Part shown: positions 1-47,165 of the stretch, piece by piece | Layout: each line of letters begins with the position of its first letter | How positions within the stretch are numbered: the stretch's first letter is position 1 | Assembly (NCBI GenBank): GCA_027451445.1 | Contig: DAIDJG010000040.1 | Span: 1 to 47,165 of the forward strand | Length of the DNA: 47,165 nucleotides | Direction: 5' to 3' | DNA from: Singulisphaera sp. | Lineage (GTDB): Bacteria > Planctomycetota > Planctomycetia > Isosphaerales > Isosphaeraceae | Made by a program: the position numbers and the translations under genes | Notes under the pieces: generated by a model | The model's database searches: none | What the model was told of the DNA's origin: nothing | The model's input: the letters and a program-made list of their open reading frames with translations, nothing else

Positions 1-1
1 C

Positions 2-127
2 CATCGATGCACAGCAATGGAGGACCTCATGGCCGAAGTTCGGGCCTACCTGGCCGCACGAAACCAATGCGGACGCCATAAGTACGCCCGAGCGAAATCG
101 GCATCAACCGGCGCGCCCCAGAATTAG
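2..127 (+). CDS. C-terminal end of a gene cut by the window edge, possibly a transposase
   Basis: A reading frame enters from before the window and ends at a TAG at 125-127, giving about 41 residues with the stretch MEDLMAEVRAYLAARN followed by a basic tail (GRHKYARAK). A helix of this kind followed by a short basic end is seen at the C-terminus of many DDE transposases, for example the IS630 group, but no catalytic residue is inside the window, so this is only a guess. It faces the next gene tail to tail with 16 bases between the two stops. No inverted repeat can be seen downstream that would mark the end of an insertion sequence. Confidence 0.3.
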   Translation, partial: HRCTAMEDLMAEVRAYLAARNQCGRHKYARAKSASTGAPQN

Positions 128-143
128 GGAAGGCTATTTAGAT

Positions 144-578
144 CTACCCCTCATACGCGGTCAGTTCGCGACGCAGTCGAGGCCCCATCAAGCCTCGCAG
201 ACGCGGAACCTGTGCTTCAGGCGCAAATCCTTCCAGGAAGGAGATCGAGATCAACGTCTCGATATCGGGGTCGCCTCCGGCCAGCGCCGCCTCGAGAAAG
301 CCCAGCGAGCGCGTCACAACGTCGCGGTGCCGATCGGCGTCGGGCCCCCCGGACAGGGCAGCCCCAAACTCCTCCAAGACGAACGGGTAGAAATCGCCCA
401 TAAAAACGTGATTGATCACTTCATCATAGATCTCAATATCTTCCTGGAAGATGGGCCGGAATTCAGGGACGGCGCGCACCAGCAGTTCGAAGAAGTTTCC
501 GTACGCAATGGCTTCAAGATCCAACGTGAATCTCAACCTGTTAAAGGGCTTGTGAACCGCTGTCTCGTCGATTCTCAT
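144..578 (-). CDS. hypothetical cytosolic protein
   Basis: A 144-residue soluble protein with no signal peptide or membrane segment. It starts at an ATG (576-578) that overlaps the TGA of the upstream membrane-protein gene by four bases (ATGA), which favours this start over longer in-frame readings and suggests coupled translation. The sequence is acidic with aromatic helices (MRIDETAVHKPFNRLRFTLD near the start, then EDIEIYDEVINHVFMGDFY, then LGFLEAALAGGDPDIETLI). This pattern resembles small helical proteins of the DUF7674 type (suspected immunity or accessory proteins), but I do not recognise the family with certainty. No catalytic motif is visible. The pairing with a small membrane protein is the only functional clue. 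Confidence 0.6.
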   Translation of the reverse strand: MRIDETAVHKPFNRLRFTLDLEAIAYGNFFELLVRAVPEFRPIFQEDIEIYDEVINHVFMGDFYPFVLEEFGAALSGGPDADRHRDVVTRSLGFLEAALAGGDPDIETLISISFLEGFAPEAQVPRLRGLMGPRLRRELTAYEG

Positions 579-1126
579 GCCGTGACGGCTCGCGCCGTAC
601 GAACGCGGTGAGCTACCTTCTCGTAGGCGAACCCAAGCAGAGCGTCGACCAACGCCGCGAGGATCACGCCCAGGACGATCCCGAAACCGACGCCGCCCGC
701 AATCACCACAGGAAGGGAGATGGCGAGGTGACCTAAATGACGAACGATCAAACCGACTCCAACCACCGAGCCGACGGCAAACAGGACGCACAACTGGGCC
801 ATGAACGCGCGAAACGCAAGCGACTTGCGGCGCGAGAGCAGACCAATCAAGAGCGCATTCGAGATGACCCCCAAGGCGACCGCCCCACAGACGATGGCGA
901 CCACCGTGGCACAGAGTAGAACGCAAACCACCAGGGCCACGACAACGATCGCGGCCACAATCACCACCGCCGCGATTCCCACCAACGGCGTTCCAACGTC
1001 CTCGTCGATCTCGCGGGCGGCCTGGACCGCGGGCGCGGCTCCGGTGCCTTGATCGCCCGCAAACGCGCTGGGCAGCGGGCAACATGTGAGCACGATCAGG
1101 CTTGCGACGAACACTATCGAGCGCAC
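575..1126 (-). CDS. small multi-pass membrane protein with signal peptide
   Basis: A 183-residue protein. The GTG at 1124-1126 is chosen as start because it has GGAG eight bases upstream and gives a clean signal peptide (MRSIVFVASLIVLTCC, cleavage probably after PSAFA). A TTG 13 codons earlier is possible but would put a basic stretch in front of the signal. After a short loop rich in Ala and acidic residues there are about four hydrophobic segments built mostly from Val, Ala, Ile and Gly, with a positively charged break (SRRKS) in the middle and a basic C-terminus (HRVRTAR). I recognise no family. It lies 70 bases downstream of aspS on the same strand and its stop overlaps the next gene, so the three may share a transcript. 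Confidence 0.6.
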   Translation of the reverse strand: MRSIVFVASLIVLTCCPLPSAFAGDQGTGAAPAVQAAREIDEDVGTPLVGIAAVVIVAAIVVVALVVCVLLCATVVAIVCGAVALGVISNALLIGLLSRRKSLAFRAFMAQLCVLFAVGSVVGVGLIVRHLGHLAISLPVVIAGGVGFGIVLGVILAALVDALLGFAYEKVAHRVRTARAVTA

Positions 1127-1196
1127 GTTGAGAGCTCCCGATCGCGGACGCGTCCGAATTAGCAACGGAGAACGGTCAGCTCACGGCGATGCCCGC

Positions 1197-2960
1197 TCAT
1201 TCGGACAAGCGCACGTGCAGCTCGCGCAACTGCCGCGGGTCGACTTGGCCCGGTGCGCCGGTCATGAGATCGGTCCCCTTCGCGGTCTTGGGGAAGGCAA
1301 TGCAGTCGCGGATGTTCGTCAAGCCGGCGTAGAGCATCACCATTCGGTCAAGGCCGAGGGCAATCCCACCGTGTGGCGGGGCACCGTTGCGCAAGGCACT
1401 GAGCAAGAAGCCGAACTTCTCCTCCGCCTGCTCGGTCGTCAGCCCGAGTAGGCTAAAAATCTGCGACTGAATGTTATGATCATGGCACCGGATTGTCCCG
1501 CCGCCACACTCTTCACCGTTGATGACGAGGTCGTACGCCTGGGCCCGAACCTTGCCCGGATCGCTTTCCAGCAAGGGCAAGTCCTCCGCCAGGGGCATCG
1601 TGAAGGGATGGTGCTCCGCGGCCCAGCGCCCTTCTTCGGCGTCCCAGTGGAGGAGCGGAAACCGGACGACCCAGGAATAGTGGAACGACCTCGGATCGTA
1701 GAGCTTGAGCTCCGCGCCGAGCCGGATCCGCAGGTTGGAGAGGGCCTGGCTCGTCACGGCCTGCGAATCGGCAACGATGAGGATTAGGTCACCCGGCTTG
1801 GCGTCGAAGCGCTCCCGCAGCTTGGTTTGGAGCGGGCCCGGGGGAAAGAACTTCGCCGTCGGGCCGGTGAGCGTGTCGGCCTCGACCTTGATCCAGACCA
1901 GGCCCTTGGCACCGAAGCTCGCGGCGTACTCCGTCAGGGCGTCGAGGTCCTTGCGTGTATAACGTTCGCCGCCCTTCGGAGCGCAGATACCTCGAATACG
2001 CTGACCGTTCTCGCGTGCCTGCTGGAACACCTTGAACTCGGTCTCCGCGGCGATGTCGGCGACATCGGTCAATTCCATCCCGAACCGCAAGTCGGGCCGG
2101 TCGTTCCCGAACCGTTCCATGCAGTCACGATAGTCGAGCCGAGGAAGCGGAAGGGACAGGACCTCGCCGGAGAACTCCTTGGCGATCGATGCGACGACGG
2201 GCTCCATTGCCGTCATCACATCCTGGTCCTCGACGAACGACATTTCGACGTCAAGCTGCGTGAATTCGGGTTGCCGGTTCGCGCGGAGGTCTTCGTCGCG
2301 GAAACAGCGCGCAATCTGAAAGTAGCGATCGAACCCGGCGACCATCAGGAGCTGCTTGTATAGCTGGGGCGACTGCGGCAACGCGTAGAAGTGTCCCGCA
2401 TGCACCCGGCTGGGCACGAGGAAGTCGCGTGCGCCTTCGGGCGTGCTCCGTCCCAGAATGGGTGTTTCGACTTCGAGGAAGTTCTGGTCCGACAGTGTGT
2501 TGCGCATCAACTGGGCCATGCGGTGTCGGAGCACGAACACTTGCTGTAACGCAGGCCGCCTGAGGTCGAGGTAACGGTACTTGAGCCGAAGCTCCTCGTT
2601 GGCCTCAGCCCCCTGGATCTCGAAAGGCGGCGTGGGGGTCGCGTTCAGAACTTCCAGGGCGTTGGAGCGTACTTCGATCGCACCCGTCTTGAGCCGGGGG
2701 TTCTCCTTACCGGGAAGGCGCGGGGCGACGACGCCTTTAATGGCGACCACATACTCATTACGCAGCTCTCGGGCGGCGTTCTGAAGCTCTGCCCCAACTT
2801 CAGGCTCGAAAACACACTGGGTCAAACCATAACGGTCGCGCACATCGATGAAAACCAACCCGCCGAAGTCGCGCCAGGCATCGACCCAGCCGTTCAGGAT
2901 CACCGACTGCCCGACTTGGTCGAGCGTCAATTCGCCGCAAGTGTGTGTCCGTTTCAGCAT
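1197..2960 (-). CDS. aspS: aspartyl-tRNA synthetase
   Basis: Class II aminoacyl-tRNA synthetase of 587 residues, the usual bacterial length. It charges tRNA-Asp with aspartate in the cytoplasm. Residues 1-130 form the OB-fold anticodon-binding domain (LNGWVDAWRDFGGLVFIDVRD). The catalytic domain follows, with FLEVETPILGRSTPEGARDF, the motif-2 region FRDEDLRANRQPEFTQLD and motif 3 GGIALGLDRMVMLYAG near residue 545. Between motifs 2 and 3 lies the GAD insertion typical of bacterial AspRS. Whether it also charges tRNA-Asn cannot be read from the sequence with confidence. The start is the ATG at 2958-2960, with only a weak ribosome site. A candidate promoter lies about 60 bases upstream. Identification is secure. 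Confidence 0.97.
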   Translation of the reverse strand: MLKRTHTCGELTLDQVGQSVILNGWVDAWRDFGGLVFIDVRDRYGLTQCVFEPEVGAELQNAARELRNEYVVAIKGVVAPRLPGKENPRLKTGAIEVRSNALEVLNATPTPPFEIQGAEANEELRLKYRYLDLRRPALQQVFVLRHRMAQLMRNTLSDQNFLEVETPILGRSTPEGARDFLVPSRVHAGHFYALPQSPQLYKQLLMVAGFDRYFQIARCFRDEDLRANRQPEFTQLDVEMSFVEDQDVMTAMEPVVASIAKEFSGEVLSLPLPRLDYRDCMERFGNDRPDLRFGMELTDVADIAAETEFKVFQQARENGQRIRGICAPKGGERYTRKDLDALTEYAASFGAKGLVWIKVEADTLTGPTAKFFPPGPLQTKLRERFDAKPGDLILIVADSQAVTSQALSNLRIRLGAELKLYDPRSFHYSWVVRFPLLHWDAEEGRWAAEHHPFTMPLAEDLPLLESDPGKVRAQAYDLVINGEECGGGTIRCHDHNIQSQIFSLLGLTTEQAEEKFGFLLSALRNGAPPHGGIALGLDRMVMLYAGLTNIRDCIAFPKTAKGTDLMTGAPGQVDPRQLRELHVRLSE

Positions 2961-3016
2961 GGTCGTGAGAGCATCCGCTGCATCGATGTTCTTAGGGTTG
3001 GTTGGGGCGGGTTCAC

Positions 3017-3044
3017 ATTAACCCGACCGTGCGCAAAGCGTCAA
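3017..3044 (-). promoter_or_regulatory. candidate sigma-70-like promoter for aspS
   Basis: Read on the minus strand: a TTGACG -35 box (3039-3044), a 16-base spacer and GTTAAT as -10 box (3017-3022), followed about 57 bases later by the aspS ATG. The -10 matches four of six consensus bases. It lies in the gap between the divergent aspS and the 3172 gene. Confidence 0.4.
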
Positions 3045-3171
3045 GCGTTCCACGGTTTGGACACAAGACGCCATCCTCGGGTTCCTGGAAGAGGTTTCGG
3101 CATCGATGACGTACAATGTCCAACTCGGACGAGGGAGAATCGGGAATCATTCGCGGAATTGCGGTGCAACC

Positions 3172-3870
3172 ATGAAGTTTGACGCGGCACGCGTCCGGGA
3201 CGAGATTGAGCGGCTCTCCATGACCCAGGGCGAGGCCGCCGAGCGTCTCGGGCGGAATGCCGACCTAATCGCGAACGCGATTGGCGCTGCGGGATGGGAA
3301 ACCGTTCGCCTACCGGAAGCCATTGCGGTGCGGGCGTTTCGAGCACAGTCCCCCAATCTTCCCACGCGCGTGCTCGTGGTAGTTCCGTTCGCACAACGAG
3401 CGCGGTTGTTGGTTCGCGGGCGGCACGACAACGTAACGGGACTCGCAACCCTCGCCGAGCTCGCGCGTACGCTTCCGCGAAAGCTCTATGACCGAGCAGA
3501 GGTCCAGCTCGCATACCTCGACGTGACCCACCGAGGGGCCTGGGATGCGTTGGTCGCGGCCACAGGTCGACCCCTCCCCGATCCGACAACCCTGGTGATC
3601 GAATTGAGTGATCCGGGACGTGGACAAGAGCTCATCCTCGAAGGAAACCCGAGGGCATTGGACCTTGCCTGCAAGGCGGCTGCGGATCTGTGGCTCCCCC
3701 ACCGACGCTCGCGTCATTGGCTTCCTTCGAGCAAAGATCGTTACGGCAACTGGGTGATTCTGGAGAGCCCAAACGGTTCCAAGCAGATCGACGACGCGAT
3801 GCTCGTCGGAACGTCCCAGCTCGTGCACGAACTGGCGCTGCGGTGGTCGAAGTCCGTTCGTGACGCTTGA
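3172..3870 (+). CDS. M28-peptidase-like protein, probably inactive
   Basis: A 232-residue protein; the ATG at 3172 is preferred because the 22 residues from an earlier start at 3106 look like non-coding sequence. Residues 1-45 are helical and basic (DEIERLSMTQGEAAERLG). From about residue 60 the sequence follows the layout of M28 metallopeptidases: a strand VLVVVPF, then RHDNVTGLATLAELARTL, which corresponds to the family's G-x-x-DN-x-SG-x-A-x-LELA helix, then VQLAYLDVT where active enzymes carry the EE pair. Here that position reads THRGAW, so the catalytic glutamate and a metal ligand seem to be missing. No signal peptide is visible. It is divergent from aspS and convergent with the 3905 gene. 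Seen: the motif pattern. Inferred: loss of peptidase activity. A different fold remains possible. Confidence 0.55.
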   Translation: MKFDAARVRDEIERLSMTQGEAAERLGRNADLIANAIGAAGWETVRLPEAIAVRAFRAQSPNLPTRVLVVVPFAQRARLLVRGRHDNVTGLATLAELARTLPRKLYDRAEVQLAYLDVTHRGAWDALVAATGRPLPDPTTLVIELSDPGRGQELILEGNPRALDLACKAAADLWLPHRRSRHWLPSSKDRYGNWVILESPNGSKQIDDAMLVGTSQLVHELALRWSKSVRDA

Positions 3871-3904
3871 TGATCGACGCGTCGCTTCGATTCCGGGCCG
3901 CGCC

Positions 3905-5218
3905 CTATTCGATGGGCCGCTTGAAGATCGTCTTGAGTATCGTCACGAGCTGGAAATCCAGCGGCCATGGCGACGCAAGCCAATTAAACGCCAGGAACGC
4001 TGCCAGCGCGACGAGTAAGAGCGCTAGCCGATGACCGCGGGAGAGTCGACGGTACACCTCGGAGAGGTAGACCATATCCAGGGCGATCAACATCAGGAAG
4101 AAGATCGGGAAAAAGCGAAGAGGGACCCGCATCCGGTTGAAGAACGGCACATACCGGTGAAAGAGCCAGTAAGGCGTGCCGGGGAGAGCGGGAAACATCA
4201 TGAGCAGAGCCGACACACCCGTCGCGACCATCGCCGTTGTGATGGGCCGGCGGTTCAAATACCACCAACGCAGTGCCAGGACCGCAATGACAAGCGTTGG
4301 TAAACCGATGAACAGAGCAGGATCGCTGGGCTCGAGCCACTCCAGATAATGGTCAAACGAATACTGGCGCCCGCGTGGTGGGACGAACGTCCGCGACGGC
4401 GAACCGAGCCGCCCCAGCAGATAGAACGAGCTGAGCAGGACGGCGAAACACGCCGCCAAACCGAGTCGGGCGATCGACCCCAGGAGGTCCCAGCCCGTGC
4501 GTTCGGAATACCGCAAATCGCTGACGATGTACACGAGCACGAAGACTGGCAGCGTGACGAACCCGAGGTAAAGCGTGTAGTAGGGCGACGATAGCACTTG
4601 TAGTGCGAGCGCCGCACCGAGAAGCAGCGACCAACCCCACCGCGCGCCAGGCCTCATCGACTCGGCGACACCGAGGAAGATCAGCGGAATCCACTGAACC
4701 TGCACGTTGTTCATGTGCCCCATGAAGTGGCACATCAATACGTAATTCGATCCCTGGTAAGTAACCGCTCCCATGAGCGCCCAAGGGGTCGCGCACCCGA
4801 GCGAACGGAGAAACGCGTAAGCCGTCAGGCCGTTGAGGAAGCAAACGAAAAGAAAGAACAGGTTGTGCGCGACGAGCGGCGACATCCTCGTGAAGCCGCT
4901 GGCCGCGCCTGTCGGCATGAGGTAGGTCACCGGGCAATCGAAGTCACCCAGCGGGACGTAGAGTTTGCCCTGGCGGAGTGCCTCGGCGGAAGTCTCCTGG
5001 TAACGGAGGAAGTTGTCCGTATCGTTCTGATACAGGAGCTTGTCGTAGCGCTTTTCAACCGAGGGTGCCACAGACCGGGGACGATCGAGGTGCGCTACCA
5101 CCCGCGTGTTGAATAGCCACGTGGTAATCGCCAACACGAAAACCGCGAGAACCCAGGTTCGCGAGCCAGTTGAGCTGGCGGTCTCAGTGCCTGGCATCAC
5201 ATCCTTGTCGCCCGACAC
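3905..5218 (-). CDS. polytopic membrane protein, GT-C/YfhO-like
   Basis: A 437-residue protein that starts at a GTG (5216-5218) with GGAGG seven bases upstream; an ATG at 5197 is the alternative. There are about ten transmembrane segments, the first at residues 25-42, followed by a loop with aromatic and acidic residues (DTDNFLRYQETSAEALRQG) and TGAASGF, FNRMRVPLRFFPIFFLM near residue 365 and a long hydrophobic C-terminus. This layout (one TM helix, a long loop with acidic residues, many TM helices) is that of GT-C glycosyltransferases and YfhO-type proteins, which use lipid-linked sugars on the outer face of the membrane. The usual C-terminal soluble domain is missing. The substrate cannot be told. 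It stands alone between convergent and same-strand neighbours. Confidence 0.6.
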   Translation of the reverse strand: MSGDKDVMPGTETASSTGSRTWVLAVFVLAITTWLFNTRVVAHLDRPRSVAPSVEKRYDKLLYQNDTDNFLRYQETSAEALRQGKLYVPLGDFDCPVTYLMPTGAASGFTRMSPLVAHNLFFLFVCFLNGLTAYAFLRSLGCATPWALMGAVTYQGSNYVLMCHFMGHMNNVQVQWIPLIFLGVAESMRPGARWGWSLLLGAALALQVLSSPYYTLYLGFVTLPVFVLVYIVSDLRYSERTGWDLLGSIARLGLAACFAVLLSSFYLLGRLGSPSRTFVPPRGRQYSFDHYLEWLEPSDPALFIGLPTLVIAVLALRWWYLNRRPITTAMVATGVSALLMMFPALPGTPYWLFHRYVPFFNRMRVPLRFFPIFFLMLIALDMVYLSEVYRRLSRGHRLALLLVALAAFLAFNWLASPWPLDFQLVTILKTIFKRPIE

Positions 5219-5342
5219 ACTCGTGCCTCCGTGTACGATCGGTGCGCATCAAAGCGCCACGCACCCCGATCCCATCGACTTGGGCCGGTTCCGGCGGGAT
5301 GGGTCGCTTCACCGCCGTGGCGTATCGAAGCTCACCCACGTG

Positions 5343-5654
5343 TCAGGCACGCCGCGCCTTGGGGGCAACTTCGACGTAGGAGAGACCGAGCTTCCGCTTC
5401 AGCAGAATGATCTCGCCGGGATCACTCCCCTCGAGGGCGTGGCCCAGAAACTGGATCAGGTAGCCGCCGACGAACAGGGCAAGGGCGAGCAGGAACAGGT
5501 TGAACGACATCAGGTAGGCGTAAATCGGAATCATCAGGACCCCAACGATGGTGGGCGGGATGCCAATCATGTGGAGGACGAAGCTGAGGGGCTCGCGGTG
5601 CCGTTCCAGCCAGTTGCTGACGAGAGGACTCGTTTGGTGGGGAGGGCAGATCAT
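5343..5654 (-). CDS. DUF962/Mpo1-like membrane protein
   Basis: A 103-residue protein with the DUF962 signature: NWLERHREPLSFVLHMIGIP at the N-terminus, two hydrophobic hairpins, and LIQFLGHALEGSDPGEII. Family members include the yeast dioxygenase Mpo1, which acts in alpha-oxidation of 2-hydroxy fatty acids; conserved histidines (HR, LH, GH) bind iron there and are present here (residues 19, 28 and 72). Bacterial members are mostly untested. The ATG at 5652-5654 is preferred to longer starts because the longer reading runs into the promoter and 5' end of the divergent icd gene and has no conserved look. The context, next to lipid A genes, fits a membrane-lipid role but does not prove it. Confidence 0.75.
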   Translation of the reverse strand: MICPPHQTSPLVSNWLERHREPLSFVLHMIGIPPTIVGVLMIPIYAYLMSFNLFLLALALFVGGYLIQFLGHALEGSDPGEIILLKRKLGLSYVEVAPKARRA

Positions 5655-5722
5655 CCAGGTTGCTCCAGCGAGGAGAGAGCCCGACCGAGCGCGGCTTGAC
5701 GGCGTATCAGGTGGCGTGTAGC

Positions 5723-5752
5723 TTGACCACGTCGATCCGTATCCAGGATAAT
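5723..5752 (+). promoter_or_regulatory. candidate promoter for icd-lpxK
   Basis: TTGACC (5723-5728), an 18-base spacer and GATAAT (5747-5752), each box matching five of six sigma-70 consensus bases, about 110 bases upstream of the icd ATG and between it and the divergent DUF962 gene. Confidence 0.45.
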
Positions 5753-5861
5753 CCTCCGCGGCGAGGTTCGCAACACCCCAGGCCGGTAAGATTGGCGTGA
5801 AAACGCACGCCTGTGGCGCTGTTTTGGTTCTGTGCCCAGCATCGGGAGAGAGTGAAGCGCG

Positions 5862-6950
5862 ATGGCTTACGAAGTGACCTTGATTCCCGGCGACGGCGTC
5901 GGGCCGGAACTTGCTGAAGCGACGAAGATGTGCATTGACGCCACGGGTGTCAAGATCAACTGGGACGTGCAAGAAGCGGGCGTCGACGTGATGGCCAAAC
6001 TCGGCACACCCGTCCCCGATAGCGTCCTCGAGTCGTGCCGGCGCACCAAGGTCGCCCTCAAGGCGCCCATCACCACGCCCGTCGGCACCGGTTTCCGCAG
6101 CGTGAACGTCTACCTCCGCCAGGCGCTCGACCTCTACGCGTGCGTCCGTCCGTGCAAGGAATACGCCGGGGTCCGGTCGTACTTCTCAGGCCACAACATC
6201 GACCTTGTGATCGTTCGCGAAAACACCGAGGACCTGTACCTCGGCTGCGAGTTCGAGCAAGGGAAGCCTGAAACAGCCGAGCTGATCGACACGATCAAAC
6301 GGCTCAACGGCAAGACGATCCGTCCTGACTCCGGTATCTCGATCAAGCCGATCTCGATCACCGGCACGCGCAGGATCGTGAAATACGCCTTCGATTATGC
6401 TCGCAAACACAAGCGCAAGAAGGTCACGTCGGTCCACAAGGCCAACATCCTCAAGCACTCCGACGGGCTGTTCCTGGAAGTGAGCCGCCAGGTGGCCAAG
6501 GAGTATCCGGACATCGAGTTCGAGGACCGCATCGTCGACAACATGTGCATGCAGCTCGTCCAGAAGCCGGAGCTGTACGACGTGCTCGTGCTCCCGAACC
6601 TCTACGGCGATATCCTCTCGGACCTCTGCGCAGGCCTGGTCGGCGGCCTGGGCGTCGCCCCCGGTGCGAACATCGGCGAAGGGGGAGCGGTCTTCGAGGC
6701 GACGCACGGCTCGGCCCCGAAGTACAAAGGCCAGTGGAAGATGAATCCCACAGCCTTGATCCTCTCAGGTGTCCTGATGCTGGAGCACCTGGGCGAGGCT
6801 GACGCGGCCAAGCGACTGGAAAACGCAGTCGCGCACGTGATCAAGGAAGGGAAGGACGTGACCTACGACATGAAGCCGCACCGCGATGATCCGACGGCCG
6901 TCGGTACGAGGGAGATGGCTCAAGCGATCATCCGTGCGATGGGAGCCTGA
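5862..6950 (+). CDS. icd: isocitrate dehydrogenase (isocitrate/isopropylmalate dehydrogenase family)
   Basis: A 362-residue beta-decarboxylating dehydrogenase that should convert isocitrate to 2-oxoglutarate in the citric acid cycle. Seen: GDGVGPE near residue 11; [11 protein letters not shown] with the substrate-binding Ser80 and Arg86; [13 protein letters not shown]; Lys193 in VHKANILK; metal-binding Asp residues at about 227, 250 and 254 ([11 protein letters not shown]). The length and the phrase [14 protein letters not shown] fit the NAD-type/mitochondrial-like branch, not the 416-residue E. coli enzyme. The cofactor site is mixed: HGSAPKY keeps the Lys287-Tyr288 pair that binds the NADP phosphate in E. 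coli, and Tyr335 is present in VTYD, but the later Arg is not. lpxK begins immediately after the stop. A 3-isopropylmalate or homoisocitrate enzyme is less likely. Confidence 0.88.
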
Positions 6951-6952
6951 GT

Positions 6953-8008
6953 CTGCTGTTCTCCGAAAAGGATTTCCTGCGGCTCATTCGGGGCGAGGAT
7001 CGCGGCCCAGCAGCCGTCGCCGCGCGGGCAGGCCTGAGTTTGCTCGCCGGTGGCTACAGCCTGGGTGTCTCCGTCCGGAACCTGGCGTACGACCGAGGCT
7101 GGTCGCGGATCCACCGCGCTCAGGTCCCGGTGGTCTCGGTGGGTAACCTCACGCTGGGAGGGACCGGCAAAACTCCCATGGTGGAATGGGTCGCGCGCTG
7201 GTATCGCCGCCAAGGTATCCGTGTCGCGATCCTGAGCCGGGGGTATGGAGACTTCGAGGGGGTCAACGATGAGGGACGCGTCCTGGAGGAAAACCTTCCG
7301 GACGTGCCTCATCTTCAGGATCCAGATCGCGTGCGGATCGCCGGGATCGCGGTCGAGGAGTTGGAATCCCAGTTGCTCGTGCTCGACGATGGTTTCCAGC
7401 ACCGTCGGCTGGCGCGCGACCTCGACCTCGTGCTCCTTGATGCGCTCGAGCCGTTCGGGCTGGGCCGTCTCGTACCTCGGGGAGTGCTCCGCGAGCCAGT
7501 CCGCTCGTTGCGACGCGCCGGAGTGGTCATTCTGTCCCGAGCCGACCTTGTCAACGAATCGGAGCGGCGGGCGATCCGTGCCGAGGCAGAGCGCCGGGCG
7601 GGCCCGTTGCTCTGGGTCGAGGCTCGACATGCCGCGCTGGAGCTGGTGGACTCGAGTGGTGTTTCGTCGCCGGTCTCAGACCTGTCCAGCCGGACGGTCG
7701 CCGCGTTCTGCGGGATCGGCAACCCCGAAGGCTTTCGGCGGACGCTCTTGAATCTGGGCGTGGTGCTCAAGGATGTACGGACGTTTCCGGATCATCATCC
7801 CTACTCGGCCACGGATGTCGCGGAGCTCGCGAGCTGGGTCAACGGCCTGGGCGTGGATCTGGCCTTGACCACGCAGAAGGATTTCGTGAAGCTTCGCACC
7901 GATGCTCTTGGAGGCGTGCCCTTGCGCGCCTTGCGCATCGGACTGGAGATCATGGAAGGCGCGTCGGTGCTTGAAGAGAAACTCGCGCGGCTTCTCCCTT
8001 CGTCGTAG
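6953..8008 (+). CDS. lpxK: tetraacyldisaccharide 4'-kinase, lipid A biosynthesis
   Basis: LpxK adds the 4'-phosphate to the tetraacyl disaccharide precursor of lipid A at the inner face of the cytoplasmic membrane. Seen: the Walker A P-loop in [22 protein letters not shown], the [20 protein letters not shown] segment that carries the catalytic acidic residues, and a C-terminal Rossmann-like part ending [12 protein letters not shown] conventional start would be the TTG at 7040, but the frame upstream reads [18 protein letters not shown] and a helix leading into [10 protein letters not shown], which is the normal LpxK N-terminus. No ATG, GTG or TTG exists in frame between the stop at 6887 and 7040. 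A CTG at 6953 has GGGAG seven bases upstream and gives 351 residues, near the family length, so I place the start there. It follows icd by 2 bases. Confidence 0.85.
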
Positions 8009-8070
8009 GACTGGACAGAAGGGCATACGATTCGAATGGTCGAATACCACTGGAACGCGGGAACATAATT

Positions 8071-8173
8071 ACTCCCTCCCCCCTTGTGGGGGAGGGCCGG
8101 GGTGGGGGGTTCCGGGGACCACTGACGACGCGTCCCCCCCACCCCAGCCCTCCCCCACAAGGGGGGAGGGAGT
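8071..8173. repeat. GC-rich palindromic element, copy A
   Basis: A perfect 26-base inverted repeat: 8071-8096 is the exact reverse complement of 8148-8173. The arms contain a run of C, then TTGTGGGGGAGGG, and the inner parts are also complementary (GGGGTGGGGGG against CCCCCCACCCC). Read as protein in one frame it gives SLPPCGGG...PQPSPTRGEG, the same peptide as the copy inside the SDR gene at 10794. It lies in the gap between lpxK and the next gene. The type is widespread as an intergenic palindrome in high-GC bacteria. Confidence 0.85.
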
Positions 8174-8265
8174 TAAATCCGGCGCTCTCCTGCGTATAAG
8201 GTCAGTTGAATGGTGTTGCCCGCAAGGACCTACGGCTCCATCGTGCATGGAAAGGATTCCTGGCG

Positions 8266-9234
8266 ATGCTACCGGACGGCGACGATCTGGATTGGAGCGC
8301 GTTGCACTACGAGCCGCTCGCGGAGCGGCCGAGCAAGGTGTTCCTCGGTCATCTGGGCCAGCCCACCGGTCCCGGAGCGACGGTTGACGACTGGCTCGAC
8401 GGCCTTCCCGCGGTCCTTGCCGCGAACGGCTTGAAGCGACTGCGCGACGCGCTCGTCACCGCTCACGAGCGCGGTCGTCCCATCATGGCCGCCCTCGGAG
8501 GCCACGTGGTCAAGACGGGCTGTGCGCCGTACCTGATCGACTGGATGGAGCGAGGGGTACTCAAGGGACTCGCGCTGAACGGTTCGGCGGCAATCCACGA
8601 TCTGGAGCTCGCCATCGCGGGCAAGACCAGCGAGGATGTAGGCCCCCGGCTCGCCGAAGGAAGCTTTGGGTTTGCGCGCGAAACGTCCGACCTCTTCGCG
8701 TCCGCCTGCGAGCGAGCGGCCGCCCTGGAGTGCGGTCTCGGCACCGCGCTGGGTGACCTCGTGATCGAGCAAGGCGGTCCGGGACTCGACGCGAGCTTGC
8801 TCGCCGCCGCCCGGCGCTCTGGGCTGCCCTTGACCGTCCATGTCGGCATTGGAACTGACATCGTCCACATGAATCCTCGACTCAACGGCGCTGCGCTCGG
8901 CCAGGCGACTCTCGACGATTTTCGCACCCTGTGCGTCCTCGTCGCGGGTCTGGAGGGAGGCGTCTGGCTGAATCTCGGCAGCGCGGTGGTGCTTCCCGAG
9001 GTTTTCCTCAAAGCGGTGTCCGTTGTGCGCAACCTTGGTCACTCGCTCGATGGACTGACCACGGCGAACCTCGACTTCGACCAGAAATACCGAGGCCTCC
9101 TCAACGTCCTCCAGCGCCCCGGTGCAGAAGGTGTCGCGCTCACGGGACATCACGAACTGATGATCCCGCTCCTTCACGCGGCCGTCGTCGCGCGGCTCTC
9201 TGCGCCGGTGCCGGCGCGCAACGGTCACGGATGA
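8266..9234 (+). CDS. deoxyhypusine-synthase-like protein
   Basis: A 322-residue protein. The ATG at 8266 has AAAGGA nine bases upstream; a TTG at 8206 is the other choice. The core PIMAALGGHVVKTGCAPYLI, DWMERGVLKGLALNGSAAIHDLELAIAGKTSEDVG matches the NAD-binding part of deoxyhypusine/homospermidine synthases, whose equivalent reads IDLMERG, NGAG, IHDFE. The C-terminal part is divergent: where the family has a GGG-x-x-KHH segment this protein has LNLGSAVVLPEVFLKA, and the catalytic lysine of the NAD-linked aminobutyl transfer may or may not be the Lys in DQKYRGLL. Bacteria lack eIF5A-type hypusine, so a polyamine or other substrate is likely. The next gene starts within its stop codon, inside an LPS cluster. 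Family placement is fairly sure; the reaction is unknown. Confidence 0.65.
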   Translation: MLPDGDDLDWSALHYEPLAERPSKVFLGHLGQPTGPGATVDDWLDGLPAVLAANGLKRLRDALVTAHERGRPIMAALGGHVVKTGCAPYLIDWMERGVLKGLALNGSAAIHDLELAIAGKTSEDVGPRLAEGSFGFARETSDLFASACERAAALECGLGTALGDLVIEQGGPGLDASLLAAARRSGLPLTVHVGIGTDIVHMNPRLNGAALGQATLDDFRTLCVLVAGLEGGVWLNLGSAVVLPEVFLKAVSVVRNLGHSLDGLTTANLDFDQKYRGLLNVLQRPGAEGVALTGHHELMIPLLHAAVVARLSAPVPARNGHG

Positions 9235-10292
9235 TGTCATCGCCTGTGCAAAAGATCGTTGTCTTTTGCCCGAACCTGATCGGCGACACCGTCATGGCGA
9301 CGCCCGCCTTGCGCGCGCTGCGCCAAGGGTTCCCCGACGCGACCATCATCGGTGTGCTGAAACCCCACGTCGCCCCAACGCTCGACGGTTTGCGCTACTT
9401 CGACCGCGTGATTCGGTTCGATCCCAAGGCGCGCGACCGCAGTTTCCGCACACGCGCCGTACTCTCCGCGCTGCGAGCAGAGCGTCCCCACGTCGCCGTG
9501 CTGTTCCCGAACTCGTTCCGCTCCGGGCTCATGGCATGGCTCTCGGGAGCGCATCGGAGGGTGGGATACGCCCGAGGCGGCCGCGACGTGTTGCTCACCG
9601 ACCGCCTCGTGGAGCCTCGTGACCGCAACCGCCGGCGCGTGCCGAACCCGATCGTCGAGTACTACCTCGAGCTGCCCAGGCGTCTGGGATGCGCCTCGGA
9701 CTCGTTGCGGACCGAACTCGCCACGACGGACGCGGACGAAGCCGCCGCGGATCGTGCGTGGGAAGAACTGAGGCTCCCCGCGCACGAGCCGACCGTTTGC
9801 CTCAACACCGGGGGAGCCTTCGGTCCGGCGAAGAACTGGCCGGTGGAGCACTTCGCGATGCTTGCACGACGCCTCGCCGACGAACAAGGTCTCTCTGTCC
9901 TGGTCATTTGCGGCCCGAGCGAGCGCGCGAACGCGCAGGCGATCGTAACGAAGGCCGCGCACCCTCGCGTCGTGAGCCTGGCCGATCAGCCACTTAGCAT
10001 CGGCCTGAGCAAAGCGTGCGTACGGCGATCGGCGCTCCTGATCACGACCGACTCCGGCCCTCGCCACTTCGCCGCACCGTTTCGGGTACCCGTTTTGACG
10101 TTGTTCGGACCCACCTTCATCGCCTGGACGCGGACGCACGACCCATCCGCCATGCATCTCTTCCAACCCGTGCCCTGCGGACCGTGCCAGAAACCGGTCT
10201 GTCCACTCGGTCATCACCGCTGCATGCGCGAGCTCTCGCCGGAGGCCGTCTACCACGCGGCGCTGCGGATGCTGGTGCGGACGAGGAGTTGA
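9231..10292 (+). CDS. waaF: GT9 heptosyltransferase (LPS inner core)
   Basis: A 353-residue glycosyltransferase of family GT9. Enzymes of this family move heptose from ADP-heptose onto the Kdo/heptose core of LPS on the cytoplasmic side. Seen: the N-terminal Rossmann strand and donor loop IVVFCPNLIGDTVMATPALR, the middle VGYARGGRD, the C-terminal CLNTGGAFGPAKNWPVEHF and LLITTDSGPRHFAAPFRVPV, LTLFGPT. The C-terminus has a Cys-rich stretch (VPCGPCQKPVCPLGHHRC) also common in WaaF proteins. The gene starts at ATG 9231, overlapping the previous TGA by four bases; ATG 9234 is one codon later. The symbol is by family; WaaC or WaaQ activity is not excluded. The next gene begins five bases after its stop. 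Confidence 0.88.
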   Translation: MMSSPVQKIVVFCPNLIGDTVMATPALRALRQGFPDATIIGVLKPHVAPTLDGLRYFDRVIRFDPKARDRSFRTRAVLSALRAERPHVAVLFPNSFRSGLMAWLSGAHRRVGYARGGRDVLLTDRLVEPRDRNRRRVPNPIVEYYLELPRRLGCASDSLRTELATTDADEAAADRAWEELRLPAHEPTVCLNTGGAFGPAKNWPVEHFAMLARRLADEQGLSVLVICGPSERANAQAIVTKAAHPRVVSLADQPLSIGLSKACVRRSALLITTDSGPRHFAAPFRVPVLTLFGPTFIAWTRTHDPSAMHLFQPVPCGPCQKPVCPLGHHRCMRELSPEAVYHAALRMLVRTRS

Positions 10293-10297
10293 ATCCC

Positions 10298-11413
10298 ATG
10301 GCAAACTGGCTCGTCACGGGCGGGAACGGGTTTCTGGGCCGCCATCTGCTGAAGGCGTTGGAAGCTCTCGACGTCGAAGTCGCCGCGATCGGTCGTCGCC
10401 CTTTGGCGGCTCAAGGTTCGTTACGTTTTCACTACGCCGATCTCGAGCAGCCCGACACGATTCAAGTTGCGATCGAAGCCATCCGTCCTTCGGTCGTAAT
10501 CCACACGGCCGGTCTCACACCGCCCGCCGGGGCAGCCGAGCTCTATCGGGCGAACACCCTGGGCACAATCCACCTGCTCGACGCGTTGCGGCATAGTGGA
10601 TTGCCGGTGCGCGTCGTTCTGGCCGGATCCGCCGCCGAGCTCGGCCCCGTCGCAACGGAGGACCTGCCGGTTGGCGAGGATTACCACCCTCACCCCGTCG
10701 ATAGCTATGGGCTCAGCAAACTGCTGGCAACGACGGCGGGATTGGCCGCCAACGCACGCCGGGCACGCCTGTCCGAGGACGCGGCGTCTTCCGACTCCCT
10801 CCCCCCTTGTGGGGGAGGGTTCGGGTGGGCGGTTGCCGATGACGCCACGCCGATCCCTTCCCCCCCAACCAAGTCCTCCCCCACGAGGGGGGAGGGACTT
10901 AGAGAGTCCGAACCTCGCGCTCTGAGAATCGCATGTGCTGGTTTGGAGGTTATGGTCGCGCGCGTCTTCAACCCGATCGGCCCCGGATTACCTCCGAGCC
11001 AGGCGTTTGGCCGATTCGCAACGTTCCTGTCGCACGCGTCGCCCGGCCCTCTGACGATCACTGTCGGCGACCTCGAAGCTCGCCGCGATTTCATCGATGT
11101 CCGCGATGTGGCGCTTGCCTTCATCGCCGTTGCGATCCACGGACATCCTGGCTCGATTTACCACGTCGGCACAGGCCATTCGCATCGGGTGGGAGAGGGA
11201 CTCGACGAGTTGATCCGACTCAGTGGTCGAACGGTGCGCGTCGATGTCGACCCCACACTTGCCGCGCGCGGCGGCCCCAGAGATTCGCGGGCGAATATCG
11301 AGCGAATTGTCGCGCATACGGGCTGGCGGCCGGCAATTGCCTGGAACCAAAGCATCGCGGATTTGTGGGAGGACGCGAAGCGAAAGGCGCCGCGAACCGT
11401 AACTGCGGCGTAG
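10298..11413 (+). CDS. NAD-dependent SDR reductase/epimerase with an in-frame palindromic insertion
   Basis: A 371-residue extended short-chain dehydrogenase. Seen: the TGGNGFLGRHL nucleotide loop at residues 7-17, LAGSAAELG with the catalytic Ser, Y137-x-x-x-K141 in SYGLSK, ARVFNPIGPG, and VGDLEARRDFIDVRDV. The last two are typical of GDP-6-deoxy-D-mannose reductases (RMD), which make GDP-rhamnose-type sugars. Start ATG 10298 has AGGAG seven bases upstream. The odd part is about residues 158-213, between LAANARRA and LEVMVARV: a Gly/Pro-rich stretch (SLPPCGGGFGWAV, then SPPTKSSPTRGEG) that relatives do not need. It is coded by a palindromic element (10794-10899). The reading frame stays open through it, so the protein is probably made. 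A substrate other than a GDP-sugar is possible. Confidence 0.8.
   Translation: MANWLVTGGNGFLGRHLLKALEALDVEVAAIGRRPLAAQGSLRFHYADLEQPDTIQVAIEAIRPSVVIHTAGLTPPAGAAELYRANTLGTIHLLDALRHSGLPVRVVLAGSAAELGPVATEDLPVGEDYHPHPVDSYGLSKLLATTAGLAANARRARLSEDAASSDSLPPCGGGFGWAVADDATPIPSPPTKSSPTRGEGLRESEPRALRIACAGLEVMVARVFNPIGPGLPPSQAFGRFATFLSHASPGPLTITVGDLEARRDFIDVRDVALAFIAVAIHGHPGSIYHVGTGHSHRVGEGLDELIRLSGRTVRVDVDPTLAARGGPRDSRANIERIVAHTGWRPAIAWNQSIADLWEDAKRKAPRTVTAA
10794..10899. repeat. GC-rich palindromic element, copy B, inside a coding region
   Basis: The same kind of inverted repeat as at 8071: the left arm runs from 10794 (ACTCCCTCC, then TTGTGGGGGAGGG) and the right arm ends at 10899 (CCCCCACGAGGGGGGAGGG). 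It codes for residues 166-201 of the SDR gene without a stop codon or frame change. The centre differs from copy A in sequence but keeps the G-rich and C-rich flanks. Confidence 0.85.
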
Positions 11414-11562
11414 GCTGCGAGGGCTTCGTTGTCCATCGTTCGAGCGCGACGGGCATCCTTAGAGTGCGGGAGCTTGCACCGACTTTCGAACGGTCTCTGC
11501 CGCGGCACTCCAGAGCCTCCGGACTCCCCGCACGTCGCAGAATACCAACGCGCGTGTTGCCA

Positions 11563-11590
11563 TTGACCGCCCTGGCCATACCCCTATAAT
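11563..11590 (+). promoter_or_regulatory. sigma-70-like promoter for the 11651 operon
   Basis: TTGACC (11563-11568), a 16-base spacer and a perfect TATAAT (11585-11590), 60 bases upstream of the ATG at 11651. It sits in a 237-base gap and suggests that the membrane transferase, kinase and following genes have their own transcript. Confidence 0.6.
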
Positions 11591-11650
11591 TCCGCCCGAG
11601 CTTTGCGCGAAGGATCGCGCCGCGCCCCCAAGGGGTCTCACGGAGGAGCC

Positions 11651-13246
11651 ATGACCTGCCGCCGCATTCTGCTGGCGATCGTCGTGCTGGCGGCGGTCTT
11701 GCACAGCGTCGGCATCGCCCGCACGCTCCTTCCCGCGCAGGACGGCCTGAAGTTCCTGCGCATCGCCCGCCAGTTCCATCATCGGCCCTGGGCCGATGTG
11801 GTTCGAGGAACCGATCAGCACCCCCTCTACCCCGCCTTGATTGCTTTGGTTCAGCCCGTTGTCGCCTGCTTCGCCGGGGACGGAACGACGTCATGGCGAC
11901 TCGCGGCGCAGCTCGTGTCGGCCAGTGCGTCGGTTGCGTTGATTTTTCCACTCTTCGGGCTGATCCGCGCGTTGTTCAATGAGCGAATCGCCTGTGTCGG
12001 AGCTCTCGTTTACGCGCTGCTCCCGTTCCCGGCAATGATCGGGCACGACACCCTGAGTGATAGCGTGGCGTTACTCGCGTTTGTGCTCGCCTTGCGGATG
12101 GGCAAGATGGCCCTGCGCGGCGAAAACTGGCCCACGGCAGTGGGATGTGGGCTCGTCGCGGGCGTAGGCTTCCTGGCGCGTCCCGAGGCGCTCTTGGTGC
12201 CAGCCGCAGTCGTGTTGACGGCGGCGACGCGCTGGCGATTCGCCTTCAACCCAACCCGCCGGCTGATTCCGCAACTGTCGGCGCTCTCGATTGCGTTCCT
12301 GGCGATGGTGGGGATTTACGCCCTCTTCAAGGGCGAGGTCTCCGAGAAGCTTGCGTTGCGAAACGGTGCGGCGCTCGCGCACAAACCTGCCGTGGTCCGT
12401 CAAGTCGCGCAGTGGCTCCCTCCGGGATTAAACGACCGTCGGTGGGACTTCTCGCCAAAGGAAGAGGCCGATGAAAGCCCTAAAACCGGTGCCTTGGCGA
12501 TCGTCGGCCGGCTCATTCAGCAATGGAGCGAAGGGCTTGGTTGGATCTTCGCGTTTTTCGCGCTTTGGGGCGTTGCACGCGATAGTTTCATACTTCGCTA
12601 CATCGGACGGGCCGATGACAACGATCCGGTCACGATCGGCCGACGCTTGATCGCCGTCTATCTCCTTCTTTTTTGCGCCGTGCTCGTGCGACACGCCTGG
12701 AAGATGGGCTACCTCTCGGGCCGGCATACCCTGACGCTCGTGATCGTGTCGATCCCGTGGGCCGCTGCGGGAACTTACGTGTGCGCCCGGCGGCTCGCGG
12801 AGAAATGCCGGTGGCAGCCACGGCTTGCCAGAAGCGTTGGGCTGGTGACCCTGTTCCTGGCACTCACGGCCAGCGTGGCGATCCAGCTCAAGCCGAGCCA
12901 CCCGACGCGCTGGGGACACTGGGCCGCAGGCCAATGGCTCGCCGAGAACGCGCAAGCCGGCGAATCGATCCTCGACACCCGAGGCTGGGCTGCGTTCGTC
13001 TCGGGCAAACCAGGCTACGACTACTGGCATGTCCGGCAAGCGTTCACCGACTCGCACCTCTCGTACATCGTCGTTGGCACAGATGAGCTTCGAGCAGAAA
13101 GCCAACGCGCGGCGACCTTGCGGGCCGTGCTGGCCTACGCCGCGGAACCGGTCGCGAGTTTCCCTGCGATGCAGGGCGAACGCACGATCGGCGTGCAGGT
13201 TTACCGCTACCATCGCCCCGCCTCGTGGGAGGGCTTACGCCCATGA
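11651..13246 (+). CDS. GT-C/ArnT-like membrane glycosyltransferase
   Basis: A 531-residue polytopic membrane protein with the layout of the PMT/ArnT/GT39 group. A first TM helix (ILLAIVVLAAVLHSVGIA) is followed by a loop with QDGLKFLRIARQF, and then by TDQHPLYPALIAL, where Asp and His lie close to where GT39 enzymes keep their acidic catalytic motif. About ten more TM helices follow, then a soluble C-terminus from about residue 425 (AAGQWLAENAQAGESILDTR). Such enzymes transfer sugars from a polyprenyl-phosphate donor on the periplasmic side. The start ATG has GGAGGA five bases upstream and a good promoter further up. Its stop overlaps the next gene by four bases. In this cluster it may modify lipid A or the LPS core, but the sugar is unknown. 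Confidence 0.75.
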   Translation: MTCRRILLAIVVLAAVLHSVGIARTLLPAQDGLKFLRIARQFHHRPWADVVRGTDQHPLYPALIALVQPVVACFAGDGTTSWRLAAQLVSASASVALIFPLFGLIRALFNERIACVGALVYALLPFPAMIGHDTLSDSVALLAFVLALRMGKMALRGENWPTAVGCGLVAGVGFLARPEALLVPAAVVLTAATRWRFAFNPTRRLIPQLSALSIAFLAMVGIYALFKGEVSEKLALRNGAALAHKPAVVRQVAQWLPPGLNDRRWDFSPKEEADESPKTGALAIVGRLIQQWSEGLGWIFAFFALWGVARDSFILRYIGRADDNDPVTIGRRLIAVYLLLFCAVLVRHAWKMGYLSGRHTLTLVIVSIPWAAAGTYVCARRLAEKCRWQPRLARSVGLVTLFLALTASVAIQLKPSHPTRWGHWAAGQWLAENAQAGESILDTRGWAAFVSGKPGYDYWHVRQAFTDSHLSYIVVGTDELRAESQRAATLRAVLAYAAEPVASFPAMQGERTIGVQVYRYHRPASWEGLRP

Positions 13247-14085
13247 GGCACGGCCCCTTTTGGGAGCGGCTGTTGCGAGGGTCGCGCTGGACCTGGAGGT
13301 CCGAACAATACCGCGCTGCGCTTCCCGAGGATCTCGATGCGACCGTCATGAGCCTGGAGTCCAACGACCGGCTGCACCAGAAGCAAGGTCGCTCCACGGC
13401 TCGCGTCATTTTTCACTCTCCGTCCGGCCCCCTGCCCGTCTATCTCAAGCGGCATTACCGGCTCCCATGGCGCGACCGCCTAGCCGCGGCATTTCACCCC
13501 GAGGGCCGGCACTCGCCCGCGGCGGCCGAATGGGCTCACCTCGAACGCGCAAGGGCCCTGGGCGTCGCGGTGCCCGATACCGTTGCAGCCGGTGAGCGGA
13601 TCGGACCGTGGGGTGAATTGCAGAGCTACTTGCTCATCGCCGAGTTGACCGGGTGCGACGCTTTGAATGAGATCCTACCGACGCTCGCGGAGTCGCTGCC
13701 TCCCTCCACTTTCGCCCAGTTGAAGCGCGGGTTGATCGCCGAAATGGCCGAAATCACCGCGCGGCTTCATGGGGCGTATGCGTTTCACAAAGACTTGTAC
13801 CTCTGTCACTTCTTCATGCCTCAGAACCGGCCGTTCGACCCAAGCCTCAAGCTCACCCTGATCGATCTCCATCGCATGGGCGAGCACCGCTGGTGGCCCA
13901 ATCGCTGGCGCTGGAAGGATCTGGGCCAGCTCCTGTTTTCGACCTTCGACGTGCCCGGTATCGACAACCGAGACCGGCTCCGTTTCTGGGCGCTCTACCG
14001 CCGGCGGCTTGGGCTGCGGCGGGCCGGCTGGCACCGGCGCATGATTCAGCTCAAAGCCGCGCGCTACCACGCGCACAACCGCTGA
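13243..14085 (+). CDS. LPS core kinase, WaaP/InaA/RdoA-like
   Basis: A 280-residue protein kinase-like enzyme. Seen: the nucleotide-binding region VYLKRHYRL with a likely ATP-binding Lys, then EWAHLERARALGVAVPD, the catalytic loop LHGAYAFHKDLYLCHFFM (HxD, followed by the CHFF that is typical of WaaP and InaA), and LIDLHRMG in the place of the kinase DFG. The C-terminal helix is basic. WaaP phosphorylates heptose I of the LPS core at the inner membrane; the neighbouring heptosyltransferase and HddC-like gene make the same role likely here. Start ATG 13243 overlaps the preceding TGA (ATGA), so translation is probably coupled. InaA-type kinases of other substrates cannot be excluded. Confidence 0.83.
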   Translation: MRHGPFWERLLRGSRWTWRSEQYRAALPEDLDATVMSLESNDRLHQKQGRSTARVIFHSPSGPLPVYLKRHYRLPWRDRLAAAFHPEGRHSPAAAEWAHLERARALGVAVPDTVAAGERIGPWGELQSYLLIAELTGCDALNEILPTLAESLPPSTFAQLKRGLIAEMAEITARLHGAYAFHKDLYLCHFFMPQNRPFDPSLKLTLIDLHRMGEHRWWPNRWRWKDLGQLLFSTFDVPGIDNRDRLRFWALYRRRLGLRRAGWHRRMIQLKAARYHAHNR

Positions 14086-14101
14086 CCGGAGAAAACGAAG
14101 T

Positions 14102-15334
14102 ATGCGTTTGGCTCTCAACTTTCAGCGGGTGGAACCCCAGCGCGGGGGCGCCGAGACGTACGTCGTCGACCTCTGCCATCACCTCGTGCGCGCCGGCCAT
14201 CAGGTGGACCTGTTCGCGGAGTCGTGGGCACAAGGGGTGCTGCCGCCGGAAGTGCGCTGTGTCGCCGTTCCCGTAACCGGCCAGTCGAAGATGGCCCGAC
14301 TTCAGAGCTTCGCGAGAAACTCCGAGACGTCGCTTCAGAACGCGACGTACGACTGCACCGTCGGCTTCATTAACACCTGGCATCACGATGTGATCATTCC
14401 CCAAGGTGGAGTTCACCAGGGAAGCTTGCAAGCCAACGCGAAGCGTTTTGCGAGCTGGCAGGCGCCCGTCTACACGCTGGCGAAGACGGTGAACCCGAAG
14501 TTCCAGGCCTATCAAGCGATCGAACGGCGCCAGTACGACCCCGATCGCGGGGTGCATGTGGTCGCGGTCGGCCGAATGGTGCTGGAGCATCTCGTCGCGT
14601 TCCATAACGTTCCGCGATCACGGATCCATCTGATTCCCAACGCGATCAATCCGGATCGCCTCGTCGTCAAGCAGCCCGGGGCGGTCCGCTGTGCGTTCCG
14701 CAACCGGATGGGGCTCGCACCCGGCGACCTCGTGGGTTTGTTCGTCGGGCACAACTTCTGGCTCAAGGGCCTACGGCCGTTACTCAAGGCGCTTCATCAG
14801 CGCCGGGAATTGGCTCCGCAAGGACGTCCGGTCCACCTGCTCGTTTGTGGGGGCGGATCACTCGGCCCGTTTCAGCGCATGGTGAATCGGCTCGGCCTGC
14901 GCGACACGGTTCACCTGATCGGTTTTCTCCCGGAGATTCGCGACGCCTACTGGTCGAGCGACTTCTTCGTTTCGCCCACGTACTACGACCCGTGTTCGCT
15001 GGTCGTCTTCGAGGCGCTCGCGTGCGGCCTCCCCGTCATCACGACGACCTGCAACGGCGCGGGAGACCTCATCACCGACGGACAGGAAGGGTTCGTCATC
15101 ACCTCGCCCGATGCCCTGGGCGAGTTGACGAGCGCCATCGACCGAATGACGAACGAGACGGCACGCGCCGACATGTCAGCCCACGCGACCCGGCTCGGAC
15201 GCGAGCAGTCGTTCGAGCGGCATGTCGCGAGCTTGACGAAGGTCTTCGAGACCGTCGCAGCCGAGAAAGCGCGTCGAGGACCGCATTTTGCGCTGGACGG
15301 AAGAAAGAAGTCGCGGCTGAAAACACCCTATTGA
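14102..15334 (+). CDS. GT4 glycosyltransferase (WaaG-like)
   Basis: A 410-residue GT-B fold enzyme of family GT4. The N-terminal domain begins RLALNFQRVEPQRGGAETYV, with the glycine-rich loop that holds the acceptor; the linker contains VHVVAVGRMVLEHL and HLIPNAINPDRL; the C-terminal donor domain has GLFVGHNFWLKGLRPLL, VCGGGSLG and the EX7E motif in DPCSLVVFEALACGLPVITT. In WaaG the same pattern transfers glucose from UDP-glucose to heptose II of the LPS core, which fits the neighbourhood, but the sugar cannot be told. A basic tail (GRKKSRLK) ends the protein. Its start is 16 bases after the kinase stop, with GGAG upstream, so it belongs to the same operon. Confidence 0.85.
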   Translation: MRLALNFQRVEPQRGGAETYVVDLCHHLVRAGHQVDLFAESWAQGVLPPEVRCVAVPVTGQSKMARLQSFARNSETSLQNATYDCTVGFINTWHHDVIIPQGGVHQGSLQANAKRFASWQAPVYTLAKTVNPKFQAYQAIERRQYDPDRGVHVVAVGRMVLEHLVAFHNVPRSRIHLIPNAINPDRLVVKQPGAVRCAFRNRMGLAPGDLVGLFVGHNFWLKGLRPLLKALHQRRELAPQGRPVHLLVCGGGSLGPFQRMVNRLGLRDTVHLIGFLPEIRDAYWSSDFFVSPTYYDPCSLVVFEALACGLPVITTTCNGAGDLITDGQEGFVITSPDALGELTSAIDRMTNETARADMSAHATRLGREQSFERHVASLTKVFETVAAEKARRGPHFALDGRKKSRLKTPY

Positions 15335-15390
15335 ACGCCTGTCGGATACTGGTGGCGAATCGGCTTTAGCCAAAGAAGGAGCGCGGTGCC

Positions 15391-16152
15391 ATGCAGGCCG
15401 TAATACTGGCAGGTGGCAAGGGAACGAGGCTCAGGCCCTTCACCCACGTACTTCCCAAACCCCTCATGCCCTTGCCGCTGGGGGATGACGACGCGATGCC
15501 GATCATCGAAGTCGTCCTGCGCCAGCTTGCGCGGTTCGGGTTCAACGAGGTTTCGATCATCACGGGCTATTTGACCGAGCTCATCGAAGCCTTTTGCGGC
15601 GATGGGCGGCGGTTCGGCACGCGCTTGAGCTACCATCGCGAGACCACGCCTCTCGGCACCGCTGGCGGCCTGACGCTCCTCGAGCGTCCGGACGAGCCGG
15701 TGCTCGTGATCAACGGCGACATCTTGACGACGCTCAACTACGCCGAGATGTACGACTTCCACTGCGGCCGAGGCGCGGCGGCAACAATCGCATCGTACCC
15801 ACGCGAAGTGCGCATCGACTTCGGCGTGCTCGAGTTCGCCAACGATCCGCACATCCTCGCCGGCTACCGCGAGAAACCCGAATTCTCGTTCCTGGTAAGC
15901 ATGGGCGTGTACATTCTCGACCCCATCGCCTGGGACTTTCTGAGCCCCGGCAAGTCCTTGCCAATGCCCGAGCTTCTGGAAATGATCCGGGGATCCGGGC
16001 GCTCGGTACACTGTTTCCGACAGAATTGCTACTGGCTCGACATCGGGCGGCATGACGACTACGCCATGGCCACTGACATCTTCGAGTCCAGGCGCCGGGA
16101 GTTCCTGGGAGAGCCGGCCCTTCTCAAATTGAAAATCGGACGCGACCAGTGA
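15391..16152 (+). CDS. sugar-1-phosphate nucleotidyltransferase, HddC/ManC-like
   Basis: A 253-residue nucleotidyltransferase of the NTP_transferase family. Seen: AVILAGGKGTRLRPFTHVLP with the nucleotide-binding loop and the Lys of PKPLMP, TPLGTAGGL, VLVINGDILT with the metal-binding Asp, FGVLEF, YREKPEFSFLVSMGVYIL and the WLDIGRHDDY at the end. It activates a sugar-1-phosphate with a nucleotide in the cytoplasm. Candidates are D-glycero-D-manno-heptose-1-phosphate guanylyltransferase (HddC) and mannose-1-phosphate guanylyltransferase; the sequence does not decide. The short length, without a C-terminal isomerase or acyltransferase domain, fits HddC. AAGGAG lies nine bases before the ATG. The next gene begins with a GTG that overlaps its stop. 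Confidence 0.82.
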   Translation: MQAVILAGGKGTRLRPFTHVLPKPLMPLPLGDDDAMPIIEVVLRQLARFGFNEVSIITGYLTELIEAFCGDGRRFGTRLSYHRETTPLGTAGGLTLLERPDEPVLVINGDILTTLNYAEMYDFHCGRGAAATIASYPREVRIDFGVLEFANDPHILAGYREKPEFSFLVSMGVYILDPIAWDFLSPGKSLPMPELLEMIRGSGRSVHCFRQNCYWLDIGRHDDYAMATDIFESRRREFLGEPALLKLKIGRDQ

Positions 16153-17981
16153 ATGTCTACCTTCTGAGCGCCCTGACGGTCGTCGCCTCGTACCTGATCG
16201 GTGCGATCCCGTTCGGCTATCTGATCTTCTACGCACTCCGGGGCATCGACATCCGCACGGTCGGCTCAGGCAACATTGGTGCGACCAACGTCGGCCGCAA
16301 CCTGGGGTTCCGTTACTTTGTGCTCGTGTTCGCGCTCGACGTGGCCAAGGGATGGCTGCCGACGCATTACTTCCCACACTTCGTCCCCAAACTGCCCGAC
16401 GTGCGCGTGCTGGTCGCCTTGGCAACGATTCTGGGCCACAACTTTCCCATTTACTTGAAGTTCAAGGGCGGAAAAGGGGTCGCGACCAGCCTCGGTGCCA
16501 TCTTCGCGCTCGACCCCATCGCCAGCGGAGCGACGCTGCTGGGCGGGTTAACGGTCCTGGTGGTCACTCGGTACGTCTCGCTCGCCTCACTTACAGGCGG
16601 GCTGTTCTTCCTGTTCGTTCACTTTTCTCGGACGGAAAGCCCCTGGAGCCACGAGGAGCGAGCCATGAGCGTCTTGTCCTTTGGCCTCGTTGCGATGCTG
16701 TTCGTGCGACATCGCCAGAACCTCGTCCGCCTGGGAGCAGGCACCGAACCCAAGTTCCGATTTCGAAAGCCGAAGCCCACCGAGTCGGAGCCAACCACAC
16801 CGGGCGGTGAGGCAAACGAACCGCCGGATGGAACGAGCGACGAAGGCCCGCGACCTCCTTCAGGCAAGATCTCGTGGGCGCTCCTGATCGTCCTGGCAAT
16901 TGTGAGTTTCGGGGTTGTCGCGGGACTCTCGTTGCACGCGTCGAAGCAGGCCGTTGCCTTCGCCGGCCCGGTGGTCCTGTCGGAGGTCGCGCGCGTCGGT
17001 ACCGGTTACCAGCGAGCCGAGCGAGTGGCGTTCGCCGATCATGGCCGAGTGCTCGCGGTCACGTGTCCCCGTTACAACCGCCTCGTGCTTTATCGTGTGA
17101 GCGAGGCGGAGACGCTCGAGCCGTTCCAGGACATCGAGCTTACTGGGCGACCGGTTGCCGTCGCTGCATCTGCTGACCGCATTCGCGTCCTCGAAGCGCC
17201 TTCGGGGGACGCGCGCCACCTGGAACCGGGATGGTGGGACACGTTCGATCACCAGGGCCAAAAGGTCGGCGATCGATGTATCGCGGGCTATTATCCCGAC
17301 GACCTCGTGCTCACTTCCGACGGCCGGCATGCTCTCGTGCTCACCTCGGGCCGTGCCGAAGGGGGCGAGCATCGTCCGGCCCCTGCGCTCGAAATCTTCG
17401 CACTCGACGACGGGCCGGAGCCTCGGATCATCGGCCGGTTGACCTTCGACGAACCCCGGGACGATCCTGATCGAATCACGCTTTCTGCCTCGGCGCAATG
17501 CGCAACCGTCACGCTTCTGGGCACCGATCAGGCCGCGGCCGTGGATCTGCTGGATCTCTCAGCGCCCAAACTGATCGGCCGTACGGACCTCGTGAAGGCC
17601 GAGGTCCCCTATCCTTCCACAACCGTGGACGACGCGGTCATGATGCCCGTCTTCTCTCGAAGCGAAGCAGTCTGGGCGACATGGTCCGCAAAAGGCGGTG
17701 TGCCACCGGAGCGTCTGGTGGCCTGCACCTTGCCCCATGGCTCTGGGCTGCGACTCTACCACGTGGGCACCGGTCGTTCGCTCGGCGAGCTTACGCTGCG
17801 CGGGCCGCTCAACCTGGGCCGGATCCGCCCGACCGGGCTGGCCTTCGCTCCGGAGCGAAATCTGCTCGCACTGGCCAATCGCTCGGGGGGCGTTCATCTC
17901 ATCGAAATGCGTCTGCGCGACGATCTCGTCGTCCCTTCGACGGGCCTCGCGGACGCGCGTGGGGATGATACGAGTCATTGA
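16149..17981 (+). CDS. plsY: PlsY acyl-phosphate:glycerol-3-phosphate acyltransferase fused to a beta-propeller
   Basis: A 610-residue protein, three times the length of PlsY. Residues 1-205 are a complete PlsY: GSGNIGATNVGR at 39-50, LGHNFPIYLKFKGGKG at 95-110, and FVRHRQNLVRL near 185 as the third motif. PlsY makes lysophosphatidic acid from glycerol-3-phosphate and acyl-phosphate in the membrane. Residues 206-240 are a charged, Pro-rich linker; residues 241-262 are an extra TM helix (LLIVLAIVSFGVVAGL). From 265 to 600 comes a repeat-rich soluble domain with blades such as VAFADHGRVLAVTC, VAASADRIRVLEA, VLTSDGRHALVLTSG and GLAFAPERNLLALA, typical of WD40/YVTN-like propellers. If the added helix spans the membrane once, the propeller faces the periplasm. 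The GTG start overlaps the previous TGA by four bases. Confidence 0.9.
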   Translation: MNVYLLSALTVVASYLIGAIPFGYLIFYALRGIDIRTVGSGNIGATNVGRNLGFRYFVLVFALDVAKGWLPTHYFPHFVPKLPDVRVLVALATILGHNFPIYLKFKGGKGVATSLGAIFALDPIASGATLLGGLTVLVVTRYVSLASLTGGLFFLFVHFSRTESPWSHEERAMSVLSFGLVAMLFVRHRQNLVRLGAGTEPKFRFRKPKPTESEPTTPGGEANEPPDGTSDEGPRPPSGKISWALLIVLAIVSFGVVAGLSLHASKQAVAFAGPVVLSEVARVGTGYQRAERVAFADHGRVLAVTCPRYNRLVLYRVSEAETLEPFQDIELTGRPVAVAASADRIRVLEAPSGDARHLEPGWWDTFDHQGQKVGDRCIAGYYPDDLVLTSDGRHALVLTSGRAEGGEHRPAPALEIFALDDGPEPRIIGRLTFDEPRDDPDRITLSASAQCATVTLLGTDQAAAVDLLDLSAPKLIGRTDLVKAEVPYPSTTVDDAVMMPVFSRSEAVWATWSAKGGVPPERLVACTLPHGSGLRLYHVGTGRSLGELTLRGPLNLGRIRPTGLAFAPERNLLALANRSGGVHLIEMRLRDDLVVPSTGLADARGDDTSH

Positions 17982-18066
17982 CTGCGAGTGGAATTCCGCT
18001 ACCCGCGACGCGAACGATTCCGTTATCCTAGTGCGCTCGACCGGATCGTGATCGCGGAGACATCGC

Positions 18067-18699
18067 ATGCACAACTTGAGCGAGGGGTACGAATCCAGCG
18101 CTGCTCCGCGCCTGCGACCGCTCCACTGCCTGAGCTGCCGGCGTGAGAGTCCAGAAGGAAGCCGAGTCTGCCCCGAATGCGGGGACACGCTGATCGAGCG
18201 CGGCTTTTGCCCCGTATGCGAGGCCCCCTGGTTAATCCCGATCGGTGGCACGTGCCCGAAGCACGATGTCGACCTCATCGAGCAACCCGGCGACACCGCC
18301 CCGATCTTTGGCGGGACCGAGGTGCCCTCCTGGGTTACCGTCGCGACGTTCGCGGACGCAGCGGTCGCCGACGCTCCTCGCCTTCGACTCGAAGCCGAAG
18401 GCATCCCCACGTTCCTCGACGGCCAGCGGATGGGCAGCCTCTCCATGTATCAGGTCGCCACCGGCGGCGTAAAGCTTCAGGTCCCTGCCCCCCTCGTCGC
18501 GGATGCGCGCGTGCTGCTCAGCCAATCGTGGAGTCCTGTCGCCGTCGACGACGAGCTCGACGACGCCTGGGACGAACTCGCCCCCGAGCCCGGCGAGCGC
18601 CGACGCGTTATTATGAGGGCCGTCGTGATCTTGGTGCTGGCATCCCCGCTGGTGCTTGTTTTGCTCGGCTGGGTGTTCTCGTTGTTCACGCGCCGGTGA
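18067..18699 (+). CDS. zinc-ribbon, DUF2007 and membrane-anchor protein
   Basis: A 210-residue protein with three parts. Residues 20-60 carry CLSCRRESPEGSRVCPECG and FCPVCEAP, which form a zinc ribbon. Residues 95-155 match DUF2007: VATFADAAVADAPRLRLEAE, then GIPTFLDGQRMGS, and GGVKLQVPAPLVADARVLL; this domain is thought to have a signal-sensing role, but its ligand is unknown. The last 30 residues hold a TM helix (AVVILVLASPLVLVLLGWVF) and a basic end, so the rest should face the cytoplasm. The ATG at 18067 has GGAG seven bases upstream. It lies 85 bases after plsY and could be the last gene of that operon or have its own promoter. No partner is evident. Confidence 0.75.
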   Translation: MHNLSEGYESSAAPRLRPLHCLSCRRESPEGSRVCPECGDTLIERGFCPVCEAPWLIPIGGTCPKHDVDLIEQPGDTAPIFGGTEVPSWVTVATFADAAVADAPRLRLEAEGIPTFLDGQRMGSLSMYQVATGGVKLQVPAPLVADARVLLSQSWSPVAVDDELDDAWDELAPEPGERRRVIMRAVVILVLASPLVLVLLGWVFSLFTRR

Positions 18700-18720
18700 T
18701 GCGCCCGTCAACGAGCGGGA

Positions 18721-18829
18721 GTAGGGTGAGTCGGACCCGCCCGAGAGGGCGGGGAGGCCCTCCGGGGTGATGCGGTCGCTCTCACCGGTGGGCCTCGCGC
18801 CGCCGCGCGGCGTTCCGACCCACCCTACG
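18721..18829. repeat. TAGGGTG-type palindromic element
   Basis: The left end GTAGGGTGAGTCGGAC (18721-18736) pairs with the right end TTCCGACCCACCCTAC (about 18813-18828). Inside, CCCGCCCGAGAGGGCGGGG forms a second hairpin. It sits between the convergent 18067 and 18852 genes, a usual place for such elements; it could also help to end transcription, though no T-run is present. Confidence 0.6.
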
Positions 18830-18851
18830 CGAGACGCACCCGAGCACCGCT

Positions 18852-19628
18852 CTATGCGTCTTTCGGCTTCGGCTGATACGCCAGCCAGAGCGCACGAAAA
18901 TACCGAAGGACTCGCTCCGGATCACTACTCTCAGGGATCTCGGCCAGGGTGTATCCCTGATAGCCGACGTCATTCAGGAGCGAGAACAGCTCGCGCCAGG
19001 GATAGGTCTCATCGGTCAGGTCGCGCAGGTGTACCTCCCGGATCTTGGGACCGACCAGTGCGAAATTCTCGCGTACGGACCCGTTCTTAACGTCGGTCGG
19101 GTTCGAGTTCCAGCACGTGTAGACGTTGGGATGGTCGGCATAGGTCATGATCTTGGCGAAATTCGGTACCTCCTGCGTGATTCCGCCATGCACTTCAACG
19201 CGAATCTCAACGCCAAAGCCCGTCGCGTCCTCGCCGACCTCGTGAAGGGCTTCGCCAATCCGGCGCAGCGTGGCGTCGAGGTCGGCTCCTTTGGGGATGC
19301 CATTGGGGCGGACCTTCACGCCGGGCGAACCAATGTCGTGCGCCAGTCGCACGTACTCCTTGGTTCCTTCGATGTTCTTCCGCACAACGGCCGGATCGGT
19401 TGACTGATACTCGAACGCACTCCCCAGACCTGCCAGCTCGATCGGTGAATCGTCGAACCGCTTCCGGATCTCCTGGCGCTCGTCTTTGGTCAGGTTCACC
19501 TCGACCTTGTGGGCGTGCGTGGTCCTGAGTTCCACACCTTGATACCCCAGCATCTCCAGCCGCTTGAGGATCGTCGGCAGGTCCCAATCTTTGGCGATGT
19601 TGTACGTCACGATCCCCAGTTGCATCAT
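18852..19628 (-). CDS. sugar phosphate isomerase/epimerase (xylose-isomerase-like TIM barrel)
   Basis: A 258-residue protein of the AP_endonuc_2/xylose isomerase-like superfamily. Seen: MMQLGIVTYNIAKDWDLPTI at the N-terminus, LEMLGYQGVELRTTHAHKVE, GVKVRPNGIP, EIRVEVHGGIT, VYTCWNSNPTD, EVHLRDLTDETYPW and YQGYTLAEIPESSDP. In the family the Glu and His residues of these strands bind a divalent metal. Planctomycetes carry many such genes, used in sugar and inositol breakdown, but the exact substrate is not known. The double ATG at 19623-19628 is chosen as start because upstream codons look non-coding; longer frames run to 19739. No twin-arginine leader is present, so it should be cytoplasmic. The next gene upstream is separated by a strong hairpin. 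Confidence 0.8.
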   Translation of the reverse strand: MMQLGIVTYNIAKDWDLPTILKRLEMLGYQGVELRTTHAHKVEVNLTKDERQEIRKRFDDSPIELAGLGSAFEYQSTDPAVVRKNIEGTKEYVRLAHDIGSPGVKVRPNGIPKGADLDATLRRIGEALHEVGEDATGFGVEIRVEVHGGITQEVPNFAKIMTYADHPNVYTCWNSNPTDVKNGSVRENFALVGPKIREVHLRDLTDETYPWRELFSLLNDVGYQGYTLAEIPESSDPERVLRYFRALWLAYQPKPKDA

Positions 19629-19784
19629 CGGACCGGCCCTCTCGGATGGATCAACGGCAGCGGAGCAACTCATGAAAGTCGCCCGTACTGTCGCTGATCG
19701 GATCGCGCCACGCAAGCGACGAGCGCTGGAAGTTCCCACACTTTTCGAGCTGCGGAAAGCGTGGTTCGCCGGTGATCAGACATC

Positions 19785-19841
19785 GATAGTCGACTTTCGC
19801 TCCGCGAAAGATTTTCTTTCGCGGAGCGAAAGTCGACTATC
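19785..19841. terminator. perfect 26-base-pair hairpin, candidate bidirectional terminator
   Basis: 19785-19810 is the exact reverse complement of 19816-19841, with the five-base loop ATTTT. The arm includes TAGTCGACTTTCGCTCCGCG. It lies between two genes on the minus strand, after the stop of DUF1501. The stem is far longer than an ordinary rho-independent terminator and has no U-run, so it may instead be a mobile palindrome. Confidence 0.55.
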
Positions 19842-19891
19842 AATGCGCTGTTGATGTTTGCAATCGCGTCGGGCGAGGGCTGCCGCCTCGA

Positions 19892-21253
19892 TCAGACGAG
19901 TTCCTCAATCGGCTGCCCCGTCGAGCCGATGCTGACGGGCCGGCCATTCCGATTCACGAACTTCGTCTCCGGGTCGATCCCCATCTGGCGATAGAGAGTC
20001 ACCAGGAAATCCTGTGGCGTCACCGGCCGATCCCTGGGGATCTCACCGCGTGCGTTCGACGAGCCGATTACCCGGCCCTGAGCGAAGCCGCCCCCCGCGA
20101 CGAGGACGCTCATCACCTCGCCCCAGTGGTCGCGCCCTGGGACAGGGTCCGCACCCGGAACGCCCCCCGTGTTCAGCCGAGGAGTGCGCCCGAACTCGCC
20201 CATGACGATCACCACCGTCGAATCGAGCAAACCTCGCAACTGCAAGTCTTCGACCAGGCTACCGATGGCGTTATCGAGGATCGGCAAGACGGTCTTCATT
20301 CCGCGCTCAAGGCTGGAATGGAAATCCCAACCGCTGAACGTCAGCGTGACGAACCGTACGCCCGCCTCGACCAGCCGCCGCGCCATCAAGGCGCTTTGAC
20401 CCCACTGGTGACGGCCGTAGCGGTCGCGGAGACGCGGCTCCTCGCGGCGGATGTCGAAGGCCTCGCGCGCGGCCGGGCTCGTAACCAGCGAGAAGGCGTC
20501 TTGTGTGAAGCGGTCCAACCCATCCATCAAGCCCGACGCGTCGACGTCACGCCGGGCGTTATCGAAGGACGCGAGCAATCCGCGACGCCCGTCGATCCGG
20601 ACAGGATTCACCCCCGCGGGAGGCGCGAGGTTCGCGACCTGATAGCCGTCGTTGTTCGGGTCGCCATCCGCGGAGAAGGGATTGTGGGCAACGCCGAGAT
20701 ACGCTCCGCCGTGGTAGCCGGGGACCAGCCCAACCGAATGCGTGTTCGGCAAGCCGACGTATGCCGGCATCCCTGGTTTGCGTGCACCCTTGAGCTTGGT
20801 AATGATCGACCCCGCCGAGGGATACTGGGGCGCGAGGTTCACGGCATTCGAGCCGAGATATCCCGTCAACATCCAGTGGGCCGCCGCGAAGTGGTCGCCG
20901 TTGTTGTGGTGCATCGAGCGGATGATGGCCATCTTATCCATCAACCGCGCGTGATAGGGGAGCAGCTCCGAAACCTGGATCCCCGGCACATTTGTGCTCA
21001 TGGGCTTCAGCGGTCCGCGAAACTCCGCCGGCGCATCGGGCTTGGGATCGTACGTCTCGTGCTGCGGCGGACCACCGTCGAGCCAGACGAGGATGACCGA
21101 GAGGTCGCGCGAGTCCGACACCGATCCGATGGCTTTTGCGCGCAGCAGGTCTGCGAGGCTCAAGCCTGAGAACCCAAGCACTCCGGCTTTCAGGAAGTTC
21201 CTGCGACTGACGCCGTCACAACTGTGGTACGGCCGGCCAACCAGTTCGATCAT
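19892..21253 (-). CDS. DUF1501 protein
   Basis: A 453-residue DUF1501 protein, typical of Planctomycetes and Verrucomicrobia. The N-terminus has SRRNFLKAGVLGFSGLSLAD, a Tat-like twin-arginine leader, so export is likely. Seen in the mature part: VILVWLDGGPPQHETYDPKP near residue 55, SMHHNNGDHFAAAHWMLTGY, FVTLTFSGWDFHS and VVIVMGEFGRTPRLN, which resemble the alkaline-phosphatase/sulfatase fold with metal-binding Asp and His residues; no phosphatase activity is established for the family. Start ATG 21253, with GAGG nine bases upstream. It follows the DUF1549/DUF1553 gene by 46 bases, the usual pair order, and the two are thought to act together in the breakdown of complex organic polymers. Confidence 0.9.
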   Translation of the reverse strand: MIELVGRPYHSCDGVSRRNFLKAGVLGFSGLSLADLLRAKAIGSVSDSRDLSVILVWLDGGPPQHETYDPKPDAPAEFRGPLKPMSTNVPGIQVSELLPYHARLMDKMAIIRSMHHNNGDHFAAAHWMLTGYLGSNAVNLAPQYPSAGSIITKLKGARKPGMPAYVGLPNTHSVGLVPGYHGGAYLGVAHNPFSADGDPNNDGYQVANLAPPAGVNPVRIDGRRGLLASFDNARRDVDASGLMDGLDRFTQDAFSLVTSPAAREAFDIRREEPRLRDRYGRHQWGQSALMARRLVEAGVRFVTLTFSGWDFHSSLERGMKTVLPILDNAIGSLVEDLQLRGLLDSTVVIVMGEFGRTPRLNTGGVPGADPVPGRDHWGEVMSVLVAGGGFAQGRVIGSSNARGEIPRDRPVTPQDFLVTLYRQMGIDPETKFVNRNGRPVSIGSTGQPIEELV

Positions 21254-21299
21254 GGGAGGGGTCCTCGAAACCGGTTTACTTAATGGTGCGTTCCAGCGC

Positions 21300-23795
21300 T
21301 CAGTCGTTGAACTGAAATTCCTTCGCGTTGATGAGCGCCCAGAGGATGTCCTCGATCGCTTCACGTTTCTTGTCGGGGTGGGCCGCCAGGTGGTGGAGTG
21401 CACTGGCAGTCTCGCTGCTGCTGGGAGCGCGACCAAACGCCGCCCAGAACAGTTCATCGATCTTCTGTTCGTCGGGTCGAGCCGTATCCTTGGTCAAGGC
21501 TTCGGCTCGTCCACCGGCGGCGGCGAGCTTGCCCTGGACTTCGCCGGAGTTGAGCAGCATCAGGCTTTGACCCAGGCTGGCGTCGGAGACGCGCTCGCAT
21601 TCGCAAGGCGTGTCACGCTTGGGACGGCCGAAGGTGTCGAGGAACGCCGAAGCGACGCTCTCGTCCGGTAATTCAATCGCACGCGTGCCGGCGGGCAAGC
21701 CGCCGAACGCTGTCGGCACCCCGGTGACCTCCGCGATGGCGTCGAGCAACACCTCAGCGCCCATCCGCTTCGGGTAATGGCGGGCAAAGCTCTGCTTATC
21801 CTTGGCGTTGTACTCGTTCGGAACGCTCGAAAGGCCGTAAGTCCGGCTCGTGCAGATCGTCTTGATCAGGTGCTTGAGGTTGTACCCGCTCTTGACGAAG
21901 TCGGCAGAGAGGGCGTCGAGCAACTCAGGATTGGAGGCCGGATTCGTCAGCCGCAGATCGTCGAGCGGCTCGGCGACGCCTCGTCCGAAGAAGTGCGCCC
22001 AGTAGCGATTGACCAGCGCCTTCGCAAAGAACGGGTTCTTGGGGTCGGCCATCCAGTCGACCAGCTTCTGACGAGGGTCGACCGTCGAGGCAACGGTGAT
22101 GACGTCGCCGCCGAGTCCCTTGGGTGCCATGACCTGACCGGTCTTCGGGTGCGAAACGGAACCCGTCCGCGCCGTGAAGATCACCTCGTCGTCGCGCCCG
22201 GCCCTCTGGCCGTGCGTCGAGGGCTTACGGCCGACGCGTGCAAAGAAAGCGGCGAAGCCGTAGTAATCGTCCTGGCTCCACTTTTCGAACGGATGGTGGT
22301 GACACTTGGCGCACTGGAGACGCATGCCCAGGAAGACCTGCGCGGTGTCGTCGACGAACGCGTCGGTCGCCCGGATCCGGCGATACCACTGCACTGGCGG
22401 GGCGGTCTCTGGCGTACCGTTCGCGGCGAGGATCGCACGGACGAACTGATCGTAGGGCACGTTGCGGGCGAGGCTGCCGCGGATCCAGTCGTAGAACGTG
22501 TACGTCCCGCGCTGGTGCATCACGTTGTTTTCGCGCTTATTGCGCAGAATGTCGGCCCACTTCACCGCGAAGAAGGACGCATATTCCGGCCGGTCGAGCA
22601 GGCGGTCGACCAGCTTTTCACGCTTCTTCGGATCGGAGTCGGCGATGAACGCTTTGACTTCGTCGGGCTTGGGGAGCGTCCCGAGGATGTCGAGCGAGGC
22701 GCGGCGGATGAACTCGGCGTCGGTGCACATCTCCGACGGCACGATCCCGAGCGCCTTCCACTGTTTCAGGGTCGCGGCATCAATAAGGTTGTCGGTGGGG
22801 AAGTCGGGATAGGCCGTGATGGTCACTCCCAGCGGCACCGTCGCGCGGAAGACGGCCACCTGGCCCTGGTAGCGTGCCATGATCGCCGCCTGGCCGGACA
22901 GCGTGCGCGTCTCGACAACCCCACCCTCAGCCACGGAGGCGACCTCCGTGTCATTCGACTGGTACTGCGCCCAGCGGGTCACATCCTCGGTGGTCCCATC
23001 CGTGTAATGGGCCGTGACGACAACTTGCTGCGCGCTGCCACGTGCGAGGACGCGAGTCTCCGGATAGACCTCGATGCGAGCCACGCTCGGATCGGTCGCC
23101 TTGCCAACCGGCATCCCCGCCGCGATCCAGCGGGCGATGAGGCGATACTCGTGCGACCCGGGCTCGAGCCTTCGGCCTCCCCCGTGAGGCACCTTGGCCG
23201 TCCCCTTTAAGAGCAGGAGGCTCTGGTCCGGCACCGTCGGGAAGAGCCGACGGCCCCGCCCTTCCTTGACAAGCGTCTCATAGTCGAACTGGGGCTCAAA
23301 CCCGAGCAGGCTGAGCCGGAACCCGTTCTGACCACTGGCCTTACCGTGGCAACCGCCCGAGTTGCAGCCCAGCTTCGTGAAGATCGGCACAACCTGGTTG
23401 CCGAAGTGGACCGGCACGCCCGCGGCGAACTCTTTGACCGTGACGGGCACCTTCGCTTCAAGCTTGCCAACACGAACCGTAATGGTCGCCGTCCCATCCC
23501 CCTGGGCGGTGATGGTTCCGGACTTGTCCACAGTCGCGACTTTCGGATCCGAGCTGAGGAATGCCGCCGTTCCAGTCACGTCCAGCAGCTTCGCGTCGGC
23601 CGTCGGCCCTTCGACCGCAATCTGCTGGACCGAGTCCGGCCCGCGCAGGGTCGCTTCCGCCGGCACCACCTTCAGCGACTGAACTGCAGGTGATTCGGCT
23701 CTCAACGCGCTGCCGGCGGCCAATAACCCGAGGCCAACAAGGAACCGGAGCGCACGCGCGCCTTCGCGCGCCCGGGCCGTCCCAAGTCGTCGCAT
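21300..23795 (-). CDS. DUF1549/DUF1553 protein with Ig-like and cytochrome-like motifs
   Basis: An 831-residue exported protein. After a signal peptide (LRFLVGLGLLAAGSALRA) comes an Ig-like domain of the BIG2 type (SLKVVPAEATL, FLSSDPKVATVDKSGTITAQ), then the PSCyt-like segment IFTKLGCNSGGCHGKASGQN, in which a CxxxCH is near a classical CxxCH. A second Ig-like repeat (SNDTEVASVAEGGVV) leads to DUF1549 (TDAEFIRRASLDILGTLPKP), CAKCHHHPFEKWSQDDYYGF with a CxxCH haem-binding motif, and DUF1553 to the end (VNRYWAHFFGRGVAEPLDD; RMGAEVLLDAIAEVTG). Start ATG 23795 with GAGGAG eight bases upstream. Function is not established; the planctomycete family is linked to extracellular polymer use. Confidence 0.92.
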   Translation of the reverse strand: MRRLGTARAREGARALRFLVGLGLLAAGSALRAESPAVQSLKVVPAEATLRGPDSVQQIAVEGPTADAKLLDVTGTAAFLSSDPKVATVDKSGTITAQGDGTATITVRVGKLEAKVPVTVKEFAAGVPVHFGNQVVPIFTKLGCNSGGCHGKASGQNGFRLSLLGFEPQFDYETLVKEGRGRRLFPTVPDQSLLLLKGTAKVPHGGGRRLEPGSHEYRLIARWIAAGMPVGKATDPSVARIEVYPETRVLARGSAQQVVVTAHYTDGTTEDVTRWAQYQSNDTEVASVAEGGVVETRTLSGQAAIMARYQGQVAVFRATVPLGVTITAYPDFPTDNLIDAATLKQWKALGIVPSEMCTDAEFIRRASLDILGTLPKPDEVKAFIADSDPKKREKLVDRLLDRPEYASFFAVKWADILRNKRENNVMHQRGTYTFYDWIRGSLARNVPYDQFVRAILAANGTPETAPPVQWYRRIRATDAFVDDTAQVFLGMRLQCAKCHHHPFEKWSQDDYYGFAAFFARVGRKPSTHGQRAGRDDEVIFTARTGSVSHPKTGQVMAPKGLGGDVITVASTVDPRQKLVDWMADPKNPFFAKALVNRYWAHFFGRGVAEPLDDLRLTNPASNPELLDALSADFVKSGYNLKHLIKTICTSRTYGLSSVPNEYNAKDKQSFARHYPKRMGAEVLLDAIAEVTGVPTAFGGLPAGTRAIELPDESVASAFLDTFGRPKRDTPCECERVSDASLGQSLMLLNSGEVQGKLAAAGGRAEALTKDTARPDEQKIDELFWAAFGRAPSSSETASALHHLAAHPDKKREAIEDILWALINAKEFQFND

Positions 23796-24029
23796 CGTGT
23801 CGTCTCCTCAAGTCGGTCAACGCGCGTTCTGAACCGGGCGGACAGAAGGCGCAGGGCGGTAGTTGTACGGCAAGATTCACCGTTCAAGTTTACCACCCAT
23901 GCGGGCGTGCCACAACGCAGTTGTTAAATCTTTTTTTGACCTTCGAGCGGGCGTCGAAAGTGGAGAGGCGATCCCGACCTGCGATCGCCCATCCATCATT
24001 CCCGTCGTCTCACGATCCGGCGGTCCCGC

Positions 24030-26576
24030 TCAGGACGCCGAGTCCGACTCGCCCACTTCCGCATCCGTCGCAACGGGCTCACCGGCTTCTTCAACCTCGG
24101 CCTTGTCGTCATCAACCGGTTCCGCGAAGTCCGAGGCGAAGGCCCCCACGACGAGCAGCAGCGCAAACCCGCTGATACACACGCCACCCAGCAACCCGGC
24201 GGGATGATATTCGAAGGTCACCCGATGCTTTCCGGCCGACGGAAGTGCCACGGCGCGAAACGCGACGTGCGCCGTATGGACGATCGTGGGGTACGTGTCG
24301 ACCGTTGCGTGCCAGCCGGGATACCAAGCGTCGGTGAGCACGAGGTATCCTGGTCGCGTGGTCTCGACCTCGAGCTCAACGCGGTTTGGCGTATCCTTGA
24401 CGATGCGGGCCGGCGTGAAGTCTTGCCGCGCTCCGGGAGGCAAGACGTCGCGTTCGAGAAGGACCTCCCGGCGTGGATCCAATGAGGCCAGGGCCGCCTT
24501 GCGATCCTCGCCGCTCTTGAGCGTGCGCGCCTCGCCAACGACGAACGCGCGCGGGAGAGAGGTGGGATTCTCCACGATCCGGCAATCCAGCAGCCTCGGA
24601 GTCACTCCACGCAGGGCAACCATCTCGGGGACCTTTTGCGTTTTCACGGTCCGCCAGCCAAATCGGTCCGGCACCTTATCCTTTTCCAGCAACGCCGCGG
24701 ATCGGACGCCGAGCAGGTCAATCAAGGTTTTCGAGGCCCCCGAGAGGTCTATGACCTTGATTCCGAAGAGGCCCTGGATCGCGCTCGAGTCGAGACCAAC
24801 CGCTTCCATGAACACAAGCGTGCGCGTCAGCGGGATGGGATCGTAGCCCTCGACCTTGTGGGCGCCAAGCCATTCTGCCTCGCGGTCTGACACGGCTTGC
24901 TGGCGAGCGAGGATCCGAGCACCCGTCTTGCTCGTCTCCGCAAGTTCCGTCTCCGCACTTCGCGGCCTCAGTGACGCTGGCGGCACCGTGCGCAAGATCG
25001 AATGCCCGAAGGTGGCGAGCTCGACCGTGATGCAGGCGAGAAGCACTCCCGCGACAATCCGGCCCCACCTTGGTTGTGACACGGCAACAGCCGCCAACGA
25101 CAGCACGACGCCCACCCAGAGCCAGGGCGCTGCATGGCCAAAAACAAGCTGCAAGACCAGAGAGAGACGAGTCACATTTTCCATCGGCGCGGGGACCGGA
25201 ATCGGTCGGAGGCACGCCACCAGGACGACCAGAACGATGAGCGCGGCTAACCCCGCGTAGCTCGCCCACAAGACCGACCGCATCCGCGCGAGCTGTTGTT
25301 GAACCGTCCGAGTGACCCCGTCAACGCCGAGCCCGGCCAGGACCGCCACGGCGAGCGCCGGGAGGAACAGGGCACGTGATGGGAACCGGAAGAGGCCCAC
25401 GCCCGGTACGATCTTGTGCAGCAGCGGATAAAGCGGCGTGTTGCCGCCGAGAGCGAACAGGAACCCCACCACCCCAACCACGGCGAGCCGGCCGAAGGGG
25501 CGTTTCATATAGAGGGCGACGAACAACCCGACCACGGCGAGCACGGTCGGCACAACCCCGAAGTGGCAAAGGGTCTCCCAGAAATAGGTCCCGGGGCCTT
25601 GGTACTGCTGCGGGGTGCCCAGCGCAAACGGGTTGAACACTTGCAAGAAACTCGCAGGCCCCGCGCTGCTCTGGACGGAGATTCCGGCGAAAAGCCCGGA
25701 CGTACGGGCCGAGTTCCTGGCGAAGATCGCCATCGGGATCAGCTCGGCCATGGCGAGACCCGCGGTCGCCAGCCCAACCACAGGCCAGCGCAGGACCATC
25801 TGGCCGGCGGGATCGCTCTCTCCGCGCCGCGCCATGCGGGCAGCGTCGTAGAGACAAACGAGTGTGAGTGCGAACACCAGGTAGTAAGCCTCCTGGATGT
25901 GACCGGCGAGCATCGAGAGCGCAAGCACACACGCCAATCCAAGGCCGCGCTTGCGTTCGCCCTGGTGATACCGTTCGTACATCCAGAACGCCCATGGGGC
26001 CCAAGTCACGGCGCCGAGTGTCCCGAGGTGGCCCTCCGACGTACGGGCCAGCAGCACGGGCGAGGCAAGATAAGCCACCCCTCCGCAAAACGCGCCCAGC
26101 CTCGAGAGGCCAAGCTTTCGGCCCAGACCGTAAGCGCCGATCCCCGCCACGAGGTGGTGGCCCGCCATGACCCAACTGATCGTTCCGCTCGCCCCGAAGA
26201 TCCAGAAGAGCCAGTTCGGCGGATAGAAGAACGCCCCTTGTGGATTCCCCAGGTAAGGCACACCGCCACACGTCGTCGGATTCCAGAAAGGGAGTTGCTG
26301 GAACCGCGAAAGACAGAGCCGGGGAAAATCGCGCTGGCCGATGTAATAGCCGGTCACGTCGTTGAGGCCGTTTCGCACCGTGCCCACGAGGACGTCGCCA
26401 GGATGCAGGGTCAGCGGCAGGAAACAGAAGAGCGTGACCGCCAGGAAGCCGAGCGCCACGAACACACGCGACGTTCTCGGAGAATCCACGACCGCCGGGT
26501 CCAACCTTATCACCCTTCTGAAAAGCTTGGCGGACTCGGCAACGAGGCTCGGCGAGGCGTGCGCACCGGTGGACAT
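24030..26576 (-). CDS. YfhO-family membrane protein
   Basis: An 848-residue protein; the ATG at 26576 has GAGGA six bases upstream and is preferred to a start 12 codons earlier. After a cytoplasmic tail it has about 13 TM helices, from residue 40 to 500. The first loop has PFWNPTTCGGVPYLGNPQG and FFYPPNWLF, a hallmark of YfhO and related GT-C proteins. A soluble C-terminal domain follows (residues 520-810: LARQQAVSDREAEWLGAH, PTSLPRAFVVGEA, GYLVLTDAWYPGWHATVD, FRAVALPSAGKHRVTFEY), then a last TM helix and an acidic tail (EPVDDDKAEVEEAGEP). YfhO glycosylates lipoteichoic acid in Bacillus; in planctomycetes the acceptor is not known. No operon partner is close. Confidence 0.85.
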   Translation of the reverse strand: MSTGAHASPSLVAESAKLFRRVIRLDPAVVDSPRTSRVFVALGFLAVTLFCFLPLTLHPGDVLVGTVRNGLNDVTGYYIGQRDFPRLCLSRFQQLPFWNPTTCGGVPYLGNPQGAFFYPPNWLFWIFGASGTISWVMAGHHLVAGIGAYGLGRKLGLSRLGAFCGGVAYLASPVLLARTSEGHLGTLGAVTWAPWAFWMYERYHQGERKRGLGLACVLALSMLAGHIQEAYYLVFALTLVCLYDAARMARRGESDPAGQMVLRWPVVGLATAGLAMAELIPMAIFARNSARTSGLFAGISVQSSAGPASFLQVFNPFALGTPQQYQGPGTYFWETLCHFGVVPTVLAVVGLFVALYMKRPFGRLAVVGVVGFLFALGGNTPLYPLLHKIVPGVGLFRFPSRALFLPALAVAVLAGLGVDGVTRTVQQQLARMRSVLWASYAGLAALIVLVVLVACLRPIPVPAPMENVTRLSLVLQLVFGHAAPWLWVGVVLSLAAVAVSQPRWGRIVAGVLLACITVELATFGHSILRTVPPASLRPRSAETELAETSKTGARILARQQAVSDREAEWLGAHKVEGYDPIPLTRTLVFMEAVGLDSSAIQGLFGIKVIDLSGASKTLIDLLGVRSAALLEKDKVPDRFGWRTVKTQKVPEMVALRGVTPRLLDCRIVENPTSLPRAFVVGEARTLKSGEDRKAALASLDPRREVLLERDVLPPGARQDFTPARIVKDTPNRVELEVETTRPGYLVLTDAWYPGWHATVDTYPTIVHTAHVAFRAVALPSAGKHRVTFEYHPAGLLGGVCISGFALLLVVGAFASDFAEPVDDDKAEVEEAGEPVATDAEVGESDSAS

Positions 26577-26660
26577 GGCGAATCCTCGTGACGTCGGAGA
26601 ACGCTTCGACACACGGACAGATTTACGGTAACCGGGGAAAGATCCTTGGAGTCGTTATTC

Positions 26661-26757
26661 CCCTCTCCCCCCGGGAGAAAGCCGGGTGAGGTCGCGATCG
26701 GATGTGCTCGTCAAAGGGAGCGTGACCTCATCCCGGCTCAGTCCCGGAGGGAGAGAG
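26661..26757. repeat. imperfect GC-rich palindromic element
   Basis: The left arm (26661-26693, CCTCTCCCCCCGGGAG then GCCGGGTGAGGTC) pairs with 26724-26757 (GACCTCATCCCGGCT then CCCGGAGGGAGAGAGG) with a few mismatches. It lies in the gap between two minus-strand membrane-protein genes. Confidence 0.6.
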
Positions 26758-26838
26758 GCGCGGGCCGTTGTCGCACAGTTCGGGCGGTCCTCAGTCGCGT
26801 AAGGAGCGAACGTCCTCAGCGCAAACCAGGAACCGTGT

Positions 26839-28527
26839 CTATTCGGGCTTCATACCCGGCTTGGTCGTCTCGGAGGATTTCGGCGGCACCGGATCGCGCG
26901 TCACGATCATGCCGTTCTCGTCTTCGTACTGGATCGTCCAGCCGGGGATATGTCGGATATCTCGGGCAAGGACATAATGCTGCATTTTACTCAAAACGAT
27001 GGTGTCCGCCTGGTACTTTTCCAGGAGCTCTTGCCAGCCGGGACGCAGCACGCCGATGTTCTGGTAGTCGGCCCAGACTTGCGTCGGAATCAAATGCATG
27101 TGCGTGTTTGTGAAAAGCTTGATCACAGGCTTGTCAGGTCCGTAGTGCTTGATCCAGGCCCAGGTCAGCCAGTCGCCAAGAGCCTGGGAGTTCCAGATCT
27201 GGCCCTTCGGCGGATGCGCGATGAGGTAGTCGGCCAGCGCTCGGGGCGTATTGCGGACGTACAGGCTGTCCGGTGTACGAGGTTCGGCTCCAAGCAGGCG
27301 ATCGCTCAGATGGGCCCAGGCAAACGCCCAGAACACCACGAACATACAAACCATGGTGTAGCGGAACGATCGCCCTTTCGGCAGTTCGCCCTCGAGGACG
27401 GGCTGGGGCTTTCGGTACGGGAACCAACGATTGGCGACTTCCGCAACGTGGGGCAGGACAGCGTAGACGTAGATCGGAACATACCAGAGGACGACCCGTC
27501 CGCTGGAATACGTTCCGACAGAGAACGCGGCGAGAAGCAGGGCCTCGACGGGACGCACGCGCCGTTTGCTGAACCGGAAGATCACGATGAGCGCAGCAAA
27601 CGACAATGCGAAGATCCGCCCTCCCAGTCCGTTAGGTGCCATGGGAAGCCATTCGTTGACCGTCTTGAGGTTCGGGTTGCTCGAGATGGCGATCGAGTCG
27701 ACCAGCATGTACGGCCCTCGCGGATTGACCATGATCGCGAGGCCCGCAACGACGGTCAGTAACGCCCAGTTGCGCGTCGAGCGGTCGGAAAGCAGAGCCG
27801 CGAGGTCGAGCTTGCGGCGTTCCAGGCAGACCTCGATGACCCGGCCGCCAAAATGGGCGCCGAGCACGACGAGCCCAATCAGGACCGACGCGTGCAAGTT
27901 CACCCAGAACGCAAACAACACCGGAACCCCGACCCAGATCCCCCACCCCCAATGCATCGTCGTGTCGCGTGGCGTCTCATTCTCGTCGCCGGCCGGCAAC
28001 TGCCAGGCGCCGCGATCGTGCGCGGTCAGCACCCAAAGGAAGAGCTGAAACGCGAGCGCAGCGAAGATTTCGGGACGCAGGATTGGATTGCGAACCCAGC
28101 TCAGGAAGAAGCCCGCGATCAGTCCGATCATCGCGAGGCCCAGCCGGCGCGTTTGGAGATAGCACGAGCGCGCCATCACCATGTAGCGCACCAGCATCGT
28201 GACGGCGAACAGGTTCGAGAGCCCCTCGGCGCCTCCAAAGCGTTCGGCCGAGGCCAGGATCACCTGAGAAAGCCAGCAATAGTTGATCACCCGGACGGAT
28301 GCGGCCAGAGGCATGAACGGCTCATAAAACGGCAACGCGTGGTGATTCAAGATCCACTGGCCGTACGCCACGTGCCCCCAGAGGTCCGTGTACCACAGCC
28401 CGAGCCAATTCAGGTAGACCAGCATGGCCCCGAACACAGCGCAGACCAGCACGTGGCTGAGCCCCAACGCGTAGCGAGGACCCAGTATGGGTTTTAGATG
28501 CTCGACCTGGGTCCGTTCGCGAATCAT
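26839..28527 (-). CDS. large polytopic membrane protein, possible GT-C glycosyltransferase
   Basis: A 562-residue protein from ATG 28527; a GTG start at 28560 would add 11 residues. About ten TM helices, the first at residues 20-40 (LSHVLVCAVFGAMLVYLNWL), followed by a loop with YTDLWGHVAYGQWILNHHAL and PFYEPFMPLA. The acidic residue in DLWGHVAYG and the His/Pro-rich phrase after it are in the place where GT-C enzymes keep their catalytic Asp. A soluble C-terminal part has NTPRALADYLIAHPPKGQIW, NSQALGDWLTWAWIKHYGPD and TNTHMHLIPTQVW. Many planctomycete genomes carry this type without known role. It is not clearly in an operon; the upstream region on its strand holds a palindrome and no obvious promoter. 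Confidence 0.6.
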   Translation of the reverse strand: MIRERTQVEHLKPILGPRYALGLSHVLVCAVFGAMLVYLNWLGLWYTDLWGHVAYGQWILNHHALPFYEPFMPLAASVRVINYCWLSQVILASAERFGGAEGLSNLFAVTMLVRYMVMARSCYLQTRRLGLAMIGLIAGFFLSWVRNPILRPEIFAALAFQLFLWVLTAHDRGAWQLPAGDENETPRDTTMHWGWGIWVGVPVLFAFWVNLHASVLIGLVVLGAHFGGRVIEVCLERRKLDLAALLSDRSTRNWALLTVVAGLAIMVNPRGPYMLVDSIAISSNPNLKTVNEWLPMAPNGLGGRIFALSFAALIVIFRFSKRRVRPVEALLLAAFSVGTYSSGRVVLWYVPIYVYAVLPHVAEVANRWFPYRKPQPVLEGELPKGRSFRYTMVCMFVVFWAFAWAHLSDRLLGAEPRTPDSLYVRNTPRALADYLIAHPPKGQIWNSQALGDWLTWAWIKHYGPDKPVIKLFTNTHMHLIPTQVWADYQNIGVLRPGWQELLEKYQADTIVLSKMQHYVLARDIRHIPGWTIQYEDENGMIVTRDPVPPKSSETTKPGMKPE

Positions 28528-28763
28528 CGTGGGAGCGCCTCGTTCACTTAGCTCTTGCACAGCGATTCAGCGCCTCCGTCTAGGGCCAGGAAAGGATCGG
28601 GCGAGGTCGTCGAGACGACTCAACTCGCCCGCAATTCTCCAAAGACCGATCGGCGTTTCTTCCGTGCTTCTGCACGCGATCAGTGACGTAGCTTCACGAA
28701 CACAAGTTTGTGGTGACGGAGTTGAACTCAACCGTGCATCCACGGTCCGGTCCGAAAAGTCGA

Positions 28764-29270
28764 TCAGCGAGGAAGCGGAAGCGGAGGAAGCGGGTCCGAG
28801 GGTGCCAGGGGCGCCGTCGCCGGCACCGAAGGCGGAGGCACCGGGTACGGCGGAGGCGTCGAGCTGACGCTGGGCATCGACTCGACTTCCTCGTAAATGC
28901 GCTCCAGGAAGCGGTTATCGTAGGGCGCCTTGGGATTCCCTCCCATCGCGGCAATCTCAATCTTCTGATCGATCAAAACGGTGTAATTGTAGGGACGATA
29001 GAAGTAGTATCCCCACGCGGGGTTAATGTACGGGAAGTGCTGAGGCATGTTGTTCATGCAATGGAGAAAACCGTACGGCAGGCTCTGCCCGCTCAGTCCA
29101 CACAATCCCAGGCCATGTCCACATCCAAGCCCACCGCAACCCAGGCCTCCAAAAGAGCCGCAGCCTGAAAACAGGCCTCCCTGAACGCACGCGTCCTGCG
29201 CCGAGCACTGCCCCCAATGGTCACAGCCGAGCGTGCTCAAAACCAGGACGATCGCATGACCGGCGCCCAT
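28764..29270 (-). CDS. Cys/Gly-rich secreted protein
   Basis: A 168-residue protein with a hydrophobic leader (GAGHAIVLVLSTLGC) that may be a signal peptide or a weak lipobox ending in Cys16. Residues 20-60 are rich in Gly and Cys (ACVQGGLFSGCGSFGGLG, then CGGLGCGHGLGLCGLSGQ), followed by a second Cys (LHCMNNMPQHF). Next is NPAWGYYFYRPYNYTVLIDQ, an aromatic segment frequent in planctomycete exported proteins, and a Pro-rich C-terminus (PPPYPVPPPSVPATAP). The Cys pairs could form disulfides; planctomycete cell walls are known for Cys-rich proteins, so a wall or surface role is an inference. GGAGGG lies eight bases before the ATG. It is divergent from the secretin gene. Confidence 0.65.
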   Translation of the reverse strand: MGAGHAIVLVLSTLGCDHWGQCSAQDACVQGGLFSGCGSFGGLGCGGLGCGHGLGLCGLSGQSLPYGFLHCMNNMPQHFPYINPAWGYYFYRPYNYTVLIDQKIEIAAMGGNPKAPYDNRFLERIYEEVESMPSVSSTPPPYPVPPPSVPATAPLAPSDPLPPLPLPR

Positions 29271-29987
29271 TTCATTCCCTCCCTCGCTCCGAGCGCAGGG
29301 GCACCTTCAGCGCAGTTGCGCTTTGAAGCGAAGCCCCCAATCCCTTCCCCCCAAAGGCCTTTCGCCACGGCCCAGCCACACGCTCGCCGCGTACGCCTTC
29401 AGGACTCGCCTTGTCTCCAAGCGTACCACACTCTATCCCCCGATCTGCCCCGAGACCGTCTTTTTCCAAATTACCCCAGAACCTCTATTCAATACAATGT
29501 GTAAAAGCGGGCCTCGGTCGCGCAAGAGCTGCGGACAGCGACTCAGCCACGTCGGAAGTCGGGTTCTGTGGGGAAGACCGGTCCACCGACCGGCATCGAT
29601 CAAAGCGGTTGATCGAAACGCGCGTGGTGTGTCGATAATCATTCGATGGGCGACGTAGCCTGCGTTCGCGCACGATCGAGGAACGCGCCGAAGGCGGAAG
29701 AACCGAGAAACAAAGCAGACTCATGCTGGATAGTGCGCGGGAAACGGCTACGACTCTCAGAGATTTTTCCGAGACCACGCAGTCATCGTATCTCGCGGAG
29801 GCACGCGGCTCGACTGCTTGAGCTGTTTAGGAGCTTTCTCGGCGCGTTCGACCAGCCGTGGGTCGTTGGAGCTGAGGCCTGGTCGGTTCGGAAGCACAGT
29901 GAACCGCAGGTGTTCAATTCCGGGAGGTCCCGACATGTGGAGTCCGAAAAAGGCTGGTGGCCGATCACCACAACAGGAGTCTACTAA
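29271..29987. other. gap without a convincing gene
   Basis: About 700 bases between the divergent 28764 gene and the small ORF at 29988. Several frames are open here (for example 29646-29987 on the + strand) but none has a ribosome site, motif or conserved look. The stretch 29460-29510 is AT-rich for this genome (TTTTTCCAAATTACC, then CTATTCAATACAATGTG) and could hold promoters for both flanking directions, but I see no clear box pair. Confidence 0.5.
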
Positions 29988-30113
29988 ATGGCTTATGTCA
30001 CGGATCAACGACACGCATGGTTCAATTCTGAGCGATCATATTCAAGTTCAGGACATTCCTTACCGCAAAAACGGGACTTCGCGGATAATTCCTTCAACCC
30101 GCAAAGTCGGTAA
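29988..30113 (+). CDS. small ORF upstream of the secretin gene
   Basis: A 41-residue frame with AGGAG eight bases before its ATG. The protein is polar and rich in Ser, Arg, Asn and Gln (MAYVTDQRHAWFNSERSYSS, ending FADNSFNPQSR) and has no membrane helix. It ends 32 bases before the secretin start. The ribosome site and position suggest a small protein or leader peptide, but 41 codons can arise by chance. I recognise no family. Confidence 0.35.
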   Translation: MAYVTDQRHAWFNSERSYSSSGHSLPQKRDFADNSFNPQSR

Positions 30114-30144
30114 ATCCGATCTTCTCCAATAACTCGGAAGTCTA

Positions 30145-33100
30145 ATGACCTTGGAGTTGCGCGTAGGTGCGGCGAATCTCCACTCCGGGAGAATGAATGA
30201 CATGGATGGGGCAAAGGGCAGTTTGGGTCGGTCGCTCTTTCGCCGCTATCGGCTCGCCTTGTTGGGCGTGACGAGCGTCGTCTTCAGCGTCGTAGGCACA
30301 GCGATTTACATCGTTCCGAGCCAGGCCCAGGAACCGGTAGCAACGAACGAAGTCGGCGAGAACGATGCGCAGCACGAGCGGTCGCTCTCGTCCGATTCTC
30401 GCGCGGCCAAGCGTGCAAAACAGGCCAACTCGGGGCGAACCCCCTATTTGATTTACCAGCCAGGCGGTCCCCGACCGTCCGTTCAGGCACCCACTGAGAG
30501 TTCAGTGGTGGTAAAGAAAGGGACCTCCGCGCCTCCCGCCGACAAGGCGACTAAGCGACCTGGTTATATCGTCTATCAACGCAAGTCGAACGCCCCTGCC
30601 TCCACCGCGCCTGTGTCAGGCCCCACGACGGAAGTCGTCGCCGATGGAAAGGCAACGATCGAAGCGGGTGTGCAGGCAAGTAAAAACGGTTCCACGCAGA
30701 ACAACGCGAAGGTTTACCACGGCCTGGTGAAGTCAGCAGCAAAGACTGCCGGGACAGCCCAGGACCAGTCGAATCGCGTCATCAAAGGACGCGGTCCCTC
30801 GGGAGCACCGAGCAATGCCGACGAGCTGTCGAAGTTGGCTGCTCAGGAGCTCACTCGCGTGAGATCGATGCGGACGGCGGCTGCGGAGAAAGCGGCGACC
30901 GATGCACTGGTCAAGTCGGCCTCCGAGGAGCTGGAGCAAATCAAGGCGATGCGCACCGCAGCGCTCGACCGAGCTCGCACCGAGCAGGCTGCGAAAGTCG
31001 TAACTCCTCCCCAATCTGCGACGAACCGGGCCAAGGTCATCGAGCTTGGACCGGGCCCCGAAAGCGCGGCAACTCCAGTCACAGTGGCGGGCACGGCTCC
31101 GCCGGCTGTTCAGCAGCCGACTCTTGCCCCGGCCACTCCGGCCATGCTGCCGGCCACAGTCCCGCCAGCGGCGTCCGAGAGCCCGACCCTCTCGCTGGTT
31201 CCACCGGCCGCCGAAACAATCGCGGCACGCTCACCGGAGGCGGCTCCTGTGACCGCACCCACGCCCATTCCGCTCGAAGTCACGGAGTCGCTGTCGCGAC
31301 CCACCGTTGTGGCGGAACCGGCGATGAAACCGCCGGTGACCCTCGCGCAGCCCGCAACCTCCGCGCTGACGATCGTCGCGGAAGAGAACGTGCTCCCGAC
31401 GCAAACGCCTGTAGCCCCGGTCGCCCCCAGCCCGGCGCCGGTGGTCGTTGAAGCCAACTCGGCTCCCGTCCCGAGCACTCCGGCTCCGACGCCTTCGTAC
31501 GGAGACATGCGGCCGCCGCAGATCGCGGCGACACCGAGTCCGTCGTCGGTGCAGATGCCGAATCCGGTCGCGCTGCCCGCAGAGCCAACCACGGTTGCGG
31601 CCGTTCCGAGTCCCGCTCCGGCGCCGGTGTCTGTCGCGATGCCGACGGCACCGAGCTTCGGCAGCGTCGAAACCACACCATCGCCTCGGCCAGCCGAACC
31701 GGCGACGACCGTCGCCGCCACTCCGGCGATGTCGCTCGAAACCGCACCTGCGCAGCCCGCGGGCAACCCGGCTGAGGCAATGCCGGTGCCAGCGATCCCC
31801 GAGGCACCCACACGCCTCGCAGAGTCGCCAATTCCGGTGCCGGCGATTCCGCTCGAAACCACGCCGACGGAGCCAACCGTCGCCGCCAACGCTGCCAATC
31901 CGGCGGCTCCCGCCGAGGCAAGCATGACTCCTCCCACCGCCTCGCCGGAGCCGGCCCTGCTCGCGGGCAACGCCAGCACACCGGCGACAGCACCCAGCAC
32001 GAACGTGGGTCAGGTCATCCCCGCATCGCTGCCCAAGGAGCCTCCGTACGCCCGGGACGTCGTCCGGCTCGCCGCCGCCTTCCAGGAAGGTGCGATGCCG
32101 CTCACTCCCGCGGCGAAGAAGAAGATCGACGACCTGATCGAGTCCGACCCGGGCGAAGAGATCGCCCTCCAGATCCGAGCGCGGCGCTCCAAGATCCTGC
32201 GCACCAAGCGGCCGCTCATCCGGACGGTCATCAGCGACCCGAACCTGATCGAAGTCGTCCAGTTCGGCCCGCGTGAGTTCGCCATCATCGGTAAGGGCGA
32301 GGGCACGACCAACCTGACTCTCTGGTTTGACCAGCAGGACAGCGAGACGCTCACATACGTGGTCACGGTGCTGCCCGATGACTCGATGGAGAACAAGCTC
32401 GCGCTCAAATACAAAGAGATGGAGCGGATGGTCAACGCCCTGTTCCCCAACAGCAAGATCCGCCTGCTCGTTGTGGGCGACAAGCTGATCGTCAAGGGGC
32501 AGGCCCGCGACATCCGAGAGGCCACGAACATCTACGACCTGGTCAAGGGTCAGTACGCCAAGCTCGACAAGACGCCCGACACGCTCAACACCAACGGCAA
32601 CCCCGCTGCGGCCAACGGCAACCCGCCCGGCGGCGGCGGCGCAGGGCTGCCGCCGGGAGCGACGCCAGGCACGAGCATGGGAGCGCCCCCCGTCGCCAAC
32701 ATCGGCGCTCCTCCTGTGGGTGCGACCGGCCTCGGTACCACCATCCAGCTCAACGCAAACGGCGGCGGCGGTTACGGCGCCGACGAGAACGACAACAGCA
32801 ACGTGATCAACATGATCGAGGTGCCGGGCGAGGCGCAGATCATGCTCAAGGTCCGCATCGCCGAGGTGAAGCGATCCGCGTTGCGACAGCTCGGTGTCAA
32901 TTTCGCGATCAACCCGACGGGCGCCATCGGCAGCTTCTTCTACAACGGCAGCTTCGCGAACTCGACGAACCCGGCGGCGATCCTCAACGACAACAGCGTG
33001 TCGTCGCTGATCAACGCCCTCGCCTCCAACAACACGATGAAGATCCTCGCCGAGCCAAACCTTGTCACCATCAGCGGCCGGCCCGCCAGCTTCCTCTCCG

Positions 33101-33726
33101 GCGGATCGTTCCCGGTTCCCACCGCGGTCGGCCTCGGAGGCATCGGCGCAGCGAGTACCTTCTTCCAGGGCTACGGCACGCAGCTCTTCTTCATCCCGAC
33201 GATCCTCGATAAGGACCGTGTCCGCTTGCAGGTCACGCCGTCCATGAGCTCTCTCGATCGCACAACCACAGTCAACGGCATCCCCGGCCTGACCCTGAGC
33301 ACGGCGTTCACGACGGTCGACCTCCGTGCGGGGCAGTGGCTCGCCATCGCCGGTCTGCTCGTCGATCGCCAGAACGGACAGAACAGCCGCCTCCCGCTCC
33401 TGGGGGAGATCGCCGGTGTCAAGCTCGCGTTCAGCAACAAGACCATCAAGCGTGAAGAGACCGAGCTGATCGTGCTGGTGAGCCCCGTCCTGGTCCACCC
33501 GCTGGAGCCGAAGCAGGCCCCAGCACTGCTGCCGGGCATGGATATCACCGAGCCCGACAACTGGGACTTCTACGTGAAAGGCCGCTGGGAAGGCCGGCCC
33601 GACATCCAGTACCGCAGCACGATCGCCCCGGTCGTCAAGAACCGAATTCATGACTCCAAGTACGGCCACGCAGTTCAGAACAGCGAACAGTTCTTCATCC
33701 AGGGTCCCGGCGGGTTCTCGCACTAA
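30145..33726 (+). CDS. pilus-type secretin (CpaC/RcpA-like) with long Pro/Ala-rich region
   Basis: A 1193-residue outer-membrane secretin, about twice the usual length. The start is uncertain: ATG 30145 (GGAAG four bases upstream), 30193 or 30202 (GGGAGA nine bases upstream) all precede the signal helix (LALLGVTSVVFSVVG) ending in SQAQ. Residues 60-300 have repeats such as PYLIYQPGG and a near-duplicate helix (ELSKLAAQELTRVRSMRTAA and ELEQIKAMRTAALDR). Residues 310-630 are Pro/Ala/Thr/Val-rich and low in complexity. From about 685 comes the pilus-secretin N-domain (RPLIRTVISDPNLIEVVQFG; TNLTLWF), then a BON-like segment (NSKIRLLVVGDKLIVKGQAR), a Gly/Asn/Pro-rich linker, and the secretin domain (MLKVRIAEVKRSALRQLGVN; ILAEPNLVTISGRPASFLSG; LTIRAG-like LRAGQWLAIAGLL; TELIVLVSPVLVHPL). 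It should form the outer-membrane pore of a Tad/Flp-like system. Confidence 0.9.
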   Translation: MTLELRVGAANLHSGRMNDMDGAKGSLGRSLFRRYRLALLGVTSVVFSVVGTAIYIVPSQAQEPVATNEVGENDAQHERSLSSDSRAAKRAKQANSGRTPYLIYQPGGPRPSVQAPTESSVVVKKGTSAPPADKATKRPGYIVYQRKSNAPASTAPVSGPTTEVVADGKATIEAGVQASKNGSTQNNAKVYHGLVKSAAKTAGTAQDQSNRVIKGRGPSGAPSNADELSKLAAQELTRVRSMRTAAAEKAATDALVKSASEELEQIKAMRTAALDRARTEQAAKVVTPPQSATNRAKVIELGPGPESAATPVTVAGTAPPAVQQPTLAPATPAMLPATVPPAASESPTLSLVPPAAETIAARSPEAAPVTAPTPIPLEVTESLSRPTVVAEPAMKPPVTLAQPATSALTIVAEENVLPTQTPVAPVAPSPAPVVVEANSAPVPSTPAPTPSYGDMRPPQIAATPSPSSVQMPNPVALPAEPTTVAAVPSPAPAPVSVAMPTAPSFGSVETTPSPRPAEPATTVAATPAMSLETAPAQPAGNPAEAMPVPAIPEAPTRLAESPIPVPAIPLETTPTEPTVAANAANPAAPAEASMTPPTASPEPALLAGNASTPATAPSTNVGQVIPASLPKEPPYARDVVRLAAAFQEGAMPLTPAAKKKIDDLIESDPGEEIALQIRARRSKILRTKRPLIRTVISDPNLIEVVQFGPREFAIIGKGEGTTNLTLWFDQQDSETLTYVVTVLPDDSMENKLALKYKEMERMVNALFPNSKIRLLVVGDKLIVKGQARDIREATNIYDLVKGQYAKLDKTPDTLNTNGNPAAANGNPPGGGGAGLPPGATPGTSMGAPPVANIGAPPVGATGLGTTIQLNANGGGGYGADENDNSNVINMIEVPGEAQIMLKVRIAEVKRSALRQLGVNFAINPTGAIGSFFYNGSFANSTNPAAILNDNSVSSLINALASNNTMKILAEPNLVTISGRPASFLSGGSFPVPTAVGLGGIGAASTFFQGYGTQLFFIPTILDKDRVRLQVTPSMSSLDRTTTVNGIPGLTLSTAFTTVDLRAGQWLAIAGLLVDRQNGQNSRLPLLGEIAGVKLAFSNKTIKREETELIVLVSPVLVHPLEPKQAPALLPGMDITEPDNWDFYVKGRWEGRPDIQYRSTIAPVVKNRIHDSKYGHAVQNSEQFFIQGPGGFSH

Positions 33727-33795
33727 CCAAAAGGGCAACGTGGCGGGAGCGGGAGCACCCCCCGTCCGAACCATATAAGGAAAAGGGGTAGCACG

Positions 33796-34413
33796 ATGCA
33801 CCGTCTGCGACGCTGGCAAAGTCTGGGACTGGCTTTGCTTTCCCTGATCGGACTGTTCGCCTGTGGTTGTCAGCTCTTCCCCGGCCGGGGCAACTATCCG
33901 GGCCAGCAGGGCGTGGCCTTCCCAGGAGCACCGGGGACCCTCGGCGCACTAAGCGACCCGGTCTTCCAGAACATGGAGATCAACGCCGAGGCGTCCGACT
34001 TCGTGGTGTACGACCACGAGTTCATCGGCGACACGGTGCGTTTGAACTACGACGGCCAGGACCACGTGAAGCAGATCGCCGCGCGGATGCGCCATGGATC
34101 GACGTTCCCCGTCATCGTCGAGCGCAGCTTCTCGAGCCCGATTCCGGACGACCCCTATAACTTCCCGATTCACCCGAGCCCCGAGCTCGACAATCGGCGC
34201 CGGCTCGTGATCGTCAAGGCACTCCAGGTGATGGGCATCCAGAACGCCGACGACTTCGTGACGGTCGCACCCGCTCTGGCCTGGCCGATGGACCACAACG
34301 ACACCCGGCGTGCTCACCGCAACATCGACACTCGTAACGGCTACGGCGCCGGCGGCTACGGCGGGATGGGGGGAATGGGCTTCGGCGGACTGGGAATGTT
34401 CGGCTTCTTCTAA
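33796..34413 (+). CDS. small lipoprotein, CpaD-like position
   Basis: A 205-residue lipoprotein candidate: signal peptide LGLALLSLIGLFACGCQLFP with Cys23 or Cys25 as the lipid-modified residue. The mature part has DFVVYDHEFIGDTVRLNYDG and QDHVKQIAARMRHGSTFPVI, VERSF, and RRLVIVKALQVMGIQNADDF; the order of a tyrosine/aspartate strand, a helix with QIA-RM and an RRL-x-V segment recalls the CpaD lipoproteins and OmpA-like proteins of pilus systems. The C-terminus is Gly/Met/Phe-rich (GGMGGMGFGGLGMFGFF), perhaps disordered or membrane-associated. It is 69 bases behind the secretin gene with AAGG and GGGG upstream of the ATG, so they form one operon. No catalytic motif. CpaD analogy is inference. 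Confidence 0.75.
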   Translation: MHRLRRWQSLGLALLSLIGLFACGCQLFPGRGNYPGQQGVAFPGAPGTLGALSDPVFQNMEINAEASDFVVYDHEFIGDTVRLNYDGQDHVKQIAARMRHGSTFPVIVERSFSSPIPDDPYNFPIHPSPELDNRRRLVIVKALQVMGIQNADDFVTVAPALAWPMDHNDTRRAHRNIDTRNGYGAGGYGGMGGMGFGGLGMFGFF

Positions 34414-34433
34414 TTCGCCATGCGGCAAAAACG

Positions 34434-34489
34434 AGCCCGCCGAGACGCATCCCAACAGAACTTCACTGTGGGGCGAGTCGCGGCGGGCT
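34434..34489 (+). terminator. long imperfect stem-loop after the secretin operon
   Basis: AGCCCGCCG (34434-34442) pairs with CGGCGGGCT (34481-34489), and inside this the stretch around CCCAACAG pairs with CTGTGGGG with one mismatch. It lies 20 bases after the 33796 gene, as a terminator would. Only a weak T-rich stretch follows (CATTTC), so a regulatory RNA structure is also possible. Confidence 0.45.
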
Positions 34490-34637
34490 TGAGTCATTTC
34501 TACAAAACGTCAATGGTGAGCGCAGCCGCAACGATTTCGTATAGCCCACTTCTGACGATCCTGCTAAAGTCCCGTCTCCTGTCACAGAACCGGTTGAGCA
34601 AGGATTGCTCACCCTCATTTCAAGGGGTCGATGAACA

Positions 34638-35339
34638 ATGGACTGTTCTCGTCTACGACCTCTAGTCTGCTTGGCATGTGCGTATCTCGCCCTTGCGGGG
34701 TGCCACCACTTGCCGAAGTACGACGAGAATGCTTATCAAACCAAGATCAGCATGGCCAAGCTGCTCGTCGACCAGGGCCAGGCCGACAAGGCCGCCACGC
34801 TGTATCACGAGCTTGAAAAGCTAAACCCGAAAGATGCGGGCCCACCGCATGAGCTGGCCTTGATCGAGGCCAAAAAGGGTCACACCCAGCTTGCGGAAGA
34901 GTACTTCCGCGAAGCCCACAAACGCGCGCCCAAGGACGTCGATCTGCTCAACGACTTTGGCTACTGGCTCTACCTCAACGACCGGCTCGAAGAAGCGGAG
35001 ACCTATCTCGCCGAGGCGCTGGAGATCGACCCCGAACGCAAGACGGTGTTAACAAACCTCGCGACCGTGGTCGGCAAACGCGGCCGGTTCGAGGAGAGCT
35101 TCCGGATCTTTCTGCGCGGGAGCAACAGCGAAGCGGATGCCCATTGCAGCATCGCCTATATCTACGCGCAGCTCAGGCAGTTCGACGAAGCCAAGAGACA
35201 CTTTGAAAAGGCACTCGAGCTCGAGCCCAACCTGAAGCCGGCTGCCGAGGCGCTCGTGCAGCTCAACCGACGGGACGCGGACCCTGCGTTCACTCCCGCA
35301 GAGTCAACCGGAACGCCGGCCGGCCAGGCACGGCAATAG
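34638..35339 (+). CDS. TPR lipoprotein, TadD-like
   Basis: A 233-residue protein with the lipobox LALAGC at Cys22, then HHLPKYDENAYQ, and tandem tetratricopeptide repeats from residue 38: ISMAKLLVDQGQADKAATLY, HELALIEAKKGHTQLAEEYF, LLNDFGYWLYLNDRLEEAET, VLTNLATVVGKRGRFEESFR and CSIAYIYAQLRQFDEAKRHF. TPR lipoproteins of this size (TadD, PilF, PilW) help secretins to assemble in the outer membrane. The Pro/Ala-rich end is short. AAGGGG lies upstream of the ATG. It is separated from the secretin pair by about 225 bases that hold a stem-loop, so it may have its own promoter. A role with the secretin is inferred from position. Confidence 0.82.
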   Translation: MDCSRLRPLVCLACAYLALAGCHHLPKYDENAYQTKISMAKLLVDQGQADKAATLYHELEKLNPKDAGPPHELALIEAKKGHTQLAEEYFREAHKRAPKDVDLLNDFGYWLYLNDRLEEAETYLAEALEIDPERKTVLTNLATVVGKRGRFEESFRIFLRGSNSEADAHCSIAYIYAQLRQFDEAKRHFEKALELEPNLKPAAEALVQLNRRDADPAFTPAESTGTPAGQARQ

Positions 35340-35406
35340 TCACTTCGCCGAAAGCGAAGGTTGCGAACATCGGACGGCCAAGACGCCATTCGCAACACGA
35401 AAACAA

Positions 35407-35585
35407 ATAACCCCCCCCCCTTGGGAAGGGGGGGGTTAGGGGGGGTGGGGAGTAAGCCCACGCATTCGGCTGGTCCCGTCGCCCCTCAACAGTTAAACGC
35501 AGGAGAGTGGTTCGTGGCTGAGTTGCACACTTCGGACGTCAAATCCCCACCCCCCCTACCCCCCCTTCCCAAGGGGGGGAGTTAT
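35407..35585. repeat. palindromic element, copy C, overlapping the start of a gene
   Basis: Left arm 35407-35451 (ATAACCCC, then TTGGGAAGGGGG, then GGGGTGGGGA) pairs with the right arm 35544-35585 (TCCCCACCCC, then CCCTTCCCAAGGGGG, then AGTTAT) with few mismatches, mainly in run length. The 92-base centre contains AGGAG (35501-35505) and the GTG (35514) from which the next gene can be read, and the right arm falls in that gene's N-terminal codons. Confidence 0.75.
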
Positions 35586-36053
35586 GGAGTTATTCCGCTC
35601 ACAAGGGACGCGGCAGGATTCAGCGCCGCGCGCAACCCAGACGCGAACGGCTCGAACCCGTTAAGAACCTGGTTTCGATCCACCGTCTCAGCCCTGTGCT
35701 ACTCCGTCCTCTACGAGCGCTGCGGTGACCATGGGAGTGACGGCGACTTTCCGCATAACCGGACTGTCGCCTTCGTACTGGACCAGCACGGACGTATGCC
35801 GGAATACCTCCGGCTCCCGTTCGCAGCCGTGACGCTGGCTTTCGACGCATCAAGCGTTCTGCGACACGGCCGGTGTTTCCATCGGCTGCCGCACACGGCA
35901 CGTTGGAAACAGATTGAAGCGTGGCGCAGTGCCGCGCTCGCGCCGTGCCGCGACCTGATCCGTTTCTATGAGAGTTTTGTCATCTTCCACTGGCACTCGG
36001 TGCAACTGGAACGTGCGGGTGTTGAGAGTGTCGGAGCGTCGGAGGCTCATTGA
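35514..36053 (+). CDS. small helical protein coupled to a GMC oxidoreductase
   Basis: A 179-residue protein read from GTG 35514 (AGGAG eight bases upstream). Its TGA (36051-36053) shares one base with the ATG of the GMC gene, which argues for a real, coupled gene. Residues 11-26 are coded by the right arm of a palindrome (PPPLPPLPKGGSYGV). The rest reads as a genuine protein: NPLRTWFRSTVSALCYSVLY, GRMPEYLRLPFAAVTLAFDA, then HGRCFHRLPHTARWKQIEAW and RDLIRFYESFVIFHWHS. This helical pattern (an LPF-x-x-x-x-LFD helix, a W-x-x-S helix and an R-x-x-RF helix) resembles the small subunit or N-terminal extension of some bacterial GMC oxidoreductases, in the way of the gluconate-dehydrogenase small subunit. 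No domain is assigned with confidence. No ATG or GTG exists downstream of the palindrome before residue 80. Confidence 0.6.
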   Translation: MAELHTSDVKSPPPLPPLPKGGSYGVIPLTRDAAGFSAARNPDANGSNPLRTWFRSTVSALCYSVLYERCGDHGSDGDFPHNRTVAFVLDQHGRMPEYLRLPFAAVTLAFDASSVLRHGRCFHRLPHTARWKQIEAWRSAALAPCRDLIRFYESFVIFHWHSVQLERAGVESVGASEAH

Positions 36054-37579
36054 TGAACGTGGGAAGTCGACCACGAATGGACCAGGCCCACGTGCCCGGA
36101 GAGGGGCGAGGCGTCGTCGATCCTACCTTGCAGACGATCCGCACGGAGGTCGCCGTGATCGGTTCCGGTCCTGGCGGGGCGGTCACAGCATGCCTGCTGG
36201 CCGAAGCCGGTCGCGACGTGCTTCTCATCGAAGAAGGACCATTTCTTCCACTGGAAGCAACCGTTCCGTTCACGATGGGCGAGATGATCTCCAAGTACCG
36301 AAATGGCGGCGTCACGGTCGCGATGGGGTCGACGAAGGTCGCGTACGTCGAAGGACGTTGCGTGGGCGGAGGTAGCGAAATCAACAGCGGTCTTTATCAT
36401 CGCACTCCTCCCGCCATCCTGGAAACCTGGCGCCGCGATTACCAGGTCGATGGATTGAACGATTCGGACCTCGCCAGGCATTTCGAAGCTTGCGAGCGCG
36501 ATGTCTCCGTTTCGCTGATGCCCGGCGCGCTCCCCCCCGCGTCCCTCAAGCTCCACGAAGGAGCTCAGCGGCTCGGGTGGAAGTCGCTCGAAGTCCCTCG
36601 CTGGTTTCGCTACGACTCGCCAGCAGAACCAAACGCAGTCCCTCGTCCCAAAGGGGACAGGCAGTCGATGACCCGGACGTTCATCCCACGCGCGCTGTAT
36701 TCTGGTTGCCGGCTGTTGCCGAACACCCGCGCGCGAAAGTTGCGACGCCTCGGAGGCCGTTGGCACATTTCCGCCCAGGTCCAGGATCCGGGCGCTCCTC
36801 GACGCGCCATCGAGATCGAGGCCGGTTCCGTCTTCGTCTGCGGTGGCGCGATCCAGACCCCTGCGATCTTGCGACGTAGCGGCATCACTCGCAACGTGGG
36901 CAACTCGCTCAAAATGCACCCCACGGTCAAGGTCGTCGCCCGCTTCCCCGAGACCGTGAATTCAAGCGCCATGGAAGTCCCGGTCCACCAGGTGAAAGAG
37001 TTCGCGCCGAGGTTCAGCTTCGGCTGTTCGATCAGTTCCACGCCCTACCTCGCGCTCGGGCTGAGCGACCATCCCGCACATCTGGGTGAAGTCCACGCGA
37101 ACTGGCCGCGCATGGCCGTCTATTATGCAATGATCACGGGGGAAGGCTCGGGGTCCGTGCGCGGCGTCCCTGGATTCTCGGACGCACTCGTCCGCTACGC
37201 CGTCACACCGCAGGACCTCGCCGATCTGTCCGATGCGCTTCGGGCGCTCTGCCGCTTGCTGTTCCAGGCCGGGGCGGAGGTGCTTTATCCGAGTGTGAGT
37301 TCATTTCAGCCGCTGTACACGGAGGCAGACGTCGCGCGGATCCCCGATGGGCTACCCAAAGGGCGAACGAACCTGATGACCATCCACCTATTCTCGACGT
37401 GTCCGATGGGGGAGAACCCTCGTCTTTGCGCAACTGACTCGTTTGGCAAGGTTCACGGACACGACGGCCTGTATATCGCCGACGCGAGCCTCCTCTGCAC
37501 GGCGCCCGGCGTAAATCCCCAGGGCTCGATCATGGCCATCGCCCGACGGAACGCGCTGAAGTTCCTGGGCCAGTTGTAG
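36053..37579 (+). CDS. GMC-family FAD oxidoreductase
   Basis: A 508-residue flavoenzyme of the glucose-methanol-choline oxidoreductase family. Seen: the ADP-binding fold AVIGSGPGGAVTACLLAEAG near residue 34 followed by LLIEEG, GGGSEINSGLYHRTP where the flavin binds, VCGGAIQTPAILRRSG around residue 270, and the C-terminal block HLFSTCPMGENPRLC with its catalytic His, then DGLYIADASLLCTAPGVNPQ and GSIMAI. Members oxidise alcohols or the hydroxyls of sugars and sterols with FAD. No signal peptide is seen. The start ATG 36053 has GGAGG seven bases upstream and overlaps the previous stop by one base. The next SDR follows after 47 bases. Specificity cannot be told; the cluster suggests a lipid-linked sugar or a sterol-like substrate. 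Confidence 0.9.
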   Translation: MNVGSRPRMDQAHVPGEGRGVVDPTLQTIRTEVAVIGSGPGGAVTACLLAEAGRDVLLIEEGPFLPLEATVPFTMGEMISKYRNGGVTVAMGSTKVAYVEGRCVGGGSEINSGLYHRTPPAILETWRRDYQVDGLNDSDLARHFEACERDVSVSLMPGALPPASLKLHEGAQRLGWKSLEVPRWFRYDSPAEPNAVPRPKGDRQSMTRTFIPRALYSGCRLLPNTRARKLRRLGGRWHISAQVQDPGAPRRAIEIEAGSVFVCGGAIQTPAILRRSGITRNVGNSLKMHPTVKVVARFPETVNSSAMEVPVHQVKEFAPRFSFGCSISSTPYLALGLSDHPAHLGEVHANWPRMAVYYAMITGEGSGSVRGVPGFSDALVRYAVTPQDLADLSDALRALCRLLFQAGAEVLYPSVSSFQPLYTEADVARIPDGLPKGRTNLMTIHLFSTCPMGENPRLCATDSFGKVHGHDGLYIADASLLCTAPGVNPQGSIMAIARRNALKFLGQL

Positions 37580-37626
37580 CGGCATCCGACTTACGAACTT
37601 CGGCAGACCGATAGGAGGTTGAGCCC

Positions 37627-38688
37627 ATGGACCTGGGAACACACGACGTTCTCGTTACGGGAGCCGCCGGCTGGCTCGGCTTGAGCCTGGTGAAGGCCCT
37701 GGTCGCCGGCCTCGACGACTGCGAGCCCCTGCGCCAGCCTCAGCGGAATCTTCGAATCCGATGCCTGATCCTACCCGGTCAGGATGGTGCGGCGCTCCGC
37801 ATGCTGTCGGATCGGGTCGAGGTCCTCACAGGCGACTTACGCAACCCCAACGACTGCCGGCGATTGTGTGCGGGCACGCGAGGCGGTTTGCTGTTCCACA
37901 CGGCGGGTGTGATTCACCCGCGGCGGTCGACGGAGTTCGCATCGATCAATTTCGAGGGGGCAAAGAATCTCCTCGACGCCGCGATCGACGCCGGGCTGCG
38001 AAGGGCCGTGGTCGTTTCGTCCAACTCGCCGTGCGGCTTCAATCCGCACCCTGACCACCTGTTCGACGAGACGTCCCCGTACAACCCCTACATGAACTAC
38101 GGCCGGTCGAAGATGAAGATGGAGCTCGCCGTCAAGGAGCGACAGCGGGCCGGCAAAATCGAGGCGGTGATCATCCGGCCGCCCTGGTTCTACGGACCGA
38201 ATCAGCCGCCCCGCCAGACCCTGTTCTTCCAGATGGTGCGCGACGGCAAAGCGCCCATCATCGGACAAGGCGACAACCTCCGCTCGATGGCCTACGTCGA
38301 CAACCTCTGCCAGGGACTGATCCTCGCCGCGATCACTGAGCGCGCCAATGGGCAAACCTACTGGATCGCCGACCGCCGGCCCTATCCGATGCGCGAAATC
38401 ATCGACACTGTCGAGCGGCTCCTGGAGACCGAGTTCAACCAGAGCTGTACCCACAGGCGCCTCAAGCTTCCCGGTGTCGCGTGCCGTGTTGCCTGGCTCG
38501 CCGACGCAACGATGCAGGGCGTGGGCCTCTACAACCAGAAAGTCCACGTCTTGTCGGAAATGGACGGTACCATCGCCTGCTCGATCGCATCCGCCCGGCG
38601 CGAGCTTGGTTACGACCCTCGCATCGAACTCGAGGAAGGCATGCGGCGAAGCATTCGAGGGATCGTTCACCAGTTGAAATGCGCCTGA
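37627..38688 (+). CDS. NAD-dependent SDR, extended (3-beta-HSD/epimerase type)
   Basis: A 353-residue extended SDR. Seen: VLVTGAAGWLGLSLVKALVA at the N-terminus with the TGxxGxxG nucleotide loop, LFHTAGVIHPRRSTEF, VVVSSNSPCGFNPH with the catalytic Ser, MNYGRSKMKMELAV with the YxxxK pair, and IIRPPWFYGPNQPPRQTLFF. The latter segment and GDNLRSMAYVDNLCQGLILA are common in the 3-beta-hydroxysteroid dehydrogenase/NDP-sugar epimerase branch. It uses NAD(P) to oxidise, reduce or epimerise a hydroxyl. AGGAGG lies eight bases before the ATG, a near-perfect ribosome site. Its place between a GMC oxidoreductase and a second SDR suggests that these enzymes act on one substrate. Exact reaction unknown. 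Confidence 0.85.
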   Translation: MDLGTHDVLVTGAAGWLGLSLVKALVAGLDDCEPLRQPQRNLRIRCLILPGQDGAALRMLSDRVEVLTGDLRNPNDCRRLCAGTRGGLLFHTAGVIHPRRSTEFASINFEGAKNLLDAAIDAGLRRAVVVSSNSPCGFNPHPDHLFDETSPYNPYMNYGRSKMKMELAVKERQRAGKIEAVIIRPPWFYGPNQPPRQTLFFQMVRDGKAPIIGQGDNLRSMAYVDNLCQGLILAAITERANGQTYWIADRRPYPMREIIDTVERLLETEFNQSCTHRRLKLPGVACRVAWLADATMQGVGLYNQKVHVLSEMDGTIACSIASARRELGYDPRIELEEGMRRSIRGIVHQLKCA

Positions 38689-38778
38689 CCCGGAACACGT
38701 TGCCTGGCAACAGTTCATCGTGCTCGATGATGATGCGTGCCCATACGCAGGCTACGAGAAGTGATCACTCGGTCTGAA

Positions 38779-38807
38779 TTGACCAGTTTGCCGCGATTCA
38801 GTATAAG
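38779..38807 (+). promoter_or_regulatory. sigma-70-like promoter before the second SDR
   Basis: TTGACC (38779-38784), a 17-base spacer and TATAAG (38802-38807), each box matching five of six consensus bases with ideal spacing. It starts a transcript 32 bases before the ATG at 38839, so the second SDR, UbiA and GT-C genes can be expressed without the GMC gene. Confidence 0.65.
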
Positions 38808-38838
38808 CACCCCCGTTTACGACCGCATGGAGGCAGGA

Positions 38839-39876
38839 ATGAACGACGCTCGTCCGTATGTCGTCACGGGAGGTTCCGGCTATTTCGGGAGCCTTCTGGT
38901 ACGCCGGCTCGTCCAGGAAGGACGCAACGTTCGCATCTTCGACCTGAACGATGCGGACGACCGCCCGCGCCACGTGGCGTTTGAAGCCGGCGACATTCGG
39001 GATCTCGACGCCTGTCGGCGGGTCTGCGCAGGGGCCGACGTGGTTTTCCACTGCGTGGCCCAGGTCCCTCTGGCGAAGGACAGCGAGCTGTTCTGGTCGG
39101 TCAACCGGGACGGCACGCAAAACATCCTCCAGGCCGCTGCCGACGCTGGCGTGCGAAAGCTCGTGTACACGTCGTCGAGCGCAGTGTTCGGTGTGCCCAG
39201 GGAATACCCGATCACGGCCGAGACCCTCCCCTGCCCCGCCGAAGACTACGGCTCGGCCAAACTCGCGGGTGAAACCCTTTGCCGTGAGTTTGCGGAGCGG
39301 GGACTCGACGTGAGCATCGTCCGTCCTCGGACCATCATGGGCCACGGCCGGCTCGGAATCATGCAAATCGTTTTCGAGTGGATCGCGCAGGGACGCAACG
39401 TGTTCGTCCTGGGTCGAGGCGACAACTACTACCAGTTCGTTCACTCCGACGACCTTGCCGACGCTTGCCTCCGCGCCGCCGAGCGGCCGGGGTTCGCCGT
39501 CTACAACATCGGCGCCGAGCGCTTCGGCACGATGCGCGAGACCCTGGAAGCACTGGCGCGGCATGCGGGGACGGGCAGCAAGGTCCGGTCGCTTCCTTAC
39601 CGATCCACCGTCGCGGCGATGAAACTAACCAATCGCCTGGGCATCTCCCCCCTGGCCGCGTACCATTCGCTGGTTTACGGCCAGAATGTGGCCTTCGACC
39701 TGGCCAAGCCCAAGGCCGAGCTTGGCTGGTCTCCCCGGTGGTCGAACACCGAGATGTTCATTCAGTCTTACGAATGGTATCTCGAGAACCGTGAGCGCAT
39801 CCTCGCCGAGAAGGGGCGTTCGCCGCACCGGTCGGCTGTCAAGGAAGGGGTTCTCAAACTTCTGCGCTGGCTCTGA
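38839..39876 (+). CDS. NAD-dependent SDR, extended (epimerase/dehydratase type)
   Basis: A 345-residue extended SDR. Seen: YVVTGGSGYFGSLLVRRLVQ with the nucleotide loop at the N-terminus, FDLNDADDRPRHV, VFHCVAQVPLAKD, LVYTSSSAVFGVPREYPITA with the catalytic Ser, EDYGSAKLAGETLC with YxxxK, IVRPRTIMGHGRLGI and DNYYQFVHSDDLADACLRAA. The chosen ATG (38839) has GGAGG seven bases upstream; an ATG four codons earlier is possible. A basic tail follows (VKEGVLKLLRWL). The sequence is close to NDP-sugar epimerases and to HpnA-like proteins, so no substrate is clear. It has its own good promoter and precedes UbiA by 118 bases; together with the 37627 gene it may provide two redox steps. Confidence 0.85.
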   Translation: MNDARPYVVTGGSGYFGSLLVRRLVQEGRNVRIFDLNDADDRPRHVAFEAGDIRDLDACRRVCAGADVVFHCVAQVPLAKDSELFWSVNRDGTQNILQAAADAGVRKLVYTSSSAVFGVPREYPITAETLPCPAEDYGSAKLAGETLCREFAERGLDVSIVRPRTIMGHGRLGIMQIVFEWIAQGRNVFVLGRGDNYYQFVHSDDLADACLRAAERPGFAVYNIGAERFGTMRETLEALARHAGTGSKVRSLPYRSTVAAMKLTNRLGISPLAAYHSLVYGQNVAFDLAKPKAELGWSPRWSNTEMFIQSYEWYLENRERILAEKGRSPHRSAVKEGVLKLLRWL

Positions 39877-39994
39877 GGAGTTGCAGGGAAGCAGCTCCTC
39901 GGGATCGTGTCGCAATGCGTGGCCCTCAGTTCATCCCCGAATCGATAGGCAGAGCAGCTCTGCCGCCTATTTTGAAGCACAAGGATGTGCGGAC

Positions 39995-41014
39995 ATGGAT
40001 GAAAACGCACAAGAGCAGATAAGACCGCGAGACGGGGCCGCCGGACAGCCTGCGCACCGACTGCGCCGGCTGATTCCCGAGCCCGTCCCGAGCAAGCCAC
40101 GCTCCATAACGACCCTCGCCGCCGCGCTTTTGTTCGAGATGCGGCCGGTGCAGTGGATCAAGAACGCGACGTGCTTCGCGGGCCTGATCTTTTCCGGCCG
40201 TTTGTTCGTTGCGCTTCATGAATGGCAGGCGATCGTCGGCTTCGCGTCATTCTGCCTCGCCTCGTCGGCGGTCTACGTCTTCAACGACATCATTGACCGC
40301 GAAAAAGACCGGCTCAACCCCCGAACCGCCTCGCGGCCCATTGCTTCGGGAGCGCTCCCCGTCGCTGTCGCGGGCATCGCCTGTGCCCTGCTGGCGCTTG
40401 CCTCAGTGCTCAGCGCCGTCTGGTTAAACGCATCGTGCCTTCTGGTCGTTGTGACCTACGGCGTGATGAATGTGTTCTATTCGTTGAGACTCAAGCATAT
40501 CGTCATCACGGATGTGATGTGTATCGCGGTCGGTTTCGTGCTCCGGGTGGTCTTCGGGGTCTACGCGGTCAGTGCGCTGCCCACGCCCTGGATCGCGCTT
40601 TGCATGTTCTTTCTCGCGCTGTTCCTCGGTTTCGCCAAGCGCAAGGCCGAGTTGGCAAGGTTCTCCGCGACCGATGCTGCCGAGTTCCGGCCCGTCTTGC
40701 TCAAGTACGACGTGAATTATCTGTCCATGCTCCTGAACATGTCCGCCACGATGGCCATCCTTTGTTACGCACTCTTCACAGTGACCTCAAACAAGAATCC
40801 GACGCTGGTGGTCACGGTCGTTCCGGTCGTGTACTGCGTGAACCGCTACTTGCTGCAAGTGATGCTCTACGGCCATGGTGCATCGCCGGACAAGATCCTG
40901 CTCTCGGACCGCCGCCTGTGGGCCGGCATCCTCGGCTGGCTGGTGGCGTATGTGGCGATCACCTACGGTGACATCCAACTCTTCACGAACTCGCACGACT
41001 GGCACGCGGGCTGA
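39995..41014 (+). CDS. UbiA-family prenyltransferase, decaprenyl-phosphate phosphoribosyltransferase-like
   Basis: A 339-residue membrane enzyme of the UbiA superfamily. After a hydrophilic N-terminus come EMRPVQWIKNATCFAGLIFS, typical of DPPR synthases, then the aspartate-rich motif FNDIIDREKDRLNPRTASRP followed by IASGALP, with NDxxDxxxDxxNP for Mg and pyrophosphate. Near residue 170 is VMCIAVGFVLRVVFGVYAVS with the second motif, then FAKRKAELARF and about seven TM helices. Mycobacterial Rv3806c of this type joins phosphoribose from PRPP to decaprenyl phosphate, the first step toward decaprenyl-phosphoryl-arabinose. Start ATG 39995 with AAGGA upstream. The following GT-C gene begins 26 bases after the stop. 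The quoted signature makes DPPR-like more likely than ubiquinone or haem O prenyltransferases. Confidence 0.88.
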   Translation: MDENAQEQIRPRDGAAGQPAHRLRRLIPEPVPSKPRSITTLAAALLFEMRPVQWIKNATCFAGLIFSGRLFVALHEWQAIVGFASFCLASSAVYVFNDIIDREKDRLNPRTASRPIASGALPVAVAGIACALLALASVLSAVWLNASCLLVVVTYGVMNVFYSLRLKHIVITDVMCIAVGFVLRVVFGVYAVSALPTPWIALCMFFLALFLGFAKRKAELARFSATDAAEFRPVLLKYDVNYLSMLLNMSATMAILCYALFTVTSNKNPTLVVTVVPVVYCVNRYLLQVMLYGHGASPDKILLSDRRLWAGILGWLVAYVAITYGDIQLFTNSHDWHAG

Positions 41015-41040
41015 GATCGCGACGTTGGCCGCGAGGGAAC

Positions 41041-43371
41041 ATGCGCACGCCTCGGCTAGTTTCCGAACCCGGACAACGCGCTTCGCGTTCGCGATGGTGG
41101 CAAGGCGCTGCGCGTTCGCGCGACGTATCTGTCACAACGCTGGTAATCAGCGTCCCGCCCGCGGAGACATCTCTCCCATCGCGCGTCGCACTCCGATTCG
41201 CGACCCTGGCGGCGGCCGCCACTCTGGGGGTTCTGATCGGTTTGGGATCGCTCCAGCGGCTGAGTCCCGACCGAGGCGTACTCGAAGCCAGCGGATTGAC
41301 CGCGCTCGGCACACGTTTCGGTGAAGTTTGGCTCCCTCCCGTCAATCGGTGGGCCGTCACGACGTTGGCGGGGTCGCTCCTTGTGGTGCTTTGGCGACAA
41401 GCGCGCTGTTCAAGCGAAGCCGCGGGCCAACCAACGCCGCGATTCGTCGGCATCGGCGCACTCTCCTGGAGTCTCCTCTGCGGATTTCTCGCGACGCTGA
41501 TCTCGCATGTACTGGGTCAAATGACGCTACGCGCGAGTTTTCCGTTCGACCTGCTACTTTGGTCCGAGAGCTCCTTCGTTCAGGACATGATCAAGCTACG
41601 GCATGGATTGTCTCCGTACCTGGAGGCGAGCCGTAACAACTCCTACGTCTATCATCCGGGCGCACCGTTCCTGACCTGGGCCATTTCGAGCATCTGCGGG
41701 CGCTATGGCGACCTGACGTTTTGTCGCGATCTCCAACTGGGATTCCTACTGCTGGCCTGCGCACTAGCTTGGCATGTGACCGTTTGCCTGACACGAACGG
41801 AGACTCAGTCGTCCCGAGGTCCCGCCAGGGCCACACCGGTTGTGTCGTTGGCACTCATCCTGTTCCTGGTCGCCGCAGCGACGAACCCAAATACGAGCCC
41901 GTTCGTCGACCTCCTGCACAACGACTCGCTCGCGATCCTGACCGCACTCCTCGGCCTCGCTGCGCTGGTCAGCCGAGACCGGATGTCTCCCACAGGCTGG
42001 CTCATCCTGGCAGCACCGCTACCGGCCCTCGCGGTCGCGATGAAGCAGACGGGAGCCATCGTCGGCGTGGGGCTCGTCCTGGGGGTCTGGATCCAGGAAC
42101 GCCGTGTACGCCCCGCGATCCGACTGGGATTGTTTTCCGCGGCTTGTCTCGGCGTACTGCTGGGCGGACTGGCGCTCTGGTCGAACGGTTGGTGGTACTA
42201 CTGGGCGGTGCGCGTCCTGGCGAAACACCCGAAGCTTTGGTGGCTGGGCCGGGACGTCAATCTGTCTGTGGTGGCGCCCTTGCTGCCGCTCGTCCTTGCG
42301 TGTGCGGGCTGGGCGATTTTCGCCCTTCCCCGCGCGTCGGCCGGCCGCCGGCGTGTTGTGCTTTCGGCGTTTGTGTACACCGCGCTCCTGATGGGCTCAG
42401 CAGCCGTCACCTCGCTCAAGGCCGGCACCGCCGCCGCCAATCACTGGGGCCCCGCCGGTTTGGCGCTGGCCGCCCTCGCTGCCGCCGCGTGCCGCCATTG
42501 CGTTCAATCGATGCACGCAAGGCGTCTTGCGGCGTGGGCCAATCTTCTCATGGTCTTCGGACTCATCGCCGCGACGAACCTCCTGCACAGCATCCCTCCG
42601 TTCATCCCTCGCTTCGTACCCAACGCCGCGGCGTATGGGTACGCGATCCGCCTCAATCAGTTGCTGCGTGAAACGGACCCGCACGCGACCCTCCTCGATC
42701 ACGGGTCGATGTACTACCTGCGCGCTGACGTGGTCCCCGAAGACCGTGCCAATTCCATCTCCGAGTCGACCCCCGGCGGAGTGCGCGAGGTCGACGATTT
42801 CATTCATCGCCTCCTCGCCCAGCAGTACGAGCGCATTGTGATCCACGAGGGCTACGGCGACGCCTGGTACGGCCCGGACGTGATGCGTGCCATTCACGAC
42901 GCTTATGAACTTCAGGGCAAAGTTCCCGGGATCACCGCGATCACACCGTGGTGCATGATGACCGACCTGCTTGTTTTCCGACGCAAACCGCCCGTCGCCG
43001 TCGCACAACGGCCTCCGCGCGTGCTCCGCGTCGAGCCGGCGCCCAACTCGTGGACGACGCGTTCTGTTCACCAGGTCGAGGTGGCGTTCAGCCACCCCAT
43101 GGATCCGGATACGATCAACGACCAAACGATTCTCTTGAGGCGCCAGCAGTCGGCCGGAGCCGATTCTCGCGAGATTGAATTCTCTGCCGCCGATCCGCCT
43201 CGCATCACGTACGACCCGCAACACCGGACCGCATACCTGAGCTTCGCGAAGCCTCTTCCTCCGGGATTCTACAAGGTGGTTGTAACGCCAGGGGTTCGCG
43301 ACCAATCCGGTCGATCTTCGGTTGATCCCGAACACCAAAGCCGGTTCCACATCTGCCCGCCGATTATGTAG
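41041..43371 (+). CDS. GT-C glycosyltransferase with C-terminal Ig-like (Big_5) domain
   Basis: A 776-residue membrane protein. After a cytoplasmic N-terminus come about 11 TM helices from residue 50 to 520. The first large loop has SFPFDLLLWSESSFVQDMI followed by NNSYVYHPGAPFLTWAI; acidic residues at this place are the catalytic ones in GT-C enzymes. LLHNDSLAILTALLG follows, with a second acidic site. A soluble part (LLDHGSMYYLRADVVPEDR; RIVIHEGYGDAWYGPDVM) leads to an Ig-like Big_5 domain at about 655-770 (VLRVEPAPNSWTTRSVHQVE, VAFSHPMDPDTIND, LPPGFYKVVVTPGVRDQSG). The start is ATG 41041, after GAGG; a later start is possible. Mycobacterial Emb arabinosyltransferases have the same plan with a C-terminal sugar-binding domain. 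It stands directly behind the UbiA gene. Confidence 0.78.
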   Translation: MRTPRLVSEPGQRASRSRWWQGAARSRDVSVTTLVISVPPAETSLPSRVALRFATLAAAATLGVLIGLGSLQRLSPDRGVLEASGLTALGTRFGEVWLPPVNRWAVTTLAGSLLVVLWRQARCSSEAAGQPTPRFVGIGALSWSLLCGFLATLISHVLGQMTLRASFPFDLLLWSESSFVQDMIKLRHGLSPYLEASRNNSYVYHPGAPFLTWAISSICGRYGDLTFCRDLQLGFLLLACALAWHVTVCLTRTETQSSRGPARATPVVSLALILFLVAAATNPNTSPFVDLLHNDSLAILTALLGLAALVSRDRMSPTGWLILAAPLPALAVAMKQTGAIVGVGLVLGVWIQERRVRPAIRLGLFSAACLGVLLGGLALWSNGWWYYWAVRVLAKHPKLWWLGRDVNLSVVAPLLPLVLACAGWAIFALPRASAGRRRVVLSAFVYTALLMGSAAVTSLKAGTAAANHWGPAGLALAALAAAACRHCVQSMHARRLAAWANLLMVFGLIAATNLLHSIPPFIPRFVPNAAAYGYAIRLNQLLRETDPHATLLDHGSMYYLRADVVPEDRANSISESTPGGVREVDDFIHRLLAQQYERIVIHEGYGDAWYGPDVMRAIHDAYELQGKVPGITAITPWCMMTDLLVFRRKPPVAVAQRPPRVLRVEPAPNSWTTRSVHQVEVAFSHPMDPDTINDQTILLRRQQSAGADSREIEFSAADPPRITYDPQHRTAYLSFAKPLPPGFYKVVVTPGVRDQSGRSSVDPEHQSRFHICPPIM

Positions 43372-43735
43372 TCGGCGGCCGAATGGAATGTGCGAACACT
43401 GAGGCCGCGCGTGGTTATGCGCACGAGCGCGCGCGGTCGATGCTTGCGGCCGGACGTCGCTAGAGCGCTTAACGGTTGGGTTGCACACGATCAGCCATCG
43501 ACGGTCTCCGCTCTACATCATCCCAAACCTCTGAACTCGCCTAAACGTTATGGGCGTGAGTAAAGTTTCCTCCCTCCCCCCATCGTGGGGGAGGGCTGGG
43601 GTGGGGGGGGCCGTCGCACGCCCATGGGTTGCCCGGAACCCCCCACCCCAACCCTCCCCCACAAGGGGGGAGGGAGTTCTGATGCTTCTGTGTTTTGATT
43701 GGTTATCAAGGTGCGCAATCCAACCGTTCGGCGCT
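43372..43735. other. gap with a palindromic element, no gene
   Basis: About 360 bases between two convergent genes. Apart from the palindrome at 43570-43676 I see no frame with a ribosome site and no T-run terminator. Confidence 0.6.
43570..43676. repeat. GC-rich palindromic element, copy D
   Basis: Left arm 43570-43595 (CTCCCTCC, then ATCGTGGGGGAGGG) and right arm 43652-43676 (CCCTCCCCCACAAGGG then GGAGGGAG) pair almost perfectly; the inner G-rich and C-rich blocks also pair. Same family as copies A and B. Confidence 0.8.
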
Positions 43736-45313
43736 CTAGGCCTGCAAGAATGCGTGACGAGCCAGCGTCCGGAGGATTTCATCGATCGAGCCTTCGAGGA
43801 TCGCCGTGAGTTGCGCGGTGTCGGTGACCGGCTGACCGTTTTGACGAACCGTTAAGCCGCTCGTCTGGATCGACTCCTGGAGGGCCTTCACAAGTTCGGT
43901 CCGATCGCGCTCACCATCCAGGTTGGCGAGAGTCAGCCGGCCGAGGTCATCGAGTTGGAGGTTCTGCCCGCGAAGATTGGTCAGACTCCGGCCTTCCGAC
44001 GCTTGCAATCGCGCAAGTCGTGTCGCCCTGGGGTGTTTTTCCACCGTGTGAGCCACACGCAGCCCTCGAAGGCGGCATTCGATCAACCCCGACGCCAGAC
44101 ACGTGAGAAGGTCGGCGCCCAGTTGATTCTCGACGGCTTCCGTCGCGTGGGTCTCGCGCGTCTCTTGCTCGCACAACGAACCGACCCGACGGACCAGATC
44201 CGCAAAGGCGATCTCCGAGGGCCAGCACCTCGACAACAGGACAAAGGCCGCCTTGCACACCGAACCCGTGATCGTCGCCTTGACCCCGTTCGGCAGCGCG
44301 AACTCTTCCGGGATACCCATAGCGAGCGACACGCTCTCTCGGACCGGTTTGGCCGGACTGGAGAACCAGAAGCTCCGTACATCCTGCGGGCCGAGATTAC
44401 GACGAAGCACGACATCGTTATGACACACCAGCGTTTGCCGGAACATCCGGTTGCGGACGAAGTCCATGTACTGGTCCATCTGCACGATATCGTGCGCACC
44501 CAGCCGGTTGAGGGTCTCGGCGATGCCCGGCGTGAAGTTTGACGCGATCATGGTCGCAAATTCCGACTCGGCCAGGTATTGCAGGCCATGGGCGGACAAC
44601 TGCTGGGCGAACTCGTGGAAGTAGAGAGGCTGATTCTCGTCCTCGAGGTGATCGTGATAGAGGTAGAACGCGTCCGCCTTCGAAAGGAACGCGAGCTCGG
44701 ACTTGAGCAACTGAATATACGGGTTGTTCTCGGCCGGGAGCGCGTTCGCGACAAACTCAACGAGCGCTTTTGCCTGAGCCACTTGCGTGGGCGCATCGCG
44801 AAACTGCCGGCCGTGGAACCGCATCATGTCGCGGACGATGCCCCGGATATGCCAGCCCGGGTACGTGTTGTAGCTGATGTATGCCACGCCGTTCGGAGCG
44901 AGGTTCGTTTTGCAGATCTGAAGGATCTTGTCGCGAAGACGAGCCGGCACCCAGGAGAAAACGCCGTGCGTGACGATGTAGTCGAACGTTCCGAATTCGG
45001 GGCCGACGTCCGCGAGGTCCATGTGCTTGAGTTCGATATTCGTGACGCCGAGTCTCTCGATCAGCATTTGGCCTTGCTCGATCTGCCGCGCCGAATTATC
45101 GACACCGACGAAACGGCTGTCCGGCAGATTCTGAGCCATCCCCTGGAGGTTTCCGCCGCTGGCGCAGCCGATTTCGAGTACGCGACAGTGCTCGACCGGT
45201 GGCGGATCCATGCCGAAAAGCTTGGCCAGGACCGCAAGTTGGTCGGGATGGGATTGAGGGAAGGAATGACTGTCGTAGGGGACGTCATCGTAACTGCTCG
45301 GTGCACCGCTCAT
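43736..45313 (-). CDS. SAM-dependent methyltransferase with methyltransferase regulatory domain
   Basis: A 525-residue protein. Residues 10-170 are a class I methyltransferase fold: RVLEIGCASGGNLQGMAQNL with the SAM-binding loop, FVGVDNSARQIEQGQ, FDYIVTHGVFSWVP and PNGVAYISYNTYPGWHIRGI. This last segment and MMRFHGRQF begin the MethyTransf_Reg domain (PF10119 type), which continues with YLYHDHLEDENQPLYFHEF and AQQLSAHGLQYLAESEF. A third part has FALPNGVKATITGSVCKAAF and a winged-helix-like end. Such proteins include PKMT protein lysine methyltransferases of Rickettsia, which act on outer-membrane proteins; planctomycete members are untested. Start ATG 45313, with AAGGGG eight bases upstream. 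It is convergent with the GT-C gene and stands alone. Confidence 0.85.
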   Translation of the reverse strand: MSGAPSSYDDVPYDSHSFPQSHPDQLAVLAKLFGMDPPPVEHCRVLEIGCASGGNLQGMAQNLPDSRFVGVDNSARQIEQGQMLIERLGVTNIELKHMDLADVGPEFGTFDYIVTHGVFSWVPARLRDKILQICKTNLAPNGVAYISYNTYPGWHIRGIVRDMMRFHGRQFRDAPTQVAQAKALVEFVANALPAENNPYIQLLKSELAFLSKADAFYLYHDHLEDENQPLYFHEFAQQLSAHGLQYLAESEFATMIASNFTPGIAETLNRLGAHDIVQMDQYMDFVRNRMFRQTLVCHNDVVLRRNLGPQDVRSFWFSSPAKPVRESVSLAMGIPEEFALPNGVKATITGSVCKAAFVLLSRCWPSEIAFADLVRRVGSLCEQETRETHATEAVENQLGADLLTCLASGLIECRLRGLRVAHTVEKHPRATRLARLQASEGRSLTNLRGQNLQLDDLGRLTLANLDGERDRTELVKALQESIQTSGLTVRQNGQPVTDTAQLTAILEGSIDEILRTLARHAFLQA

Positions 45314-45388
45314 TGATGGTTCCCCTTCCCAACGGGCGTGTTCCGACCGGAAACTCGACACTTCCGCTCGATTCCACAATTCCGGCAT

Positions 45389-45935
45389 TTGTGAAAACGA
45401 CCGAACCGTCGGGCCATGGCGATTGCCATCGTCCCCGCGTTTTCAGCTATCATCGACACATCATGGCCCCGACCTTTCGAGAGACCGTTCTTGTGCCCGA
45501 ATGGATTCCTGCGCCGCGGGCTCGACGCGTCATCGACACGACGAGCCCGGCGGATTCTCGCGGGGTGTGAAGAACGGAACTACCGGCGGGCCGAAGGTAT
45601 TCTTTTCCGAGTTCTTTGAGGCCTACTTTCCTGCGTCGGCTGCCCCTTTTTGATTTCACTCAGATCGATCGGCTCGAACAGGAGCGACTGTAGCAAGGAT
45701 ACAGGGGATGTTCCTCCGGGCGCCCCTCCGGCCGGGCCGTTCCATTCTGGGTATCGACCGGTCGACGGAGTCCGCAGGCTTTGGAGTGCGGGGGCTTGCT
45801 CCCGCTTTCGCGCTGGAAATACGGTTCGAAAGTGGAGATTCGGGAAGGCCGTTGGAACGCGACAGGATACCTGTCGGAGCGTGCAGGCGGTACAAACGCG
45901 GGAGCAAGCCCCCACACTCAACGCCGTTAACGATT
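45389..45935. other. gap next to an IS4 element
   Basis: About 550 bases between two minus-strand genes. A 35-codon frame on the + strand (45463-45570, MAPTFRETVLVPEWIPAPRA then RRVIDTTSPADSRGV) reads like a small genuine protein or a gene remnant, but it has no clear ribosome site. Its last two-thirds lie before a palindrome at 45785-45919. No other gene signal. Confidence 0.4.
45785..45919. repeat. palindromic element beside the IS4 transposase
   Basis: 45785-45806 (GAGTGCGGGGGCTTGCTCCC plus GC) is the reverse complement of 45898-45919 but for one base. A single half of the same motif (GAGTGCGGGAGCTTGCACC) is at about 11460. It ends 16 bases from the transposase stop. It may be a REP-like target of IS insertion or a sequence carried by the IS. 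Confidence 0.65.
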
Positions 45936-47165
45936 CTACGCTGGTACCTTCTTGGCCAACAGCTTGCGCGCTATGGCCCGTTGCTCGGCCGTGGCCTCGA
46001 AAATCTTCGGGGGACCGGCACTCGGTTCCTCCTTCCTCCGTGGGTAATTGCGGCTTTTCTTCTTGCCGTGACGCTGGTATGGGTCGGTCGTCGCGCCCTG
46101 GAGTCGCTTCTCGAGCGACTCACTCGACGCGCGGGTTTCCAAGGGAGCTGCCATCATCGACCGCATAATCCGCAATACGGCCGCGATACTCGTTTTATCC
46201 GCGGGTTCGCCAGGCTGCGCCTGTTCTTTCACCGCCAAGAGTTGCAACATCGTCAGACCCAACAAGGACCAGTGCATCTCGATTTCCGCGATCTCCGGCG
46301 TGCCGGCACGCAGCTTCGAACGACCATAGGTTTGTTTGAGCGAACGAAACTGAAGTTCAATGCCCCACCGGCGACGGTAAATCTGACTGGCTTGCGGAGC
46401 GGACAATTCCGCCTCGTCGAGGATATTGGTCACCAAATACACCTCGCCGCGACCGTCGTGGAAGTGGAGCAGTCGCAGAACGAGAGGTGCTTGTTCCTTC
46501 TTCATGGCTTCATCGGGCCAGCAGTAAACGAGGTCATTCCGCTGCCGAACCATCCCAAGGTTTTTCAGGAGCCGAACATTGCCACCCACCCGAATCAAAA
46601 AGCTATGGCCAGCAGCGATCGCCTTCCAGAATTCATAGCCGACAAAGCCGGCATCGCAACAAAACAGCGTGTCTTTTGGGAAGACCTGCTCCTTGAGCAT
46701 CTTCACCAAGTGGTCGCGTTCGCTCGAATACGAGGGGCCCAGCATCCAGCACCAGGGTAACCGCAAGCCAATATGCCACACGAGGGTCAACCACATCTGC
46801 GGACTCACGGCCTGGGGATTGTAGTTCTTCTTCGTCCTTCGTTTTGACCGCTGCCGTCCGGCATGCCGTGTGCGTTTCTTGGAGCGTGATTTCTTCTTGG
46901 GAGATCCCTTTGGTTTGTTGAACTGATCTTCGTTGCGCTGGGTCCGTGGCACGTTGACTCGAGAACCGTCGACGGCCAACGGCAGCCACTTCCCGATGCG
47001 CTGGTCATCGGGGGTGATTTGAAGCCAGGAATTCCCGGTCGGTTTAGTGTACAACGGAGGAAGAATCGCGATACAAGTTCCTGTAAATAAAAGAGTTACG
47101 GAGCGGCAGCGCACATTTGATCTAGTGATTTCATCGCGAAACCTGTACAGATTAAGTTGTTGTTG
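45936..47165 (-). mobile_element. IS4-family transposase, N-terminus beyond the window edge
   Basis: A DDE transposase read on the minus strand. Its first catalytic Asp is in LPLAVDGSRVNVPRTQRNE, the second in TLFCCDAGFVGYEFWKAI, and the Glu lies in IYRRRWGIELQFRSLKQTYG, which shows the IS4 signature Y-2-R-3-E-6-K. A very basic stretch (KKKSRSKKRTRHAGRQRSKR) lies between the first two. A GTG at 47114 could start a 392-residue protein, but the frame is still open to the last base of the window (RFRDEITRSNVRC and onward), so the true N-terminus is missing here. The C-terminus is intact (IARKLLAKKVPA). Base use is less GC-rich than in the neighbours. The IS end lies somewhere after 45936 and I cannot mark its inverted repeat. 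Confidence 0.85.

Follow-up and report, generated by a model that had tools for sequence, protein, structure and literature searches.

A palindrome-bearing in-frame insertion in an SDR gene of Singulisphaera sp. and a candidate third type among the MITE-like elements of its genome

The window, i.e., the whole stretch of 47,165 nucleotides that was analysed, is contig 40 of a 10.88-Mb draft genome (622 contigs) from a Singulisphaera sp. of the family Isosphaeraceae. It contains an SDR gene whose product shows 56–67% identity to six relatives (alignment A1) and is matched by the Pfam Epimerase model in two stretches, the best of which covers residues 4–153. A preliminary description, made from the letters alone, had reported an inverted repeat inside this gene. 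The repeat was confirmed here: its two arms are 37 nt each, 84% complementary and spaced by 28 nt, and the predicted RNA fold of the core is strong (−71.3 kcal/mol, z −5.3), being equalled in 0 of 200 shuffles. As also described before, the frame is open throughout, with YGLSK at residues 137–141 followed by the insert and then by ARVFNPIGPG. Outside the insert, the protein is intact in alignment A1, in which the motifs GGxGFLG, YGxSK, FNPIGPG and RDFxDxRD are all present. The two further copies that had been noted at 8071 and 43570 proved to be real, with arms 76–98% identical to the reference arms, and the peptide SLPPCGGG...PSPTRGEG does occur in one frame of the copy at 8071, whose RNA fold reaches −99.3 kcal/mol (z −9.7). 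These features are listed in Table 1.

Table 1 Features of the SDR locus and of the two other core copies (positions within the window)
Feature	Position	Strand	Basis or remark
Type-A MITE-like element with diverged terminal inverted repeats (TIRs), core 8071–8173	about 8024–8219	+	ends by eye
SDR gene, NAD-dependent epimerase/dehydratase, 371 aa, insert-bearing	10298–11413	+	Pfam Epimerase 3.6e-36; relatives
Inserted segment, residues 153–215, 63 aa (relatives 2 to 4)	10754–10942	+	comparison with relatives
GC-rich double-hairpin core, residues 166–201, SLPPCGGG...PSPTRGEG frame	10794–10899	+	
Left core arm	10796–10832	+	
Right core arm	10861–10897	+	
Type-B MITE-like element, 280 bp, 27-bp TIRs, CTAG ends, core 43570–43677	43460–43739	−	

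The SDR protein was searched for in 59 genomes (its own and 58 relatives) and was matched in 36 relatives, all from the same family as the host. In 29 of these, the match fell into two pieces, one for residues 1 to ~152 and one from ~212 to the end; in the relative, the two share a small overlap or are separated by ~21 nt at most. The other seven gave a single piece; two of them (G013 and G014) could be aligned and lack the insert, while the remaining five matched one side only and are uninformative. Thus, the insert is absent from 31 of the 36 matching relatives. An alignment of 29 open reading frames from relatives gave the same picture: 26 have 2 residues at this site and one has 4, compared with 63 here (the remaining two rows, L021 and L031, are wrong frames). 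The net gain is ~61 residues, and the insert is wider than the palindrome; the insertion suspected earlier at about residues 158–213 therefore stood, with its extent enlarged to 153–215. Judged by these comparisons, the SDR gene carries a palindrome-bearing in-frame insertion. In the nearest PDB alignment (2pk3), query residues 143–211 lie opposite ten residues, making it plausible that the insert sits in a surface loop. AlphaFold2 on the SDR protein, with a 3-row alignment, gave a mean pLDDT of 35 and a pTM of 0.37, and this model was discarded. The insert (60 aa) had no match in NCBIfam up to E 10, and Rfam had none in 7000–12000. Five distant viral SDR homologues were found, none with alignment A1.

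The repeat is not a chance event in this genome, since 183 matches to its arm motif were counted per strand (192 for a short arm motif) versus 0 for the reversed control. The core consists of two inverted imperfect palindromes and is nearly stop-free by composition. At least 78 distinct two-armed copies were found, a set that leaves out damaged, single-arm and some contig-end copies. Automatic typing by the surrounding sequence ("shell") assigned 39 copies to type A and 20 to type B, while eight had features of both and 11 of neither; the first three groups (67 copies) form the A/B class in the tests below. Among the eight mixed copies, three (L107, L109 and L270) end like type B and two (L069 and L123) like type A; L074 and L075 seem to be genuine chimaeras, with an A end on the left and a B end on the right, and L090 is ambiguous. 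The copies at 8071, at 43570 and in the SDR gene had been taken for the same element; the core is indeed shared, but the shells of the first two differ (A and B, respectively), and neither is of the SDR type.

Type A has the terminal repeat CAATACCGTTCAA and a length of 194–207 bp, mostly 196–199 bp, in the 22 copies with both ends. An exact 10-bp target duplication was present in nine of these 22 copies, and the mean match was 7.1 of 10 positions versus 3.9 (maximum 5.3) in 1000 shuffled pairings. Type B is represented by 18 copies with both 27-bp TIRs, measuring 276–280 bp and mostly ending in CTAG. No duplication beyond the CTAG ends was detected in these 18 copies, which suggests that type B makes a TA duplication, as IS630-type elements do. 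When compared with the usual description of MITEs, the lengths of A, B and the type C introduced below all lie within 70–300 bp without a transposase gene; TIRs are present in A and B and tentative in C; and a target duplication was found for A, is compatible with TA for B and was not found for C. Types A and B are thus MITE-like by test, and type C is so by likeness. In the draft genome, inward-facing A ends at the distance expected of an IS were found once, as a 1.85-kb pair on contig 558, which was rejected as an autonomous element, being two separate A copies; likewise, no autonomous partner with B ends was present among the matches listed.

The same core was found in several shells, and B ends also surround quite different hairpin cores (L364, L366 and L369), so that, on sequence comparison, shells and cores give the impression of modules that can be swapped. 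Recombination in the arms is the simplest guess for how cores are exchanged. Several minor forms were also observed. Single-arm A forms (L117, L118 and L119; 121–123 bp) and single-arm B forms (L365 and L370; about 198–199 bp) have lengths that fit a deletion between the two arms. A third small element, with ends near CTCACTGATGGAGGTTTT / AAAACCTCCATCAGTGAG, lies within the core of an A copy (L122; contig 33, 15953–16310) and of a B copy (L368). L120 and L121 are 257-bp relatives with A-type ends and the core CCTCTCCC / GGGTGAGGGG.

Two inverted imperfect palindromes per core, the presence of the same core in several shells and nine PF01797 genes in the genome could also mean that the core is REPIN-like and moved by a RAYT tyrosine transposase, with the A, B and C shells being incidental. 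We consider this unlikely. None of the 78 copies has GTAG or its complement at 8 nt or less from the outer ends, and one has CGTC or its complement there (1 and 0, respectively, for the inner tails); the A copies have 10-bp duplications and terminal repeats of their own. Furthermore, only one of the nine PF01797 loci has a core arm nearby, ~1.4 kb away and within a type-B element, although five of the nine stretches end at contig ends. With no consistent link at these nine loci, RAYT was rejected as the mover.

Of the 11 copies without an A/B shell, ten align beyond the core, some of them partly, which suggests a third shell type, C, by the likeness of their flanks. Because type C is assigned partly by the absence of A/B features, a decayed A/B copy could be labelled C. 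In an alignment of ten of the 11 copies and the contig 344 copy (filed as A, its left end resembling type A and its right end type C), likeness beyond the core was clear on at least one side for the TrpF, FHA, HemC and OEP copies and one NRPS copy, and weak for the SDR copy and another NRPS copy. Type C measures about 260–290 bp in trpF and FHA and has a tentative terminal repeat, GTTGAAAAC-like, recognised by eye; no target duplication was found, and the SDR copy and one NRPS copy are without clear ends. From the partial likeness of its core flanks to the other type-C copies, the SDR segment is probably a shortened type-C element.

A search of the genome for the arms and a count of those in coding frames, which the preliminary description had proposed, showed that eight of the 78 two-armed copies run in frame through genes, all eight belonging to the 11 C-like copies. 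They lie in the SDR gene, in trpF (domain PRAI), in an FHA protein, in an OEP-type protein (outer membrane efflux protein) and at four core places in two NRPS genes with frames of 4,639 and 3,288 codons. Their open reading frames extend at least 85 codons on each side of the core. The rest of the 11 comprise a copy before the deaminase domain of HemC, a contig 558 copy outside the coding frame, and a copy cut by a contig end (L061), which may be an A copy. The HemC copy was not counted among the eight, as the deaminase domain starts at residue 87 of 389 and the core precedes it. At this HemC N-terminus (L253, ~1475–1715), STSPRALRIGT and FSTSSPLRIGT (~30 nt) flank the core as if the start had been duplicated, as seen by eye.

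The contrast between the classes is strong: none of the 67 A/B copies is in frame versus eight of the 11 others (Fisher p 7e-9, an indicative value, as copies were treated as independent and the class was defined partly by exclusion). Since the NRPS copies pair up at like positions in related modules, the eight copies correspond to about six insertion events. A coding score trained on 21 open reading frames of the window was positive on both sides in seven of the 11 copies, with FHA and OEP barely above zero on one side; TrpF scored −0.04 on one side and was counted in the coding set because its relatives show the insertion. For four A/B copies (L050, L072, L073 and L286), the score is slightly above zero on either side, yet the frame runs into stops within 15–36 codons, and L074 is open for 107 and 140 codons with a negative score on one side; thus, no A/B copy combines an open frame with a positive score on both sides. 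The suggestion that a stop-poor element spreads into proteins therefore held for the core, which is in frame in trpF, FHA, OEP and two NRPS genes besides SDR, but not for the A/B copies, the coding copies being of the third type.

The trpF copy offers a close parallel to the SDR copy. About 97 residues (156–252) are absent from all 42 matching relatives (of 44), in which TrpF is matched in two pieces, one ending at 151–173 and the other starting at 241–257, at most ~42 nt apart; in Thermotoga TrpF, 12 residues stand between the matched pieces versus 107 here. By this comparison, the trpF insert is a second proof of in-frame insertion. The insert (~139–252), in part or whole, matches the FHA, NRPS, HemC, OEP, contig 344 and contig 558 copies of its own genome and one A core, while no match was found in the relatives at E 1e-10. 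These data also bear on the possibility that the SDR copy is dead or unexpressed, or that its open frame is an artefact of a draft assembly. Although the draft has 622 contigs and some arms lie close to contig ends, both sides of the SDR gene are intact with invariant motifs and positive coding scores, its core is a unique, diverged copy (the best other copy shows 86% over 118 nt), and trpF gives the same picture; we therefore regard this possibility as very improbable.

The inserts use one frame per orientation. In one orientation (TrpF, FHA and the four NRPS places), the frame is always PSPLVGEG-like...NPPPQGGRE-like; SDR, OEP and the HemC N-terminus have the core in the opposite orientation, and their frame is always LPPCGGG...PSPTRGE(G) or nearly so. 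The used frame has 0 stops over the core ±85 nt in all nine copies, while the other frames mostly have some. The inner arm spacing takes a value of 53 or 56 nt throughout the eight coding copies and of 56 nt in the two other C copies measured; it ranges over 49–58 nt in the A/B copies, of which 17 of 64 measured (3 unmeasured) are in the same phase. Core length in the coding copies thus changes by threes, as a kept frame predicts, with common descent of the C copies contributing too.

How far the peptide itself is constrained was indicated by one NRPS pair (L258/L266). Its insert has 18 nonsynonymous and 7 synonymous changes (dN.124, dS.125; 25 changes in this single pair), of which the core alone has 4. 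The next 300 codons give dN.014 and dS.276 (dN/dS ~0.05), and the 200 codons before the insert, with dN.183 and dS.575, are fairly relaxed too. With dN/dS near 1, this NRPS insert drifts as if free, while the remainder of the gene maintains the frame, and the insert peptide appears to be tolerated rather than useful. One could instead suppose that the peptide alters or regulates its host proteins and is itself under selection, given that several genes retain both frame and core, each orientation showing the same pair of peptides, and that cores are likewise in frame in the linker of an FHA homologue from another genus. However, the host enzymes are unrelated, the kept frame and peptide follow from core composition plus gene survival, and dN/dS is ~1 in the sole pair tested, so that such a service looks quite unlikely. 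Weaker hairpins in the coding copies than in the others were not supported (p 0.22), even though the SDR and OEP hairpins are the weakest two of the eight. As hairpin strength is undiminished, the mRNAs of the coding copies should contain, within the genes, hairpins with predicted energies of −69 to −98 kcal/mol.

The SDR gene shows an insertion, an open frame and intact flanks, the insertion recurs in other genes, and one insert pair drifts neutrally. We propose that a non-autonomous, MITE-like type-C element, open in one frame per strand and presumably mobilised by a transposase in trans, inserted into the SDR gene at the loop that links the YxxxK helix to the following strand. The ribosome would read through the insert, yielding an enzyme that carries an extra loop of ~61 residues and may retain its activity. 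Selection would remove gene-breaking copies, and the survivors would be open frames in loops or linkers, of which only the frame is maintained. We give this reading, i.e., a type-C insertion into the SDR loop that is read through and tolerated with the frame alone being kept, a probability of about 0.8.

The core was also followed outside the Singulisphaera genome. Counts of the short arm motif per strand are 7 (control 1) in the one other genome of the genus and 173 and 71 (controls 4 and 1) in two genomes from a different genus, whose loop sequences differ. At least one such motif was present in 24 of 45 family genomes, but only the larger counts are meaningful, as the control is sometimes nearly as high (12 vs 8, 6 vs 5). 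A longer pattern matched seven of 392 genomes of the phylum, the six others having one or two matches with controls of 0. On these motif counts, the core expansion is local, and it probably occurred more than once. In 20 stretches of one of the two genomes of the other genus (G024), drawn from the matches listed among its 173 arm hits, in-frame cores were found in an FHA homologue (two places), a U32 peptidase and a Pfam-less protein (L341, L358 and L349); they are counted as in-frame cores, not as proven insertions. Two others with scores above zero (L339 and L342) look antisense and were not counted.

A scan of GTDB returned at least 114 stretches, many of them from Alphaproteobacteria, Chloroflexi and others; most are metagenome bins. 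Because the pattern was fixed in advance, similar cores in different phyla do not prove a shared origin. Twenty-five stretches were too near an edge, and 17 of the 89 tested, at the first hit per locus, scored as coding through the core. Because a locus-trained score is partly circular on foreign loci, these were checked with Pfam, which supports nine as cores inside conserved genes. With names read from Pfam matches and sequence, these are CarA (L154), a phosphomutase-type metalloenzyme (L155), a phage terminase (L164), a response-regulator/Hpt protein (L171), PurL (L174), DnaE2 (L182), RarA (L184), CoaBC (L223) and RlmJ (L226); for L155, L174 and L226, the Pfam support on one side comes from a further matched stretch whose position was not listed. 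Domains were confined to one side of the core in DnaG (L205) and a DNA ligase (L237), and L166 has none. Five stretches that are coding by score without a Pfam domain (L143, L144, L194, L198 and L225) were dropped as probably antisense.

In-frame palindromic inserts are a known kind of element. Published reports describe Rickettsia and Wolbachia palindromic elements of 100–150 bp that lie in frame in unrelated conserved genes and elsewhere and are solvent-exposed in models (PMC3767692, PMC2229807), including a Gmk product that is reported to be translated and active (PMC2229807, PMC3767692, PMC10969869). Similarly, intragenic REPs with GTAG/CGTC tags in Opitutus terrae, Thauera and Rickettsia form hairpin dimers or clusters that code for tens of residues, with hosts including DnaE2 and DNA ligase (PMC3733652). 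NEMIS occur as a 107-bp open-frame form in genes and a 155-bp stop-bearing form almost only between genes (PMC2229807); enterobacterial RU elements are intragenic MITE-like repeats (PMC2759123), and Cod-2 is a small repeat in coding sequences (PMC2267715). The parallel drawn earlier to the Rickettsia elements is thus apt as to kind, while the phenomenon is not confined to Rickettsia: intragenic palindromic or MITE-like repeats have also been published from Opitutus, Thauera, Neisseria and enterobacteria.

Like the Rickettsia elements, the element described here is a recurring palindrome that lies in frame within a number of unrelated genes. It differs in being GC-rich and hosted by Planctomycetota (Isosphaeraceae) rather than Rickettsiales, a separation based on the host, and in that its core is common to several MITE-like shells, with only the non-A/B copies found to run through genes. 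It resembles the intragenic REPs in placing hairpins inside genes and in similar hosts (DnaE2 and the ligase above), but its arms have no GTAG/CGTC tag, and the elements are larger and mostly in TIR-bearing shells. The nearest match is NEMIS, whose open form in genes and stop-bearing form between genes parallel C versus A/B; NEMIS/Correia and RU elements differ in their hosts, and here the gene-entering type seems, tentatively, to have its own ends. In the open-access literature, no description of palindromic repeats in planctomycetes, Isosphaeraceae included (in keeping with the earlier statement on the bacterial group), of the insert peptides or of GC-rich palindromic families in proteins was found, and the matches listed for the arm motif and peptides had only the DNA motif. 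What looks new is the third type, the swapping of cores between shells and how widely the pattern occurs.

PSPLVGEG and PTRGEG are recurrent peptides in annotated proteins, and the findings may explain them as mobile DNA. Translated palindromes would also not be tied to reduced intracellular genomes, as they are seen here in several genes of a 10.9-Mb bacterium, with the same in-frame pattern in conserved genes of other phyla. The natural series of enzymes with inserts of ~60–97 residues may help to study how ribosomes pass stable hairpins and how enzymes tolerate loops. A broader idea, which is possible but on which we would not bet, is that double-hairpin cores are interchangeable cassettes in MITE shells of different transposases (A with a 10-bp duplication and B with a probable TA duplication), and that one shell type, stop-free in one fixed frame per strand, is specialised for genes and decorates proteomes in several phyla with the same kind of drifting peptide.

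Three other repeats were observed in the window. A 166-bp two-armed GC palindrome of like design, CCCCCCCTTGGGAAGGGGGGG...GGTTAGGGGGGGTGGGG, lies at 35414–35579; similar sequence elsewhere hosts the type-A copies L059, L273, L296 and L122, three of them with the duplication CCCCTACCCC. An inverted repeat at 45784–45919 (GAGTGCGGGGGCTTGCTCCCGCTTT) has a near copy as the core of the type-B shell at L364 and is probably another exchangeable core. Finally, a 31-nt inverted repeat with arms 3 nt apart and 97% complementary (CATCGATAGTCGACTTTCGCTCCGCGAAAGA) was found at 19781–19845.
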